From positions 5,084,001 to 5,148,000 of the forward strand of contig NZ_BBWW01000001.1 of the NCBI RefSeq assembly GCF_001485215.1: 64,000 bases of DNA, written 5' to 3'. Under the pieces are notes generated by a model, which was not told the DNA's origin, ran no database searches, and saw only the letters and a list, made by a program, of their open reading frames with translations. Both the position numbers and the translations under genes were made by a program. Within the stretch, counting starts at the first letter, position 1, and each line of letters begins with the position of its first letter. This document shows, piece by piece, positions 1 to 64,000 of this stretch. This stretch comes from Leptolyngbya sp. NIES-2104. GTDB taxonomy: Bacteria; Cyanobacteriota; Cyanobacteriia; Leptolyngbyales; Leptolyngbyaceae.

Positions 1-1
1 G

Positions 2-607
2 CTGCTCGTTACGGATTCTGTCCTTTCCGTTCCAGAAGTCGCGCCCGAAATTATCCAGATCGATCCGTATCCTTTGCTGTTTCACGCTCGCGAGTCTGGA
101 ACCGAGCAGATTGAAGATACTGAAGCAAATCGCCGCAAAGGATGGCAGCGAGTCGCATTGTTCACGTTTTATTTTCGTCCTAGCGGGTTGGATATCGCTG
201 ATTTAATCCCATCGGTGCGAGAAGTGGTTAAAGCACCGGATCGATCGAAGAAAGCCTTTTTCGGCTGGTATCCGTTTCATTGGAAATTGGGCTGGCAGCG
301 ATCGTTTGAGGCGTTACGAAAACATCGATTGATCGTGGCTCCGATTTTGCAGCGATTGATTCTAAATCGTGAACCGCAGATCGTGATTGATTGGGCAGAA
401 AAGGTTGCGAGTTGGGACTTTGAGCGGATTATTCCTTGTCACTTGGATGCCCCGATCGATGCTAATTCTCAGGAGTTTCGCGCTGCATTCAGTTTTTTAG
501 AAAAGGATGGCAGAGCTTTACCGGATGAAGACTTTGAACTTTTGAAAGAGATTGAGAAAGGCTTGATCAAAACGAAAGTAACTCCACCTGCGAAAGAGAA
601 GTTGTAA
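2..607 (+). CDS. DUF4336 domain protein (5' truncated by window edge)
   Basis: This is the C-terminal part of a DUF4336 family protein of unknown function. The frame is open from the first bases (LLVTDSVLSVPEV, then DPYPLLFHAR), so the true start lies outside the window. A TTG at 74 is in frame but conserved-looking sequence continues upstream of it, so I do not take it as a start. Visible features are tryptophan-rich segments (KGWQRVALF, WYPFHWKLGW) and a late IIPCHLDAP stretch. The family is often placed near metallo-beta-lactamase-like folds, but I cannot confirm metal ligands in this fragment. The stop codon TAA ends inside the first bases of the palindromic repeat that follows. Confidence 0.75.
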   Translation: MLVTDSVLSVPEVAPEIIQIDPYPLLFHARESGTEQIEDTEANRRKGWQRVALFTFYFRPSGLDIADLIPSVREVVKAPDRSKKAFFGWYPFHWKLGWQRSFEALRKHRLIVAPILQRLILNREPQIVIDWAEKVASWDFERIIPCHLDAPIDANSQEFRAAFSFLEKDGRALPDEDFELLKEIEKGLIKTKVTPPAKEKL

Positions 608-820
608 GAGGGTGTTTGAAAAGTATAAAAAGTCTCTTCGCTTCGATTGCATCCCGCCCGGAGCTAAACCTCTGGGCTAATCAGCGCAACCCTGCTAAAG
701 CAGGCTCAAGCGCAAGTTCTGCGGCTCTTAGTCCCGTTCAGGGGGCTTTCCTCGGTCAGCCCGGAGGTTCAGCTCCGGGCGGGTGAATGCAACAAACGAC
801 GACTTTTCAAACACCCTCTA
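607..820. repeat. Nested palindromic repeat element, copy 1
   Basis: A large inverted repeat. The outer arms are a perfect 18-bp match: 607-624 (AGAGGGTGTTTGAAAAGT) and its reverse complement at 802-819. Inside lies a second, imperfect pair of about 28 bp, built on CCCGCCCGGAGCT and GGGCTAA. The central part has short GC-rich stems and includes AGTCC. No ORF inside is convincing. The same architecture recurs at 882-1005, 10723-10920 and, as a half copy, near 37471. It has the look of a non-autonomous dispersed palindrome rather than a plain terminator. Confidence 0.8.
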
Positions 821-881
821 ACTAAGCGTGAATTTGGTGGTTTTTTTCGGCTTTGTTACTCACCCGCTTCGTTGTCAGCCC

Positions 882-1005
882 GCTCCGGAATAAAATTCGG
901 GGCTAACAGTGCGAAGTCCCTTCAGGACTGCAAGCCTTGTAATGATTCGCATTCAACCCCCTTCAGTGGGTTTCGCACGATCAGCCCCGAATTTTATTCC
1001 GGGGC
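882..1005. repeat. Nested palindromic repeat element, copy 2
   Basis: The left arm at 882-906 (GCTCCGGAATAAAATTCGGG, then GCTAA) pairs with 981-1005 with only one or two mismatches. The loop carries CGAAGTCCCTTCAGGACTG, which is itself a small stem. Flanking sequence (CACCCGCTTCG before, CGAGTCAGCATCGAAGCGG after) resembles the flanks of the copies at 607-820 and 10723-10920. Predicted ORFs at 872-1204 and 909-1109 run through the palindrome and look spurious. The element sits about 130 bp upstream of secD. Confidence 0.8.
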
Positions 1006-1133
1006 GAGTCAGCATCGAAGCGGAAAGATTTATCGAATTCACACTATCTCGCAATACTCGATCGAATTCGTATCCTCTGCAACGTCCTGCAAAGAAAGCG
1101 CTATCATAGCCTTTGTCATAACACCGAACGGCT

Positions 1134-2558
1134 ATGGGACGGCAGCGAGGATTACTTCTATTAATTTTAGTGTTGGTGCTTGGCTCGATCTATATCATCT
1201 TTGATCAGCGCCATTTTCCAGCATTATTGGGCTTGGATTTACGCGGTGGATCGCAAATCACGATTCAGGTTAAGCCTACCGCAGAAATACAGAAAATTAC
1301 ATCACAGCAGCTAGAAGATGTACAGCGGGTGATCGAAGGTCGGATTAACGGTTTGGGCGTATCGGAACCCCTCGTGCAAACAGCGGGCGAAGATCAGATT
1401 CTCGTTCAGTTGCCGGGTGTCAACGATCCAGAACAGGCTGAGCGAGTTTTGGGCGGTACAGCACAGCTTGATTTTCGGGCACAAAAGGCGGGAACCGAAG
1501 CAAGACTTCCGATCGAACAATCAATCCGTCAAGATCTCCTCAAGAAACAGGACGAACTCCGTAAATCTGGGGACGAAAAAGCGATCGCTGAAAATCAAGC
1601 GGCAATCAAACGCAGCAATGATGCGATCGCGTCTCTGTTCGATCCGCCTGCGCTCGTGGGTAAGAACCTGAAAAATGCTTTTCCTGAATCCGCTCCAGGC
1701 TCGAACTCGTTTAGCGTCGGATTGCAATTCGATCAAGAAGGCGGCGAGAAATTTGCTCAACTGACGAAAACTTTGGCGGGAACAGGTCGATCGCTCGGAA
1801 TTTTTCTCGATAACGGTTTGATCAGCTTTCCAAGCGTTGGAGCCGAATTTGCTCAAACCGGAATTACAGGTGGCGGGGCGACGATCACGGGACGATTTAC
1901 CGCTCAAGAAGCGACCGATTTAGCCGTACAGCTTCGCGGTGGTGCTTTACCGCTTCCGGTTGAAGTCGTAGAAAACCGAACCGTCGGCGCAACCCTCGGA
2001 CGCGATAGTATTCAGAGCAGTATTTATGCGGGAATTGGCGGATTGCTGCTGGTACTCGGTTTCATGATCGTTTACTACCGTTTACCGGGCGTGATTAGTG
2101 CAATTTCGCTGATCATCTATTCGCTATTGACTTACGCCGGATTCAAACTGCTCGGTGTGACCTTGACGCTGCCTGGAATTGCTGGATTTATTCTCAGCAT
2201 TGGGATGGCGGTCGATGCGAACATTCTAATCTTTGAGCGGACTCGCGAGGAATTGCTGGCAGGAAAAACGCTTTATCGATCGGTAGAATCCGGTTTCTTC
2301 CGCGCTTTCTCCAGCATTCTCGATAGTAACGTCACAACTGCGATCGCTTGTATCGCCCTGATCTGGTTCGGTTCAGGACTGGTCAAAGGATTTGGTGTCA
2401 CCCTACTGTTAGGGGTTGCCATCAGTATGTTCACGGCTGTCACCTGTAGTCGAACACTGATGATGTACGCGATCACATTTCCGGGACTTCGCAAGCCTGC
2501 ATGGTTCTGCCCTAATCTTCCAAAAGCTAAACAATCGATCTCGGAGACCACCTCATGA
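1134..2558 (+). CDS. secD: Protein translocase subunit SecD
   Basis: SecD is the inner-membrane partner of SecYEG that uses the proton gradient to complete protein export, in cyanobacteria at thylakoid and plasma membranes. The 474-residue product has an N-terminal membrane segment (residues 6-22), the family motif LGLDLRGG near residue 34, a periplasmic or lumenal P1 region to about residue 280, and five more membrane helices. The helix with GMAVDANILIFER near residue 360 is the RND-type proton-relay helix. Length is normal for cyanobacterial SecD. The ATG at 1134 gives a full N-terminal helix. The stop overlaps the secF start by four bases (ATGA), indicating translational coupling. Confidence 0.97.
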   Translation: MGRQRGLLLLILVLVLGSIYIIFDQRHFPALLGLDLRGGSQITIQVKPTAEIQKITSQQLEDVQRVIEGRINGLGVSEPLVQTAGEDQILVQLPGVNDPEQAERVLGGTAQLDFRAQKAGTEARLPIEQSIRQDLLKKQDELRKSGDEKAIAENQAAIKRSNDAIASLFDPPALVGKNLKNAFPESAPGSNSFSVGLQFDQEGGEKFAQLTKTLAGTGRSLGIFLDNGLISFPSVGAEFAQTGITGGGATITGRFTAQEATDLAVQLRGGALPLPVEVVENRTVGATLGRDSIQSSIYAGIGGLLLVLGFMIVYYRLPGVISAISLIIYSLLTYAGFKLLGVTLTLPGIAGFILSIGMAVDANILIFERTREELLAGKTLYRSVESGFFRAFSSILDSNVTTAIACIALIWFGSGLVKGFGVTLLLGVAISMFTAVTCSRTLMMYAITFPGLRKPAWFCPNLPKAKQSISETTS

Positions 2559-3517
2559 AACTGAATGTGATTCGTCAAAGAGGATTGTGGTGGACGATTT
2601 CTGCAATCTGTATTCTGGCAGGCATCATTGCAATGGTGATTCTGCAAACCCAAATCGGTACGCCGTTGCGTCCAGGGCTGGACTTCAAAGGTGGAACGCG
2701 GCTTCAGGTTGAACTCGATTGTAGTGTGCCTGGAAACTGCGATCGACCGATTAGCCTAGATGCGATTCGTGAGGTACTGAAATCTCAGGAACTAGGCGAT
2801 GCCAGTATTCAAATCGTCGGGCAGGAACAACGAGCGGCATTGATTCGGACGAATACGCTCAGTGTCGATCAGCGCACCAAACTTCAAGCAGAACTCGAAT
2901 CGAAAATCGGAAAGTTTGATGCCAAGAAAACGCAAATTGATACGGTTGGACCGACGATCGGTAGACAGCTTTTTCAATCGGCTCTCATTGCATTGATCGT
3001 GTCCTTCGCAGGAATCACGCTCTACATGACGTTCCGTTTTGAGTTGGACTACGCAATTTTCGCTATCATCGCGCTTTTTCACGATGTTCTGATCACGGTT
3101 GGTTTCTTTGCGATTCTGGGACTGACACCGCTCAGAACTGAAGTCGATAGTTTATTTGTCGTGGCGCTGTTAACGATCGTGGGTTTCTCGGTCAATGACA
3201 CGGTTGTAATTTACGATCGCGTTCGTGAAACGATTCAACTTAATCCGGGTCGTCACATTAATGAAATCGTAGACGATGCGGTGAATCAAACTTTAACGCG
3301 ATCGATTAACACGACGTTAACCGTATTACTAACGCTGTTTGCGCTCTTCTTGTTCGGGGGTGATACGCTGCGAAACTTTGCTTTGGCGCTGATTATTGGT
3401 TTTACGATGGGGGCATATTCAAGTATCTTCATCGCGAGTTCACTGTTAGCGCTGTGGCGAGAAAAGCGGGGGCGGGCATTTGCGCCTGTGAAAACTGCTG
3501 AAGTCAGTAGTGATTAG
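2555..3517 (+). CDS. secF: Protein translocase subunit SecF
   Basis: SecF forms a complex with SecD to drive late steps of protein export. The 320-residue product starts with one membrane helix, followed by the family motif GLDFKGGTRL near residue 41, an external domain, and five C-terminal helices. SVNDTVVIYDRVRE near residue 215 is the conserved SecF proton-relay segment. The ATG overlaps the secD stop (ATGA), so the two are almost certainly one operon. A small membrane protein gene follows 11 bases after the stop and may be co-transcribed. Confidence 0.97.
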   Translation: MKLNVIRQRGLWWTISAICILAGIIAMVILQTQIGTPLRPGLDFKGGTRLQVELDCSVPGNCDRPISLDAIREVLKSQELGDASIQIVGQEQRAALIRTNTLSVDQRTKLQAELESKIGKFDAKKTQIDTVGPTIGRQLFQSALIALIVSFAGITLYMTFRFELDYAIFAIIALFHDVLITVGFFAILGLTPLRTEVDSLFVVALLTIVGFSVNDTVVIYDRVRETIQLNPGRHINEIVDDAVNQTLTRSINTTLTVLLTLFALFLFGGDTLRNFALALIIGFTMGAYSSIFIASSLLALWREKRGRAFAPVKTAEVSSD

Positions 3518-3528
3518 GTTAGAAGCGT

Positions 3529-3936
3529 ATGACACACCCGGATTTTATTGATCCGTCTGAACTTGATCCAAAATTCCAAGCCGCCGTTCAACGACTGCAC
3601 CGGATGACGGTGATCGGACGGTGGCTGGTTGTTTTGGGATTGTGGTTGACGATCGGCGTTCTCAGTCTTTGGGGATTGCGCTACCCGATTTCGCTGATGA
3701 TGCAGTATTTCACTTGGGCAGCATTGCGGCATGGACTGGCGGGAAATCTCGCAGCCTCGATCGGGTTAGGGATTTGTGTTGGAATGACACTGAGCGTTTT
3801 GATTTGGCAGAGTCGCAATATTCTTTTTGGTTTGCCCACCGATGAGCGTCAGCGTCTTGAAAAAATCGTTCTCAAAATTCGCCAACAAGGTCAAAGCCAT
3901 CCGCTTTGGAGATGGATTGAACCGAATAAAAAATAA
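3529..3936 (+). CDS. Small conserved-looking membrane protein, function unknown
   Basis: A 135-residue protein that I do not recognise. It has a soluble N-terminal stretch (DPKFQAAVQRLHRM), two clear hydrophobic helices at about residues 32-52 and 75-95, and a basic, hydrophilic C-terminus (DERQRLEKIVLKIRQQ). There is no signal peptidase site and no cysteine. It begins 11 bases after secF on the same strand, so it probably shares the secDF transcript. That position alone does not establish a role in export. Confidence 0.7.
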   Translation: MTHPDFIDPSELDPKFQAAVQRLHRMTVIGRWLVVLGLWLTIGVLSLWGLRYPISLMMQYFTWAALRHGLAGNLAASIGLGICVGMTLSVLIWQSRNILFGLPTDERQRLEKIVLKIRQQGQSHPLWRWIEPNKK

Positions 3937-3973
3937 TTGGCTACCGTAAAGAGAGTGTGTTTCAAGAGGGAAT

Positions 3974-4744
3974 ATGCAGCGCTCTGAACGTCATTCGCCA
4001 TTTACGGCATTTCTGCAAGTTGCCACGATCGTTTCAATTTTGGCAACGATCGCGGTCAATGCCATCTCAAATATCTATCCATTAAGAGAACTGAATATCG
4101 GTCAGATTGCGAACACGATTCTTGGAGGTGTACTCGTCACGCCAGCCAATTATGCTTTTGCAATTTGGGGTGTCATTTACCTTGGATTAATCGCTTTCGG
4201 AATCTATCAAGTTTTACCTTCACAGCGTTACAATTCGTATTTACTGAAGTTACGCGCTCCAATCATTTGGTCATCTGTTTTCCAAATCGTTTGGGTATAT
4301 CTTTTCCAGTTGCAGCAATTTTGGCTATCGGTTGTTTTCATGTTTGGGATTCTGTTGAATCTGATTGCTGCTTTCATTTGGTCTAGATTTCCAAAGAGCC
4401 GTCAAGAAAAATGGTTTGCTCGGATTCCGATCGCGATTTATCTCGGTTGGATTAGTGTTGCTTCGATCGTGAATGTTGCCTCTGCACTTTATGCGTCTCG
4501 GTGGAATGGATTTGGTATTGATGCAACGATCTGGACAGTATTAATGATCCTGATTGCGACGGTAATTTCAGCAGTGATCGCAATTCGATACGGTGATATT
4601 GCGTTTACAGGCGTAATTATTTGGGCGTTGGTTGCGATCGCAGTTCGTCAATTTGCCCAATCTGCGATTCTCATTACTGCGATCGGAAGCGCGATCGTGC
4701 TTATCCTTCTGCTGATTTTTAGAAATCGTTCCCGTGGTGCATGA
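3974..4744 (+). CDS. TspO/MBR-related tryptophan-rich membrane protein
   Basis: A 256-residue polytopic membrane protein with about seven hydrophobic segments. VTPANYAFAIWGVIYLGL, near residue 55, resembles the first-loop signature of tryptophan-rich sensory proteins of the TspO/MBR type, in which a Pro, a Phe-Ala and a Trp-x-x-Tyr occur in this spacing. Those proteins bind tetrapyrroles or related ligands, which would be plausible in a phototroph. The protein is longer than classical TspO (about 160 residues), so it belongs to the longer subfamily and its ligand is open. A ribosome-binding-like AGAGGGA lies just before the ATG. Confidence 0.7.
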   Translation: MQRSERHSPFTAFLQVATIVSILATIAVNAISNIYPLRELNIGQIANTILGGVLVTPANYAFAIWGVIYLGLIAFGIYQVLPSQRYNSYLLKLRAPIIWSSVFQIVWVYLFQLQQFWLSVVFMFGILLNLIAAFIWSRFPKSRQEKWFARIPIAIYLGWISVASIVNVASALYASRWNGFGIDATIWTVLMILIATVISAVIAIRYGDIAFTGVIIWALVAIAVRQFAQSAILITAIGSAIVLILLLIFRNRSRGA

Positions 4745-4794
4745 CGCGCATCAGTTCGCCTGATTGAATTAAACGCAGAGTCGGAATTTTCAAG

Positions 4795-5250
4795 ATGGCG
4801 TTTGATTACTCGATCGATTTCACCCAAATCAATTTCCGAGAGCATCCAGAACTGTACCGCGTTGGAAAAGGCGAACAAGGCGTTTTATTGGTGGAACCCT
4901 ATAAAAGCGAAATTCTGCCGCATTGGAGGTTCAAAACGCCGGAGATTGCACAAATTTCCGCCGATAAAATCTACCAGCTTTTTCAGGAATACAAAGCGCA
5001 GGGTGATTTTGTTGGGATGGACATGGCGCGAAAATTTTTGCAGATGGGATATACGCGATCGCGACGTTACGCCAATCACAAATCCGGTCGCAAGTATGGT
5101 ACGGATAAAACTGTTTTACCGCGTGAAGAAGACCCGATCAAAGCTGAATCCGCCAAGATTTTTTATGAGAAATGGCAGCAAGCAAAACTTGACCCGGAAT
5201 ACATGACGCAACTCAGAGCACATCGCGATCGCTACGAAGATGTGAAATAG
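4795..5250 (+). CDS. DUF4385 domain protein
   Basis: A 151-residue soluble protein that resembles the DUF4385 family, whose function is unknown. Features that fit are an N-terminal FDYSIDFTQINFREHPELY, a central WRFKTPEIA, and a basic segment with GYTRSRRYANHKSGRKY at about residues 82-98. The basic run could suggest contact with nucleic acid, but that is only inference. It has no membrane segment or signal peptide. It is followed 29 bases later by the Ap4A phosphorylase gene on the same strand. Confidence 0.8.
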   Translation: MAFDYSIDFTQINFREHPELYRVGKGEQGVLLVEPYKSEILPHWRFKTPEIAQISADKIYQLFQEYKAQGDFVGMDMARKFLQMGYTRSRRYANHKSGRKYGTDKTVLPREEDPIKAESAKIFYEKWQQAKLDPEYMTQLRAHRDRYEDVK

Positions 5251-5279
5251 TTAAGAGTGTTAATCGGTGCTCTTTTACT

Positions 5280-6194
5280 ATGTCTGAACATCTGTCGCTG
5301 TTGGAAAATCCTGGAACCTTGTGGCAACGCACGATCGAGCAAACGCAACACGCTCTTTCTTGTGGTGCACTTCTGTCAATTCCAACCAGTCAGACTTTCA
5401 TCGAGCAAGCAGGAGCTAGATTTCTCGTTCGCATCGTGACAAATCTGATTCGTAAAGAAGTTGCTGATTTGAAGCAGAAACAAGAAGAGATTGCAACTGG
5501 AAAACCGATCGATCCATTTCTACCGTACGATCGCGATTTATTTGTTGTTGATATTTCTGATACTCACGTCTGTCTACTCAATAAATTTAACGTTGTCGAA
5601 AATCATCTTTTAATCATTACCCGCGCATTTGAAGAGCAAGAATCGTTATTAACCTTCAGTGATCTCGAAGCGATGTGGGCGTGTTTATCTGAAGTAGAGG
5701 GTTTAGCGTTTTATAACGGCGGATCTGTTGCGGGTGCAAGTCAGCGCCACAAGCATTTACAACTCGTTCCCTTTCCGTTTGTTCAGAATGGCGATCGCTT
5801 ACCGATCGATCCATTAATCCAATCTGTGAACTCCTTTGAAATTACCGTCATTCCTGAATTTCCTTTTACTCATGCCTTTAAGAAGCTCGATCGTATCAAC
5901 ACACCTGATCAACTTCTAAAGTGCTATTCCGAACTTTTAGAAGTGGTGGGAATTGATTCTCATCAGCCGATACAAACGGCTCCGTATAATTTCTTAGCGA
6001 CGCGGGAATGGATGATGATTGTGCCGCGATCACAAGCTGAATATCGTGCGATCGCCGTGAATTCTCTTGCTTTTGCGGGTGCGCTGCTTGTCCGAACTCC
6101 TGAGCAACTCGAAACCCTAAAACAATTACGTCCGTTAAATTTTCTAAAGAACGTTGCGGTAATGTCCTCAACTCGTGAGGCTGATCATAATTAA
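5280..6194 (+). CDS. Ap4A phosphorylase (ATP adenylyltransferase, HIT-like)
   Basis: This enzyme cleaves diadenosine tetraphosphate with phosphate to give ATP and ADP, clearing a stress-linked dinucleotide. The 304-residue product carries QRHKHLQLVP, in which His157, His159 and Gln161 form the HxHxQ catalytic signature of the Apa1/Apa2 branch of the HIT superfamily. An upstream FLPYDRDLFV and a C-terminal YNFLATREWMMIVPRS, which fits the family's C-terminal domain, support the call. Length is typical of Apa2-type enzymes. The PPK2 gene begins 24 bases downstream, linking two nucleotide-phosphate enzymes in one probable transcript. Confidence 0.9.
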   Translation: MSEHLSLLENPGTLWQRTIEQTQHALSCGALLSIPTSQTFIEQAGARFLVRIVTNLIRKEVADLKQKQEEIATGKPIDPFLPYDRDLFVVDISDTHVCLLNKFNVVENHLLIITRAFEEQESLLTFSDLEAMWACLSEVEGLAFYNGGSVAGASQRHKHLQLVPFPFVQNGDRLPIDPLIQSVNSFEITVIPEFPFTHAFKKLDRINTPDQLLKCYSELLEVVGIDSHQPIQTAPYNFLATREWMMIVPRSQAEYRAIAVNSLAFAGALLVRTPEQLETLKQLRPLNFLKNVAVMSSTREADHN

Positions 6195-6218
6195 GGGATA
6201 GACTCCGCGAGAAATCCC

Positions 6219-7085
6219 ATGAAACTCGATCGATTTATCGTTCCACCGAACCAGAAGATTAAGCTAAAAGATTACAGTCCAGCTTATACAAATGGCTTGA
6301 AAGATAAAGCCGCTGCTCAAGCTGAACTCCAGGAAGGTGTGCAAAAACTTGCTAAATATCAAGACATTCTTTATGCTCAAGACTCTTATGCGTTGCTTGT
6401 TGTATTTCAAGCAATGGATGCAGCCGGAAAGGACAGCACGATTAAACATGTCATGTCCGGTGTAAATCCCCAGGGTTGCCAGGTTTTCAGCTTCAAAGCG
6501 CCATCTTCAGAGGACTTGGATCACGATTATCTTTGGCGTTCATTTAAATCTTTACCAGAACGTGGAAGAATCGGAATTTTCAATCGCTCTTATTACGAAG
6601 AAGTTCTTGTCGTGCGGGTTCATCCTGAATTACTTGCCAAGCAAAAGTTACCCAAAGAAGCACAAGGCGATGATATTTGGAAAAAACGATTCAAGCAGAT
6701 TAATCACTTTGAAGAGTATTTAGTAGACAACGGGATTATTGTCTTAAAGTTCTTTCTGAATGTGTCAAAAGAAGAACAGAAAAAGCGATTTCTTGATCGA
6801 ATTGATTTGGATGAAAAGAATTGGAAATTCTCAGCCTCAGATGCAAAAGAACGGCAGCATTGGGATGAATACATGCACGCCTATGAAGACCTGTTTAGCC
6901 ATACCAGTACTGATCATGCTCCTTGGCACATTATTCCAGCCGATCACAAATGGTTTACTCGTTTAGCAGTTTCTAATATCATTGTGGATAAACTAAAATC
7001 GCTAAACCTGTACTATCCAAAAGTCAGTGAACAGCATCGAGCAGAGTTACTCGAAGTTAAAAAAGAGTTAGAGCACGAGAAGTAA
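6219..7085 (+). CDS. Polyphosphate:nucleotide phosphotransferase, PPK2 family
   Basis: PPK2 enzymes transfer phosphate from inorganic polyphosphate to AMP or ADP. The 288-residue product has a Walker A-like FQAMDAAGKDSTIKHV near residue 68, a lid region with VNPQGCQVFSFKAPS, and a Walker B-like IGIFNRSYYEEVLVVRVHPE near residue 119. The VNPQGCQVFSFKAP type of sequence is characteristic of class III PPK2, which can phosphorylate both AMP and ADP. Assignment to class III is by motif resemblance only. It follows the Ap4A phosphorylase by 24 bases, and that enzyme's product ADP would be a substrate here. Confidence 0.93.
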   Translation: MKLDRFIVPPNQKIKLKDYSPAYTNGLKDKAAAQAELQEGVQKLAKYQDILYAQDSYALLVVFQAMDAAGKDSTIKHVMSGVNPQGCQVFSFKAPSSEDLDHDYLWRSFKSLPERGRIGIFNRSYYEEVLVVRVHPELLAKQKLPKEAQGDDIWKKRFKQINHFEEYLVDNGIIVLKFFLNVSKEEQKKRFLDRIDLDEKNWKFSASDAKERQHWDEYMHAYEDLFSHTSTDHAPWHIIPADHKWFTRLAVSNIIVDKLKSLNLYYPKVSEQHRAELLEVKKELEHEK

Positions 7086-7102
7086 TTTCGCTGTGTAAAG
7101 CG

Positions 7103-7148
7103 TCAAGGAGCAATGCAAAGTCTTAGATGAATCTGCATTGCTCCTTGA
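7103..7148. terminator. Hairpin between convergent genes (probable terminator)
   Basis: A perfect 15-bp inverted repeat (TCAAGGAGCAATGCA at 7103-7117, complement at 7134-7148) with a 16-base loop, lying between the end of the PPK2 gene and the end of the convergent minus-strand gene. The T-run after it is weak (TGTTTTAG). It could serve either strand. Confidence 0.65.
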
Positions 7149-7204
7149 TGTTTTAGAGCGTTTTTAGAGATTCCCACACCAGAAGTGCAAGAACATCGAT
7201 CGCA

Positions 7205-7675
7205 TTAAGCGTCTTTTTCAGCTTTTGCAGCAGCACGCTCGATCTTGTGGCTAAACGTGATCAGCGCTTTACCCAAAGTATGCACCGGACCCTTCACGCC
7301 GCGTCCAGTTTCATCGCCGATCGCGTTTGTGTGCTCACCGAGTTTTTGCAGTGCTTCTACAATCTGGCTGGCTTCGGTCTTCTTCGCTTTCAGTAGTTTC
7401 TTCAACTCCTTTAGAGAAGCAGACAATTCCTTGATGTTGTCTTCTTTGTGACCCTTGAGAAAATCTACCCATTCATCGATCGAATCGATCGCTTCTTCGG
7501 ATTCAACCTCAGTAGCATCACTATGTAGAATTTCCGTCAAAGATTCAATATCAGGAGCATTATCGAGATCGTTTTCAACGGCTGCTGAATCTGATTTCTT
7601 TGCAGTTTTTTGCTCCTTTTCAGCTTCAGAAGAATGCTCTTCTTTTGGCGAAGTTTTTTCGTTTTTAGTTGCCAT
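7205..7675 (-). CDS. Charged helical protein, function unknown
   Basis: A 156-residue protein that I do not recognise. The first 35 residues are a lysine- and glutamate-rich low-complexity stretch (TKNEKTSPKEEHSSEAEKEQ). The middle is acidic, and the C-terminal half is predicted helical, with SLKELKKLLKAKKTEAS and a final KIERAAAKAEKDA. There is no membrane segment or cysteine. AGGAG eight bases upstream of the ATG supports the start. It is divergent from sigF across 311 bp. The composition suggests a disordered tail on a helical bundle. Confidence 0.75.
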   Translation of the reverse strand: MATKNEKTSPKEEHSSEAEKEQKTAKKSDSAAVENDLDNAPDIESLTEILHSDATEVESEEAIDSIDEWVDFLKGHKEDNIKELSASLKELKKLLKAKKTEASQIVEALQKLGEHTNAIGDETGRGVKGPVHTLGKALITFSHKIERAAAKAEKDA

Positions 7676-7986
7676 AGTTCTTGCTCCTTCTATGTTTCAG
7701 CAAAGTTATACGAATAAAAATAGAGTCGATTAAATTCATTTCCCTCTGCCAAAAGAAGCGATATAGATCACACTTTGGACAGAGTGCAATCACACTAGAA
7801 ATATGACGCAGATCACAGCATAAAATTGGCTGAAATGCCCTCTCTAGAAGGGCTTAATAATTTGCGTGTTTCTGCCGAATTCATACCAGAATAAACTCGA
7901 TCAGTACCGTAAAACGACGATGGTTTTAGACAGTCTCTCTACAGAAAATAGGCTCAACGCTGATATGAACTTTGACCTTGTGGTAG
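7676..7986. promoter_or_regulatory. Divergent intergenic region with phased TCACA motifs upstream of sigF
   Basis: The 311-bp gap between the charged-protein gene and sigF holds three ATCACA motifs at 7767, 7789 and 7812, about 22-23 bp apart, that is, on the same face of the helix. A short stem (GCCCT/AGGGC) lies at 7837-7853. TCACA is the half site of CRP-type regulators, but I see no full TGTGA-N6-TCACA site. No sigma-70 promoter can be assigned with confidence. Confidence 0.35.
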
Positions 7987-8772
7987 ATGATGGCAACTCA
8001 ATCTTCTTTACGCTCTCGTGGGATGGAACTTCTGGTTTCGTATCACCAAAAACCCTCGGTGAGACTCCGCAATCAATTGGTACAGATGAATGCTGGTTTG
8101 GTTCGCAAGATTGCTCATCGGGTGAGTCATCAATGTGCGGAACCTTACGAAGACCTCGAACAAATTGGATACTTAGGACTGATTCGGGCGATCGAGCGGT
8201 TTAACCCGAATCAAGGTTGCGCTTTCAGCTCGTTCGCGGTTCCTTATATCCGAGGTGAAATGCTTCACTTCTTGCGCGATCGCGCTGGAACCGTCAAAAT
8301 TCCCCGTCGCTGGCAGCAACTGAACAAAGAAGGGCAACGAGTCCGCGAACAGCTTACAGAGGCTCTAGGTCGCCAACCCAGCGACGATGAGATTGCAGAT
8401 GTGTTGAAGGTTTCGGTGAACGAATGGCGTGAAAGCAAACTTGCGGCGAAGAACCGCTTACCGTTGAGCTTAGATGCCACAGTTTGCCAGCAATTAGATT
8501 CGCCAATGACTTTAGGTGATACGCTTCCCGATGCGCGATATCAAGCGCTACAAGTGCTAGAAGAAGACCGCCAACAGTTGCAGCGGGCATTGAACCAGCT
8601 CGAAGATAAAACACGAGAAGCGATCGAGTATGTCTTCCTACACGATCTGTCGCGCAAGGAAGTTGCAGAACAGATCGGAGTCAGTCCAATGACTGTAACT
8701 CGTCGTATTCATCGCGGCATTCAGCAAATGGTTGGACTGCTCCATCCTCAAGTCATGCAGAGCGATCCCTAA
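7987..8772 (+). CDS. sigF: RNA polymerase sigma factor SigF (group 3)
   Basis: SigF is an alternative sigma factor. In Synechocystis it is needed for pilus formation and motility. The 261-residue product matches that protein closely: RGMELLVSYH at the N-terminus, region 2 with EPYEDLEQIGYLGLIRAIERF near residue 53, FAVPYIRGEMLHFLRD near residue 82, region 3 with KIPRRWQQLNKEG, and region 4 helix-turn-helix with SRKEVAEQIGVSPMTVTRR near residue 217. Two consecutive ATG codons (7987, 7990) are possible starts and neither has a strong ribosome site. The pilus link is of interest because a Pil/Pix taxis operon lies further along in this window. Confidence 0.93.
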   Translation: MMATQSSLRSRGMELLVSYHQKPSVRLRNQLVQMNAGLVRKIAHRVSHQCAEPYEDLEQIGYLGLIRAIERFNPNQGCAFSSFAVPYIRGEMLHFLRDRAGTVKIPRRWQQLNKEGQRVREQLTEALGRQPSDDEIADVLKVSVNEWRESKLAAKNRLPLSLDATVCQQLDSPMTLGDTLPDARYQALQVLEEDRQQLQRALNQLEDKTREAIEYVFLHDLSRKEVAEQIGVSPMTVTRRIHRGIQQMVGLLHPQVMQSDP

Positions 8773-8805
8773 GTTCCTAACCAATTTTCCATTCATCTAT
8801 CAAGT

Positions 8806-8832
8806 CGCCGAATTGAAATGATCAGTTCGGCG
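8806..8832. terminator. Hairpin terminator after sigF
   Basis: CGCCGAATTGA at 8806-8816 pairs with TCAGTTCGGCG at 8822-8832 with one G-T type mismatch, followed by TTTCTTGTTTA. It sits between the sigF stop and the end of the convergent secreted-protein gene. Confidence 0.65.
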
Positions 8833-8840
8833 TTTCTTGT

Positions 8841-9557
8841 TTATCGACCCCCGATCGCAGGTTCTGTCTGAACGATTGGAGTCAGTAACGTTACGCGATC
8901 TCTTCTTACCAACATCGCTGCAAATCCTCGATCGCTCAAAATCTGCAAAATCGAATCCGCAACACCACGATCGGTCGTCTGCACTGCTAAGAGATAAGGG
9001 CGCTGCTGAAATGAGACCAATCCAATATTGCGATTCAAGACTTGCTGAACCTGAGAAGCCACTTCAGGACGATTGTAATGATTGACGATGACTGCAAAGC
9101 CGTCTCCGAGTCGCTGAGGACTGAAGCCTCCGGAGGTCGTGGCAGATTCGACCTGAGAGCGGACAGCTAAGGGTTGAACAGGTCGCGGTTGAACAGATGG
9201 CACCTCATCTCTAGCAACCTGACCGCCACCGGGAGGAGTTGCCACAAATGCCCGGAGCCGAACGGTGTCATTGAGATAATTTGCCCAAGACTTCGCGGTA
9301 TCTGCATCTTGGTAGCCGCCCACTCGTGTCACCGTTTCGCCGAAATAGTTGCAAACCGTCACATCAGCAGTACGAGAGACGACGCTGCGAACCCGCGCTT
9401 GAGAATCTGGAGTGCGGGTCACAATCAGCAAGAGGAATTCATTCGATCGAGGAGCCTGACAGTTCGGGAGTTGCGCTTGGGCTGAAGCAATATTCCCAAG
9501 GGCAAGGGCGACTCCAGTGAGACCTGTAAAAACCGATTGAAGCGTCGTCTGAGGCAT
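8841..9557 (-). CDS. Secreted protein with two SPOR-like halves, function unknown
   Basis: A 238-residue protein with a signal peptide (hydrophobic stretch TGLTGVALALGNIASAQA, likely cleaved after AQA near residue 28). The mature part has two similar segments. The first holds YFGETVTRVGGYQDADTAKSWANYL and the second VVNHYNRPEVASQVQQVL with LLAVQTTDRGVADSI. Both read like the alpha-beta repeats of sporulation-related SPOR domains. This is by appearance only, and peptidoglycan binding would be inference. It is encoded just upstream of, and possibly transcribed with, nothing obvious; ycf54 precedes it by 15 bases on the same strand. Confidence 0.7.
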   Translation of the reverse strand: MPQTTLQSVFTGLTGVALALGNIASAQAQLPNCQAPRSNEFLLLIVTRTPDSQARVRSVVSRTADVTVCNYFGETVTRVGGYQDADTAKSWANYLNDTVRLRAFVATPPGGGQVARDEVPSVQPRPVQPLAVRSQVESATTSGGFSPQRLGDGFAVIVNHYNRPEVASQVQQVLNRNIGLVSFQQRPYLLAVQTTDRGVADSILQILSDRGFAAMLVRRDRVTLLTPIVQTEPAIGGR

Positions 9558-9572
9558 AGAAATTAAGGGGGA

Positions 9573-9899
9573 CTAAGAAACAGCTTCCAAAGACCCCAGC
9601 GGGTTCGGAATCGCTTCCGATTGCTGGTACTCTCCGGTGATGACATATTCTAGTCGCAGCTTTAGCCAAGTAATAAATTGTTTGTTGGTCGAGACGATCG
9701 CGACACAAGGACGGGGACATTTGGCTTTGATTTCTGCCATTTCGGGTGCTTCAAGGAAAGCAGGTTCTTTGATCACCCAAAAATCGATTTCTCTGCCTTT
9801 GTCTTTGTAGTCGCGATACCGTTCTTTTAGAACCTCATCTATCGGTTCTTCTTCCAGCAAAAATTTCTGGCTTGCCAAAACATAGTGATAAGTCGTCAT
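9573..9899 (-). CDS. ycf54: Ycf54, MgPME cyclase complex protein
   Basis: Ycf54 (DUF2488) is an accessory factor of the oxidative magnesium-protoporphyrin monomethyl ester cyclase, which makes the fifth ring of chlorophyll. The 108-residue product has the typical size and N-terminal signature TTYHYVLASQKFLLEEEP, followed by EIDFWVIKEPAFLEAPE and a region with CPRPCVAIVSTN. This matches Synechocystis Sll1780 as I remember it. The gene lies 34 bases downstream of pdxJ on the same strand, with the secreted-protein gene following, so the three could be one transcript. Confidence 0.92.
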   Translation of the reverse strand: MTTYHYVLASQKFLLEEEPIDEVLKERYRDYKDKGREIDFWVIKEPAFLEAPEMAEIKAKCPRPCVAIVSTNKQFITWLKLRLEYVITGEYQQSEAIPNPLGSLEAVS

Positions 9900-9933
9900 A
9901 TTGATCAGTCCTTTTTCAAAAAATCCGGAAGGG

Positions 9934-10656
9934 TTAGAGTTCGCCGCGAATGGCTTGTTTCATTTCTCTCACCGCTCGTTCTAAACCAACGAGAACGGCG
10001 CGACTAATGATCGTGTGTCCAATATTCAATTCTTCCATGCCGGGGAGTCGTGCGATCGGTTGAACGTTCCAATAGGTCAATCCGTGTCCGGCATTAATTC
10101 GGAGTCCAGCCGCGATCGCAATTTCACACCCCTGCGCCAGAATCTCTAATTCCTTCGCTTGTCCTTCTTCGGAATATGATCCGGCATATTGTCCGGTGTG
10201 CAGTTCGATGAATTTTGCACCTGTGGCAGCGGACGCTTCAATTTGTTCAAAATCAGCATCGATAAAGAGACTGACTGGAATTCCTGCACTTTGCAGCGTT
10301 CCAACCACTTCAGTCATGCGCTGGAGTTGTCCCGCGATTTCGAGTCCGCCTTCGGTCGTGACTTCCTCGCGTTTTTCAGGAACGAGGGTGACGTAATCGG
10401 GTTTGATATCGAGTGCGATCGATACCATTTCATCGGTCGCAGCCATTTCTAGGTTCAAATGAGTGCGAACGGTTTGACGCAGAAGTTGGACATCGTGATC
10501 TTGAATGTGACGGCGATCTTCGCGTAAGTGAACGGTGATGCCGTCAGCTCCAGCAAGTTCGGCGAGGACGGCAGCGGCAACGGGATCAGGCTCAACCGTA
10601 CGGCGAGCTTGGCGGATGGTTGCGATGTGGTCAATGTTGACACCAAGAGTAGGCAA
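9934..10656 (-). CDS. pdxJ: Pyridoxine 5'-phosphate synthase PdxJ
   Basis: PdxJ condenses 1-deoxyxylulose 5-phosphate with aminoacetone phosphate to form pyridoxine 5'-phosphate, the last ring-closing step of vitamin B6 synthesis. The 240-residue protein begins with [16 protein letters not shown] and contains the conserved [18 protein letters not shown] near residue 35, [27 protein letters not shown] and GHGLTY. All are hallmarks of the family's TIM barrel. Length is typical. Cyanobacteria that use this pathway also need PdxA, which is not in the window. Confidence 0.97.
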
Positions 10657-11076
10657 AGTTCGGCTCCCAAAGCTTCAGGCAATTATTTTATCGCGTTCGT
10701 TTCAGGTTCTGCGTTTAGCGGATGTTTGAAAAATGGTCGATCGTTGCCACATCCCGCCCTGAAATGAATTTTGGGCTAATCGACGAAAGTCCTTTGAAAA
10801 GGACTAAGAAACTGCAACTGGCTCCGAGTCTACTGAAGTAGACTTTCCACCATTAGCCCGAAATTCTATTTCAGGGCGAGACGCAATCGAAGCGAAATGA
10901 CTTTTTATGCTTTTCAAACACTCTCTTAGATAGAGTGAAGCGCGATCGAGAATCCGTATTCTGAAAAAAGATTGCAATTCTTAATCGAAGAAATTAAGAA
11001 ACATTTCTAAGATCGTTGAATTTCGTTAAAATTTGCTTAACGAAACGATACAAATACTCACCCATCGAGCCTCGTT
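10657..11076. other. Intergenic region with palindromic repeat, upstream of cytochrome b-like gene
   Basis: The 420-bp gap separates divergent pdxJ and the cytochrome b-like gene. About half is occupied by the repeat at 10723-10920. The remainder (10921-11076) is AT-rich, and probably holds the promoter for the gene at 11077, but I cannot identify a specific box. I see no ORF. Confidence 0.6.
10723..10920. repeat. Nested palindromic repeat element, copy 3
   Basis: The outer arms are TGTTTGAAAA at 10723-10732 and TTTTCAAACA at 10911-10920, the same termini as copy 1. The inner arms at 10755-10780 (CGCCCTGAAATGAATTTTGG, then GCTAAT) and 10852-10878 pair with few mismatches. The loop contains AAGTCCTTTGAAAAGGACT, equivalent to the small AGTCC stem of copy 2. 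The right flank (CGCAATCGAAGCGAAATGAC) also matches copies 1 and 2 in kind. Confidence 0.8.
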
Positions 11077-11754
11077 ATGCTAAATCCTGCCTTTATCCTG
11101 CGACGGTTATCGACTGTTCTTGCCGTTTCGATTCTCACGCTTACCTTGGTCGCTGCAACTTCTGGAATTTTGATTGCGTTTTATTACATTCCGACAGCGG
11201 GCGGCGCATACGATTCTCTGCAACAGATTGATACAGAAGTTCCTTATGGTTGGCTGGTTCACACCCTACACAATTTGTCGGGCAACTTCGTGATCGTATT
11301 GGGTCTTGTGCAAATCGTCGTAATGTTCTTGGGTGAGCGGTTCCGCCGCAGTTGGTTAACGGCTTGGATTAGCGGAATTTTCTTTACGCTGAGCGCGATC
11401 GGTCTAAGCTGGACGGCAATGATTCTCAACTGGAATCAACTCGGTTTCTGGCGGCTCAAAATCGAATTGGGCACGATCGAGGCGATTCCCTTCATCGGTG
11501 CAACTTTACGCGACATTATCACGGGTGGATCAGTTGGAACGTTGACGGTCGCTCATTTGTACACGCTGCATAGTTATGTGGTTTCGTTAGCGGCACTCGG
11601 ATTATCGATCGTGCATTTAGGCGCGTTGCTGTTTCAAGAAAAAGAGATGCAGGCAGAAAAAGTTGCGACTCCTGTGGTTAAACCTGTTCCGCAACCAGAA
11701 ATTGAACAACAGCCTGCACTTGCAACGGATTCGGAAGTACAATCCCCTATCTAG
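11077..11754 (+). CDS. Cytochrome b N-terminal domain protein (cyt b6-like, one haem ligand replaced)
   Basis: A 225-residue membrane protein aligned by eye with cytochrome b6 of the b6f complex: SGILIAFYYIPT, TEVPYGWLVHTLHNLSGN and a second His-pair helix. In b6 the first helix has His86 and His100, 14 residues apart. Here His65 is followed 14 residues later by Gln79 instead of His. The second pair is intact (His165 and His180, 15 apart, as in b6). The Cys that holds the extra haem c in b6 is absent, since the first 50 residues have no Cys. After four helices comes a soluble tail rich in Pro, Glu and Val (about 188-225). It is probably an electron-transfer or regulatory paralogue rather than petB. 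No petD, Rieske or cytochrome f gene is nearby. Confidence 0.85.
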   Translation: MLNPAFILRRLSTVLAVSILTLTLVAATSGILIAFYYIPTAGGAYDSLQQIDTEVPYGWLVHTLHNLSGNFVIVLGLVQIVVMFLGERFRRSWLTAWISGIFFTLSAIGLSWTAMILNWNQLGFWRLKIELGTIEAIPFIGATLRDIITGGSVGTLTVAHLYTLHSYVVSLAALGLSIVHLGALLFQEKEMQAEKVATPVVKPVPQPEIEQQPALATDSEVQSPI

Positions 11755-11819
11755 AGGAATTTCAATCGTCCCAGTCTCGGATACGATAATTCTGCATCTT
11801 CGTTCCTCAGAGCCTCAAC

Positions 11820-14426
11820 ATGCGGCTATCGAGATTTAAATTGAGTGCGGTGTCACCGAAGCAACTCGCAGTTTTTGAGGCGTGCTTAATCGGATTCGTA
11901 TCAGGATTGGCGGCGGTTGCTCTCAAGCAAGGAGTCGGCTGGCTTGGTCAGTGGCGATTACAAACCGCGACGATTTATCCTGCTTGGATTGTCCTACCGG
12001 CGATCGGCATTTTGGCGGGATTGTTGGCAGGGTGGATCATTGAACAATTCGCACCCGAAGCCGCAGGAAGCGGAATTCCTCAAGTCAAAGCGGCTTTGGG
12101 TGGCGTTTCGAGTGCTTTGAATGTGAGAGTGGCGATCGCGAAACTCGTCACCACGTTACTCGCACTCGGATCAGGTTTAAATTTAGGACGGCAAGGTCCA
12201 ACGGTTCAAATCGGAGCCGCGATCGCAGCGCAGTTAAGCGATTGGGTTCCGACTTCTCCGATTCACCGCAGACAATTGATCGCAGCGGGAGCGGCGGCGG
12301 GATTAGCGGCGGGATTTAATGCCCCGATCGCTGGTGTTTTATTCGTTGTCGAAGAGCTTTTACAGGATGTCTCAGGGCTGACTCTGGGAACGGCAATCTT
12401 GGCATCGTTTGTGGGTGCGGTGGTATCGAGACTTTTAGGAGGAAACGGATTTAACGGCACTCCATACGGAATCGAGGTTATGACGAGCTTCAGTGTCGAA
12501 TCGATTCCGATCTTTTTGCTGGTGGGAGTGGTATCGGGACTGCTTGGATCGCTGTTTGTTCGGGGAATTCTGTTTAGCTTAAAAGTAAACAGCAAGATCT
12601 TGAATTGGAGTTTACCGTTTCGGATTGCGTTTGCAGGGGGACTTTCTGGATTAGCGATCGCGATTCTTCCGGGTGCTCTCCGCGATGGTGCCAGTCTTCA
12701 AGAAGTTTGGATTACGGGTGAATGGGGTTGGCGAATTACTGCGGTCATTTTCATCACCAAATTTATTCTGACTCTAGTTGCATTTGGGTCAGGTGCGCCG
12801 GGTGGATTGTTTGCGCCTTCGTTGATTTTGGGATCTGCGCTCGGTTATCTCATTAGTTTTGCGGCTCAGAGTATTGAAAATGCTGGAGTTCCGCTCGGTT
12901 TGGATCTGAGTGAATCACTGACCACAACCGCAGCACTGACGGGAATGGGAGCATTTTTTAGTGCGGTGACTCGTGGACCAATTACCGCGATCGTCATTGT
13001 CTTCGAGATGACCACGGATTTCAATATTGTTCTACCGTTGATGATTGGATCTGTGACCGCTTATTTAGTTGCAGAAAGTACATTTAGTGGGTCGATTTAT
13101 AAACATTTATTGGAATATCGAGGAATACAACTGCAATCAAATCCAGAAATGGAAACGCGGTTGTCTGGTTTGATTGCGGAAGATTTAATGCAGCGACGAG
13201 TCGAAACGTTATCGAGTCAGATTAGTTTAGATGAAGCAATTCAGGCATTTTCTCGATCGCATCATCGCGGCTTTCCCGTGATTGACAATGGAATCTTAGT
13301 TGGAATCGTAACAGAAACAGATTTATCTCACATCACTGAACGCTGTTTAGATCACACTCAGCCTTTGAGTGAAATCATGACTCCCAGACCTGTGACTGTG
13401 CATCCTAAAGATCCGTTAAGTCAGGTTTTATATTTACTGAATCGCTACAAGATCAGTCGCTTACCTGTGATCGATCGTAGAAAATTAGTCGGCATTATCA
13501 CCCGCGCTGATATCATTCGAGCCGAATCCGATAAGCTCTCGAACTCGACCCAAATTGGACCGCAACCAGAGCCGTCTTACGTGGTTTATCAAACTCGCGC
13601 ACCAGAAACCGGAAAAGGTCGGGTATTAGTGCCGATCGCGAATCCTCAAACCGCAGGACGACTCTTACAAATGGCAGCCGCGATCGCACACGATCGAGAA
13701 TACGAATTGGAATGTTTGCAGGTTATCCCGATCGCCCGTCATCGCAATCCTGCCGAAACCGCCGTTTCAACCACAATCAGCCGCAAACTTCTCAAAAAAG
13801 CCGCCCACTTAGGAAAACAATGGGATATTTCCGTTCATACTCAAGTTCGCGTGACTCATGAGATTTCCCAAGCGATTCTCGAAACCATTAAAGAACGTCA
13901 CATCGACTTGATCATCATGGGCTGGAACGGTGAAACCTCGACACCCGGACGCATTTTTGGCAATGTCGTCGATACGATGATTCGTCAAGCCAGTTGCGAT
14001 GTCGTCCTCGTGAAATTTGGCGAGGGAACGACCCTCGATCGCTGGCTCATTCCCACCGCAGGCGGTCCCAATTCTCGCCAAGCAATTCAACTGATGCCTG
14101 CGATCGCACAATTATCGAATCACCCAGAAATCTGCTTGTGCCAAATCCACCAACCGCAGCGGGACTTACCTGATCCGAATTCGCTCAATCAAGCCATGAA
14201 GTATTTGAGTGAAAAGATTGCTTGTCCGGTCGAACTGATGCCCGTTTGCGCGGATTCTGTTTCTGGTGCGGTCATCGATCTCGCTCAAAAAGATCAGTGT
14301 GATGTGATTGTGTTAGGGGCGACTCGTGAGGGATTTTTGCAGCAAGCGATTCAAGGCAATATTCCTGAAGCGATCGCTCGCCGCTGTGATTGCACCGTTG
14401 TCTTAGTTCGGGGCGCAATTTCGTAA
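11820..14426 (+). CDS. ClC-type chloride channel/antiporter with CBS pair and USP domains
   Basis: An 868-residue fusion. Residues 1-430 form a ClC membrane core with GSGIPQVKAAL near residue 82 and GAPGGLFAPSLILG near residue 325. Residues 450-575 hold two CBS domains (starting SGLIAEDLMQRR), which usually bind adenine nucleotides. Residues 595-865 hold two universal-stress-protein-like domains (GRVLVPIANP, IMGWNG, CDVVLVKFGEG; then CDVIVLGATREG and TVVLVRGA). The gating segment reads GRQGPTVQIG, with Gln125 where the ClC gating Glu normally is. It is monocistronic in appearance, 65 bases after the cytochrome b-like gene. ClC-CBS-USP fusions are known in cyanobacteria, and the cargo ion here is not proven. 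Confidence 0.93.
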   Translation: MRLSRFKLSAVSPKQLAVFEACLIGFVSGLAAVALKQGVGWLGQWRLQTATIYPAWIVLPAIGILAGLLAGWIIEQFAPEAAGSGIPQVKAALGGVSSALNVRVAIAKLVTTLLALGSGLNLGRQGPTVQIGAAIAAQLSDWVPTSPIHRRQLIAAGAAAGLAAGFNAPIAGVLFVVEELLQDVSGLTLGTAILASFVGAVVSRLLGGNGFNGTPYGIEVMTSFSVESIPIFLLVGVVSGLLGSLFVRGILFSLKVNSKILNWSLPFRIAFAGGLSGLAIAILPGALRDGASLQEVWITGEWGWRITAVIFITKFILTLVAFGSGAPGGLFAPSLILGSALGYLISFAAQSIENAGVPLGLDLSESLTTTAALTGMGAFFSAVTRGPITAIVIVFEMTTDFNIVLPLMIGSVTAYLVAESTFSGSIYKHLLEYRGIQLQSNPEMETRLSGLIAEDLMQRRVETLSSQISLDEAIQAFSRSHHRGFPVIDNGILVGIVTETDLSHITERCLDHTQPLSEIMTPRPVTVHPKDPLSQVLYLLNRYKISRLPVIDRRKLVGIITRADIIRAESDKLSNSTQIGPQPEPSYVVYQTRAPETGKGRVLVPIANPQTAGRLLQMAAAIAHDREYELECLQVIPIARHRNPAETAVSTTISRKLLKKAAHLGKQWDISVHTQVRVTHEISQAILETIKERHIDLIIMGWNGETSTPGRIFGNVVDTMIRQASCDVVLVKFGEGTTLDRWLIPTAGGPNSRQAIQLMPAIAQLSNHPEICLCQIHQPQRDLPDPNSLNQAMKYLSEKIACPVELMPVCADSVSGAVIDLAQKDQCDVIVLGATREGFLQQAIQGNIPEAIARRCDCTVVLVRGAIS

Positions 14427-14599
14427 CAGTACAAATAAATTAAAAATTTCTGCAATTCCCTCAATTTTTAGCGAATCTTGATAATTTGATGTGGCTTGGA
14501 ATACATTTTACGATCGCCCGAATTCGTGATAATCCGAGCATCAAACACTTGTTTGCCTCGCTCCCACACCTCACCGTTTTGTTTTAATCACTGCAAAAT

Positions 14600-15841
14600 A
14601 TGACACAGTATTGGCTTTCTCGACTGCTCCGACAAGCTGGATTTGCAATTGCACTAGGCTCGATCGTGGGAGCTTGCGGAACCGGAAACACCCCAAACCA
14701 AACCGCATCTTCTCCAGGAGCAACAGGCGGCAGCGGCGATTTCGTTGTGGGAATGATCTTAGTCGGACCCCGAAACGACGCAGGCTGGAACCAAGCACAC
14801 TTTGAAGGCATCGAAACCGCAGTCAAAAACGTACCTGGAAGTAAATTAGAATTCGTCGATAAAGTGAACCCTGCTGATCGCCCAAACGTCAAAGGGTCTC
14901 AAGTTGCCGATGATCTGATCGCAAAAGGCGCGAAGCTCGTTATTTTCAACTCTGACGACTTTAAAGACGATGCCCTCGAAACTGCGAAAAAGCATCCGTC
15001 CGTCAAAGTAATCCACGCTTCCGGTGACTATGCCTGGAAAGAAGGACAGAACTTTAAGAGCCAACCTAACCTGACTAACATCATGGGACGGATGGAGTTC
15101 GGCAAAATGATCGCAGGTTGCTCGGCGGCATTAGGCAGTCAAACCGGAAAAATCGGCTATCTTGGACCGCTGATCAATGACGAAACGCGGCGTTACAGTT
15201 CTGCTGCATTCCTGGGTGCGAAATATTGCTGGGAGAACTATCGTAAACGCCCTGCTGCTGACTTGAACTTCAAAGTCACCTGGATCGGTTTCTGGTTCAA
15301 CATTCCAGGCAAAACGCTCGATCCGACAAAGGTTGCAGATGACTACTACAACGGCGGCTTTGATGTAGTCATGAGCGGAATTGATACCCCTGAAGCAGCC
15401 GTTCAAGGGAAAAAAGCAGCCGACGCGGGTAAGCCTGTGAAATTCGTTCACTATGATTTGGAAACGGGATGTACGCTTGCACCTAACATCTGTTTAGGTG
15501 TGCCGTTCTACCGTTGGTCACTGCCCTACACAGATTCAGTTCAGAAAGCCAGATCGGGCAACTATCCGAGCGAATTTGTCTGGTCTGGTGTAGATTTCCA
15601 AAATCTGACTTCACCGCAGAAAGGCATGATCGGCTTCAATTCAGGACAAGCATTGGGCGAGAACAAGAAGTTTCTCGATGAGTTTGTCAAGGGAATGGCA
15701 GACGGCAGCATCAATCTCTACAAAGGTCCGATCAAATTCCAAGATGGAACCGATTTTGTCAAAGCGGGAGCAACCGCAACCGATCAGCAAATTTGGTATA
15801 TGCCGCAGTTATTAGCGGGAATGGAAGGTCCAAGTAAATAG
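14600..15841 (+). CDS. BMP family ABC transporter substrate-binding lipoprotein
   Basis: The 413-residue product is the binding subunit of a BMP (PnrA/Med)-type importer, a group that usually takes up nucleosides or similar small ligands. It has a lipoprotein signal ending in SIVGAC (Cys near residue 26), a Gly/Ser/Ala-rich linker, and then a typical BMP start FVVGMILVGPRNDAGWNQAH. Later signatures are ASGDYAWKEG, RMEFGKMIAGCSAA, VMSGIDTPEAA and MIGFNSGQALGENKKFLDEF. The ATPase and permease genes follow, separated by a strong hairpin. The ligand cannot be read from sequence. Confidence 0.92.
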   Translation: MTQYWLSRLLRQAGFAIALGSIVGACGTGNTPNQTASSPGATGGSGDFVVGMILVGPRNDAGWNQAHFEGIETAVKNVPGSKLEFVDKVNPADRPNVKGSQVADDLIAKGAKLVIFNSDDFKDDALETAKKHPSVKVIHASGDYAWKEGQNFKSQPNLTNIMGRMEFGKMIAGCSAALGSQTGKIGYLGPLINDETRRYSSAAFLGAKYCWENYRKRPAADLNFKVTWIGFWFNIPGKTLDPTKVADDYYNGGFDVVMSGIDTPEAAVQGKKAADAGKPVKFVHYDLETGCTLAPNICLGVPFYRWSLPYTDSVQKARSGNYPSEFVWSGVDFQNLTSPQKGMIGFNSGQALGENKKFLDEFVKGMADGSINLYKGPIKFQDGTDFVKAGATATDQQIWYMPQLLAGMEGPSK

Positions 15842-15846
15842 AATGA

Positions 15847-15880
15847 AAAGTGGTTCGTAGTCGATACGAACCACTTTTTC
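15847..15880 (+). terminator. Strong hairpin with T-run between BMP gene and ABC ATPase gene
   Basis: A perfect 13-bp stem (AAAGTGGTTCGTA at 15847-15859, complement 15865-15877) with a 5-base loop, followed by TTTTCTTATT. It is a textbook intrinsic terminator. Placed inside a transporter operon it would lower expression of the ATPase and permease relative to the binding protein. Confidence 0.85.
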
Positions 15881-15902
15881 TTATTGCTATGTGAAAGAAA
15901 GT

Positions 15903-17414
15903 ATGCGAATCGAACTTCAAGGGATTACAAAACGCTTTGGACAAGTTCTCGCGAATGACGATATTTCAATGATCGTCGAAGCGGGCAGTATCCACGGATT
16001 GTTGGGCGAAAACGGTGCGGGAAAAAGCACGATCGTGAAAGTTCTCAGCGGCTTTATCAGTCGAGATTCCGGTAAGGTTCTCTTCGACGGAAAACCCGCA
16101 AACGTGAAAACTCCAGCCGATGCAATGCGATCGGGTGTCGGGATGTTGCACCAAGACCCGCTCGATTTTCCGCCGTTAACTGTGCTCGATAATTTTATGG
16201 TTGGTCGTGGCGAAGTCTTGTCTAAAGGGCTGTTCTCAGGCTTAAAGTTCGTGAATCCCGATCGCGCTCGTCAAGAGTTTCGTCGCTTAGCTCAATCGCT
16301 GAATTTTTCACTTAATCCGAACAGTCGAGTTTCTGATCTCACAGTCGGTGAGCGTCAACAGCTTGAAATCATTCGTTTACTGTCTCTCGGTGTTAAAACG
16401 CTGATTCTCGATGAGCCAACGACTGGAATTTCAGCAGATCAAAAAACCGCATTATTCAATGCAGCGAGACAGCTTGCTTCAGAAGGGAAATCTGTGATCT
16501 TCGTGTCGCACAAGTTAGAAGATGTCGAAGAATTGTGCGATCGCGTTACCGTGATGCGTTCTGGAAAAGTCGTCGGAAACGTCGATATTCCCTGTCCTGA
16601 TTCAGTTTTAATTGATCTGATATTCGGCAAAGAACTTGCTCCACCAATGAAGCCTGTCACCCGACAACCGGAACCGATGTTGCAGTTAAACAATGTGGTC
16701 GTGAAAGACGATCGCTTAACTTTAGATCTGGGCGATTTCACAGCATACAAAGGCGAAGTAATCGGGCTTGCAGGACTTGAAGGCAGTGGACAGCAACTTT
16801 TATTACTTCTCTGTGCCGGACTGCTCAAACCTCTATCGGGAACAGTAACGATCGCTCAATCCGATATGACTCAGAAGCCATATTCGGACTATCTCAAAGC
16901 TGGAATTGGCTACTCTCCAGCCGATCGCTTAAGAGATGGTCTAATCCGAGGACTCACAATTCACGAGCATTTCATCCTCAGAAATCCATCGCAAAAGCTA
17001 ATGGTTGATTGGAAGGGAAGCCACCAGAAAACCGTGGAAGCGATCGCAACTTTTAACATTCGAGGCAAATCCAATTCACAAGTCGAGCGGCTCTCTGGCG
17101 GCAACCAACAACGCACGCAGTTAGCACTATTACCTGTACCGCTGAATTTATTGTTAATGGAACATCCGACGCGTGGACTAGACATTGAATCTACGCTGTG
17201 GGTTTGGCAGCAATTGATTGCCCGCTGTCAGACCGGAACTACGATTCTATTCATGTCCTCAGATTTAGACGAAATTATGCAATATAGCGATCGAGTTCTC
17301 GTCTTCAGCGGCGGGCAAGTCTCTGCACCGATTGAAGCCGCAAAACTCACCGTCGAAAAGCTCGGACAAATGATCGGCGGACGATTTGTTGAAGCAGAAC
17401 CCGCAAGCATTTAG
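15903..17414 (+). CDS. ABC transporter ATPase with two nucleotide-binding domains (BMP-type importer)
   Basis: A 503-residue duplicated ATPase of the sugar/nucleoside (CUT2-like) type. NBD1 has Walker A GENGAGKST, the signature region VSDLTVGERQQ and Walker B LILDEPTTG. NBD2 is degenerate: its Walker A is GLEGSGQQL without the Lys, and its Walker B reads LLLMEHPTRG. This is usual for this family, where NBD2 is largely structural. A GTG at 15891 is also in frame, but the ATG at 15903 matches the usual MRIELQGITKRFG start. The permease gene follows after six bases. Confidence 0.92.
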   Translation: MRIELQGITKRFGQVLANDDISMIVEAGSIHGLLGENGAGKSTIVKVLSGFISRDSGKVLFDGKPANVKTPADAMRSGVGMLHQDPLDFPPLTVLDNFMVGRGEVLSKGLFSGLKFVNPDRARQEFRRLAQSLNFSLNPNSRVSDLTVGERQQLEIIRLLSLGVKTLILDEPTTGISADQKTALFNAARQLASEGKSVIFVSHKLEDVEELCDRVTVMRSGKVVGNVDIPCPDSVLIDLIFGKELAPPMKPVTRQPEPMLQLNNVVVKDDRLTLDLGDFTAYKGEVIGLAGLEGSGQQLLLLLCAGLLKPLSGTVTIAQSDMTQKPYSDYLKAGIGYSPADRLRDGLIRGLTIHEHFILRNPSQKLMVDWKGSHQKTVEAIATFNIRGKSNSQVERLSGGNQQRTQLALLPVPLNLLLMEHPTRGLDIESTLWVWQQLIARCQTGTTILFMSSDLDEIMQYSDRVLVFSGGQVSAPIEAAKLTVEKLGQMIGGRFVEAEPASI

Positions 17415-17420
17415 GAAAGT

Positions 17421-18449
17421 ATGATGCTCAATCGAACCCTCACTTATCAAGTTGGCGCGATCGTCTTGGCTCTCGTCTTTACGATGATCATCATTTTATT
17501 CGCGGGGGCATCCCCGATCGCAGTTTTCACCGAGATTATCTCCGGCGCATTCGGCACACCAGGACAGTTCGCCCGTGTGATTGCTACTCTCGCACCGCTC
17601 TTAATTTGTGCTTGCGGTTTGTTATTCACGTTCACCGCAGGACTCTACAACCTGGGCATCGAAGGACAAATCGCTTTTGGTGGAATTGCCGCAACCTTCA
17701 TGTTGCGATTGACGCAGGACAATTTACCGCCTGCCGTTGCGCTTTTTCTCGCAATTTTGGCAGGTGGAATCGGTGGAATGCTTTGGGGATTGTTTGCAGG
17801 CGTTCTAAATATCTATGGACGCATTAATGAAATCTTTGCGGGCTTGGGTTTGAACTTCCTTGCGGACGGAATCGCTTTATATCTTGTATTTGGACCTTGG
17901 AAGCGTCCGGGTGTGGCATCAATGAGCGGAACAGAACAGTTTCCCGAATCCCTCTGGTTGCCTACGTTTGGAAATACGGATGCCAGTCCGATCGCGTTAT
18001 TGCTTGCGCTGATTTCGATCGCGATTACGATCGTCGTTCTCGGCAGAACTCACTTCGGCTTAAAACTCCGAGCCGTCGGGCAAAATCTCCGCGCTTCTTA
18101 CGTGTTAGGAATTCCCTCAGTTCGCCAACTCTTAAGCGCTTTTGCCATTTGTGGAGCTTTCGCGGGCATTGCTGGAGCGCTTCAAGTCGTCGCTGTTTTT
18201 CACCGCTTGATTCCGAATATCTCTAGCGGATTAGGATTTTTAGCGCTACTGGTCACATTACTAGCTGGACTGAATGCTTGGCTGCTGTTACCGATCGCGT
18301 TCTTCTTTAGTGCGCTCAACATCGGTAGTTTGCAGCTTCCACTCGATCTGAGCTTGGAATCTTCTCTAGCAGGAGTCATTCAAGGAACGCTAGTCCTGTT
18401 CGTGATTCTAGGCAAAGGATTCAGCGAATGGAAGCGAGTGGCAAGATAG
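17421..18449 (+). CDS. ABC transporter permease (BMP-type importer)
   Basis: A 342-residue polytopic membrane protein with about nine helices that matches the BPD_transp_2 family of nucleoside/branched-chain-type permeases. The conserved stretch GLYNLGIEGQIAFGGIAA near residue 75 and GLKLRAVGQNLRASYVLGI near residue 213 are typical; the latter fits the loop that contacts the ATPase. Related operons usually encode two different permeases (NupP and NupQ type), but only this one, closer to the first, is present here; the next gene is on the opposite strand. Confidence 0.92.
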   Translation: MMLNRTLTYQVGAIVLALVFTMIIILFAGASPIAVFTEIISGAFGTPGQFARVIATLAPLLICACGLLFTFTAGLYNLGIEGQIAFGGIAATFMLRLTQDNLPPAVALFLAILAGGIGGMLWGLFAGVLNIYGRINEIFAGLGLNFLADGIALYLVFGPWKRPGVASMSGTEQFPESLWLPTFGNTDASPIALLLALISIAITIVVLGRTHFGLKLRAVGQNLRASYVLGIPSVRQLLSAFAICGAFAGIAGALQVVAVFHRLIPNISSGLGFLALLVTLLAGLNAWLLLPIAFFFSALNIGSLQLPLDLSLESSLAGVIQGTLVLFVILGKGFSEWKRVAR

Positions 18450-18450
18450 C

Positions 18451-18482
18451 GATCGCTAGAAAGATTTCTGCTTTTAGCGATC
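18451..18482. terminator. Weak hairpin between convergent genes
   Basis: GATCGCTA at 18451-18458 pairs with TAGCGATC at 18475-18482 across a 16-base loop, between the permease stop and the end of the M23 peptidase gene. The stem is short, partly HIP1-derived and has no T-run. Confidence 0.3.
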
Positions 18483-18495
18483 ACTTCAATCTAAA

Positions 18496-19608
18496 CTACT
18501 GGGGTGCTTGAGCCTGTTGCTGTTGGGTTTGCTGAGTCACTTGCATCGACTTCGTCAACTGAGCGACCGCTTGTTCCAGCGACAATCCTGCATCCTGAGC
18601 AACCCAACCTCCCTCTGGAGTCTGCTGACGGAACTCAAAGTGCAAGTGCGGACCCGTGGAATTTCCGGTGCTGCCCACTCGACCGATCACCGTACCCTGC
18701 TTCACGACATCTCCAGGCTTGACGAAGATTTCCGACAAGTGAGCATAAAGGGTTTGCTGCGATCCGTTCGTGTGTTCAAGCGCGATCGCTAATCCATACC
18801 CACCAAAGAAATCCGCCATAATCACGCGACCCGTCAACGCCGCCAGCACCGGAGTTCCCATCGGTGCACCTAAATCAGTTCCGGTATGTAGCCGCTGATC
18901 TCCAGTAATCGGATGAATCCGCCATCCAAACACCGAAGTAATCGCACTCGGAATCGACAGCGGGAAGAGCAAGCGCACGTCCCCATTTCCTGGAAGACCC
19001 AAGGGGCGAATCGTGCGATTGAAATAATTTTGAACAAACGACGGAGGCACGATCGAAGGCGGTGTCCAACTCGAAGTCGTGGTCTGAGTCGCTTCTGCGG
19101 TCACTTCTGGCTGAGTCGGGTTGAACTTCGGACGCATCACTCCAGAAATCGCCTTGGAAACAGTGTTCGCGATTCCAGTCGTTTTAGGCGGAGTGGTCGT
19201 GACTTTCGTCGGTGTGGTATTTGAATTGCGCTTCTCAATCACGATCGAGCTAGGTGGCTCATAGTTTGGCGCAGGACTCGCAGCGGGAGAAGGTTGCACC
19301 AGCGACGATTCAGAAACTGGAGAAGACTTGGGAATTTCGATCTGAACGGGCGGAGTCGGATCAGGAGTCGCTTTTTCCGGAGTCGCAGGTGCAGATGCTG
19401 GAGTTGTAGAAACAACCGCTGCACTAGGAGCAGGTGGAGTTGGCTCAACCGCAACCGGAGAAGGTGAAACAACTGGCGAAGGCGAAACAATCGGGGAAGC
19501 TTGTGCCAGCGTCATTCCACTACTAAAAACACCCAAACTACCGAGGCATCCCAACCGTCTGAGTAACTTTGTGCGTCGGGGTCGAATTGGGTTAGGTCGC
19601 TGCGTCAT
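18496..19608 (-). CDS. Secreted M23 family metallopeptidase (LytM type)
   Basis: A 370-residue envelope protein. The N-terminus is basic (RPRRTKLLRRLG) and followed by a hydrophobic signal segment. Residues about 40-160 are a Pro/Ser/Thr/Val-rich linker. The C-terminal M23 domain contains RLHTGTDLGAPMGTPV (zinc His and Asp near residue 241), TLYAHLSE and STGPHLHFEF (catalytic His pair). It could cleave peptidoglycan cross-links, or act as an EnvC/NlpD-like regulator, but the complete zinc motif favours an active enzyme. Its ATG is at 19608. Confidence 0.93.
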   Translation of the reverse strand: MTQRPNPIRPRRTKLLRRLGCLGSLGVFSSGMTLAQASPIVSPSPVVSPSPVAVEPTPPAPSAAVVSTTPASAPATPEKATPDPTPPVQIEIPKSSPVSESSLVQPSPAASPAPNYEPPSSIVIEKRNSNTTPTKVTTTPPKTTGIANTVSKAISGVMRPKFNPTQPEVTAEATQTTTSSWTPPSIVPPSFVQNYFNRTIRPLGLPGNGDVRLLFPLSIPSAITSVFGWRIHPITGDQRLHTGTDLGAPMGTPVLAALTGRVIMADFFGGYGLAIALEHTNGSQQTLYAHLSEIFVKPGDVVKQGTVIGRVGSTGNSTGPHLHFEFRQQTPEGGWVAQDAGLSLEQAVAQLTKSMQVTQQTQQQQAQAPQ

Positions 19609-20048
19609 AACTGTAGTATCCTCTCTCAGGCTTGCTCGTATTCACTCGTCGATGATGACTCTGACTAAGTTCCGTTCGATCTTCGGGGGATTTCTTTACA
19701 CTAATTAACCATATTCCAGTGACATAGTACCGGGTTTTCGGTACAAATCCGGGACGAAGACGGGCTTTTTATTGAATTCACATAATTCAATTCCAAGATT
19801 TCTATGAATCGATTTCGTTTGCCATGATGCCAAAACTTCGGTCAGTGAAAACACTTTCGTGGAAATTCGCCAGATGAATTGAGAATTCAAGTAGAATCAC
19901 TGAACTCCAGAAGATTCAAGCCTCGTAATCTCTTGGACAGGATTGAATGACGATCGCAAATCAAATTCACGTAAACTTCACTTTTACCCTGACCTCCGTA
20001 CACGAATGCTGCAATAAACCGTTACGATAGCAGCTAGTAAATTCGCGG
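19609..20048. other. Divergent intergenic region, two small hairpins
   Basis: The 440-bp gap separates the divergent M23 peptidase and pgeF genes. I see two perfect small hairpins: GTACCG/CGGTAC at 19727-19744, and ATTGAATT/AATTCAAT at 19771-19791 with a 5-base loop. Neither has a T-run. The ORFs in this stretch are short and lack support. Promoters for both genes must lie here. Confidence 0.5.
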
Positions 20049-20813
20049 ATGCCCCTTATGCACGATTGGCACTGGCAAACCTGGAACGATCTGCCGTACC
20101 TCACTTGCAGCCTTCTAGAATCTTGGCGACACGGCTTCTTCACACAGCAGTTTTCGCCTCGATCGCCGTTTGAATTGACCGAAGTGCTCAATCCAAATGC
20201 TGACGCATACCGAGTTCATCAAGTGCATGGGAACGTTGTTCTATCACCGTTTGAATTGGAAAATCCTTACGATCGTGAAAATTTCTCTCAAGCCGATGGA
20301 CTAGTCAGTGGGAAATCTCAGCAAGCGGTTTGGGCGTGTAGTGCCGACTGTACTCCTGCTTTGATTGGCGATGTGAAAACTGGAAATGTGTCCGCTGTTC
20401 ATGCAGGTTGGCGCGGGACTTCACAAAAAATTGTGCCTGTTGCGATCGCGAAACTTCAATCTCAAGGCAGCCGACTCGAAGATCTCAGAATTGCACTAGG
20501 TCCGGCGATTTCTGGTGAGGTTTATCAAGTTTCGCATCAAGTCGCGCTAGAAGTCGGAGCCTCGATCGATCCCAATCCCACGCTCGATCGATTAATGAGT
20601 TTGCCAAATTCGCCGATTTTGGAAGATGCGACTCCAGGACGATCGCGCTTAGATGTGCGGCGGGTAATTGCGATTCAACTCGAACAGATGGGAATCACCT
20701 CGGAGCAAATTGCGATCGCACCTCATTGCACTTATCAAGATCCAGCGAATTTCTTCTCTTACCGTCGGGCAAAGCTCAAAAAAGTTCAGTGGTCGGGCAT
20801 TGTTAGCAGATAA
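20049..20813 (+). CDS. pgeF: PgeF/YfiH-type copper oxidase-like (laccase-domain) protein
   Basis: Proteins of this family (DUF152, YfiH/YlmD) were once called laccases. They are now known as purine nucleoside phosphorylase/adenosine deaminase-like zinc enzymes, and as peptidoglycan editing factors that remove Ser-containing precursors. The 254-residue product has the conserved metal-site elements VHQVHGNVV, CSADCTPALI and SAVHAGWRGT near residue 118, plus HCTYQDPANFFSYRR at the C-terminus. Length is normal. Its position across from the M23 peptidase gene fits a cell-wall role, but either activity is possible. Confidence 0.92.
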   Translation: MPLMHDWHWQTWNDLPYLTCSLLESWRHGFFTQQFSPRSPFELTEVLNPNADAYRVHQVHGNVVLSPFELENPYDRENFSQADGLVSGKSQQAVWACSADCTPALIGDVKTGNVSAVHAGWRGTSQKIVPVAIAKLQSQGSRLEDLRIALGPAISGEVYQVSHQVALEVGASIDPNPTLDRLMSLPNSPILEDATPGRSRLDVRRVIAIQLEQMGITSEQIAIAPHCTYQDPANFFSYRRAKLKKVQWSGIVSR

Positions 20814-21071
20814 TCATTCTGTTTCTTGAGAACTCAGGAAAAACTTGTAGTCCAGCAACAAAACACAACCGCATTTTTACAGAAACTTTTCGGTGATTTG
20901 GCGACTCTTCATCAGATTTACACCTGTTTTGCCTTGTGAAGCGATTAATGTGAATAGTGATAGGTAATACTCAAACTCGTAAAGCCGCGATCCGGTTCAA
21001 AGGTTTCGAGAAATACAAGATTCACCTATCGAAACACGGTTTTCGTCACCCAGATACTCAGAACTTCACCT

Positions 21072-21818
21072 ATGTCTTCACTCGGAAAGTTATTCGTCCC
21101 CGCTGCGCTTGCTGCTGGTACAGTCTTCTCAGCTTTCGCCATTCCTCTGTCACTCTATGGCTCACAGCCTTTATCCATTCAGTTCAAAGAAGAGCGCGTT
21201 TTTGAAGGACAACTCAGAGATATTGCTAACTCTTATCTAGCACTGGCTGGCATCTTAAGCTTAGGTGCAAGTTTTACGACTTGTGCCGCGATCGCTTGGA
21301 AATCCTCCGCTCATCAAGTCAAAGAAGCCGAAGATCAACGCTTCAAAATTGAGCAGCAACTCAAACAAAAAGAAGCTCAACTACAAGAAGCACTCATGTC
21401 TGATGCTTATCTTTCGGATTCTGGGCTGAGGTATTTTCTCGATGAAGACGCACCTCTCCATTCACCTACGCCCGTATCGGCTCAACCTGCACTGTCTCCG
21501 ATGCCGATCGCTTCTAAACCTGCTCCAGTTCCGACTCGGTTACAGACTGCCGCACCGCTTCACGCTGCTCAACCCTTTTTAGGATTTGCTCGTCCCGTCG
21601 CTCAACCGATTCCGATGAGCAATTCCGCTGTTGAGGGAGATGCGATCGCGAAAATGCAGCACCTCCAAACCCAGCTACAGCAAATCATGTCTGAGATTGA
21701 AACGATTCAATCAACTCTCCGCGTTGAACCTCCCTCGAATACAACCCAGACCACGCCGCTCAACCATCTTGCACAACGGTTCCAAGCCCTCGATCCAACT
21801 TGGACAGTACAAAGATAA
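21072..21818 (+). CDS. Membrane-anchored coiled-coil protein, function unknown
   Basis: A 248-residue protein that I do not recognise. Two hydrophobic segments lie at about residues 7-30 and 54-76, with an extended polar stretch between them. A heptad-rich region follows (KEAEDQRFKIEQQLKQKEAQLQ is roughly 83-104). Then comes a Pro/Ala-rich linker (about 125-190) and a second short helical stretch with MQHLQTQLQQIMSEIETIQ near residue 194. The arrangement suggests a protein anchored at the membrane with a cytoplasmic or periplasmic rod. The gene stands alone. Confidence 0.7.
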   Translation: MSSLGKLFVPAALAAGTVFSAFAIPLSLYGSQPLSIQFKEERVFEGQLRDIANSYLALAGILSLGASFTTCAAIAWKSSAHQVKEAEDQRFKIEQQLKQKEAQLQEALMSDAYLSDSGLRYFLDEDAPLHSPTPVSAQPALSPMPIASKPAPVPTRLQTAAPLHAAQPFLGFARPVAQPIPMSNSAVEGDAIAKMQHLQTQLQQIMSEIETIQSTLRVEPPSNTTQTTPLNHLAQRFQALDPTWTVQR

Positions 21819-21864
21819 TCTCAGAGCGCAACTCGGTTATTTCCTAGGTTGCGCCCTGATAGGC

Positions 21865-22542
21865 TTATCTCATCCATGCTTGGGTGGGCAACTCAGCGTC
21901 GGTCTGTGATTTCGTCTCTTTCGTTTGATTGATCGATTGAACTGCGACTTTTACAACCGTTTGAGCAGGTTTTTCCGAAGCGATAATGTTTCCTCTGGGT
22001 AGCTCGATCGATAAAACCTGCTCGGCTTGTAGATAGCTTCTTCCATCCGCTGTGAACTGGATGCTAGTTCCCTGATTTCCCGTAGCAGTGGACTGTGATT
22101 GAATCCCGATCGAATTCTCTGTTGGTTCAGTCACCGCTAAGAATCGGACTTGTTTCTCCGGTTCAGATTTGAGATTCAGCGCTTTAGCAGTCTTTTGCCA
22201 AGCTTCTAATTTGTCTTGCTGCAAAAGATTGAGCGAGGTTTGCCATTTTCCTTGTTCGACCTTGACTTCTGTTTGCGCCAGAATCGAATAGGACTGCCCA
22301 GATTGAGAATTGGGCTGCAAATTTCGGATTGCTTGAATGGTCAATCGAGTTTGATTTGGCAAATTGCTACGACCTGTGACTTGGTAAATACCCGGATCAC
22401 GAGTGGATTCAACCTGCATCGAAAGTTCGGTTTTAGCAGTTTGGCTGTAGAAGGGAATGGCAGTACAGCCTGTACAAAAGACCAGAACTGCAATCAGTGT
22501 GCTACTGGCACAGAGTCGAAGAATTTTTTGGAAGCCTTTCAT
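21865..22542 (-). CDS. Putative lipoprotein, function unknown
   Basis: A 225-residue protein. The ATG at 22542 is preferred because it gives a proper signal (KGFQKILRLCASS, then a hydrophobic core ending LVFCTGC), with Cys near residue 26 as the lipidation site. The remainder is a beta-rich domain containing DPGIYQVTGRSNLP, a repeated QSGQSYSILAQTEV-type stretch and Thr-rich segments, ending in KAPAQTV-like polar sequence. No family is recognised. It is convergent with the membrane-anchored coiled-coil gene and divergent from the cellulose cluster. Confidence 0.75.
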   Translation of the reverse strand: MKGFQKILRLCASSTLIAVLVFCTGCTAIPFYSQTAKTELSMQVESTRDPGIYQVTGRSNLPNQTRLTIQAIRNLQPNSQSGQSYSILAQTEVKVEQGKWQTSLNLLQQDKLEAWQKTAKALNLKSEPEKQVRFLAVTEPTENSIGIQSQSTATGNQGTSIQFTADGRSYLQAEQVLSIELPRGNIIASEKPAQTVVKVAVQSINQTKETKSQTDAELPTQAWMR

Positions 22543-22913
22543 CGTGAATTCTCGTAAGGGATACGGTGAACGATCGCAAAGTGGGTCGCTCACATTAGTC
22601 ATTCCCTGACCAGCGAAAGCGGTTCACACCTGAATCCAGCGAGCTAGTTTCACGGCTGACATAAATAGATGTATCGTTTTTTACTAGTCAGGCTAAAAAT
22701 ATTAGTAGCCGAAAGATGAAGATTCAATTCGGGTTTTTGCGGGAACTCTAGGCACGATGATTGATTTCGGTCACAGCATCCGGGGTCAATTCCTGAGAAG
22801 CCTAATACTCTAGTAAAATTCACTGCCTCTAACTCAGTAATATTACTAACTTAGGTTCTATCTACTTTGTTCCTGGCACTTCAAGAGTGTCTATCGAGCC
22901 ATAACAGTGTGAT
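22543..22913. promoter_or_regulatory. Regulatory region of the cellulose cluster with 26-bp dyad
   Basis: The 371-bp gap separates the divergent lipoprotein gene and the cellulose cluster. The notable element is an imperfect 26-bp dyad at 22829-22854 with a perfect 12-bp core AGTAATATTACT and outer CTAA/TTAG arms (11 of 13 pairs match). It lies 60 bp upstream of the first ATG and is too AT-rich for a terminator, so a dimeric-regulator operator is plausible. No sigma-factor box is assigned. Confidence 0.45.
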
Positions 22914-24488
22914 ATGTCAGATATAACCCGGTTTGCCAAATTCAGTTCTCTTCTATCCTGTGTAGTGACCTCAGCGATCGCGGCTTTATTTGCAGGTCTG
23001 AATACGGGAAAACCCGCACAAGCGAATCCCTCAGACCAGAGCGCTGCAACTAAAATCGCTGCGGTGTCTCAACCGAACCTGCCTATTGAGCGATCGCAGC
23101 CCATGATTCAATCGGAAGCTGACCTCATCCAGCAGCTATCTGGGCAGGCAACATCCGTAAAACCCGTTACTTCTCAAACTCCGAGCTTTGCGCCACCGAC
23201 AGCAGCATCACCGATCGTGCTTCCATCTACTCAAGGTATTGAGCGATCTCCGTTAGTTGCATCTACTCTATCGGCAACGGATGTCAAAGTTGGAACTATT
23301 CCTGTTCAGCAGCGCTTTACGGCTCCGGTTTCTACGATCAGAGGTCTTCGTCCCGACGCGATGAAAGAATCATCCAGTTTTGAAGCTGCACCGACCGAAA
23401 TCGCGCTCAATGCCTCTCACAGTAAATCGGATCTGATGGCTCAATCCGGTCGTAATGCAGATTCACTCACTCGCGATCGCCCCTTTCTCCGCAGTACCGC
23501 GCTTACTCCGCCAAATCTTACTTTTCAGGGTGTTTACTTATATCAAGGCGATCAGACTTCAGCGCGGGCGAGATTATTTGGTGTCTATCCGCTCACTCCA
23601 AATGCACTAGTGGGTGCAACGCTTGATCTGACAACAGGTAGAGCTTTCACGGATACTCCAGACAATGGCTTCAATATCACGGAACTTTACTTCGCAACCT
23701 CGCCGCGTGACCTTCCGAATTTGCGATTTGTCGTCGGTCAGATTGATTTGACCTCGTACTTCGATCGCAATAGTTTCGCTAAAGATGGAGCAAGTCAGTT
23801 TTTTAATGCCGTTTTCCAGACCAACCCTGCTCTAAGCGCGACCGGAATTGCTTCACGACCAGGCGCATTGGTGAATTTCAGCCTCACTGACAACATTGAA
23901 GCAAAAGCAGCGGTGTTCTCATCTTCAAGAGGATTGGGTGATTTTGCTCTTGATGGATTTGCAGGTGAATTAGGGATTCGTTACGGCAACTTGATTGTCC
24001 GTGGAACCTATGCAACCGATCGCGATTCTGGCTCGGATAGCGGCTTCCAGGAGGTCTTTCAAGTCAGTCGAGGTGAAGGACAAACCGGATTACTTCGAGG
24101 CGATCGAGAACAAGCTTATGGCGTGAACGCTGAGTTATTCATCCCCAGCTTAAGAATGGGACTCTTCGGACGCTATGGACGCTATAACAATCTCGATTTA
24201 GGCGAAGGCGGGGACACATTCAGCGCTGGCATCACCTTCTTAGATTTGCTTACACGCGACGATCGCTTAGGGCTTGCCTACGGTCGTGCACTATCCAATG
24301 ACCAACTTCGGAGGCAAAGTGGTATCGACAATCCCGATGTCTTGGAATTGTTCTACGACTTCCGGTTATTGCCCAATCTGCGGGTTGGTTTCTCGATTCA
24401 AGAGCGCAATAACTTCTCCGAAACGATCGCGGGCGTTCGCGTGAAAACAGAATTCGATGTGACCCCCAGAAGCAGACAGACCCAGTGA
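22914..24488 (+). CDS. Outer-membrane beta-barrel protein of cellulose cluster (BcsC barrel-like)
   Basis: A 524-residue secreted protein. It has a signal peptide (about residues 1-38, ending near GKPAQA), a long Ser/Pro/Ala-rich disordered region to about residue 185, and then a beta-barrel-like C-terminus of alternating polar and aromatic strands: LTFQGVYLYQGDQ, ARLFGVYPLTPNALVGATLDL, AYGVNAELFIPSLRMGLFGRYG and FDVTPR. In proteobacterial cellulose operons the barrel is the C-terminal part of BcsC. Here it is its own gene, first in the cluster. The next start overlaps or closely follows its stop. Assignment to export rests on shape and on its neighbours. Confidence 0.75.
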   Translation: MSDITRFAKFSSLLSCVVTSAIAALFAGLNTGKPAQANPSDQSAATKIAAVSQPNLPIERSQPMIQSEADLIQQLSGQATSVKPVTSQTPSFAPPTAASPIVLPSTQGIERSPLVASTLSATDVKVGTIPVQQRFTAPVSTIRGLRPDAMKESSSFEAAPTEIALNASHSKSDLMAQSGRNADSLTRDRPFLRSTALTPPNLTFQGVYLYQGDQTSARARLFGVYPLTPNALVGATLDLTTGRAFTDTPDNGFNITELYFATSPRDLPNLRFVVGQIDLTSYFDRNSFAKDGASQFFNAVFQTNPALSATGIASRPGALVNFSLTDNIEAKAAVFSSSRGLGDFALDGFAGELGIRYGNLIVRGTYATDRDSGSDSGFQEVFQVSRGEGQTGLLRGDREQAYGVNAELFIPSLRMGLFGRYGRYNNLDLGEGGDTFSAGITFLDLLTRDDRLGLAYGRALSNDQLRRQSGIDNPDVLELFYDFRLLPNLRVGFSIQERNNFSETIAGVRVKTEFDVTPRSRQTQ

Positions 24489-24502
24489 TTTCTCTCGATC
24501 CC

Positions 24503-26845
24503 ATGAACACTCGCAAACACCCGGCTAACATGGTTCGCATAAAGCAACAGTTCACCCTCTCTCTGTGTCTCGGCTGGCTTCTCGTCGGGACTCCGCTGCT
24601 TACCGTTGCAGAGATGCAATCTGCGATCGCTCAATCTCAAACGATTCCTGCTGATGTACGGGAAGCTTATACGCTCCTTGGTAAAGGTTGGGTCGATGAT
24701 GCGATCGCAGCATTCAGGCAATCGATTCAACGGTATCCAGACTCGATCGAGGCAAAGTTAGGACTGGCGATTTCTTTTCGTCGAGCAGGGCGCGATGGTG
24801 ATGCCTGGCAAGCTTACCAACGGGTACTACAGCAAGATCCGAACAATCCATTAGCGCTGAAAACGATCGGTATCTTGGCTGGCTTTAAACCAGAGTGGCA
24901 AAAACAGGGGATTGAAGCACTCACAACGCTACTAAAGCTCAATAGCACAGACTCAGAAGCTCGTGCCCAACGCGCTTTATTGTATGGCTATCAAGGGCGG
25001 TTTTCTGAAGCTTTAGCAGACTACGAGATTGTTTTGCAAGCGAATCCAACACCAGAAGTGCTGTTAGGAGCCGCGCAAATTTACACGTATGCGGGTGATT
25101 CACAGAAAGGTCTAGAACTGTTTGAACGCTACCGATCGCGAACGAATACACCTATCACTGGAAATGCTGCGATCGCTTACGCTCGTGCTTTACGTACATT
25201 GGGAAATTCTACTCAAGCGATCGCACTTCTAGAAGGACAACTTCCAAGACAAATCAACGCTTTTGGGATTCAAGTACGATCAGAACTGTCGCAAGCTTAC
25301 TTAGCAAATCGCCAATCTACGCAAGCCTTAGCAGTCCTTGATCCATTACGCGATCGCCCTGATTCTCGTCTACCTCTAGCCCGCGCTTTGAATGAATTAG
25401 GTAGACAAGAGAATCGCCCCGAACTGGTTGCACAAGCTGGATCGCTCTACCGTCAAGTGCTCAATGAAACTGCAAATCCTTCTCCAGTTCTGCTACGAGA
25501 AATTGCAGATGTTCTAAGCGGAATTCCAAAAGAGCGTAAAACAGCCCTGCAACTTTATCGTCAACTAGCTCAACAACAACCTGAGAATCAAACATTAATC
25601 ATTCAGAAACTCGCTCTAGAAGCTCAACTCGGAACGCTAACAGAGAGTGAAATCCGTCAGCAACTCAGACCAATTCTGCAATCAATCCCGAATGAGCCAG
25701 CACAACAATTCGCGATCGCTCAAGCATTAGTTCGTCTAGAACCCGATCCCGAATTCCTCCCTGTCTATGAACGATTGATTCGGAGTGGAGTGAACGAACC
25801 ATTCTTAAATTTCCGTCTTGCTCAGCTTCTCATCGAACAGAACGAATTCGAGGCAGCAAAAGAAGCTTTAGCTCGATATCAATCAACTTCGGTAGGTTCA
25901 CGCGATCGCGCTTCTGAATTATTACTCGCAGAACTCGATCGCAAACAAGGCAACCTTGAATCTGCTGCAAAACGCTATGAAGCTCTAATTTCTGATGATG
26001 TGAGTGCTGATTTGAAATCGGGTGCAATTCGTTCTTTAGCCGGACTGAGACTCGCCCAAAATCGATTTGATGATGCACTGAAATTGTACGATCGCTTAAT
26101 CGCTGACAATCCTGAAGATCTACAGCTTCTACTCGGTCGTGCCGCAGTCGCTTATCAAGCTAAAAAAATCTCTGAAAGCGAAGCCGAAATGGTACTCGCT
26201 CGATTCCTGCAATCGCGACCATCCGAAACTCCGTCAGAACTCTACACGCTCGTTGGCATTCTACCGAGCGATTCAAGTCGTGAGCCATTGTACAACGCAC
26301 TGATTGAAGCTGACCCAACTAATGTTCCTGTCCAAGTTCGCTTGATTCAACTCCTCGCAAGCCGCGATCCGAGACAGGCTAGAGCACAAGCAAACCGACT
26401 CATGGCAAGAATTCGTCAAACCTCAACGGACGATCGCTCAAACGTCTCGCTGCTTTTCCTCAAAGCCCAACTCGAACAGACCCTTGGAAACTCCGATCGC
26501 GCCGAAGATGCGTATCAAGCCATCTTGAAAGTACAGCCAGAAAATCTAGATGCCCTTTCTGGTCTGGGTGGTGTGCGATTCCAGCAGCGTCAGTTTTCCT
26601 CTGCTTCTAGTCTATATTCTCAAATTCTAGAGCTTGATCCAGACAATCGAATTGCACTGCGATCGCTTGCTGAACTCTCAGCCGCTCAAGGTCAACCGCT
26701 CGCTGCATTAGATCAATTTGAACAACTCAAGATTCAACAAGTAGAGCAAGGAACATCAGACCCCGAACTAGAGCAACGTATCCAGAAAGTTCAAGAAGGA
26801 ATGTTGCAACAACGCGGGTTTCAACCTCCTTGGGAGCGCTATTAA
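24503..26845 (+). CDS. Periplasmic TPR protein of cellulose cluster (BcsC TPR-like)
   Basis: A 780-residue protein. From the ATG at 24503 it has a signal peptide (hydrophobic LSLCLGWLLVGTPLL, cleavage near AIAQS). A GTG at 24485 and an ATG at 24530 are alternatives. The rest is a near-continuous array of tetratricopeptide-type helical pairs, for example AREAYTLLGKGWVDDAI-like, AWQAYQRVLQQDPNNPLAL, AYQAILKVQPENLDALSGLG and LYSQILELDPDNRIALRSL. There is no barrel at the C-terminus. This corresponds to the N-terminal TPR part of BcsC, which guides nascent glucan across the periplasm. The gene order (barrel first, TPR second) is the reverse of the domain order in BcsC. Confidence 0.85.
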   Translation: MNTRKHPANMVRIKQQFTLSLCLGWLLVGTPLLTVAEMQSAIAQSQTIPADVREAYTLLGKGWVDDAIAAFRQSIQRYPDSIEAKLGLAISFRRAGRDGDAWQAYQRVLQQDPNNPLALKTIGILAGFKPEWQKQGIEALTTLLKLNSTDSEARAQRALLYGYQGRFSEALADYEIVLQANPTPEVLLGAAQIYTYAGDSQKGLELFERYRSRTNTPITGNAAIAYARALRTLGNSTQAIALLEGQLPRQINAFGIQVRSELSQAYLANRQSTQALAVLDPLRDRPDSRLPLARALNELGRQENRPELVAQAGSLYRQVLNETANPSPVLLREIADVLSGIPKERKTALQLYRQLAQQQPENQTLIIQKLALEAQLGTLTESEIRQQLRPILQSIPNEPAQQFAIAQALVRLEPDPEFLPVYERLIRSGVNEPFLNFRLAQLLIEQNEFEAAKEALARYQSTSVGSRDRASELLLAELDRKQGNLESAAKRYEALISDDVSADLKSGAIRSLAGLRLAQNRFDDALKLYDRLIADNPEDLQLLLGRAAVAYQAKKISESEAEMVLARFLQSRPSETPSELYTLVGILPSDSSREPLYNALIEADPTNVPVQVRLIQLLASRDPRQARAQANRLMARIRQTSTDDRSNVSLLFLKAQLEQTLGNSDRAEDAYQAILKVQPENLDALSGLGGVRFQQRQFSSASSLYSQILELDPDNRIALRSLAELSAAQGQPLAALDQFEQLKIQQVEQGTSDPELEQRIQKVQEGMLQQRGFQPPWERY

Positions 26846-26862
26846 CTTTGGTGGTGATCAAT

Positions 26863-28089
26863 ATGTTGCGCTTGCTTGTACCACTGACAATTGCTGGATG
26901 TATTGGACTCGGAGGATTAGTTTCCTGTGCGGCTCCACCTCAACGCTCGACTTTTGTAGCAAGTGTTGAGACAGCCGATCACAGTTCATTACTAGCTGAA
27001 AGTTGGACAGCTTATCGCAAGCGGTTCATTCAAGCCGATGGGCGCGTGATCGATTGGGAAGCAAATGGACGATCGACTTCCGAAGGTCAAGCCTATGCAA
27101 TGTTACGAGCGGTCATGGTAAATGATCCTGAAACATTCGCGATCGCGCTTCGATGGGCAGAAACGAACTTACAGCGACGAGACAAAGCCAACCAGCCGAT
27201 TGATTCTCTGTGGTCATGGAAATGGGGACAGAATGCGAATGGTAGCTGGGGCATTCTTGATGCAAATGTTGCTAGTGATGCTGATATTGATGCGATTACT
27301 GCGTTAATTTTGGCATCGAGACGGTGGCAGCGTCCCGATTATCTCAAGCTTGCGCGTACCAAGTTAAAAGATCTGTGGACACACGCGACCATCACATTGC
27401 CCGTCGATGGAAAACGGTATTTACTGCCGGGAGCGATCGCGCTTTTTCAACGAAACGAGAAGCTCAAAGCGAATCCATCGTACCTTGCCCCTTATGCCTT
27501 TCGCCTCTTTGCCCAAGTGGATTCAGAGCGCGATTGGCTCAGTCTCGTAGACAGTAGCTATCAGATGTTAGAGCAATCCTCGAAAGTCTCACCTGTGGAC
27601 TTACCGAGCGATTGGATTGCCGTTGATCCAAACACCGGAGCGTATACCGCGCTTGATTCAGGCAGTCCACTGATTACCCAATATGGATTCGATGCCAGCC
27701 GAGTTTGGTGGCGGGTGGCGCTTGATGCCGCTTGGTTTGGAGAACCGAGAGCCAAAGCCTATCTCCAGGCAAATCTTGGTTATCTCAAACAGATGTGGCA
27801 ACGCGATCGCAAAATTCCCGCCAAGCTCGATTTGCAAGGTCGTCCGCTCGTGGACTATGAAGCCACCTCACAATACGGAATGTTGTACGCTGCTTTCCGC
27901 GTGATCGATCCTGCGATCGCACAGGAAATTCTCACTCAAAAGCTATTGCCCTCCTACCGAAATGGATTCTGGGATAACGATTCCGCTTACTACTCTCAGA
28001 ATCTCGCCTGGTTTGGTCTGCTCCCTCCAAACCATCTAGCAACTTACCTCACTGAACCTACTCAAGCCGCAAACGTATCCCTTCCATGA
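26863..28089 (+). CDS. bcsZ: Cellulase BcsZ, glycoside hydrolase family 8 lipoprotein
   Basis: BcsZ is the endo-1,4-beta-glucanase of cellulose operons. From the ATG at 26863 (a TTG at 26830 is also in frame) the product has 408 residues and a lipoprotein signal ending LVSC, so it is probably membrane-anchored. GH8 features are RVIDWEANGRSTSEGQAYAM (Glu74 as likely general acid), WSWKWGQNANGSWGILDANVA, and SDADIDAITALILASRRW (Asp139/Asp141 region). Membrane anchoring is unusual since many BcsZ are soluble periplasmic. The stop overlaps the bcsB start by four bases. Confidence 0.92.
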   Translation: MLRLLVPLTIAGCIGLGGLVSCAAPPQRSTFVASVETADHSSLLAESWTAYRKRFIQADGRVIDWEANGRSTSEGQAYAMLRAVMVNDPETFAIALRWAETNLQRRDKANQPIDSLWSWKWGQNANGSWGILDANVASDADIDAITALILASRRWQRPDYLKLARTKLKDLWTHATITLPVDGKRYLLPGAIALFQRNEKLKANPSYLAPYAFRLFAQVDSERDWLSLVDSSYQMLEQSSKVSPVDLPSDWIAVDPNTGAYTALDSGSPLITQYGFDASRVWWRVALDAAWFGEPRAKAYLQANLGYLKQMWQRDRKIPAKLDLQGRPLVDYEATSQYGMLYAAFRVIDPAIAQEILTQKLLPSYRNGFWDNDSAYYSQNLAWFGLLPPNHLATYLTEPTQAANVSLP

Positions 28090-30581
28090 ATAAACGGTTT
28101 TCAGATCAATCTTCTCATCCACGTCGAGGCTCTAAAACAATGCTGACACGTACTTTAGTCTTATGTTGTGCTGGATTAGTAACCGGACTCGCGATCGTGC
28201 TGCTTCATGCCCAACACCCGATCGCAGTTTCCGCTCAAGGCATTCAAAAGCAAGAAGATCAGCTCATTCGAGACTTCAAGCTACCGAGCACTCCTGCCGA
28301 AGCGCCGATTTACCGCCCACAAGCGCCAGTGTATCAGCCAGAACCTGAACCAGCAACCGTCGAAGCAGTGAGCGAACCGAGTGTCGCTCCCGTTGAACCT
28401 GTTGCCTCAGAAGCACCCACACCGCAACCTGAGAAGAAAGCTGAGATATCCAAACCTCAGAACGCTGCACCTATGAGTCAGTATGTTCTGCAATTTAATC
28501 GGAGTCCAGCGATCGGAAACCGTTTCCGCCTACAAGGAACATACGCAGAAGCGCGCATCGGCTTCACCCGCCCGAAAAATTGGAATGTGAAATCTGCTAA
28601 AGCAGTGATTCGATTCCAGCATTCTCCAGCAATCATCTCCGACAAATCTAATCTGATTGTTCGGGTGAATGATACGAGCATTGGCAGTGTTCCGATGAAC
28701 CTGAAAAATGCTCAGATTGGAGAAGCGATCGTCAATATTCCAGCAAATCTTGTTCAGGACTATAACGAGATTACGATCGTGGCTCAGCAGACGAATTCTG
28801 CAACCTGCGCGAATCCGGACGATAAAGTGCTGTGGTCAGAAGTGCTGCCTGATTCAAAAGTAATTCTTGACTATCAACCCCAGTCACTGGCTCTTGATTT
28901 CAGCCGCTACCCGTTCCCGTTCTTTGACAATCTTGGGTTAGATACGCCTCGTCTAAACTATCTTTTGCCTGCTCAAATTAATGAGGCTTGGTTAACGGCA
29001 ACCAGTCGTTTTCACACGCATTTCGGACGGTTGGCTGACTTTCGATCGCTCGAAACCAGCCTGGTAAAAGATACGAAAAAATTCGAGTGGAACGATCGCT
29101 TAGTCATCATTGGAACGCCTCAAGATCAGCCAACACTCAAATCGCTGAAGTTACCTCTGAACATTGCGAACAATCAAATCTTGGATGGTAGCAAAAATGC
29201 ACTTCCTGAGAATGTTGGTGTGCTGATGCTGACAACTCTAAACAATGGCAATGTTCCAGTGATTGTTGCTTCTGGAAACGGAGCGGAAGGCGTTGCAAAA
29301 GCGGTTCAGTTTCTAGTTCAACCGAACAGCAGTCAGATTGGCTCTGGACAAGTGGTTTTAGTGCGTGATGTGGCTGAAGTTGCGTCACCCAATTCACGTA
29401 GTTGGGAGCGCTATCTTCCACTTCAAGACTCATTCCAACTCAGCGCTTTGAAGGGATTGGACAACAAACCTTTCAAAGATGTGACTGTACGTGGAACTTC
29501 TGCACCTCCTGTACAGTTTCAATTCCGATCGATGCCTGACGATCGAATGCTGCGGGGCAGCTCAATGAATTTGAAATACAGCTATAGCGCTCAGGTCAAT
29601 TCTCGGAAATCATCGGTTTCTGTCCGAATTGATGGGGTCACGATCGGGAGCAAAAAACTGACTTCAGAAAATGGCGGAAACAATGAATTGCTTAACGTTG
29701 ATCTGCCACCGAACCTAATTAAGTCGGATTCTGTGATTGATGTCGCTTTCGATTTGTATCCAAGAGAAACCGTCAAATGTGGTCAAGTCGGTGATCAACA
29801 GCTTTGGGGAACGGTTCACAGCACAACTGATTTCAACTTGAAGCGTGAGAATTCAGTTGAACTACCAGATCTGAAGCTTTTGACGACAGGTTATCCATTT
29901 GCTGCACCTCAAGACTTGTCAAAGACCGCGATCGTCGTTCCTGATTCTCCGACTGAAGCAGATGTGATGACCGTTCTGAAGTTCAGCGAACGGATGGGAC
30001 GACTCAGCCAAGCTAACTCAGTCAAACTTGATGTATTTACGGCATCGAATTTACCTGAAACTGTGAAGAACGATCGTCATTTGGTTGCAATTGGAGTGCG
30101 CGATCGTTTTCCAATCAAAGAAATGCTCGAAGCGAATTCTGGATTCCGCATCATGGACGCTTTCGCACGGGAATCCGGCAAAGATCAGATTCATGCTTTA
30201 CCGGATCAAGGTGGCGTGATCAAGAGTATGCTGTCACCTTGGAACCGCGATCGCACTATGGTTGCTTTGACTGCTCAAACCGACTCAGGACTTAAACAGG
30301 TGCAAGATGTTCTGAGCAATGATCTTTGGTTCTATCAACTGAAAGAAGACACCGCACTGATTAGCACCAATCAAGTGAATCCATCACCCTATGATTCCAA
30401 TGCTTATCAGATGCAGTTTCTCAATCAATCAGAGCGGCGGCGAATTGAAAATACGACTGCTCTGAGCAAAGCGAGACAGCTCTTGCAAGAACAGTGGTAT
30501 CTTCTTCCGATCGGCATTATTGCAAGTTCCCTCTTGTTGTACGGAATTGCTCAGATCCTCCTCAAGCGCGTTGCAGGGTAA
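28086..30581 (+). CDS. bcsB: Cellulose synthase regulatory subunit BcsB
   Basis: BcsB is the periplasmic partner of BcsA that guides the glucan and is required for synthesis. The 831-residue product has an N-terminal signal/anchor (about residues 20-40), a Pro/Glu-rich linker to about 135, and two repeats of a jelly-roll plus ferredoxin-like arrangement (for example RLQGTYAEARIGFTRPKNW, DYNEITIVAQ, then RSMPDDRMLRGSSMNLKYSY). A single C-terminal helix (LLPIGIIASSLLLYGIAQILL) is the anchor that docks onto BcsA. It begins inside the bcsZ stop (ATGA) and ends six bases before bcsA, so the three are tightly coupled. Confidence 0.93.
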   Translation: MNKRFSDQSSHPRRGSKTMLTRTLVLCCAGLVTGLAIVLLHAQHPIAVSAQGIQKQEDQLIRDFKLPSTPAEAPIYRPQAPVYQPEPEPATVEAVSEPSVAPVEPVASEAPTPQPEKKAEISKPQNAAPMSQYVLQFNRSPAIGNRFRLQGTYAEARIGFTRPKNWNVKSAKAVIRFQHSPAIISDKSNLIVRVNDTSIGSVPMNLKNAQIGEAIVNIPANLVQDYNEITIVAQQTNSATCANPDDKVLWSEVLPDSKVILDYQPQSLALDFSRYPFPFFDNLGLDTPRLNYLLPAQINEAWLTATSRFHTHFGRLADFRSLETSLVKDTKKFEWNDRLVIIGTPQDQPTLKSLKLPLNIANNQILDGSKNALPENVGVLMLTTLNNGNVPVIVASGNGAEGVAKAVQFLVQPNSSQIGSGQVVLVRDVAEVASPNSRSWERYLPLQDSFQLSALKGLDNKPFKDVTVRGTSAPPVQFQFRSMPDDRMLRGSSMNLKYSYSAQVNSRKSSVSVRIDGVTIGSKKLTSENGGNNELLNVDLPPNLIKSDSVIDVAFDLYPRETVKCGQVGDQQLWGTVHSTTDFNLKRENSVELPDLKLLTTGYPFAAPQDLSKTAIVVPDSPTEADVMTVLKFSERMGRLSQANSVKLDVFTASNLPETVKNDRHLVAIGVRDRFPIKEMLEANSGFRIMDAFARESGKDQIHALPDQGGVIKSMLSPWNRDRTMVALTAQTDSGLKQVQDVLSNDLWFYQLKEDTALISTNQVNPSPYDSNAYQMQFLNQSERRRIENTTALSKARQLLQEQWYLLPIGIIASSLLLYGIAQILLKRVAG

Positions 30582-30587
30582 ATCGTT

Positions 30588-33143
30588 ATGACAAATTCAA
30601 CTCCTTCAAAACGGTATCGGAGCAAAGGACAGCGGGTTTTAGCTTGGTTTGTCGATTTGATTCCGAATTTCTTCGATCGACTTTTCCAAAAAAACAGCCC
30701 TTCTCAGCTTGTTGTGCTTATGGGCTTACTTTTAGTTCTGTCTGTCCCTCTGATTGTGACCCCGCTCGAAATTTGGCAGCAGGGAATTGTGGCTGTGATT
30801 TTAGTCGGTTTGGGTTGGGCAGTCACAGATATCGAACACAAGCACGCAAAAGGACAAACCAGCGAGTATCTGCACCTGTTCATGGTATGGCTGAGTTTGA
30901 TTACAACTTTTCGGTATCTGTACTATCGAACAAACTACACTCTAAATCTCACCAGCGGATGGCTTGATGCAACTTGTAGCGTTTTGCTGTTTTTAGCAGA
31001 ACTCTACGCGATCCTGACATTAGCGCTGGCGTTCTTTCAAACTTTGAAGCTAAAAGAGCGGAAGGCGGTTGATCTCTCAACTGTTCCTGAGCATCAGTGG
31101 TTTAAGGTTGATATCTACATTCCAACTTACAGCGAGGATGTTGAGATTGTTCGCAAGACAGCACTCGGAGCATTAGCGATCGACTATCCCGCCGACAAAA
31201 AGAAAGTGCACATTCTCGATGATGGTCGAGCCGAAAAGTTTCGAGAGAGACGGGAACAGTTGCGGCAGATGTGCAAAGAACTCGGCTGCACGTTGCTGAC
31301 TCGTGATAACAATGATCACGCAAAAGCTGGGAACATCAATACGGCGCTACGTCGAACAGGTGGCGACCTGGTTCTAATTCTCGACTGTGATCATATTCCG
31401 GTTCGTCATTTTCTCAAAGATACCGTTGGATTTTTCTACAGTCCTAAAGTCTCGCTCGTTCAAACCCCGCACTGGTTCTACAACCCTGATCCGTTTGAGC
31501 GGAACTTGCAAACAGGCGGTAAGATTCCGGTCGGAAATGAGCTGTTCTACAAAGTACTACAGAAAGGAAATGACTTCTGGAACGCTGCTTTCTTCTGTGG
31601 TTCTGCGGCGGTTGTGAGAAAGTCACACTTGCTAGAAGTAGGCGGCATTGCAGTTGAAACCGTGACTGAAGATTGTCATACTTCACTGCGCTTGCATTCT
31701 TTGGGGTATGAGTCGGTTTACTATGACAAGATCATGGTGGCGGGACTGGCTCCAGAAAAGTTCTCAGCTTATGTGGGTCAACAGATTCGCTGGGCGCGGG
31801 GAATGGCGCAAATTCTTCGACTTGAAAATCCGTTATTGAATCCGAAGCTGAAATTGTCGATCGGGCAACGAATCTGCTATTTCAGTGCAACTTCTCACTT
31901 CTTCTACGGATTCCCGCGATTGATGTATGCGCTGGCTCCCGCGATGTTTCTCGTCTTTGGAATTAATCCAATTCGAGGTTTGGGACTGGAAACTCTAGCG
32001 TATGCGCTTCCTCACTTTTTTGTCTCAACCTACGCCAACTACATCACGTACAAGAACGTTCGCTTCTCTTTCTGGAATGAGATTTACGAATTTGCAATGT
32101 CGTTTCACGCTGGAATTGTGACAATGTTGGCGGTGTTTAATCCGAAGCTAGGAAGCTTTAACGTAACCGATAAAGGTTTGTCTGTCACTAAGCGAAGCTT
32201 TGACTGGGGATCAGCAAAAGCGTTGATGATTGTGGCGCTGTTAGTTACGGCTGGAGTTGCCGCAGTCCCGTTCTGGTTGATTCTGCGACCTCAAGACTCA
32301 GAAGCTGTGTTAGTGAACATGGTTTGGAGTTTCTTTAACTTGATTCTGATTGTGTCTGCGTTATTGGTTGCACTGGAACAACCGCAGTTAAGACGATCGC
32401 ATCGTCTCGATCGTAAATTGTCCGCAACGCTCTACACAAATGGTGCAGTCGTTCAAGGTCGCACCCAGAATGTGAGTGAAACAGGTTGTCAATTAATCGT
32501 TGATCACTGGGCGGATTTTCTCGAAGATGCTGAAATTGAATTGATTGGGGATTACGGCGCGAGAGCGTTTGTTAAAGGGCAAATTATTCGCGTCGTTCCA
32601 GTGCATGAAACGCAATCCTTGTTATCGATCGAGTTTGTTGATTTGACTCGTGCTCAACTGGATGCGCTCAGCGTCGTGATTTATTCCGATGTGCGTGAGT
32701 GGTATTCGCAGCAACGGGAAAACGTTGATGATCCGCTGCAATCTTTCAGGTTTATTGTGGGCAGTTTGACTCGATCGTTTAAGCAACGCAAGCCTGAAGC
32801 GACCAACATCGCGAGAGTTCGTAAAGAAATTCGCGCTCATGCTCAGTTGTATTGGCGGGGGCAGTTTTACTCAGGGGTAGCAACTCGGATTAGTAACCGT
32901 AGTCTGCAATTAGAGATTCAATCAGATGCGATCGAAGATGTGAGGCTTCTGAGCTACTATCAACCGCTAGTCGGTGTTCTCTTGAGCCAAACTGCTGATG
33001 AATCTTTGCCGAATCGATTGTTAGCGAAAGTTGAGCAGATTGATTTTATGGACGATCGGACAGTGATTGAGTTACGCTTCCCGGATCAAATCATGCAGCG
33101 ACAGGAAGACAAAATTAAACAGCTTGTCGATACCTTGAATTAA
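30588..33143 (+). CDS. bcsA: Cellulose synthase catalytic subunit BcsA (GT2, PilZ)
   Basis: BcsA polymerises UDP-glucose into beta-1,4-glucan and extrudes it through its own membrane channel. The 851-residue product shows all catalytic elements: Asp211-Asp212 (DDG), Asp266-Cys-Asp268 (DCDHIP), Thr360-Glu-Asp (TED), Gln398-x-x-Arg401-Trp402, and the gating loop FNVTDKG at 524-530. A PilZ domain with RRSHR at 602-606 and NVSETG at 628-633 is the c-di-GMP site that releases the gating loop in known BcsA. A second C-terminal segment (RKEIR at 745-749) looks like a further PilZ-like fold. The product is longer than many BcsA because of this extension. Confidence 0.97.
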   Translation: MTNSTPSKRYRSKGQRVLAWFVDLIPNFFDRLFQKNSPSQLVVLMGLLLVLSVPLIVTPLEIWQQGIVAVILVGLGWAVTDIEHKHAKGQTSEYLHLFMVWLSLITTFRYLYYRTNYTLNLTSGWLDATCSVLLFLAELYAILTLALAFFQTLKLKERKAVDLSTVPEHQWFKVDIYIPTYSEDVEIVRKTALGALAIDYPADKKKVHILDDGRAEKFRERREQLRQMCKELGCTLLTRDNNDHAKAGNINTALRRTGGDLVLILDCDHIPVRHFLKDTVGFFYSPKVSLVQTPHWFYNPDPFERNLQTGGKIPVGNELFYKVLQKGNDFWNAAFFCGSAAVVRKSHLLEVGGIAVETVTEDCHTSLRLHSLGYESVYYDKIMVAGLAPEKFSAYVGQQIRWARGMAQILRLENPLLNPKLKLSIGQRICYFSATSHFFYGFPRLMYALAPAMFLVFGINPIRGLGLETLAYALPHFFVSTYANYITYKNVRFSFWNEIYEFAMSFHAGIVTMLAVFNPKLGSFNVTDKGLSVTKRSFDWGSAKALMIVALLVTAGVAAVPFWLILRPQDSEAVLVNMVWSFFNLILIVSALLVALEQPQLRRSHRLDRKLSATLYTNGAVVQGRTQNVSETGCQLIVDHWADFLEDAEIELIGDYGARAFVKGQIIRVVPVHETQSLLSIEFVDLTRAQLDALSVVIYSDVREWYSQQRENVDDPLQSFRFIVGSLTRSFKQRKPEATNIARVRKEIRAHAQLYWRGQFYSGVATRISNRSLQLEIQSDAIEDVRLLSYYQPLVGVLLSQTADESLPNRLLAKVEQIDFMDDRTVIELRFPDQIMQRQEDKIKQLVDTLN

Positions 33144-33151
33144 AAGCTTAC

Positions 33152-33188
33152 AAAAAGACCTTGATTGAATACCAATCAAGGTCTTTTT
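33152..33188. terminator. Bidirectional terminator between bcsA and ABC permease gene
   Basis: A perfect 16-bp inverted repeat (AAAAAGACCTTGATTG at 33152-33167, complement at 33173-33188) with a 5-base loop. It has an A-run on one side and TTTTTTT on the other, so it can end both the cellulose cluster and the minus-strand sugar importer. Confidence 0.9.
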
Positions 33189-33192
33189 TTGT

Positions 33193-34428
33193 TTATTTCC
33201 CGCGTACTGGATTCGCTCGACGAACTATGGCATCTGCGGTGACAGCAAGAACGAGAACGGCTCCTTGAACAATGTTTTTGATGCTCTGATCTTGATTGAG
33301 CAAATCAAGTCCGTTGTCCAAACTTCCGATGACTAATGCGCCAAGGATAACTGCCCAAATCGAGCCACGACCGCCAAATAAGCTAACACCCCCGATGACC
33401 GCAGCCGCGATCGCATTTAGTAACAAAGTTGCACTGATCTGAGTCGCAACCGCTGTACTGCGTGAGGTCAACATAATTCCTGCCACTGCCGCTAAAGTGG
33501 ATGCCAGAGTAAACACTGCCATTTTCATCGCAGTGACATTAATTCCAGCGCGTCTTGCGGCTTCTTCATTTCCACCGACTGCATACAAGTGACGACCAAA
33601 CGGCGTTTTGCGTAGAATCAGCCAGAATGCAAGAACGATTCCCAGCGAAATCATCACCGCTTGAGGCACACCTTGATAGGTCTGGAACAGGAACACAATC
33701 AGGAAGATACCTGCGAAAATTCCTGAAATTTGGGCAATCAAGGTGGTTGGGCGTTTTACTGGAAGTCCGGCTTTGACACGGCGTTGACGTTCGTACCAAA
33801 CCCCGATCGCATAAAGAGCAGCAACCACGATCGGTAATCCCCAACCCATGATCGGACTTAAATAAGTTGGAGCCAGAGCGCGAATTGCTGGATCACGAAC
33901 AATCAGCGTCGTTTGCCGTCCGAGTACCAAGAGCAAAAATCCGGCATACCCGATCGAGCCTGCCAACGTCACAATGAACGATGGAACCCGCAAGATAGCA
34001 ATGAAAAATCCGTTGATCAAACCAATGACTGCACCTGTGACAAGTGCTGCCAGAATCGAGGGAACTGCACCCCAGTTCTGATACACCGAAACCGTTGCCA
34101 TGACTGCGGCACAGGCTTGTGCAACTGCGGCTAAACTTAGATCGATTTCACCGAGTAACAGAACCAATACAGCCGCAGTACTGAGAATGCTAATGACAAC
34201 GATTTGCTGGGTGAGGTTGGTTAAGTTTCTGGCTTGGAGGAAAACACCGCTGGTTGTTAGCTGAAAGTACAGCGTGATTAATGCAAGGGTGATGATGACC
34301 GGGATAAATCCTAAGTCGCCTCGCATTAAAGAGCGTAAGTTAAAGGATGCTTTCGTAATGTTTGACTTTGGATCGCTCATCTCGGCATTAACGGCTGAGC
34401 GATCGTCTTCTTTCGTGTTGGTTTTCAT
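33193..34428 (-). CDS. Xylose-type ABC transporter permease
   Basis: A 411-residue permease of the ribose/xylose (CUT2) type with about ten hydrophobic segments. FILTLAGSIGYAGFL-like helices, a GLINGFFIAILRVPSFIVTLAGS stretch near residue 135 and GRHLYAVGGNEEAARRAGINV near residue 278 (the ATPase-contact loop) are typical. The last three helices carry a conserved AVIGGVSLFGGRGS motif. It is the third gene of the set binding protein, ATPase, permease; its start overlaps the ATPase stop by four bases (33193-34428 and 34425-35252). Confidence 0.93.
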   Translation of the reverse strand: MKTNTKEDDRSAVNAEMSDPKSNITKASFNLRSLMRGDLGFIPVIITLALITLYFQLTTSGVFLQARNLTNLTQQIVVISILSTAAVLVLLLGEIDLSLAAVAQACAAVMATVSVYQNWGAVPSILAALVTGAVIGLINGFFIAILRVPSFIVTLAGSIGYAGFLLLVLGRQTTLIVRDPAIRALAPTYLSPIMGWGLPIVVAALYAIGVWYERQRRVKAGLPVKRPTTLIAQISGIFAGIFLIVFLFQTYQGVPQAVMISLGIVLAFWLILRKTPFGRHLYAVGGNEEAARRAGINVTAMKMAVFTLASTLAAVAGIMLTSRSTAVATQISATLLLNAIAAAVIGGVSLFGGRGSIWAVILGALVIGSLDNGLDLLNQDQSIKNIVQGAVLVLAVTADAIVRRANPVRGK

Positions 34429-35252
34429 ACGAGATCTGGGGAAGAAATGGCAGGATCGCGGTATTCTGCGCCAGTGATGGCAGCGACGACTTGTTCTGAA
34501 GTGGAATTTTTGATGTCAAACGTAGCGGAGCGTTGACCGAGACGCATGACGACTGCGCGATCGCATACATCAAATACATCGTGCAAATTATGAGAGATGA
34601 CGACCACACCCAGACCTTGCTGTTTTAATCGCAGGATCAGGTTCAGAACTTGCCGAGTTTGAGCAACACCGAGCGCGGCAGTCGGTTCATCGAGCAGGAC
34701 GACTTTCGGCTGACGGAGAATCGTTTTTGCGACCGCAATACATTGGCGTTGTCCACCGGAAAGCGTGGCAACTGGACGACGAACCGAAGGGATTTTGACC
34801 TCAAGGGTTCTTAAAACCTCGATCGTGCGGCGTTCCATCTCAGTTTCGTCGAGGGCTTTTAGAAAACCAGGAATCACCCAACGGTAGGCTTCTCGACCTA
34901 ACCAGAGATTTGCAACTACGTCTAAGTTGTCACAGAGGGCTAGGTCTTGATACACCGTTTCGATGCCAAGACGAGTGGCATCTTGGGGCGATGAAATTGT
35001 GACAGGTGCGCCATCAATCAGAATTTCGCCAGAGTCAGGAACGTAAGCCCCGGACATCGTTTTGACGAGCGTTGATTTTCCGGCTCCGTTGTCACCGACC
35101 AGACCCACAACTTCGCCCGCATAGACTTCAAAATCAACATTTTTTAGTGCTTGAACACCACCGAATGACTTGTTAATGCTGCGGAGTTGTAGACGGGGAA
35201 TAGAGCGATCGACAGAGGTTTCGCTTTGAGTCGGTAAAACTGAATTGTTCAT
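34425..35252 (-). CDS. Sugar ABC transporter ATPase, single nucleotide-binding domain
   Basis: A 275-residue ATPase. Walker A is GDNGAGKSTLVK near residue 57, the signature motif LSGGQRQ lies near residue 164, and Walker B is VVLLDEPTAAL near residue 184. Sequence resembles XylG/RbsA-type ATPases, but those have two NBDs in tandem (about 500 residues), while this has one. Single-NBD versions exist in fructose-type (Frc) importers and would act as a homodimer. It begins with a short polar leader (NNSVLPTQSETSVDRSIP). It lies 47 bases after the binding-protein gene. Confidence 0.92.
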   Translation of the reverse strand: MNNSVLPTQSETSVDRSIPRLQLRSINKSFGGVQALKNVDFEVYAGEVVGLVGDNGAGKSTLVKTMSGAYVPDSGEILIDGAPVTISSPQDATRLGIETVYQDLALCDNLDVVANLWLGREAYRWVIPGFLKALDETEMERRTIEVLRTLEVKIPSVRRPVATLSGGQRQCIAVAKTILRQPKVVLLDEPTAALGVAQTRQVLNLILRLKQQGLGVVVISHNLHDVFDVCDRAVVMRLGQRSATFDIKNSTSEQVVAAITGAEYRDPAISSPDLV

Positions 35253-35299
35253 AATTACTGTGCTGATAGCGGGGTGATGGTGAGATCACCCCAGTTTCA

Positions 35300-36478
35300 T
35301 TAGCCGCGACAGATACCCGTCGTGTCGCCTGTGAGTCCATTACAGACTTGTTCTCGCTTCAGGTAGCCATCGGCTAGAACCGTCTGTTGAATGTTGGTTT
35401 TATCGACTGCGATCGGGGTAATTAACGCGGAGGCAACTTGTCCCCCAGATTTCAGAGCCGTTTGACCGTTGACGAGGTTGCCGGGAGTCGTACCGTTACT
35501 CAAAGCCGCGACTAATTCTGCGGTGGCTTGGGCTTCTTTTGCGATCGGCTTGTAAATCGTCATGGACTGATCGCCCGTGAGAATGTTCTGGATTCCCGTT
35601 AGGGTGGCATCTTGCCCAGTCACCAGAATTTTGCCATCGAGTTTTTGCGTTCTCAACGCAGCAATCACGGTGTTTGCCATGCCATCGTTTGCAACATAAG
35701 CGGCTTGCACATTATTTTTCTGCTGCGTCAAGATGCCTTCCATGATCGATTGTGCTCTGCCGTTGTCCCAGTTTGGGGTGTACTGGTCAAACACGAGATT
35801 CAACTGTTTGCTATCCACTAAAGGCTGCAATGCTTTCAATGCACCTTCTCTAAATTGCAGGGCGTTGTTATCGGTTTGAGAACCGTTGATCATGACTAAG
35901 TTTGCACCCGGTTTTAAACCGTACGCACCTTTCTTGAATTGATCCGCGATGTATTGTCCTTGAAGTTCGCCAACTCGGACGTTATCAAATGAAACATAGT
36001 AAGCGACATCAGGATCTTGAATTAAGCGATCGTAGGCAATCACTGGAACTTGACTTGCCTTAGCTTTTTGTACAATAACCGATGCTTTATCACTATCTTT
36101 TGGGTCAACTACGAGAATGCAGGCACCTTTCGTTAGGGCTGCATCGGCTTGGTTTTGTTGAGTGTCGGCATCGTTATTCGCGTTGGCGTATTGAATCGTT
36201 GCGTCAGGAATTCGAGCTTTGATTTCCTTTTCTAGAAGTGGTCGATCGTAGGCTTCGTAGCGAGCGGATGAATCGGATTCAGGCAAGAGAATGCCAATGT
36301 TTTTACAACCTTTTGCGGCGGCAAATCGGGTGTCTGCGTTTGTTGCAGTCGGATTATTCGCAGCGTTTGGATCATTGGCAGTGGGGTTTGCACCGTTATT
36401 TTGATTGCTACAGGCGGCAAACACCACCACGCTCATGAGTGGCAAGAATTTGAAAGTTAGATTTATAAAACGGTTCAT
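35300..36478 (-). CDS. Sugar ABC transporter substrate-binding lipoprotein (XylF-like)
   Basis: The 392-residue product is a periplasmic-binding-protein-like domain with a lipoprotein signal (hydrophobic KFLPLMSVVVFAAC, Cys near residue 23), then an Asn/Ala-rich linker. The core begins CKNIGILLPESDSSARYEAYD and has VPVIAYDRLI, YYVSFDNVRVGELQG and VTGQDATLTGIQNILTG, all characteristic of the D-xylose/multiple-sugar branch. The true sugar is not provable from sequence. It is the first gene of the minus-strand importer, with its promoter in the 489-bp gap upstream. Confidence 0.92.
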   Translation of the reverse strand: MNRFINLTFKFLPLMSVVVFAACSNQNNGANPTANDPNAANNPTATNADTRFAAAKGCKNIGILLPESDSSARYEAYDRPLLEKEIKARIPDATIQYANANNDADTQQNQADAALTKGACILVVDPKDSDKASVIVQKAKASQVPVIAYDRLIQDPDVAYYVSFDNVRVGELQGQYIADQFKKGAYGLKPGANLVMINGSQTDNNALQFREGALKALQPLVDSKQLNLVFDQYTPNWDNGRAQSIMEGILTQQKNNVQAAYVANDGMANTVIAALRTQKLDGKILVTGQDATLTGIQNILTGDQSMTIYKPIAKEAQATAELVAALSNGTTPGNLVNGQTALKSGGQVASALITPIAVDKTNIQQTVLADGYLKREQVCNGLTGDTTGICRG

Positions 36479-36967
36479 TTCTGTTGTCCTAGAGTCGAGT
36501 CATGTGTCGAAAAACAAGGTCTGATTCTAGCGATCGGTCGCAATTTGGAGGAGGGATTTTAACAGCAAAAGCTCGCTACTTCAGACGATAAAATAGAGAG
36601 AACACCGTTAAATTTTGTATAGAAATTCCCTTTGAAAAAATAGCGATCGCTTAAAGCTAGAAATGTCCTCGTTGGGAGCGATCCCCATCTATTTGACATT
36701 AGATTTTCTTGATTAAATGCTGCCTCTATCGGCAGAATGAGGAGAAAAATGAAGTCGAATATTCTTTAGATTTTCTAAATATTTTGATGAGAAAGTTCGC
36801 CTAAACGGTAAACCGATCCTGAAATTGCGTCAGGAATTCTTCAAATTAATCTATCTAAAGGAAAAGACAGCAACATTAGACAGTACGGTAAACTGCACTA
36901 ATACAGGCATCGATGTGAAGGATACGATCGAGACTGTAAAGAGAAAGCACTATAGGAGAAATCCAGA
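36479..36967. other. Divergent intergenic region (sugar importer / DUF4870)
   Basis: The 489-bp gap holds the upstream regions of the XylF-like gene (minus) and the DUF4870 gene (plus). It is AT-rich. I see one small hairpin (TTTAGA/TCTAAA around 36775-36789) and a good ribosome site AGGAGA just before the DUF4870 ATG. The short ORF at 36825-37016 overlaps the real gene in another frame and is not supported. Confidence 0.5.
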
Positions 36968-37342
36968 ATGCAAACCACTTTTGACTCTGGCAAGCGCCGC
37001 TTATTATCCTGCTTAAGTCATGGCGCAATTTTCTTTAGCACAACGATATTTTCGTTTGGGGTTCCGTTTGCGGTGAATCTGCTGACTGACGATCCGATCG
37101 TCAAAGCAAACGCCAAGGAATCGATGAACTTTCACCTGAATGTTTGGTTTTGGGCGATTGTGATTGGTGTACCGATCGGGATTTTGTCGTTTCTGACGTT
37201 TGGACTCGGTGGAATTCTGTTCTTCCCGGTGGTTGGACTCGGATTTTTGCTGCATTGGGGATTGACGGTTTGGGCACTGGCGCATTGCTTTACGAATCCA
37301 GATGAGCCGTTTCGTTATCCGTTTATTTTCCGATTGTTCTAA
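36968..37342 (+). CDS. DUF4870 membrane protein
   Basis: A 124-residue membrane protein of the DUF4870 family, function unknown. It has an N-terminal LLSCLSHGAIFFS motif, the conserved NAKESMNFHLNVW near residue 49, and two further hydrophobic segments, with NPDEPFRYPF at the end. These are the features that define the family. AGGAGA at about 36954 supports the start. A clear terminator follows 18 bases after the stop, so it is probably a single-gene unit. Confidence 0.9.
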   Translation: MQTTFDSGKRRLLSCLSHGAIFFSTTIFSFGVPFAVNLLTDDPIVKANAKESMNFHLNVWFWAIVIGVPIGILSFLTFGLGGILFFPVVGLGFLLHWGLTVWALAHCFTNPDEPFRYPFIFRLF

Positions 37343-37359
37343 GGATTTGGGAATTTGTG

Positions 37360-37393
37360 AAACCGTAACGATTTTGATTGATCGTTACGGTTT
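37360..37393 (+). terminator. Intrinsic terminator after DUF4870 gene
   Basis: A perfect 13-bp stem (AAACCGTAACGAT at 37360-37372, complement at 37381-37393) with an 8-base loop, running into TTTTTTGTTTT. Confidence 0.9.
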
Positions 37394-37470
37394 TTTGTTT
37401 TGAGGATGAGAGCAACCATTTACTGTGTCAATTATTTTGGTTGCAGTTGAAGCATTGTCGTTTGTTGCAT

Positions 37471-37530
37471 CACCCGCCCCGGAATGGAATTCGGGGCTGA
37501 CGGTGCGAAGTCCGCGCTCCGGGGACTAAA
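37471..37530. repeat. Half copy of nested palindromic repeat, copy 4
   Basis: The segment CACCCGCCCCGGAATGGAAT with TCGGGGCTGA (37471-37500) matches the left half of copies 1 and 2, and is followed by CGAAGTCC and GGGGACT, equivalent to the loop stem of copy 2. No right half is present: the sequence runs directly into the 3' end of ycf23 (stop at 37533). It is therefore truncated, or has lost one arm. Confidence 0.65.
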
Positions 37531-37532
37531 GG

Positions 37533-38267
37533 CTAGACGTTGACGGAAGCACGATCAAGGGATTCAACGAGCGATCGGACAACGGCGATCATGGCGATTT
37601 CGCTGTCGAGTTTGTGGATTGCGCTACCGACACCGACACCGGAAGCACCAGCGGCGATCGCTAACGGAGCAGTGACGCTGGACAAGCCGGATGCACAGAG
37701 AACGGGAATGTCGATCGCACGAGAAATTTCGTAAGCGGCTGCTAGGGTTGGAGCGGCTTTCTCGATTAAGCCCAACGTGCCGGAATGGACGGGAGCCGAA
37801 GAAGTTCCGCCTTCGGTTTGAATCAGATTCGCACCCGCTTTCACAAGGTCTTCTGCTAATTGGACTTGCTGATCTAATGGCAAAATGTGGGGCACAGTCA
37901 CCGAAAGCGTCACGGTTGGCAGAAGGGCGCGGGTGGCATGAGTTAGCGCCAAAACTTCTTCGGATTCAAAGCGACGACCTTGAGCGTAGAAGCTGTCAAA
38001 ATTGCCGATTTCGATTAAGTCCGCGCCTGCTTCCATTGCCATGACGAATTTTTCGGGTTCAACGGCAGACACGCAGATGGGTAAGCTGGTGAGTTGTTTC
38101 GCCATGCGGATCAGGTCGGCATCAGCGGCGATATCGATAAAGGTGGCACCACCGCGATCGGCAGCTTTGATTACCATTGCGACGTTATTGGCATCAAAAT
38201 TGTTTAAGCCGCTGATGATTTTGAGGGCGCGACCTTGAGTGAGAGCAGTTTGTAGCGTAGAAATCAT
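37533..38267 (-). CDS. ycf23: Ycf23 (DUF561) TIM-barrel-like protein
   Basis: Ycf23 is a conserved protein of cyanobacteria and some red-algal plastids with unknown function. The 244-residue product starts with ALTQGRALKIISGLNNFD, followed by AADRGGATFIDIAAD, PICVSAVEPEKFVMAMEAGADLIEIGN, VTLSVTVPHIL, LIQTEGGTSS and a final glycine-rich AAGASGVGVGSAI. The last motif is typical of phosphate-binding TIM barrels. It is monocistronic in appearance and its 3' end is next to the repeat remnant. Confidence 0.9.
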   Translation of the reverse strand: MISTLQTALTQGRALKIISGLNNFDANNVAMVIKAADRGGATFIDIAADADLIRMAKQLTSLPICVSAVEPEKFVMAMEAGADLIEIGNFDSFYAQGRRFESEEVLALTHATRALLPTVTLSVTVPHILPLDQQVQLAEDLVKAGANLIQTEGGTSSAPVHSGTLGLIEKAAPTLAAAYEISRAIDIPVLCASGLSSVTAPLAIAAGASGVGVGSAIHKLDSEIAMIAVVRSLVESLDRASVNV

Positions 38268-38346
38268 GGTGCTTCATTTAGTGTGAAATGAGTACAGATC
38301 ATTGTGCCAGCATTGGGAAATCCGAGCTAGAGGAGAATGCGATCGA

Positions 38347-38868
38347 ATGCAAGAGTTAGAGACGAAACGCCTGTGGTTGCGCCCTTTCAGGTATGAAGAT
38401 TTAGATCGCTTGGCGGAAATTTTTGGCGACTCGGAAACCATGCAGTACATTTCATCGGGAACGAAGACGCGATCGCAACTAGAGGCAGGCTTTCCCGCGA
38501 AGTTGGAACGATTCGATCGGTGGGGCTTTGGAATGTGGGCGATGATTGAGAAAGAGAGTCAAATCTTGATCGGTCGCTGCGGATTCATTTATCTCGATGG
38601 AACGCCTGAAGTGGAGCTAGGATACACGCTGAATAAGGCTTACTGGAATCGGGGATTTGCGACGGAGGCATCGATCGCTTGTCTGCGATTTGGATTTGAA
38701 CAGGCGGGACTCGATCGAATTGTTGCCATTGCTCAACCTGAGAATATTGCTTCTCAGCGCGTGATGCAAAAAGTTGGAATGACGTTTGAAAAGAACGCCC
38801 ACTATTACAAAACTGACGTTGTGTATTACGCTATCTCAAAGAATGAGTTTCACGCTTTGCATGGATAA
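38347..38868 (+). CDS. GNAT family N-acetyltransferase (RimJ/RimL type)
   Basis: A 173-residue GNAT protein. The ATG at 38347 (MQELETKRLWLRPF) is chosen since it begins at the usual family start and AGGAG lies 11 bases upstream; the frame also has an upstream GTG. The acetyl-CoA site is the VELGYTLNKAYWNRGFATEA stretch near residue 85, with ASQRVMQKVGMTFE near residue 140. These match acetyltransferases that modify N-termini of ribosomal proteins or related amines, but the substrate is not known. Its stop overlaps the start of a decayed gene downstream. Confidence 0.93.
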   Translation: MQELETKRLWLRPFRYEDLDRLAEIFGDSETMQYISSGTKTRSQLEAGFPAKLERFDRWGFGMWAMIEKESQILIGRCGFIYLDGTPEVELGYTLNKAYWNRGFATEASIACLRFGFEQAGLDRIVAIAQPENIASQRVMQKVGMTFEKNAHYYKTDVVYYAISKNEFHALHG

Positions 38869-39242
38869 ATTAATTCTTTTGAGTTTTGGTGTCGAAGAGT
38901 TTGATGTCGAAGAGTTTGATACGGTCAAACTTTATCGGACAGCGTGACATTCAAAGTGTCAGCGGGAGGCTTAGAAAGAGTTTTGGAATTGCTCGATCGC
39001 TTAAACATTAAAGCTACGTTTTTTGTCACAGCAGATTTTGCGATTCATCATCCTTCGACGATGCGGAATTTACGAATATTCGGGGGTATCAACTGCCGGG
39101 ATATATCAAAGCGCGATCGGGAAAAGGAATGCTCGATCGCTTAGAGAATTATTTGATTCGGATACGATCGCTCGGTACGTTTGCAATCTCTTCTGAACTT
39201 CAGGCAAGCTTAGATCCGAGTAATTTGTTTAAGATGTTTTGA
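38861..39242 (+). pseudogene. Decayed polysaccharide deacetylase remnant
   Basis: Three reading-frame pieces of one family can be read. From the ATG at 38861, LILLSFGVEEFD is the family's N-terminal motif, followed by a stop at 38945. In another frame, VSAGGLERVLELLDRLNIKA and TFFVTADFAIHHP is the core. In a third frame, GYQLPGYIKARSGKGMLDRL and GTFAISSEL is the C-terminal end. The middle, including most catalytic residues, is missing, so an internal deletion and frameshifts are likely. The N-terminal piece has a perfect 15-bp tandem duplication coding VEEFD twice. The family acts on chitin or other polysaccharides. Confidence 0.75.
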
Positions 39243-39389
39243 TGCCTTTATTTGAGGCTCCATATCGCACTTAGCATTTCGAGCAAAGCTCACCCTTTGT
39301 ATTGCTCGAACTACCTCCGATGGCGCAGATAACAAAGCAGTTTGTGACTTAGCGTAGAAGTCTTGAAGGCTTGCTTGGAGAGTGTGTTC

Positions 39390-40622
39390 ATGGATGTTCC
39401 TAGAGTGCGTCATCCGCGTTCGGAAAAGAGAAATCGACTGTTGATCGGATTAGGATTATCAGCCTTGTTGGTTGGGGGAACAGGTGCATTTTTCTTTGTG
39501 CGTCGTCCCACTTCTGCACCTCAACAGGTTGCAACTTCGACACAAACGGTGAGCATTGCACCCGTTCAACCTGCACGAATTTCGCGCACGATCGATGCGA
39601 CTGGAACGGTTGCCGCTAGAGATTTATTGCCGATCGCACCAGAGGCTTCTGGCTTGCAAGTTCAGCAAGTGTTAGCAAATGAAGGGCAGACAGTTCGAGC
39701 AGGGCAAGAATTGGCGATTTTGAGCGGTGATGTTTTAAGAACACAACTGAATCAAGCTCAGGCACAATCTACTTCAGCACAAGCTGTTTTGGGACAAAGA
39801 CAAGCGACCTTACAACAGCAACAAGCAACATTAACGGAAGCTCAGAGTAATTTAAGACGCTATCAGCAACTCGCGCAATCGGGGGCAATTAGTCAGGCGG
39901 ATCTAGAACAACGTGCGACTGCTGTTGCCACGACTCAAGCTGCGGTTTCTACGGCTCAAGCGGGAATTGGACAAGCCCAAGCAGACATTCAAGCGAGTCA
40001 AGCTGAAATTCAACGATTGCAAACTCAGCTCAATCAGACGATCGTGCGCTCTCCAACCAATGGTGTGATTGCTGAAAGTTTAGCCAAGGTGGGCGATGTT
40101 GCTTCGACAATGAATCCATTGTTTCGACTGATTCGTGAGGGTGAGTTAGAACTGCAAATCAAGCTACCGTCTACTCAATTGCCACAAGTTCGAGAAGGTT
40201 CACCCGTTAAAATCGCATCCGATGCCGATCGACGAATTAATGTCCAAGGTACGGTTCGCGAAATCGCTCCATTGATTGATCCACAAACCCGACAAGCGAC
40301 GGTTAAAATCAATCTCCCACAGAATTCTGCTATTCGTTCCGGTCTATTTCTCCGCGCCGCAATTACAACCCAAACCGCTCAAGCGTTAGTCATTCCATCG
40401 AAAGCGGTGTTGCCTCAATCGAGTGGAGGATCGACTGTGTTTGTGTTACAGCCAGACGGAACCGTGCGATCGCAAATCGTTCAAACGGGAGCGACTCAAA
40501 GCGCTGATCCGAACAATACAACCGTTGAGATTGTTCAAGGATTAAATGCAGGCGATCGAGTCGTCGTGGCGGGGGCTGGATATCTCAAAGATGGCGATCG
40601 TGTCACCGTTGCTCAACAATAA
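39390..40622 (+). CDS. RND efflux membrane fusion (periplasmic adaptor) protein
   Basis: The 410-residue product links an RND pump to an outer-membrane channel. The ATG at 39390 is preferred over an in-frame TTG at 39363. It has an N-terminal anchor helix (LLIGLGLSALLVGGTGAFFFV), a lipoyl-like half (GTVAARDLLPIAPEASG), a Gln-rich coiled coil (about residues 115-215), the second lipoyl half (IVRSPTNGVIAESLAKVGDV), and a beta-barrel with IDPQTRQATVKINL. The pump gene follows 11 bases after the stop. No outer-membrane channel gene is in the pair. Confidence 0.95.
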   Translation: MDVPRVRHPRSEKRNRLLIGLGLSALLVGGTGAFFFVRRPTSAPQQVATSTQTVSIAPVQPARISRTIDATGTVAARDLLPIAPEASGLQVQQVLANEGQTVRAGQELAILSGDVLRTQLNQAQAQSTSAQAVLGQRQATLQQQQATLTEAQSNLRRYQQLAQSGAISQADLEQRATAVATTQAAVSTAQAGIGQAQADIQASQAEIQRLQTQLNQTIVRSPTNGVIAESLAKVGDVASTMNPLFRLIREGELELQIKLPSTQLPQVREGSPVKIASDADRRINVQGTVREIAPLIDPQTRQATVKINLPQNSAIRSGLFLRAAITTQTAQALVIPSKAVLPQSSGGSTVFVLQPDGTVRSQIVQTGATQSADPNNTTVEIVQGLNAGDRVVVAGAGYLKDGDRVTVAQQ

Positions 40623-40633
40623 CTGTTAAAGGT

Positions 40634-43600
40634 ATGTCGTTTAATATTTCTGCTTGGTCGATTCGCTCCCCGATTCCTACAATTGTTTTATTTGCTGTCC
40701 TAACGCTGGCGGGACTGGTCGCTTATCCATTTCTCGGCATTGATGAAAGTCCAAACATTGATATTCCTGCGGTCAATGTGACGGTCGTTCAGCCCGGAGC
40801 CGATCCGAGCGAACTAGAATCACAAGTAACCAAACCCGTTGAAGATGCAGTTGCAGGACTCGGTAACATTGATGAAATTACTTCGACAATTACAGACGGG
40901 TCTTCGGTCACGCTGATTAACTTTGTGTTGGGGACAAATAGCGATCGGGCAACGAATGACGTGCGAAACGCGATTTCGCAAATTCGTCAGAACTTGCCGC
41001 AAGATATTAATGAACCGATCGTTCAGCGATTAGATGTGGCGACGGGCGGACCTGTTGTAACTTATGCAGTGGCATCTCCTCAGCGATCGGTGGTTGAACT
41101 GAGTAATTTCGTGGATCAAACGGTTAGTCGAGCATTACTCGCGGTTCAGGGAGTTTCGCAGGTCAATCGAATTGGGGGTGTTGATCAAGAAATTCGGGTG
41201 GAGCTTGATCCGACTCGATTGCAAGCAGATGGGTTAACTGTTAATCAAGTTAATGATCAAATTCGAGCCTTCAACATTAATCTTCCAGGTGGACGGAGTA
41301 ACCTAGGGGGCAGCGAACAAACGATTCGGACGTTGGGAAGTGCGCCGAGTGTTCAAGCATTGCAGAACTATGAAATTACTTTGCCGAAAGGTGGATTTGT
41401 GCCACTGTTAAGTTTAGGAACTGTGACAGACGGAACCGCAGAACCCAGACAATTAGCACGATTGAACAATCAGCCTGTCGTTGCATTTTCAGTGTTACGC
41501 AGTAATGGAAGTGTTCTAGTTGCGGTTGAAGAAGGGGTGCGAAAAGCAGTCGAGGACTTACAGAAAACATTGCCGCCTGATATTCGGTTGCAGTTGATCA
41601 ACAATGTTCGAGCGAACTATATTCGAGAGTCTTACTCAGCGTCGATCGAGTCCGTTGTTCTGGGTGCTGTGCTTGCAGTTGCGGTGATTTGGTTGTTTTT
41701 GCGCGATCGACGTGCCACGTTGATTACGGCAGTTGCCCTCCCACTTTCGCTGATTCCAACTTTTGCGGTGCTCAAAGCATTGGGCTATACGCTGAACAAT
41801 ATGACGCTGTTGGCGTTGGCGTTAGTCGTGGGGATTTTGGTCGATGATGCGATCGTAGAAATCGAGAACATTGAACGCCATATGCAGATGGGAAAATCTC
41901 CGTTTCGGGCATCGCTCGATGCTTCAGCGGAGATTGGACTAGCAGTGGTGGCGACAACGATGTCGATCGTCGCTGTGTTTGGTCCTGTGGCATTTATGAC
42001 GGGTGTAACTGGACAGTATTTTCGCCCGTTTGGATTAAGTGTTGCTGCCTCGGTATTGTTCTCGCTATTAGTTGCTCGAATGGTCACGCCTTTGATGGCG
42101 GCTTATTTGTTGAAAGGACATGGAGAGCGAAAACGCAAAAAACCTCGATCGCTTCCGTCAAATGGCACGGCTGCGAATGTGATGTCTCCGTTTGTTCCCA
42201 CTCAAGAAGCAAGAGGTGGAACCACGACGCAACCGGAACGGCAAAGACGCGATCGCTTAGCGGAAGCGTATGAACCGATTTTGAAATGGGCATTACGCCA
42301 TCGAATGCTAACTTTGGGCGCATCGATTCTATTTGTAATCGGTAGCTTTGCGTTAGTTCCAAGTTTACCGTTCGGATTGTTTGGAACAGTCGATCAAGGA
42401 CTCTCAGTAATTTCGTTAGAGTTGCCGCCTGGAGCGACTTTGAATGATATCGATCGCGCTACTCAACAATTAACTTCACGTTTGCTAGAAAATCCGAATG
42501 TCAGCGCAGTTCAGACTGATCAAGCGGTGAACACATCTACGCTCTATGTTCTGCTCAAATCAAAAGAAGAACGGAACGTTTCACAGCTTGAGTTTGAGAA
42601 TCAGGTGCGTCCATTGTTTGCTCAGATTCCAGGAGTGCGGCTAAGCTTTTCGGGTCGAGGATTTGGTGGCTCAAAAGAATTATCGGTTGTGCTGAAAAGC
42701 GAAGATGCTCAAGCGCTCAATCAAGTTGCAAGCACTCTAGAACAACAGATGCACCAAGTTTCAGGGTTAGTCGAAGTTTCATCGAATGCAAGTCTATTAA
42801 AACCTGAAGTGTTGATTCGTCCTGATCCTGCTCGTGCGGGCGATCAAAATGTATCGGTTCAAAGCATTGCTCGAACAGCTTATGTGGCAACTTTGGGCGA
42901 TAGTGATGCAAATCTAGCGAAATTTAATTTGCCCGATCGACAAATCCCCATCCGCGTTCAACTCGCGCCTCAGTTCCGTAGCGATATTGATACGATTCGG
43001 AACTTACAAGTCGCAAGCCAAACCGGGAACTTAGTCGCACTGCAAACGGTAGCGGATATTGAGTTGGGCAATGGTCCGTCTCAGGTTCGACGATATAATC
43101 GATCGCGCCAAATTTCAGTTGATGCTAACTTACGCGGAATTGCTCTTGGTGACGCGTTGCAGAAAGTGAATGCGTTACCTGCGTTGAAAAATTTACCCGC
43201 AGGAGTCACCCAAGAACGAATCGGAAACGCGAAAATCATGGGTCAACTGTTCGGAAACGTGGGAGCCGCATTAGGAGCCGCAGTGATCTTTATCTATGTA
43301 GTGCTTGTTCTGCTGTTTGGAGACTTTTTGCATCCATTAACTATCATGGTGGCGTTGCCTTTTTCATTGGGTGGGGCATTCTTCGCATTGCTGATCACTC
43401 ACAAAGAATTGGGATTGTATGCTTTGATTGGGATTGTGTTGCTCATGGGTCTAGTATCGAAGAATTCGATCTTGCTCGTTGACTATGCACTCCTCAATCA
43501 GAAAGAAGGAAAATCAACCTACCGAGCCGTACTCGATTCGGGCGTGGCGCGATTGCGACCGATTTTGATGACCACGATCGCAATGATTGCCGGAATGTTA

Positions 43601-43831
43601 CCGATCGCGCTTGGAATCGGTGCCGGATCAGAGCTTCGTAGCCCGATGGCGATCGCGGTCATTGGTGGATTGACGACTTCAACGCTGCTAACTCTTGTGG
43701 TTGTGCCTGTGATCTTTACGTATATCGATGGCTTGCAAGAGCGATTAAATCGAACGGTCTTCCGTCGAGCCGTCGATCGACAAGCGGAAGAGCAACCAGA
43801 GCGAGAAATTGATCCCGCACTGCGACGATAG
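40634..43831 (+). CDS. RND efflux transporter (AcrB/MdtC-like)
   Basis: A 1065-residue inner-membrane pump with the usual duplicated layout: helix 1 (PIPTIVLFAVLTLAG), a large periplasmic loop, five helices with ALALVVGILVDDAIVEIENIERH (the proton-relay Asp-Asp near residue 400), and a second half with VLLMGLVSKNSILLVDYAL and a final PILMTTIAMIAGMLPIALG. Length is typical. The substrate cannot be read, but multidrug or hydrophobic compounds are usual for this branch. It is co-transcribed with the adaptor gene just upstream. Confidence 0.95.
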   Translation: MSFNISAWSIRSPIPTIVLFAVLTLAGLVAYPFLGIDESPNIDIPAVNVTVVQPGADPSELESQVTKPVEDAVAGLGNIDEITSTITDGSSVTLINFVLGTNSDRATNDVRNAISQIRQNLPQDINEPIVQRLDVATGGPVVTYAVASPQRSVVELSNFVDQTVSRALLAVQGVSQVNRIGGVDQEIRVELDPTRLQADGLTVNQVNDQIRAFNINLPGGRSNLGGSEQTIRTLGSAPSVQALQNYEITLPKGGFVPLLSLGTVTDGTAEPRQLARLNNQPVVAFSVLRSNGSVLVAVEEGVRKAVEDLQKTLPPDIRLQLINNVRANYIRESYSASIESVVLGAVLAVAVIWLFLRDRRATLITAVALPLSLIPTFAVLKALGYTLNNMTLLALALVVGILVDDAIVEIENIERHMQMGKSPFRASLDASAEIGLAVVATTMSIVAVFGPVAFMTGVTGQYFRPFGLSVAASVLFSLLVARMVTPLMAAYLLKGHGERKRKKPRSLPSNGTAANVMSPFVPTQEARGGTTTQPERQRRDRLAEAYEPILKWALRHRMLTLGASILFVIGSFALVPSLPFGLFGTVDQGLSVISLELPPGATLNDIDRATQQLTSRLLENPNVSAVQTDQAVNTSTLYVLLKSKEERNVSQLEFENQVRPLFAQIPGVRLSFSGRGFGGSKELSVVLKSEDAQALNQVASTLEQQMHQVSGLVEVSSNASLLKPEVLIRPDPARAGDQNVSVQSIARTAYVATLGDSDANLAKFNLPDRQIPIRVQLAPQFRSDIDTIRNLQVASQTGNLVALQTVADIELGNGPSQVRRYNRSRQISVDANLRGIALGDALQKVNALPALKNLPAGVTQERIGNAKIMGQLFGNVGAALGAAVIFIYVVLVLLFGDFLHPLTIMVALPFSLGGAFFALLITHKELGLYALIGIVLLMGLVSKNSILLVDYALLNQKEGKSTYRAVLDSGVARLRPILMTTIAMIAGMLPIALGIGAGSELRSPMAIAVIGGLTTSTLLTLVVVPVIFTYIDGLQERLNRTVFRRAVDRQAEEQPEREIDPALRR

Positions 43832-43903
43832 CTAGGATGTGCTGAAAGTCAAGGCGATCCAGGAATCGGATCGAAGGAACTCTAAAGCATACCCTAATGT
43901 GAG

Positions 43904-44716
43904 CTAATTGGGGTCAATTCCTAACTCTCGTAATTTTGCAGCAAGTCGATCGGCTCGTTCTCTTTCCTGTTCCGCTCGTTCTCTTTCCTGTTCCGCTCGT
44001 TCTCTTTCCTGTTCCGCTCGTTCTCTTTCCTGTTCCGCTCGTTCTCTTTCTTGTTCTGCTCGCTCCTCACCCGCCAAAAGTAGATCCCCCTCGTTACTCC
44101 ACCAACGCAGCCAAGGGAATGTTTGATTTAGATAAGTGCCACGCCAGATTCCCAGTTCCACACCCAAAGCTGTAATCGAGTACCGACCTTGCGAGTTTGG
44201 TTGTAGTTGTTGATACCGATTTCCGATCAGTTCATACACTTCAACCGATGCCTTGTCAACTTCGTAAATGGCATAGAAAGGAATCCGAATTGCTTGTTCG
44301 TATACCCAAAATTTTCCAGCCTTTGAACCATCGCCAGCAAATGGGGAAGTCGCATCACGTTCTTCTGAACCATCACCGGAGACAAACTCGATCGCGATCA
44401 GCGGCGCGATGATTTCTTTCCACATGACGTACGATCGCCGTCGTTCCCCATCGAGAAGCGGGGAAACGTTCGGGACGTAGAACCAATCGGGCGCTTCTGC
44501 TCCCCGTTCGGGCGGATCAGTGAGTCGCCAGTAAATGCCGCAATCTTGCCCGATCGCATACTGACCATCCGGGTGAATCGCATCCAAAATCGGGGTGATG
44601 GAGCTTGTGAGTAATACACTTTGAGGATGTTCTTGGAAGTTTTTCACGAACGTACCATCGGATTCGGGCAATTGTTTGTGATCCGGCAGAGTGAGCGGGG
44701 ATTGGGCAAGTGTCAT
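43904..44716 (-). CDS. Uma2 family (DUF820) restriction-endonuclease-like protein with repeat tail
   Basis: A 270-residue protein from the ATG at 44716 (longer frames have no support). It has the Uma2/DUF820 fold: YAIGQDCGIYWRLTD, RRSYVMWKEIIAPLIAIEFVSGDGSEERD, FWVYEQAIRIPFYAIYEV. The PD-(D/E)xK-like catalytic positions are in the IAIEFV region. These proteins are very numerous in cyanobacteria and their role is unsettled. The C-terminus has five tandem copies of AEQERER (a charged coiled coil), encoded by an exact 21-bp repeat, and ends ADRLAAKLRELGIDPN. Confidence 0.9.
   Translation of the reverse strand: MTLAQSPLTLPDHKQLPESDGTFVKNFQEHPQSVLLTSSITPILDAIHPDGQYAIGQDCGIYWRLTDPPERGAEAPDWFYVPNVSPLLDGERRRSYVMWKEIIAPLIAIEFVSGDGSEERDATSPFAGDGSKAGKFWVYEQAIRIPFYAIYEVDKASVEVYELIGNRYQQLQPNSQGRYSITALGVELGIWRGTYLNQTFPWLRWWSNEGDLLLAGEERAEQERERAEQERERAEQERERAEQERERAEQERERADRLAAKLRELGIDPN
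43953..44057 (-). repeat. 21-bp tandem repeat (5 copies) in Uma2 tail
   Basis: Five in-frame copies of GCTCGTTCTCTTTCCTGTTCC-type units, four identical and the fifth with two changes (C to T). Read on the minus strand they encode AEQERER heptads. Near-identity at DNA level points to recent slippage expansion. It is not a CRISPR array. Confidence 0.95.
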
Positions 44717-44769
44717 GGGAAAAACTCCACAGAAGAAGACCAGCCAATTTTTATTATAGAACAAATAGT

Positions 44770-45969
44770 CTACCGAGCAAGCTTCCAACATTCTTGCGCG
44801 ATCGCCCAATCTTCTTCAGTGTGAATCACTAAAATTTGCACTTTCGAGGAGAGTGCTGCAATGTTTTGATCGACAGGTGAAGCTTGGTTTTTACCTTCGT
44901 CGAGTTCAAGCCCCAACCAGCGAAACGCTTCACAGGTGCGCGATCGTATCATTGCAGAATTTTCACCGACTCCTGCCGTAAAGACGATCGCATCTAATCC
45001 TTCTAAGCTTGCAATCATGGCTCCAATGTTCGATCGTAGTCGATGAATATAAGTTTCAATCGCTAGTGTTGATCGTTCTGTTTCTGCATTAACGACTTGA
45101 CGTAGATCGCTTGAAACTCCTGAAACTCCAAGTAATCCCGATTGTTTGTTGAGTAGCTTTTCAACTTCATCGATCGAGTAATGATCTTCTCTCATCAAAT
45201 ACAGCACGACACCCGGATCAATTGACCCCGATCGACTTCCCATCATCAAGCCTTCGAGCGGGGTAAAGCCCATTGTGGTATCAATGCTCTGACCATTCCG
45301 AATCGCTGCCGATGAACAACCATTGCCTAAATGACAGGTAATTAACTTTAAGCTGTGCAAATCTTGCTCTAATAACTGAGCCGCACGATTTGCACAGTAT
45401 TGATGACTAATGCCATGAAAGCCATAGCGCTGCACCCCTTTTTCGTACCACTCATAGGGAATTGGATAAAGACTCGCAGCAGCAGACAACGTTGAATGAA
45501 ACGCAGTATCAAACACTGCAACTTGAGGAACATTTCCTAAGCTTTGCTCGATCGCTTCGATGCCTTGCAGATTTGCAGGATTGTGTAGTGGAGCAAATCG
45601 GGCAAGATCCGCGATCGTATCTTTCACGGTTTGATCAATACGAACACTCTGACGGTAGGACTGACCCCCATGAACAATTCGATGTCCAACTACATCCACT
45701 TCATTCGAGTGCTGAATGACTTTTGTGTCACCTTCGGAAAGCGTTTTTAGGAGTTGTAAGGTGTCGGTTGCTTGATCGCTCGAATCGATCGTTTGTTCAA
45801 TCTTCTTTCCGTTTGCTTTAATCTTGAGAAGTGCTTTTCCGGCTTGGGCTGTCCAATCGATTTGAGCTTCCCAAAGTGGAGCAGGGGGATCGTTTGGTAA
45901 CGGCTCTGTGAGTTCGTAGAGACAGCTTTTTTGGCTACTTGAGCCAGCGTTGAGAACGAGAATTTTCAT
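44770..45969 (-). CDS. ackA: Acetate kinase
   Basis: AckA interconverts acetyl phosphate plus ADP with acetate plus ATP. The 399-residue product from the ATG at 45969 begins MKILVLNAGSSSQK, the family's N-terminal nucleotide-binding motif; an upstream in-frame ATG at 45993 is less likely. Other hallmarks are GHRIVHGG near residue 96, FDTAFHSTL (catalytic Asp and His) near 140, YGFHGISHQY near 167, HLGNGCSS near 195 and FTAGVGENSAMIR near 320. Pta, its usual partner, is not in the window. The Uma2 gene follows 53 bases downstream. Confidence 0.97.
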   Translation of the reverse strand: MKILVLNAGSSSQKSCLYELTEPLPNDPPAPLWEAQIDWTAQAGKALLKIKANGKKIEQTIDSSDQATDTLQLLKTLSEGDTKVIQHSNEVDVVGHRIVHGGQSYRQSVRIDQTVKDTIADLARFAPLHNPANLQGIEAIEQSLGNVPQVAVFDTAFHSTLSAAASLYPIPYEWYEKGVQRYGFHGISHQYCANRAAQLLEQDLHSLKLITCHLGNGCSSAAIRNGQSIDTTMGFTPLEGLMMGSRSGSIDPGVVLYLMREDHYSIDEVEKLLNKQSGLLGVSGVSSDLRQVVNAETERSTLAIETYIHRLRSNIGAMIASLEGLDAIVFTAGVGENSAMIRSRTCEAFRWLGLELDEGKNQASPVDQNIAALSSKVQILVIHTEEDWAIAQECWKLAR

Positions 45970-46034
45970 CCGTACGCCTCCAAATTTACCCATTGAAGCG
46001 AATCGATCCGAATCGTCTCATCCTCCGAATCACA

Positions 46035-46064
46035 TAAAAAAGCCAAAGAATGACTTCTCTGGCT
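46035..46064 (-). terminator. Intrinsic terminator after psaK
   Basis: Read on the minus strand, AGCCAGAGAA and TTCTTTGGCT form a 10-bp stem with one mismatch and a 4-base loop, followed by TTTTTTATGTG. The plus-strand stem is at 46041-46064 with the A-run before it. It lies between psaK and ackA. Confidence 0.8.
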
Positions 46065-46103
46065 GACAATCTTTGAGTAAAACCAATTGAGTACAGACAA
46101 GGG

Positions 46104-46364
46104 TTAAAGAACGCCCATGTTTGACAAGCCGAGAATCACACCTGCACCAAGAATGTGACCGAAGCAAGTGCTTCCAATTACCGCAGGCAAGCCGAAGCCA
46201 CCGAACATGTTCGAGGATGGCATCGCAGGCGGCGCACTCGGATTCTTGATCGTGAACTTCGCAAACGCGATCGCCAACACGTTACAGACGATCATCACCG
46301 CTGCTACGTTCGGACTCCATTCCAAAGTTCTCGGCACAACTGCCAGCATCGTAGAAGTCAACAC
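46104..46364 (-). CDS. psaK: Photosystem I subunit PsaK
   Basis: PsaK is a two-helix peripheral subunit of photosystem I that carries antenna chlorophylls and contacts phycobilisomes or IsiA. The GTG at 46364 is chosen as start: it has a strong AGGAG eight bases upstream and gives an 86-residue product of normal PsaK size. The upstream in-frame ATG at 46394 would read through that ribosome site. Visible are VPRTLEWSPNVAAVMIVCNVLAI (helix 1), the loop NPSAPPAMPSSNMFGGFG, and helix 2 FGHILGAGVILGLSN. It stands alone with its own terminator. Confidence 0.95.
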   Translation of the reverse strand: MLTSTMLAVVPRTLEWSPNVAAVMIVCNVLAIAFAKFTIKNPSAPPAMPSSNMFGGFGLPAVIGSTCFGHILGAGVILGLSNMGVL

Positions 46365-47307
46365 TTTTGTTTCTCCTCTTTTTCTGCAACACAATATTTT
46401 GAATAGTGAATTTCTACCAGAAACACTAATCTCACGGCGGAAATCGCAGTAATAGTTAATGTTTCTATGCAGTCTGAAACAAAGTGCTCAGAATCCTGAG
46501 AAGTACACTTAAGCATCTACGTAAAGTCTGCGATTCGCGTCGATTAATGTCTAAATAAAATACTGAGTTTCAATTAATACATTTAAAGCGCAAATCATAG
46601 ATTTTTATCCATTGATTTCTAATCTTAGAGAGAAGCGATCGCTGTATTCTCGCTCACAGCTTTATAGTGAGTAAAAAATTCATACAAATGGCTCAGATCA
46701 CGCAAAAGTCAAGAAAGGTGGGAAACTTCAGGTGCGATCGCATTACTTTAAAGTAGAAAAATCGGTATATCCTATTACATTCAGTACGAAAAACCTACAA
46801 ATGTTACTTGATTATTTGGTAAAGTTACCAGTAATCTAATGATGACTCGAAATACTGAGGGTTTTAACTCTGGTTCTCTAAAATATCGCAATCACGATCA
46901 TAGTTAGACCAAACCGATCTCGAAATCGTTTTCGGCAGTGTCGTTAGGAGGTTAATACCCAATTTAGTGAACAGAGACAGTCACAATACAGATAGGGAAA
47001 ACATGGGTTTTTCGCTCAGTAAAGTATCCGGAAATCAATATCGAGGTTACGAACTGTCTCTATTGTAGGTGGTTCGGATTTTTGTGTTTGGAAGTGGGAA
47101 CTTAAGTATGAGGAAATTCCTCTATCTTCATCAAGTTTCTATTAAGATGACACGAGGGTTCACACTACTGATAGGCTTCCTATAAGTGAGTTGCCGCCAA
47201 GTTTTCCGCCGATCGTCAGATAAATTTGTCGAATCAAGATGCGCCTGCAACCTGTATAGAAACGCACTTTATCGATCAAAAACTTCGCCTAATGTTTATG
47301 GTTAGTT
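46365..47307. other. 943-bp intergenic region between psaK and taxis operon
   Basis: This is the longest gene-free stretch. No ORF has support. Elements seen: an imperfect dyad at 46810-46835 (TGGTAA-AG-TTACCA core with GATTA/TAATC flanks), a 9-bp inverted pair AGAGACAGT at 46973-46981 and ACTGTCTCT at 47053-47061, and a 13-bp palindrome GAGGAAATTCCTC near 47110. It should contain the promoters of psaK and of the taxis operon, and perhaps a small RNA, but I cannot identify any. No clear HLR1 pair is seen for psaK. Confidence 0.45.
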
Positions 47308-48366
47308 ATGGTTAGTCACAGACCGTTTCAACGCCTTCAACCCATGCCGTTGTTGGCACAATTGATCAGCCGCCGCGTCGATGGATGTTTGCAAATTATG
47401 AGCGCGTCAACGTCCTGGTTGCTCTACTTGGACGAAGGCAAACTCGCCTTTGCAACCAACTCGGTGCAGCCGTTCGATCGACTCGATCGCGCCCTCGATC
47501 AACTCAGCGATCGCGTTCCGTCGCTGAGATTGCTCGATCGATCGCAGTTGCGACAGTTTGAAGCGGCTTCTGGAAACTATCCGGCAAATAGCGCAGATTA
47601 TCAAGCCATTCAATGGTTGCTCGATCAACGATTTATTGAACTATCAAGTGCACGGGAACTGATTGAATTAATTGCGATCGAGGTGCTGAAACCGTTTCTC
47701 ACCGTAACTGAGGGCATCTACGAAGTCATCGCGAAATCGAGTTTTCTAGACTATCCGGATCTGTGTCAATTAGACTTACGCCCGATCGTCGAACGCTGTC
47801 ACATTGAACTGCGACGAGTTGCAGCGCCGAAAGCGACCAGTCCTGATGCCGCGATCTCTTTACCGAGTTCGGTTCCGAGCGTTCCCACTGCCACAGCCAG
47901 ACCACTTAGCTTTGCGCCACCTGTGGAACCTGCACCGACTAAAATTTCAGTTCCAGCAAATTCGACTCCTGCGGCTCCTCCTGCTGTCACCGCTCCAACC
48001 GCACAGTACAAAATCGCTTGTATCGATGACAGTCCAACCGTTTTACAAGCGATTAGTACATTCTTGAATGACTCTAGCGTGTCGGTGATTATGATTAACG
48101 ATCCGGTGAAAGCTTTGATGCAAGTGGTTCGGAGTAAGCCCGATATCATTTTGCTCGATGTGGGAATGCCGAACTTGGATGGCTATGAACTTTGTTCTTT
48201 GTTACGTCGGCATCCAAACTTTAAGCAAACTCCGATCATTATGGTGACAGGACATACCGGATTCATCGATCGAGCGAAAGCAAAAATTGTCGGTGCCTCT
48301 GGGTATCTGACGAAACCTTTTACCCAATCGGAACTGGTGAAAACTGTGTTTCGATATCTCAGTTAA
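47308..48366 (+). CDS. PatA/PixG-type response regulator (PATAN plus receiver)
   Basis: A 352-residue protein. Residues 1-165 fit the PATAN domain of cyanobacterial regulators (FQRLQPMPLLAQLISRRVDG, YLDEGKLAFATNSVQPFDRL). A Pro/Ala-rich linker follows (about 170-235), and a CheY-like receiver (YKIACIDDSPTVLQAI, phospho-Asp in IILLDVGMPNLDGYELC, TGHTGFID, GYLTKPF). It corresponds to PixG/PilG, which passes the CheA signal to the type IV pilus motors. It starts the operon that continues with CheY, CheW, MCP and CheA genes. ATG at 47308 lies in a duplicated ATGGTTAGT pair. Confidence 0.9.
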   Translation: MVSHRPFQRLQPMPLLAQLISRRVDGCLQIMSASTSWLLYLDEGKLAFATNSVQPFDRLDRALDQLSDRVPSLRLLDRSQLRQFEAASGNYPANSADYQAIQWLLDQRFIELSSARELIELIAIEVLKPFLTVTEGIYEVIAKSSFLDYPDLCQLDLRPIVERCHIELRRVAAPKATSPDAAISLPSSVPSVPTATARPLSFAPPVEPAPTKISVPANSTPAAPPAVTAPTAQYKIACIDDSPTVLQAISTFLNDSSVSVIMINDPVKALMQVVRSKPDIILLDVGMPNLDGYELCSLLRRHPNFKQTPIIMVTGHTGFIDRAKAKIVGASGYLTKPFTQSELVKTVFRYLS

Positions 48367-48407
48367 CTAGACGATGGAATGCCCCTTTCTACCTGCTGTG
48401 AAATGTT

Positions 48408-48785
48408 ATGAGCCTAACTTTAATGGGAACGGTTTTAGTCATTGAAGATACGCCCTCGGAAATGGAGCTGTTGAGCCACTATTTACGCGAAAGTGGCTAT
48501 AGTGTCATCGGACTCGTCTCTGCCAAAGATGCGGTCAATAAAGCGATCGAAATTAAGCCCGATGTAATCATCACGGATGTGGTGATGCCGGGAATGAGCG
48601 GGTTTGAACTCTGCCGGAGTTTGAAGAAAAATCCCGAAACTCAGAAAGTGCCGATCATTATCTGTACCTCGAAAGGACAGGAAATCGATCGACTCTGGGG
48701 AATGCGACAGGGTGCGGATGTGTACATTACGAAGCCGTTTACACGAGAACAACTGATTCGCGCTGTGCGATCGGTCGGAGGATAA
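48408..48785 (+). CDS. CheY-like single-domain response regulator (PixH/PilH type)
   Basis: A 125-residue receiver. Key parts are TVLVIEDTPSEME (acidic pair), VIITDVVMPGMSG with the phospho-Asp near residue 58, PIIICTSKG (the Thr/Ser switch) and YITKPFTREQL (the Lys). The ATG at 48423 (MGTVLVIED) is an alternative start that gives a normal CheY N-terminus. In Pix/Pil systems this protein is thought to compete for or drain phosphate from CheA. It is 41 bases after the PATAN gene. Confidence 0.93.
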   Translation: MSLTLMGTVLVIEDTPSEMELLSHYLRESGYSVIGLVSAKDAVNKAIEIKPDVIITDVVMPGMSGFELCRSLKKNPETQKVPIIICTSKGQEIDRLWGMRQGADVYITKPFTREQLIRAVRSVGG

Positions 48786-48788
48786 CCC

Positions 48789-49298
48789 GTGGATAACTCA
48801 GTATTGACCCTAGCCACCACCCGTCGAGGCGAAATCGCGCCTCAAAATCTGGGAGAAAGCTATCTCAAGTTTGAAGTCGGACAGAACACCCAAGTCGGAC
48901 TGCCGATGAAACAAGTTCAAGAAGTGATGGTGCTGCAACCTCGCTACCTCACCCCAATCCCGAATATGCGACCGGGGCTTCTGGGATTGATGCACCGTCG
49001 AAGTCGCGTTCTTTGGGTGATGGATCTCGCGATGCTTCTGGATGTCGGTAGGCTCGATTACAGTCCTCAGCAATACGATATTGTAATTTTGCGAACCGGA
49101 TCGATTTCGGTTGCCGCAGCAGTGAAACGAGTCGATGGAATTGCTTGGACGCTTCCTGATTCACTGCAACCCGTTCCGAGCCATGTGACAAAAGGACTGA
49201 TTCCTTATTCCCGTGGTTGCCTCCTACAGGCTCAAGATGTGATTTTTATGCTGGATGGTGAAGCGATTTTACAAGCTCCATTACTCCAGCATTCTTAG
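48789..49298 (+). CDS. CheW-like adaptor (PixI/PilI type)
   Basis: A 169-residue CheW domain that couples the MCP to CheA. The GTG at 48789 is the start, supported by GGAGG six bases upstream. Conserved CheW features include YLKFEVGQNTQVGLPMKQVQEV, a TPIPNMRPGLLGLMHRRSRVLWVMDL core, and a VIFMLDGEAIL end. It is four bases after the CheY gene and 75 bases before the MCP gene. Confidence 0.92.
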   Translation: MDNSVLTLATTRRGEIAPQNLGESYLKFEVGQNTQVGLPMKQVQEVMVLQPRYLTPIPNMRPGLLGLMHRRSRVLWVMDLAMLLDVGRLDYSPQQYDIVILRTGSISVAAAVKRVDGIAWTLPDSLQPVPSHVTKGLIPYSRGCLLQAQDVIFMLDGEAILQAPLLQHS

Positions 49299-49373
49299 TG
49301 ATTATGCTCTATTCATCAGGCGCTCTATGGACTTTCTCATCTACCTTCACTACCCGTTTAAGAACTTTGACTT

Positions 49374-52160
49374 ATGGTTGACCAACTAAACACAGCCCAA
49401 CGGGATCAACCCGTCGAATCTGCTGTGATCGAATTGCCCTCGAAAGCTACGATCGTGAAACGTCCGCCCGTGAATCAGGTTCCGGCGATCGCAGCTTTAA
49501 GACGATTAAGCCTGAGAACAAAAGCGACCGTTCTCGCGATCGCGATTGGGACGTTGCCTGTGATTGGAATTGGTGCGATTGCGTATTCTTTTGCGAATCG
49601 TTCGATCACAAAACAAATCATTAGTGCTGAAGAAACACTCGCAACGACTCTAAGCCAGCGGGTGACGAGCTTTATGGCAGAGCGCACCGCAGATATGCAA
49701 GTTCTGTCTACGCTGCCAGTGTTGACGGTTCCAAACGTGCGTGATGCGGTGTCTCAAGATGAGAAGCGAGGTTTGCTCGAACGATTTGTCGAAGCAAATA
49801 CGGTTTATGACAGCGTGGCACTGTTTGACCTGAATGGAAATGTCGTGTTTCAGAACGATCGTACAAATATTCCATCTCAAGGTGATCAAGACTATTTCCG
49901 CTCTGCATTACAGTCAAATCGCGTTTCGATTAGTCGTCCCGTTCGGGCAGAGAATGGCGAGTATGTGGTCTATATTACGGCTCCGGTACAGGAAAACGGC
50001 TCGAATCGTCGCACCGGAATTCTGCGTGCGGTGATGCCAATTAAAAGTTTGGCTGGAGAGCTACAGAACTATAACCGAACAGGTGCAGAGTTCAGCGTTT
50101 TAGATGCGAGTAACCAAATCTTTCTATCTTCGCAGGAATCTAAAATCGGACAGATTGCTTCTTCGGTGTATTCGCAGTTCTCGGAAATGCAATCGCGTCG
50201 ATCGCTTAATTCCCGCGTGATCAATAGCAAGATCGGCAATGATACCGAGCAGGTTCTCTCCAGCTTTGTGCCCTGGACAGGACGCGATCGCTTACCCGAT
50301 CTTGGCTGGGATGTGGTGCTTTCCGTTCCGACTGAAACCGCGTTTGAACCGCAGCGACAGTTATTGTGGACGTTCTTATTAGGAACTGGGGCGGTGGTCG
50401 TTCTCACGGGCTTGCTGGCGAAATGGTTAGCCGATCGTGCCACTCGTCCGATTTTGGCAGCGACGAGTGCGGTGAAAGAATTGGGAGAAGGCAAGTTAGA
50501 CACTCGTGTCGCGGTGAGAGGTGAAGACGAGATCGGCGTGTTGGGCAGCAATATCAACTCGATGGCGGGACAGTTACAGACCTACGTGGGTCAGCAGACT
50601 GAAAGTGCAGAACGCGCCCGCTTACTCAATCAGATTGTTGTGAAAATTCGTCGATCGCTGTCTCCTGATGATATTTTCACTGCCAGCGTTGATGAGATTC
50701 GCGAATTTATGAAAGTCGATCGCGTCGTGATTTATCGCTTTGCTCCAGACTATTTGAGCGGTACGATTACAACCGAATCCGTTGCACCGGGTTGGACAAA
50801 GGCATTTGGTAAGATTATTAACGATCCGATGGAGGCTTCACTTGTCGATCGATATCGCGATGGTCGCGTTTGGTCGATGGAAGATTTGCGGAAAACGAGT
50901 CTGACCCACTGCCACTGTGAAATTCTGGAGCGCTTGGAAGTTCAGGCAAATGTTGTCGCTCCGGTGCTACAGAACAAAGAACTGATTGGGCTAATTTGTG
51001 CTCATCAATGTTCGGGTCCGCGTCAGTGGAAACCGGAAGAAATCGATTTCTTCGGACAGTTAGCGGCTCAGATTGGATATGCACTCGATCAGGCACTCTT
51101 ACTGCAACAAACCGAAGAAGCGAGAAAAGCCGCCGAGTTACTGTCTGAAGAACGTCAACAGCAGAAAGAAGAATTGCAAATGCAGTTAATCGACCTACTG
51201 AGTGATGTTGAAGGTGCAGTGGACGGTGATTTAACGGTTCGGGCAGATGTGACCGCTGGAGAAATTGGAACCGTTGCCGACTTCTTTAATTCGATCGTTG
51301 AAAGTCTGCGTCAAATTGTGACTCAGGTGAAATCTGCCGCCGTTCAGGTGAATGATTCGCTTAATTCGGATGAACAAGCAATTCGACAACTTTCTGAAGA
51401 AGCGGTCAAACAAGCCGATGAGACGACGAACACCTTGAATTCGGTTCAAACCATGGTGCGATCGATTCAAACTGTCTCGAATAGCGCTAAACAAGCGGCA
51501 CACGTCGCTCGTGAAGCTTCTTCGACCGCTGAAGCAGGCGGGATTGCGATGGAGTTGACCGTACAGAATATTCTCGGACTGCGAGACACGATCGGCGAAA
51601 CTGCGAAAAAAGTGAAACGCTTGGGTGAATCTTCTCAGCAGATTTCTAAAGTCGTTTCGCTGATTAATCAAATTGCGATGCAGACGAACCTTTTAGCGAT
51701 TAATGCAGGAATCGAGGCAGCAAGAGCGGATGAAGGTTCTCAAGGGTTCTCTTTGGTCGCAGAAGAAGTCGGGGAATTGGCAGCACGATCGGCAGCCGCT
51801 ACTCGCGAGATTGAACAAATTGTCGCGACGATTCAGCGTGAAACTTCAGAAGTGGTCGAAGCAATGGAGCAAGGCACCTCTCAGGTCGTGGAAGGGACGC
51901 GACTGGTGGATAATGCGAAACAGAGTTTAGAGCAAATTCTGTCTGTGTCGCGACGGATCGATGATCTGGTGCAATCGATTTCAGATGCTACTGTGACTCA
52001 GGTACAGACTTCTGATGCGGTCACACAGTTGATGCAGGAGATTGTGGAAGCAGCGGGTCGCACTTCTGCGGCTTCCTTGGATGTGTCGCGATCGCTGCGG
52101 CAAACCGTGGGCGTGGCGAAAGAGCTACAGGAATCAGTGGGCACGTTTAAGGTGGGCTAA
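49374..52160 (+). CDS. Methyl-accepting chemotaxis protein with CACHE and GAF domains, candidate bilin photoreceptor (PixJ/PilJ type)
   Basis: A 928-residue transducer. Layout: helix 1 (about 55-75), a dCACHE-like external region ([43 protein letters not shown]), helix 2 (about 322-344), HAMP, a GAF domain (about 430-575), a second HAMP-like piece ([10 protein letters not shown]) and the MCP signalling domain ([20 protein letters not shown]). The GAF contains [22 protein letters not shown]: Cys513-His514 sits where cyanobacteriochromes attach the bilin by a Cys-His pair. The second Cys of DXCF types is absent (DPMEA). A light-sensing role is inference. The stop is directly followed by the CheA gene. 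Confidence 0.9.
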
Positions 52161-55052
52161 ATGAAGCAAGATAGAGAACTTGAAATTCGCCGTCAGTTTC
52201 TCGACGAGGCGCAAGAATATCTCGATACGCTCGATGCCACGATTTTAGGTGTGTCGAATCATCCGATCGAAGCATCAAAAGCAAATGCGGCACTCAGAGC
52301 AGCGCACTCGATTAAAGGGGGTGCGGGCATGATGGGGTTTCAAGTTCTCAGTGAGCTTGCCCATCGGCTCGAAGACTCCTGGAAAGTGCTGAAGATCGAT
52401 AAATCGGTCACGGTCACGCCGCGATTAGAGAATTTGCTATTAGCGGCGGTGGGCTGTTTGCGGCAGGTGGTGGAGTTCGATCGCGATTCACTCCAGCGTC
52501 ATCAGGCTTCTTGTGTTGACGCGAACTGGCTTTCGGTCGAAGCGTATCCGGTGTTTGATGCGCTGCATTCGGAGCTAGGCGATCCACAGGAAGAAAATGC
52601 TGCCTCGGTGCTTTCTCCGGAGGACGGTCAGGACATTGTACCGCTGTTGTTTGAAACTGAAGTTGAAGGCTGTTTACAGCGATTGGAAGCCGTGTTAGCA
52701 ACCCCAGAGCAGCCTTGTTTGCGTGAGGAAGTTTCGATTCTGGCGCAAGAGTTAGGCGGATTGGGTGAAATGCTGCAACTGACGAACTTCATTCAGCTTT
52801 GTCAGTCGGTTTCACACCAAATAGAAGATGAGAGTGCAGATACGATCGAACTTGCCGAAAGTGCTCTCAAATTCTGGCGCACTGCTCAAATGTTTGCGAT
52901 CGCAGGTCAGTACGATCAGATTCCGATGTCGATCGATGGCTCAGTTCCAGAGCTAACTGATTTTGCCGAAACGCCTTCTGTCCTTGAACCGAGTATGGGA
53001 GATTGGTTTACCGAAGCGCTCGATAGTATCGACGAAGAAGGCTACACCGATTTTCAACCGATTCCGGCTCCGGCTCGATCGGCTCCACCGGAAGCGCAAG
53101 TCACCGATTTCAAAGTACTTGAAGCGGAACCCGACCCTGTTCCCGTTGCAGAAAATGATGATGCGACGGTTCGCGTTCCAGTGCGGCAGTTGAATCAACT
53201 GAATGATTTGTTTGGGGAATTAACCATCGATCGCAATGGGTTAGATCTGTATCTCAAACGGATGAGAACATTATCGAGAACCTTACACGAACGGGTGCAA
53301 GTTCTCGACCAAGTGAACTCTAAGTTACGGACGGCATACGATCGCGTCACCCTAGTTGGACAAAGAGCGCTAACCGATGGATCAAATCGTCGAGCGGGCT
53401 TTGATGCGTTGGAACTCGATCGATATGGCGACCTGCACTTGCTTTCTCAGCAGGTGATGGAAACGATCGTGCAGCTTCAAGAAGTCACCGAAGACATTGA
53501 TCTGAGCTTGGATGACACCGATCAAGCTGCTCGGAACTTGAACAAGACCGCGAAACAAATGCAAAGTGGTTTATCGCAGTTGAGAATGCGCCCGATCTCG
53601 GACATTCTCAACCGCTTTCCACGAGCATTACGCGAATGGTCATTACAGTACGGCAAGCAGATTCGCTTTGATATGGGCGGGTCAGGGACATTGATCGATC
53701 GTAATATTCTCGAAACCCTAAGCGATCCTTTGATGCACCTGTTACGTAATGCGTTTGATCACGGGATCGAATCTCCGAATGTGCGGGAATCACGCGGCAA
53801 ATCCCCGGAAGGGATCATCGAAATTCGAGCCGCAAACGAGGGCAATCGCACCGTGATTACGGTGCGAGATGATGGCGAGGGAATTCCGATCGACAAAATT
53901 CGCGATCGGGCTGAACAAATGGGACTTGATCCGGTTCTGCTTGATGCTGCTCGCGACGAGGAACTGTTATCGCTGATTTTTGAGCCTGGATTTAGTACGA
54001 GCAGTCAAGTGACGGCTTTATCCGGTCGCGGTGTCGGCATGGATGTAGTTCGTAGCAATCTTAAACAAATTCGAGGCGAAATTAGCGTTCACACTGAAGC
54101 TGGAGTCGGCACAACGTTTACATTGTCTGTTCCATTCACGCTCTCGACGGTCAAAGTATTGCTCGTTGAAAGTGCAGGAATATTACTTGCATTCCCGACG
54201 GATGTCGTTTCTGAATTGTTCTTGCTGCAACCGCATCAAGTCATTCAAACACCCGGTAGTGAAGTGCTGAACTGGCAAGATCACATGGTGCAACTGGTTC
54301 GACTTCAAAAATGGTTGAGATTCAACTGTCCGCGCATTCCTCACGGATTTGAAACACCGCCGACGATCGCATCTCAAAGCGTGATCATTCTCGATCAAAA
54401 TCCACAATGGTTTGGCATTCACATCGATCGCTGTTGGGGTGAACAAGAAGCAACCATTCGGAAAGTCGAAGGCAACTTATCTTTACCGACTGGATTTAGT
54501 GGCTGTACGATTCTCGGTGATGGGCGCGTCGTGCCGCTGGTCAATGTTGCGGAACTCTTGCGGTGGATCACAAGCTGTGAGCGATCGGAGGCTCAACCCT
54601 CGACAGAAAACGCTTTCCGGGATCAACTTAGAGCCAATTTAACTCAGCGCCCTGAACTTCCTGGAAGCTCAACGCCAACGGTATTAGTTGTAGACGATTC
54701 GATCAATGTCCGGCGATTCTTAGCACTCACGCTAGAGCGATCGGGCTACCGAGTCGAGCAAGCAAAAGACGGACAAGACGCGATCGAGCGACTTGAAGCA
54801 GGTTTATCTGTCCAAGCGGTGATTTGCGATATTGAAATGCCTCGACTCGATGGCTATGGATTTTTAGCAAAACTGCGATCGGATGGTCAACTTTCACAGC
54901 TTCCCGTCATGATGCTGACTTCTCGCAGCGGCGAGAAACACCGGAAACTTGCGGAGAATTTAGGCGCGTCCGCTTATTTTTCAAAACCATATAATGAACA
55001 AGTTCTACTCCGAACGCTGGAAAGTATGGTTCAATCGACTGTCACTGTTTAA
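52161..55052 (+). CDS. CheA-type hybrid histidine kinase (PixL/PilL type)
   Basis: A 963-residue kinase starting immediately after the MCP stop. It has an N-terminal HPt (ALRAAHSIKGGAGMMGF, phospho-His near residue 48), a second degenerate HPt-like part (about 160-260), a dimer and catalytic domain with HLLRNAFDHGIESP (N box), VRDDGEGIP (G1) and GRGVGMDVV (G2), a CheW-like domain (KVLLVESAGILLAFP), and a C-terminal receiver (TVLVVDDSINVRRFL, VICDIEMPRLDGYGF, MMLTSRSGEKH, YFSKPYN). This matches the PixL/PilL layout. It phosphorylates its own receiver and the CheY proteins of the operon. Confidence 0.95.
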   Translation: MKQDRELEIRRQFLDEAQEYLDTLDATILGVSNHPIEASKANAALRAAHSIKGGAGMMGFQVLSELAHRLEDSWKVLKIDKSVTVTPRLENLLLAAVGCLRQVVEFDRDSLQRHQASCVDANWLSVEAYPVFDALHSELGDPQEENAASVLSPEDGQDIVPLLFETEVEGCLQRLEAVLATPEQPCLREEVSILAQELGGLGEMLQLTNFIQLCQSVSHQIEDESADTIELAESALKFWRTAQMFAIAGQYDQIPMSIDGSVPELTDFAETPSVLEPSMGDWFTEALDSIDEEGYTDFQPIPAPARSAPPEAQVTDFKVLEAEPDPVPVAENDDATVRVPVRQLNQLNDLFGELTIDRNGLDLYLKRMRTLSRTLHERVQVLDQVNSKLRTAYDRVTLVGQRALTDGSNRRAGFDALELDRYGDLHLLSQQVMETIVQLQEVTEDIDLSLDDTDQAARNLNKTAKQMQSGLSQLRMRPISDILNRFPRALREWSLQYGKQIRFDMGGSGTLIDRNILETLSDPLMHLLRNAFDHGIESPNVRESRGKSPEGIIEIRAANEGNRTVITVRDDGEGIPIDKIRDRAEQMGLDPVLLDAARDEELLSLIFEPGFSTSSQVTALSGRGVGMDVVRSNLKQIRGEISVHTEAGVGTTFTLSVPFTLSTVKVLLVESAGILLAFPTDVVSELFLLQPHQVIQTPGSEVLNWQDHMVQLVRLQKWLRFNCPRIPHGFETPPTIASQSVIILDQNPQWFGIHIDRCWGEQEATIRKVEGNLSLPTGFSGCTILGDGRVVPLVNVAELLRWITSCERSEAQPSTENAFRDQLRANLTQRPELPGSSTPTVLVVDDSINVRRFLALTLERSGYRVEQAKDGQDAIERLEAGLSVQAVICDIEMPRLDGYGFLAKLRSDGQLSQLPVMMLTSRSGEKHRKLAENLGASAYFSKPYNEQVLLRTLESMVQSTVTV

Positions 55053-55179
55053 TTGTTTCGCTTGGCGATTTAATCTGGAAAAATTGTCAAAGAAAACGCT
55101 TGAATGGTGGCAGAATCCTCTTTAATAACTGAAGAACGTCTGTTCGATTGTCTGGGTTAAACTTCACTTTCAAATTGAA

Positions 55180-58119
55180 ATGACAACCCGGTTTAACCCC
55201 GATCGACCACACGTTCTTGGAGTGAAAGTTACCCCGCGCCATCCCTCTATGTTAGACACCCCTCCCGCTTCAATCGCCGCTCAATCTCGTTCTACTCCCG
55301 CTCGATCGAATTGGTTTCACAACTTATCGATCGGTAAAAAACAACTCGTTGCGCTGCTCGTTTGTGAACTCATCCCGATTATCGGACTCGGCATCGGTTC
55401 TACGATCGTGCTTACGAACAGTCTTCGCACTCAGTTACTTTCACAAGCCAAGTCTGAAGTTGCTGTCACCGAAACCAACTACAACATCAAAATCAATCAG
55501 ATGGGTTTCGGATCACGCGGACAGTCCGACAATCCTACAATCATTACCGCTGCTAAAAACCATCAGCGCAACGAGAATCTTGCTGCCGATTTGCAATCAC
55601 AGCTACAACAGATTTTGCAAAACGAAGTGAAAGCAAGACGCATGGAATATGCAACCCTCGTCGGCAAGGATCTTCGTATTATTGCAAATGCGAACAAACC
55701 TCGATCGAAAGAAACCGTCAACAATTCCGATCTCCTTCCACTGATTCAACAAGTGCTCAAAGACGGGCGACAAGTCAAAGCTAGCAGCGTTATCAGTTGG
55801 GAGGAACTCAGCAAAGAATCGCCCCCTTTACCCGATGGATTTGCTAAACAAGATGCACTGATTCGCTATGTTGTGACTCCGGTACGCGATCGCGATAATT
55901 CCGAGATCATCGGGGTTCTCGTGTTTGGGGACATTGTGAACCGCAAATTGCCGATCGTTGAAAATACCCTCAACGCCTTTAGCGGTGGCTATAGTGCTGT
56001 TTACTTCCGTCGCAATGCGAATGACTTCGGATTAGCAACCGCACTCAAAAAAGAGAGCAATCAGCAAACCCAGATTGATCCTGCGCTCCCTGATTCCGAA
56101 CTTCTCAAATCTGCGATTGATGCCAAAGGTGAATCTGTGACGAAACGGATTGATCTCAATGGACAAATGTACACCGTTGCAGCGAAAGCGATTCCGAATC
56201 GGATTGTCGAAACACCGGAGGGAGCTGTCCCCGTCATTGATGAAAATGCAAGTGCGGTGATTGTGCGGGGCACCCCTGAACATTCGCTCAATGAATTGCT
56301 GCTTAAAAGCATTCAGCAAGAAGCGATCGTATTTGCCTTAGCGATCGCTGCGATCATTCTTTGGACAACAATTTTCCGGCGAATTGTCCTTAAACCGATT
56401 CAGGAACTTCAGCAAACTACAGAAGCATTTGCAAATGGCGATCGCAAAGTGCGTGCTCAGATTTTCGCGAAAGATGAAGTTGGACAGTTAGCGATCGCGT
56501 TCAATCACATGGCGGATAGTATCAATGCTTCCGAAGTGTCTTTAGCAAATGAAGTTGCCCGTCAAGAACAACAAACGCGGGAAGTTCGAGCACTGAGCGA
56601 AATTACGGTCAGAATGCGTCGATCACTTGATCCGAATCAGATTTTGCAAACCGCAACGGATGAAGCTCGAAACTTTCTGAAGCTCGATCGCATTGTGGTT
56701 TACCAATTCATACCAAGCACTGTTAATGGAAAAGTGATTGCTGAATCACTCGAAAATCAGAACTTCAGTGTGATTCGCAAAGAAATCGAAGCTCCATTAG
56801 GATTCGATCGATTTGAACAATACAGCACTCAATCCGCTTGGGTGATCAAAGATGCTGAGAAGGAAATGAACGATCGCTATCGTCAACAACTCGCAGCATT
56901 TCAAACGAAAGCGGAAATTGCAGTGCCGCTGAGACAAGACGATCGTATTATTGGGCTAATTTGCGCTCAGAGTTGTGAACATGAGCGCGAGTGGCAATCT
57001 TCCGAAATTACCTTTTTCACGCAGCTCGTCACCCAGATTGGTTACGCTCTGGATCAATCGAAACTGCTGCAAGAACGTCAATCAGCCCTTCAAGATGCCG
57101 AAGTCCGTAAAAGCTCGATTCAACAGCAAATCATTCAACTCTTGAGCGAAATCCAGCATGTTTCCGGGGGCGATCTCACCGTTCGTGCCAATGTGAGCGC
57201 AGATGACCTCGGAACCGTTGCGGACTTTTTCAATGCAGTCGTCGAAAGCTTGCGTGATCTCGTGCTCAAAGTGAAACACACTTCTACCCAAGTCAGCGAT
57301 CTACTCAGCCAGAACGAAGATGAGGTGCAGCATTTAGCTCAACAAGCTCGTCAACAAGCGCAAGAAACCACACGCACGCTAGATTCAGTCGAGCAAATGA
57401 CTTTGTCGATGCAATCGGTAGCTGAACGTGCCCAACAAGCCGCGATCGTGGCACAAAACGCTACTAACGCTGCCAAATCGGGCGAAAGCGTGATGGATTC
57501 CACCGTAACGAGTATCTACAGCCTCAGAGCCACTGTAGAAGATGCGACGCGCAAAGTAAAACAGCTAGGGGAATCTTCCCAGCAAATCGGGCGCGTGGTG
57601 TCTTTGATCAATGATTTAGCCACTCAGACCGATTTACTCGCGATCAACGCCAGCATTGAAGCGACTCGTGCGGGTGAACATGGTCGCGGATTCGGGATTG
57701 TGGCAAATGAGATTGGAGAGTTAGCTTCTCGATCGGCAACGGCGACCCGTGAAATTGCTGCGTTGATTGAGACGACACAGCAACAAATTACCGAAGTGGT
57801 CGAAGCCATGAATCGGGGAGCAACTCAAGTTGTTGAAGGTGCTCATCTTGCCCGAAATGCGAAACAGAGTCTAATTCATGTCGTTCAAGTGTCCGAACAA
57901 ATGGATAGCTTAGTGAATTCGATTTCTGAGGCAATGGTTTCTCAGGCGAATACGTCACAATCGGTCACAGAATTGATCAAAGAAGTCGCGCAGGTTTCGT
58001 CTCTGACTTCTGATTCATCGGTGCGAATGTCGAAAGCGCTGCGGCAAACGGTAGATGTCGCGGAAGAATTGCAATCGTCGGTAGGAATGTTCAAGGTGCA
58101 AATGGGCGATCGAGAATAA
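55180..58119 (+). CDS. Second methyl-accepting chemotaxis protein with GAF domain
   Basis: A 979-residue transducer related to the one upstream. It has helix 1 ([22 protein letters not shown]), a large external region (about 80-370; [16 protein letters not shown]), helix 2 ([18 protein letters not shown]), HAMP, a GAF domain (about 480-640), a second HAMP-like piece and the MCP domain ([20 protein letters not shown]). Its GAF lacks the Cys-His: the equivalent segment reads [14 protein letters not shown], so it is not expected to bind bilin covalently. It is 127 bases after the CheA gene and may be transcribed separately. Confidence 0.92.
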
Positions 58120-58183
58120 TTTGCCATGATCTTAAAGACACGTTAACTCGATGAGATCTTTTCGCTCCGTTTCTGAGTGTTTC

Positions 58184-58221
58184 GCCCCCTAAATCCCCCA
58201 ATTTTGGGGGATTTAGGGGGC
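58184..58221. repeat. Perfect CCCCCTAAATCCCCC palindrome
   Basis: Two 18-bp arms, GCCCCCTAAATCCCCCAA and its exact complement, with only two bases between. This palindrome (often written CCCCCTAAATCCCCC) is a very common dispersed repeat in cyanobacterial genomes. Here it lies between the convergent MCP and PNPOx-like genes and may act as a transcription end. Confidence 0.85.
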
Positions 58222-58264
58222 AGAAGCTGCAAACAACGTAGCGAGACGATCCATCGAATTCACC

Positions 58265-58771
58265 CTAAAGACGATCGATTTTTTTATTCTCGGTCAAATC
58301 TTCTCGATCGCCTGTCGTCGCCGCTTTCACAAATCCAACTGCTTTCGCCACCCAACCCGCTGGAGCATCCCAATATTCCGCTTTTGTTGCTGTTATCTTC
58401 AACAGCGCAATATCCGGCTCTTCCAACTCTTGAGGAAACCAAGCTTTCAAAGCAGGCTTCCAGAGCTGTTCCATCTTGGCTCGATCGCGCACGAGTTCCG
58501 CTGTTCCTGACAGTGAAACATAGCGCTGTTTATCTGGAGCCGAAAAGCTGAGATTCACTTGATGATGTTGATTCACTTCAACGACTTTGTGCGAACTTGC
58601 GTAGGTGAAGAACCACACATCGCCATTTTCCTCAATTTCTTTGTTGCTTGCCATCGGACGACTGCGAAGACTGCCATCTTCATCGATCGTCGTCATCATG
58701 CAAAATTCAATGTCCTTGATCAGGTCAACTAGCTTTTCGACTGATTGATCAGTATCGGTTGCGATCGTCAT
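58265..58771 (-). CDS. Pyridoxamine 5'-phosphate oxidase-like FMN-binding protein (general stress 26 type)
   Basis: A 168-residue protein from the ATG at 58771, which has a GGAAC ribosome-like site; the longer frame to 58822 is less likely. It matches the PNPOx-like split-barrel family: DIEFCMMTTIDEDGSLRSRPM, GDVWFFTYASSHKVVE, VNLSFSAPDKQRYVSLSG and a C-terminal LLKITATKAEYWDAPAG. These proteins bind flavin, and many are stress proteins of unknown substrate. True PNPOx catalytic residues are not evident, so a B6 role is not assumed. Confidence 0.9.
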   Translation of the reverse strand: MTIATDTDQSVEKLVDLIKDIEFCMMTTIDEDGSLRSRPMASNKEIEENGDVWFFTYASSHKVVEVNQHHQVNLSFSAPDKQRYVSLSGTAELVRDRAKMEQLWKPALKAWFPQELEEPDIALLKITATKAEYWDAPAGWVAKAVGFVKAATTGDREDLTENKKIDRL

Positions 58772-58868
58772 GGTGCAAGTTCCTTTTCGATGTCCGCTAA
58801 CACGATGCCGCAATCGAAACAATCCTGCTTAGTCCCTGAGAAAGGCGTTTCACTCTATCGATTGTTAG

Positions 58869-58902
58869 ATTCACGGCTCATCTCACTAGACAAGCCGTGA
58901 AT
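58869..58902 (-). terminator. Hairpin just after icd
   Basis: ATTCACGGCT at 58869-58878 pairs with AGCCGTGAAT at 58893-58902 across a 14-base loop, three bases after the icd stop on the minus strand. It has no T-run, so it may be a stabilising 3' hairpin rather than a full terminator. Confidence 0.5.
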
Positions 58903-58905
58903 GAG

Positions 58906-60327
<1,422 letters not shown>

Positions 60328-60488
60328 AGTCGAATGATTCTCAAGTAGGATAGGTTGGGCGATGCGGTAGATAGGCTACCAAATTTTGTGGTGTGTTGTT
60401 TCACACGGGTGAATAGAACATAAAGATAAGTCTGGGATTTCAGAACAATCAATCACTGGGATACCATGATAAGGGGAAATTTTCGGTT

Positions 60489-60518
60489 AACCCGTTGACC
60501 TAATTGGGTGAACGGGTT
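60489..60518. promoter_or_regulatory. 30-bp imperfect dyad upstream of response regulator
   Basis: AACCCGTT at 60489-60496 and AACGGGTT at 60511-60518 form the outer arms of a 30-bp dyad whose middle (GACC-TAATT-GGGT) pairs partly too. It is in the 287-bp gap between divergent icd and the LuxR regulator. A second small stem (CACGC/GCGTG) lies at 60545-60558. Either operator or RNA hairpin is possible. Confidence 0.35.
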
Positions 60519-60614
60519 GGATGAGTTGGTTTTTCGGTTTCGGGCACGCCACAGCGTGAGCCGAAGGCAACGCAGAATGGAATGAGTTGATCGTCTTAAG
60601 CTCTGGAGACGTGC

Positions 60615-61295
60615 ATGAAGAAGATTTTGATTGTGGATGATGATACTGCGCTGAGAACTGCTTTGATTCGGTATTTGGAAAAACGGGGTTATGCCGTTCG
60701 CGATGCTGCTTCTGGAACGGAGGGATTAAGTTCGTTTGAACAAGATCCACCTGATTTAGTGGTGTCCGATGTGATCATGCCGGAAATGGACGGTTTAGAA
60801 TTTTGTCGCCGTTTACGATCGCTCAGAACCGGACAACTGGTTCCCTTTATTTTTCTGTCCAGTCGGGGTGAGGTCGAAGATCGGGTTCAAGGACATTCGA
60901 TCGGAGCCGATGACTACCTGATCAAGCCATTTGAACCGAGAGAACTCTTAGCGAAAATCGAAGCGCAACTAGAGCGATCGCGCCGAATGCACTCAGAGAT
61001 CATCCGCCTGATGCAGCAGTCTGGAAGCAGTACTCCAGAACCAAAATCGACTTTGACGACGGTTCCTTTACCCCTTACGCCCGCCGAAGAGAAAGTGTTT
61101 TGGGAAGTGATCCAAGGTCACACCAATAAACAGATTGGTGATCATCTATTCGTCAGCCCTAGAACCGTTCAAACGCATTTGAGCAACATTCTGAGCAAAC
61201 TGCAATTAGAAAATCGATCGCAGCTAGTTCGCTATGCGTTCGAGAAAGGCTATCGGCTCCCGACTGAGACGGTGCCGAGCGAAGAAAACGCATGA
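60615..61295 (+). CDS. LuxR/NarL-type response regulator
   Basis: A 226-residue regulator. Receiver: KKILIVDDDTALRTALIRYL (acidic cluster), PDLVVSDVIMPEMDG with phospho-Asp near residue 53, FIFLSSRGEVEDRV, GADDYLIKPFEPREL. Then comes a short linker and a LuxR helix-turn-helix (PLTPAEEKVFWEVIQGHTNKQIG, LFVSPRTVQTHLSNILSKL). It resembles plastid Ycf29-type regulators, but I leave the symbol open. The cognate kinase is not known. Its stop overlaps the rfaE2 start by four bases (ATGA). Confidence 0.93.
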   Translation: MKKILIVDDDTALRTALIRYLEKRGYAVRDAASGTEGLSSFEQDPPDLVVSDVIMPEMDGLEFCRRLRSLRTGQLVPFIFLSSRGEVEDRVQGHSIGADDYLIKPFEPRELLAKIEAQLERSRRMHSEIIRLMQQSGSSTPEPKSTLTTVPLPLTPAEEKVFWEVIQGHTNKQIGDHLFVSPRTVQTHLSNILSKLQLENRSQLVRYAFEKGYRLPTETVPSEENA

Positions 61296-61783
61296 GTGTG
61301 TATTCATTGACCGAGTTGCAGCAAGCGATCGAGAATTATCCCGATCGTTGGCGACCGCTCGTTCTCACGAATGGGTGTTTTGATCTCTTACACTGCGGTC
61401 ATGTGCGCTATCTCAATTCAGCGAGGCAATTGGGACGCGCTTTAGTCGTGGGTTTAAACAGCGATCAATCAATACGAATGATTAAGAACGATCGCATTCC
61501 GCCACGTCCGATCATTCCTGAGATAGAGCGGGCGGAAGTGCTATCAGCCTTGAGATCTGTCGATGGAATCGTGATCTTTTCAGAAAAAACTGCTTGTGAA
61601 CTGGTTGAAGCGCTTCACCCTGAGATCTATGCTAAAGGTGGCGACTACAATTTACAAACCCTGCCCGAAGCCTCGATCGTGCAGTCTTATGGCGGACAGG
61701 TTCGATTGATTGAAATCGAAGTGCCGTCTTCCACCACTGCGATCGTCGATCGGATCTTGAGGGGCGACTCCCGAAACCCTTAA
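61292..61783 (+). CDS. rfaE2: Heptose 1-phosphate adenylyltransferase (RfaE2/HldE C-terminal type)
   Basis: A 163-residue nucleotidyltransferase related to the C-terminal half of HldE, which makes ADP-glycero-manno-heptose for lipopolysaccharide core. It has the HIGH-like motif LTNGCFDLLHCGHVRYL near residue 25 and GLNSDQSIR, with LRSVDGIVIFSEKTACEL and AKGGDYN later. It stands alone without the kinase half (RfaE1). Proteins of this shape may also use other sugars, so the substrate is inferred. It overlaps the regulator upstream and is followed 17 bases later by gun4. Confidence 0.88.
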   Translation: MSVYSLTELQQAIENYPDRWRPLVLTNGCFDLLHCGHVRYLNSARQLGRALVVGLNSDQSIRMIKNDRIPPRPIIPEIERAEVLSALRSVDGIVIFSEKTACELVEALHPEIYAKGGDYNLQTLPEASIVQSYGGQVRLIEIEVPSSTTAIVDRILRGDSRNP

Positions 61784-61799
61784 CACCCTGACGGTTTAC

Positions 61800-62516
61800 A
61801 TGACTAATTTAGAGACTTCTTCAGCCCTCGATCTTCCCAATAGCATCGCGGCTCTCCAACTGAAGCTTCGATCTGACTCCGAAAAGGTGCAACTCCAAAC
61901 GATCGACGAACTTATCGCGCTCGGTGAAGATGGCTTGCCCGCGCTGATGGAATTTCTGTTGGATCAGCACGAACCCGGTCGAGTCACCGCAAAAATTTAT
62001 CAGTCTTTATATGATTCTCAAGTTCCTAGAGTTCTAGAGTTTCTTCAGCAGCATTTTCCGACTGGAACGGTGCCGCTGAAGTCTGAAAGAAATATCGATT
62101 ACACCGAACTTCAGCAGCTTCTTGCACAACAAAAATTTTTAGAAGCCGATCGCCTCACGATTCAAAAACTCTGTGAACTGGCTGGCGAATCAGCGGTCTT
62201 ACGTAAATGGCTTTATTTCACAGAAGTCGAGCATTTCCCAACCACGGATTTACATACGATCGATGCGCTCTGGTTAGCCCATTCTGATTATCAGTACGGC
62301 TTTTCAGTCCAGCGTCAAATCTGGCTCAGCGTCGGGAAAAAATGGGAAAAGCTCTGGGCAAAGATCGGCTGGAAAGCCGGATACACTTGGACACGCTACC
62401 CGAATGAATTCACCTGGAGCCTCGACGCTCCAAGGGGACATTTACCGTTATCGAATCAGCTTCGTGGAGTCCGTGTGATTGCGGCTTTATTGAATCATTC
62501 CGCTTGGGATAAGTAA
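61800..62516 (+). CDS. gun4: GUN4 tetrapyrrole-binding protein
   Basis: GUN4 binds protoporphyrin IX and Mg-protoporphyrin IX and stimulates magnesium chelatase, the first step specific to chlorophyll. The 238-residue product has the helical N-terminal bundle (SEKVQLQTIDELIALGEDG, ALMEFLL) and the GUN4 core (NIDYTELQQLLAQQKFLEAD, LWLAHSDYQYGFSVQRQIW, GWKAGYTWTRYPNEFTWS, LPLSNQLRGVRVIA). Length matches Synechocystis GUN4. It lies 17 bases after rfaE2 on the same strand, so it may share that transcript. Confidence 0.95.
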   Translation: MTNLETSSALDLPNSIAALQLKLRSDSEKVQLQTIDELIALGEDGLPALMEFLLDQHEPGRVTAKIYQSLYDSQVPRVLEFLQQHFPTGTVPLKSERNIDYTELQQLLAQQKFLEADRLTIQKLCELAGESAVLRKWLYFTEVEHFPTTDLHTIDALWLAHSDYQYGFSVQRQIWLSVGKKWEKLWAKIGWKAGYTWTRYPNEFTWSLDAPRGHLPLSNQLRGVRVIAALLNHSAWDK

Positions 62517-62707
62517 TTGTCCGGAGTCTCATCAGGGGTCATCTTCTCGATCGCTTAAACTTCCGTAATCTCCCGTGTGCGCGGACGTTGATCCAGTCTC
62601 AACTCAGGGCAATCTTTGTATAGTTGCAGACGGTTTGGCGGGTATGAATTTCATCACACTCAGGTCAACCGTTCTCTAAGTTCTTTAAATCGAGGATAGG
62701 GGTTGGA

Positions 62708-64000
62708 ATGGGAATCCCCGAAAACAGGCTCTTTTGTCGATTAGATGGGTTAACGACTGCCGCCCGTGAGCAGCAGCGATCGTTGGTATTGACGGAACTC
62801 GGATTGCTCGATTCCGAAATTGTACCGATCTTTGAAGAAGCGACTCAAACCGTGGCTCACTCGATTGGGGCACCGATTAGTTTGCTCGGTTTGATCGATC
62901 AGTCGCGTCAGTGGTTTAAGTCCGCTGTCGGTCTATCGCGTTTGGGGATCATGAATGATTTGGCACTCTCACGCCAATTACCGCGAGAAGAATCCTTCTG
63001 CGTTTATGTTGTCGATAGTCAACAGGTTTTAGCGATCGATGACACACTGGATCATCCTGCATTCGCGAATTCTCTTCTGTGTCAACAGTACGGAATTCGG
63101 GCGTATCTGGGTGCACCTTTGCTGACGGTCAGTGGAGACTGCATTGGGTCACTCTGCGTGATGGACTCTCGCCCCCGTAATTTCACAGAACGGGATGCGG
63201 AATTTCTCATGCTGACGGCTCGTTTAAGCATGAGCGAGTATGAACGCCTGCAATTACTCAAATCTCAGGGGGCGGGTACTCCAGTCCCCACGATTCAGCC
63301 TCCAGTTCCGATCGCTGCGAACCCAGTGAAGTTTGAACTGCTTGCCCAATTGACTCAGGAGTTACGTACGCCGTTAACTTCGGTCATGGGAATGGCAAGC
63401 GTCCTGAACCGTGAAATTTATGGACCGCTGACCAGTAAACAGAAGGAATATCTCGACATCATTCACCACAGCGGACAGTACTTATTGTCACTGGTGAAGG
63501 AGATTCTGGAACTGTCGCAGCTTGATGATAGTAGTCGAGCGTTGAACTTGGCTTCGATCGATATCGAGATGCTCTGTCAACAAGCGATCAGTACATTAGA
63601 ACAAGCCGCCAACCGTCGTGAGCAGCAGATTCGCCTCTCAGTTGAACCAGGTAATCGAATTTGGCTACTCGATAAAGAGAAAATCCGCCAACTGCTCTAT
63701 CACCTGATGTTCAGTGTGATTCAATCCTCGAATACAGGAAGCATCGTTCGACTGCACGTTTCTCAAAAGAGTAGCGGATTGCGTCTGACCGTTTGGGCAT
63801 CGCATCCTTGTTTAGGAGATGGACTGAGCGGATTCGGGGAAATGATGACTCCACAGACGAGCGCGATCGCAGCAACCTACGAAGCTCCTAGCAGCAATGG
63901 TAATGGTCATCGTGCCGGAGCGGGATTGATGCCCGTTGCGGCTGCGCTGAACGCCGCGAAATTCACCGATCTCGATGATTCTCCAGAAATTCCCGATGCG
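62708..64000 (+). CDS. GAF domain histidine-kinase-like protein, degenerate (3' truncated by window edge)
   Basis: A frame open from the ATG at 62708 to the last base (431 codons), not closed in the window. It has a GAF domain (about residues 35-180: GAPISLLGLIDQSRQWF, REESFCVYVV, AYLGAPLLTVSGDCIGSLCVMD) and a HisKA-like region near residue 210-290. The usual His in HELRTPL is Gln217 here (TQELRTPLTSV). The following ATPase-like stretch has DKEKIRQLLYHLMFSV, without the usual N-box Asn. It therefore looks like a pseudokinase, possibly a scaffold or regulator. Its partner and C-terminus are unknown. Confidence 0.8.
   Translation, partial: MGIPENRLFCRLDGLTTAAREQQRSLVLTELGLLDSEIVPIFEEATQTVAHSIGAPISLLGLIDQSRQWFKSAVGLSRLGIMNDLALSRQLPREESFCVYVVDSQQVLAIDDTLDHPAFANSLLCQQYGIRAYLGAPLLTVSGDCIGSLCVMDSRPRNFTERDAEFLMLTARLSMSEYERLQLLKSQGAGTPVPTIQPPVPIAANPVKFELLAQLTQELRTPLTSVMGMASVLNREIYGPLTSKQKEYLDIIHHSGQYLLSLVKEILELSQLDDSSRALNLASIDIEMLCQQAISTLEQAANRREQQIRLSVEPGNRIWLLDKEKIRQLLYHLMFSVIQSSNTGSIVRLHVSQKSSGLRLTVWASHPCLGDGLSGFGEMMTPQTSAIAATYEAPSSNGNGHRAGAGLMPVAAALNAAKFTDLDDSPEIPDA

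Follow-up and report, generated by a model that had tools for sequence, protein, structure and literature searches.

An OprB-type porin and a separate TPR protein seem to stand in for the one-piece exporter BcsC in the cellulose clusters of some cyanobacteria

Some cyanobacteria seem to possess an OprB-type porin and a separate TPR scaffold instead of the one-piece BcsC exporter. The cluster described here lies in a window of 64,000 nucleotides of DNA from Leptolyngbya sp. NIES-2104, in which the genes for an outer-membrane barrel protein (OMB) and a TPR protein (TPR) precede bcsZ, bcsB and bcsA. The explanation that we regard as probable is that this is a cellulose operon of the BcsAB type, with the role of BcsC divided between an OMB channel and the TPR scaffold. 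This explanation is built on computed gene content, gene order, conservation, co-occurrence, the relation of OMB to OprB and predicted folds, from which we infer docking, the way in which transport runs, and the functions of lipid anchors and of two further proteins, called LIPO and COIL.

The route of cellulose secretion in cyanobacteria is described as poorly defined in a 2025 review, whose account offers a TolC model alone, and an unproven one (PMC12430437). In the same account, the cyanobacterial (type IV) operons are said to be devoid of bcsB (PMC12430437). A survey from 2015 reports BcsC_C in none of its cyanobacteria and BcsB in few of them, and both were set aside (PMC4594306). A search of the open-access literature retrieved no description of the OMB-TPR-bcs arrangement.

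The five genes are located on the + strand and code for OMB, which is of the OprB type and carries no SLH domain (22914-24488, 524 aa), TPR, a periplasmic TPR solenoid without a barrel (24485-26845, 786 aa), BcsZ, a GH8 endoglucanase and predicted lipoprotein (26830-28089, 419 aa), BcsB (28086-30581, 831 aa) and BcsA, a cellulose synthase with a PilZ domain (30588-33143, 851 aa). The order barrel-TPR-BcsZ-BcsB-BcsA in one direction and without large gaps, given in the preliminary description from the letters alone, is therefore the one found. Neighbours among the first four ORFs overlap by a few bases and BcsB and BcsA are spaced by 6 bases. OMB and TPR are distinct ORFs in different reading frames, the mechanical start of TPR and the stop of OMB overlapping in GTGA, so that they are indeed separate proteins in reverse order and not a frameshifted BcsC. 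Both N-termini, judged by eye, look like signal peptides, in agreement with the earlier proposal that each protein has its own. A terminator-like stem of 16 pairs followed by a T run (33152-33188, + strand) begins 8 bases past the bcsA stop; scans gave fewer terminator-like sites than shuffles (7 against a shuffle mean of 12.1), and promoter-like sites were also fewer than in shuffles. The Rfam scan of the window gave no match.

The genes at the end of the cluster are those of a BcsAB-type system. BcsA scores 702.3 bits against the TIGR03030 cellulose synthase model (cut-off 699.1), is the only match above this cut-off in the genome, and is also matched by PilZ; it stands beside BcsB (PF03170, 1.3e-96) and the GH8 protein BcsZ (PF01270, 6.9e-43). 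The motifs DDG, DxD, TED and QxxRW are retained in BcsA, plus RxxxR and NxSxxG, which we take to be motifs of the PilZ domain. A lipobox-like site is present in 65 of the 67 BcsZ proteins of related loci, while the same rule picks out 1/74 OMB, 1/73 TPR and 4/68 BcsB proteins. By this measure BcsZ looks like a lipoprotein and TPR does not.

Locus counts refer to the best 80 of 186 confirmed relatives of OMB, all 80 from cyanobacteria, and the denominator for each gene is the number of loci with enough flanking DNA. Downstream of OMB, and on its strand, stand TPR in 76/77 loci, BcsZ in 63/68, BcsB in 67/68 and BcsA in 66/67. In related loci showing both, OMB and TPR are again separate ORFs, and in 45/76 loci the OMB stop overlaps the TPR start by 4 bases (starts chosen mechanically). 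At the level of genomes, a strong OMB match (>580 bits) was found in 16 of 386 genomes of the phylum, all of them with a strong BcsB (>300 bits), and in 0 of the 369 genomes without one. Strong BcsB matches occur in 17 genomes, one distant genome having BcsB without OMB and none having OMB without BcsB. These counts, which cover OMB, BcsB, LIPO and COIL, leave out as weak 10 genomes for OMB (none above 34.4 bits, disregarding weak additional matches in included genomes), 5 for BcsB, 4 for LIPO, and 2 for COIL in addition to the genome G286. The linkage of the OMB-TPR pair to bcsB/bcsA, on which the preliminary description depended, thus extends across cyanobacteria far beyond chance.

The conserved gene set is larger than first noted, since LIPO and COIL are also conserved upstream of OMB. 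LIPO is a divergent predicted lipoprotein (21865-22602, - strand, 245 aa) present in 64 of the 68 loci with room, all upstream copies being on the - strand at a median distance of 214 bases from OMB. Strong LIPO matches are found in exactly the 16 OMB genomes among the 386. Under a looser rule, all 33 members tested (33/33) carry a lipobox-like site; these 33 gave no match to Pfam, a PDB profile search with LIPO gave none either, and NCBIfam gave weak matches only. COIL (21072-21818, + strand, 248 aa) is a membrane/coiled-coil protein in which two hydrophobic segments, a coiled coil and a Pro-rich tail can be recognized by eye, and which has only scattered coiled-coil-type matches in Pfam. It is present in 52 of the 68 loci with room. 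The genomes with a strong COIL match are again those 16, and G286 has a broken copy. The linkage of TPR and BcsB over the loci, the co-occurrence in the 386 genomes and the conservation of the upstream genes rule out a chance neighbourhood.

With respect to the barrel, the AF2 model of OMB contains 16 strands over residues 201-515, mostly with pLDDT >90, so that the structure prediction proposed earlier for the first gene did return a beta-barrel. OMB matches the Pfam family OprB (PF04966) with 29.6 bits (6.3e-07, cut-off 22.9), a partial match over residues 268-496; at E 0.1 this family is matched by 35/72 OMB members, and 37/72 fail. A structural second look placed OprB of P. putida (4gey) in its top row (VIA Z 27.4, rmsd 2.8, 296 aligned), the next row having Z 23.7, while by Foldseek E-value OprB ranks second behind Omp-Pst1. 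A PDB sequence-profile search with OMB gave no match at E 1. There are 13 other OprB-matching proteins in this genome, and the SLH domain is present in 9 of the 10 that were scanned. OMB shares with these cyanobacterial porins the barrel fold and a sequence relation, but differs from them in being tightly linked to bcs genes and in the absence of SLH (0/72 members).

The OprB family is named carbohydrate-selective and, among solved folds, OprB is the nearest, which would fit a porin for the uptake of small sugars or of cello-oligosaccharides released by BcsZ, the chain leaving elsewhere, for instance through TolC, the published unproven model for another cyanobacterial cellulose system (PMC12430437). 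We consider this unlikely, because OMB is the first gene of the operon, often with a stop-start overlap with TPR, and is tied to genomes with BcsB, which would be odd for a general sugar porin present beside 13 other OprB-matching proteins.

The barrel of OMB is preceded by a disordered tail rich in Ser, Ala, Pro, Thr and Gln (residues 30-195, 23001-23498, + strand). The long disordered segment already noticed in this gene is confirmed by pLDDT values <50 over residues 30-66 and 77-195. The pre-barrel region, including the signal peptide, varies from 150 to 902 residues (median 305.5, 72 members). Two motifs recur in the tail, E..[FLI]I[QR][QE] in 36/72 members and PTF.Q.L in 34/72, counts that express conservation and not significance, the shuffles ignoring common descent; the motif STAL (1/72) is not enriched. 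Conservation is far higher in the barrel than in the tail. Between strands 270-278 and 314-323, a loop (residues 279-313, 23748-23852, + strand) holds the nearly invariant TSYFDRNSFxKD (invariant columns, 72 sequences). By analogy with other porins, this is the probable constriction loop, reaching into the lumen.

This tail resembles a tether, and OMB could be a structural outer-membrane anchor for TPR that replaces the SLH anchor, the cellulose staying in the wall or exiting otherwise. In Synechococcus sp. PCC 7002, cellulose is described as sitting between the plasma and outer membranes (PMC12430437). However, the barrel is far better conserved than the tail, and an invariant barrel loop would be needless for anchoring alone, which makes this possibility improbable, even more so than uptake.

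The preliminary description regarded the two proteins as a split BcsC, and this part of it did not survive, because the barrel groups with OprB porins and not with the BcsC barrel by Pfam, by an OprB HMM and by structural comparison. The HMM, for which 13 OprB porins from this genome were used, matches 72/72 OMB members at E 1e-4 or better, while four BcsC barrels used as control reach only 0.19 to 2.5. Profile comparison, with 8 porins on the OprB side and 4 barrels on the BcsC side, gave 91.7% with OprB (over 98 columns) versus 1.9% with BcsC. The BCSC_C profile (PF05420) has no match anywhere in the own genome, and in the phylum it is matched in 8 genomes, none of them at an OMB cluster; the cluster therefore has no BcsC-type pore. 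BcsC was also absent among the matches listed in fold searches with the OMB and TPR models alike, an absence that excludes nothing. Although BcsC, like the OMB model, has a 16-strand barrel (PMC11379886) and TPR is of BcsC-like length, it is very improbable that OMB is a diverged BcsC barrel separated from its TPR part, and we reject a frameshifted or split BcsC on the separate frames, BCSC_C at 0/72 (E 0.1) against OprB at 35/72, the profile comparison and the controlled OprB HMM. By sequence and predicted fold, OMB is an OprB-type 16-strand porin and not a BcsC barrel cut loose. Since the barrel belongs with the OprB porins, the pore seems to be a replacement and not a detached part of BcsC.

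The second ORF is matched by many TPR models and has no barrel at its C-terminal end. Its AF2 model (24509-26845) has a mean pLDDT of 90 and about 20 helix pairs, whereas 19 TPR are described for E. coli BcsC together with a 16-strand outer-membrane barrel (PMC11379886). The hhalign comparison of TPR with BcsC gave 98.8%, though TPR repeats match one another generically; the NCBIfam BcsC model scores far below its cut-off (5.5e-09), other TPR families score higher, and fold search with the model returned generic TPR proteins. The protein carries a C-terminal tail, R-G-F-Q-P-x-W-E (26813-26836, + strand), in which R769, G770, Q772, P773 and W775 are invariant and F771 and E776 are conserved in at least 90% of 71 sequences (R769-E776 numbered on a version of 778 residues). 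Past this tail the end of the protein varies, RGFQPxWERY being near the end in 25/71. The tail is a candidate contact site. Over 60 loci, OMB distances gave a partial correlation of 0.43 with BcsA and 0.07 with TPR, and therefore no specific OMB-TPR signal.

In the operon with divided BcsC functions that we favour, BcsA would make the glucan, sensing c-di-GMP via PilZ, and BcsB would help to pass it across the inner membrane. The TPR solenoid, about as long as that of BcsC, would start at BcsB, cross the periplasm in the direction of the outer membrane and dock on OMB, the presumed outer-membrane channel for the glucan chain, via its invariant C-terminal tail and/or the short motifs of the disordered OMB tail. 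BcsZ may trim or clear stray glucan at a membrane face, LIPO may help to place or gate OMB, and COIL may work at the inner membrane and cytoplasm. OMB and TPR would thus cooperate as AlgE and AlgK do for alginate. AlgE belongs to another barrel family. Like OMB and TPR, AlgK and AlgE are described as a TPR protein and a porin made as separate products and thought to form a complex (PMC9734138). However, AlgK is a lipoprotein and TPR appears not to be one (a lipobox-like site in 1/73), and the solenoid is here of BcsC length.

Proteobacterial BcsC (types I and II) is described as a long periplasmic TPR solenoid with a 16-strand barrel, accompanied by bcsA, bcsB and bcsZ (PMC11379886, PMC11470070). 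In contrast, there are here two polypeptides with the barrel gene first, an OprB-related barrel that BCSC_C does not match, a disordered OMB tail, the additional LIPO and COIL genes, and a lipoprotein-like BcsZ. Type III operons also have a barrel-less TPR protein, BcsK, beside bcsA, bcsB and bcsZ; the accounts give BcsK as periplasmic scaffolding only, believed to fulfil the function of BcsC, and name no separate pore gene (PMC6559018, PMC11470070). In the present cluster the TPR gene comes after a gene for a barrel, BcsK and TPR having been compared by description. The pore of BcsK-type systems might, by extension, be sought among general porins rather than relatives of BcsC. The XcsA-XcsB-TolC system (type IV) is likewise described with a cyanobacterial PilZ synthase and a proposed trans-envelope export, but with an HlyD-like protein and without bcsB (PMC12430437). 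Here bcsB, bcsZ, TPR and an OprB-type barrel are found, and no HlyD match is listed among the seven scanned genes (for TPR, among the best 25 matches). The presence of bcsB sets the cluster apart from Xcs, in which an HlyD-like adaptor stands beside the synthase in the absence of bcsB.

We lean, by a slight balance, to a broader interpretation, a distinct cyanobacterial secretion system of seven co-inherited genes, in which an SLH-less OprB porin of the uptake type with a disordered docking tail would have become a dedicated polysaccharide exporter, together with a free-standing TPR protein of BcsC length and lipoproteins. The cluster supplies a testable candidate for cellulose export. With one particular channel, a scaffold and two putative helpers named, the question of export can be reduced to a set of gene deletions.

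Some loci depart from the common pattern. The BcsB and BcsA misses come from a single locus, L136; about 1.5 kb past its examined end there is a match to BcsB, provided that contig C1 of G386 belongs to the same chromosome. An extra ORF stands between OMB and TPR in L115, and L099, whose BcsA is broken in two and whose TPR start leads into an ORF resembling BcsB, is probably decayed. TPR is divided into two ORFs in L063, L083 and L091, and BcsB in L119; these were scored as present. The genome G011 has a locus (L049) with TPR-BcsB-BcsA and without OMB or BcsZ, and also a complete second cluster, while G343 has two BcsB genes with neither OMB nor TPR near them. The downstream neighbour (33193-34428) is found near 2/80 loci, but most of the 80 stop no more than about 1-2 kb past BcsA. 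The search of plasmid records returned a short TPR match in Azospirillum and a plasmid of Allocoleopsis, on which OMB and TPR are still paired, though divergent from BcsB and the synthase.

The cellulose cluster consists of five genes on the forward strand, and reading the open reading frames of the window bore out the positions assigned to them in the preliminary description. The first gene (22914-24488) encodes the barrel protein, here called OMB, which is matched as an OprB-type barrel (PF04966, 29.6 bits vs a cut-off of 22.9). Family profile scans assign the remaining four to a TPR protein (24485-26845), the GH8 endoglucanase BcsZ (26830-28089), BcsB (28086-30581) and BcsA (30588-33143). 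The OMB and TPR genes overlap by four bases, the later genes overlap or are spaced by 6 bases, and a terminator-like stem of 16 pairs starts eight bases past the bcsA stop codon; judged from this layout, the stretch from OMB to BcsA looks like one predicted transcription unit. In a scan of the whole genome, BcsA alone exceeded the TIGR03030 cut-off. It keeps the catalytic and PilZ motifs. The TIGR03030 match stops at residue 733 of BcsA, and no Pfam model in the scan matched the 118 residues after it (32787-33143). Downstream, and convergent with bcsA, there are three genes (33193-36478) that by eye resemble a sugar ABC transporter (permease, ATPase and binding protein). Of the 80 related loci, 2 were found to have the permease gene nearby, but most of the 80 reach little beyond BcsA.

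The preliminary description interpreted the first two genes as a BcsC split into a barrel and a TPR protein. The barrel itself is upheld by structure prediction: an AlphaFold2 model of OMB, built on a 72-sequence alignment, contains 16 strands with high confidence in residues 201-515. Confidence is low across most of residues 30-195, and the model suggests that most of this stretch is presumably disordered. Foldseek ranked Omp-Pst1 first, OprB second and other general porins after them, and in a second structural alignment OprB of P. putida was the top match (Z 27.4, rmsd 2.8, 296 residues; next row 23.7). In Pfam scans OprB matched 35 of the 72 OMB members and BCSC_C matched none of them. A profile HMM trained on 13 OprB proteins from this genome recognized all 72 members at E 1e-4 or better; the best E values of the controls were 1.8 (shuffled copies) and 7.0 (reversed copies), and four proteobacterial BcsC barrels gave values from 0.19 to 2.5. 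Profile comparison of OMB yielded 91.7% for OprB (over 98 columns only) vs 1.9% for BcsC. On the basis of the structure ranking, Pfam, the OprB HMM and the profile comparison, the OMB barrel is a porin of the OprB kind. The genome encodes 13 OprB proteins besides OMB, and 9 of the 10 scanned carry an SLH domain. Such a domain was not found in the 72 OMB sequences at E 0.1; OMB instead carries a stretch of highly variable length that is enriched in Pro, Ala, Ser, Gln and Thr. The best-conserved stretch of the barrel, TSYFDRNSFxKD, is located in a loop (279-313) between two strands; by analogy with other porins, this loop may extend into the lumen.

The TPR protein is modelled as a solenoid with roughly 20 helix pairs (mean pLDDT 90). 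Close to its C-terminus it carries the motif R-G-F-Q-P-x-W-E, five residues of which are invariant in 71 of 71 sequences. E. coli BcsC is described as having 19 TPR ahead of a 16-strand barrel, the first repeat binding BcsB (PMC11379886). Since TPR repeats match each other generically across TPR proteins in profile and fold comparisons, such matches do not single out an ancestor for this protein.

Relatives of OMB were sought in 84,980 species (one genome each), and 186 were confirmed. Among the best 80 of these 186, all titled cyanobacteria, loci with enough DNA contained after OMB the genes for TPR (76/77), BcsZ (63/68), BcsB (67/68) and BcsA (66/67), so the suggested linkage of the pair to bcsB and bcsA holds in other cyanobacteria. 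The four-base stop-start overlap of OMB and TPR was present in 45 of 76 loci, with starts picked mechanically. Starting in reverse from BcsB in 20 loci, OMB was directly ahead of TPR in 15, three were cut by a contig end, and two (L049 and L043) were devoid of OMB. Among 386 genomes of the phylum, BcsB was strong in 17 and weak in 5 more, and OMB was strong in 16 and weak in 10 more. All 16 strong-OMB genomes, which by the tool's labels are spread over seven families, are among the 17 with strong BcsB, and the one BcsB genome left over is a distant one, G343 (Fisher p 2e-27, uncorrected for kinship). BCSC_C was detected in 8 of the 386 genomes, 2 of them above cut-off, and no match was at an OMB cluster.

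Two further genes, outside the span first reported, are conserved with the cluster: a predicted lipoprotein gene, LIPO (21865-22602, reverse strand), divergent and upstream of OMB, seen in 64 of the 68 loci that extend far enough, and a membrane/coiled-coil gene, COIL (21072-21818, forward strand), also upstream, present in 52 of 68. The next two genes farther upstream were each found in 1 of 80 loci. Across the 386 genomes, the set with a strong LIPO match is identical to the 16 with strong OMB; COIL matches strongly in these 16 as well, and G286 has a broken copy of it. The association of COIL is not one of neighbourhood only, since in G174 and G011 it is kept although its best match is >100 kb from any BcsB. 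What G286 has looks like a decayed cluster: OMB gave no match there, a BcsB fragment has a weak LIPO fragment five bases from it, and the broken COIL is at another place. G185 and G289 belong to one genus, yet G185 yielded none of BcsB, OMB, LIPO and COIL; this contrast and the spread over seven families fit a cluster that is gained or lost as a unit. BcsZ is predicted from its sequence to be a lipoprotein: a lipobox-like site is present in 65 of 67 loci, and the same rule called 1 of 74 OMB, 1 of 73 TPR and 4 of 68 BcsB proteins, and neither of two proteobacterial BcsZ.

In the proposed mechanism, BcsA and BcsB would extrude the glucan chain, the TPR solenoid would take it across the periplasm and OMB, to which TPR may dock, would let it through the outer membrane. 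LIPO and BcsZ would sit at a membrane face, with COIL located at the inner membrane. Evolutionary distances over 60 loci link OMB with BcsA (partial correlation 0.43) and not specially with TPR (0.07), which counts against this model, as do locus L049, devoid of both OMB and BcsZ, and the failure of Pfam OprB to match 37 of the 72 members.

The cluster can be classed as a synthase-dependent cellulose secretion system whose outer-membrane pore is of another kind and was apparently recruited. In alginate export, AlgK (TPR) and AlgE (porin) are described as separate proteins (PMC9734138). The likeness to this cluster is the separate encoding of a TPR protein and a porin; however, AlgK is a lipoprotein and the TPR protein studied here is not. 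BcsK, a TPR protein lacking a barrel, is reported to replace BcsC often in type III operons (PMC6559018, PMC11470070), and the loss of BcsC in some alphaproteobacteria has been read as a hint of a novel export mechanism (PMC7112194). The cyanobacterial system modelled to date lacks bcsB and is presented as combining XcsA with TolC and an HlyD-like protein (PMC12430437). A 2015 survey records no BcsC_C and few BcsB among cyanobacteria, neither being followed further there (PMC4594306). Nowhere in the open papers searched, which leave out the principal review of bcs operons, was a bcs cluster found described as having an OprB-type barrel paired with a TPR protein.

Some loci are irregular. In the distant genome G343, locus L043 (7695-12436) carries two adjoining BcsB-like genes, and no BcsA, TPR or OMB match was found within the 20 kb read. 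In a Nostoc indistinguendum assembly (L099:9401-15642), the TPR start merges with a BcsB-like ORF, and BcsA is broken in two; this cluster has probably decayed. In Tolypothrix campylonemoides a 453-aa ORF (L115:11204-12565) is located between OMB and TPR, and by eye it presumably resembles IscB/RRXRR proteins. In plasmid pMIC7113.02 of Allocoleopsis franciscana (L159:1570-16380), the OMB-TPR pair and the genes for BcsB and a family 2 glycosyltransferase are oriented divergently.
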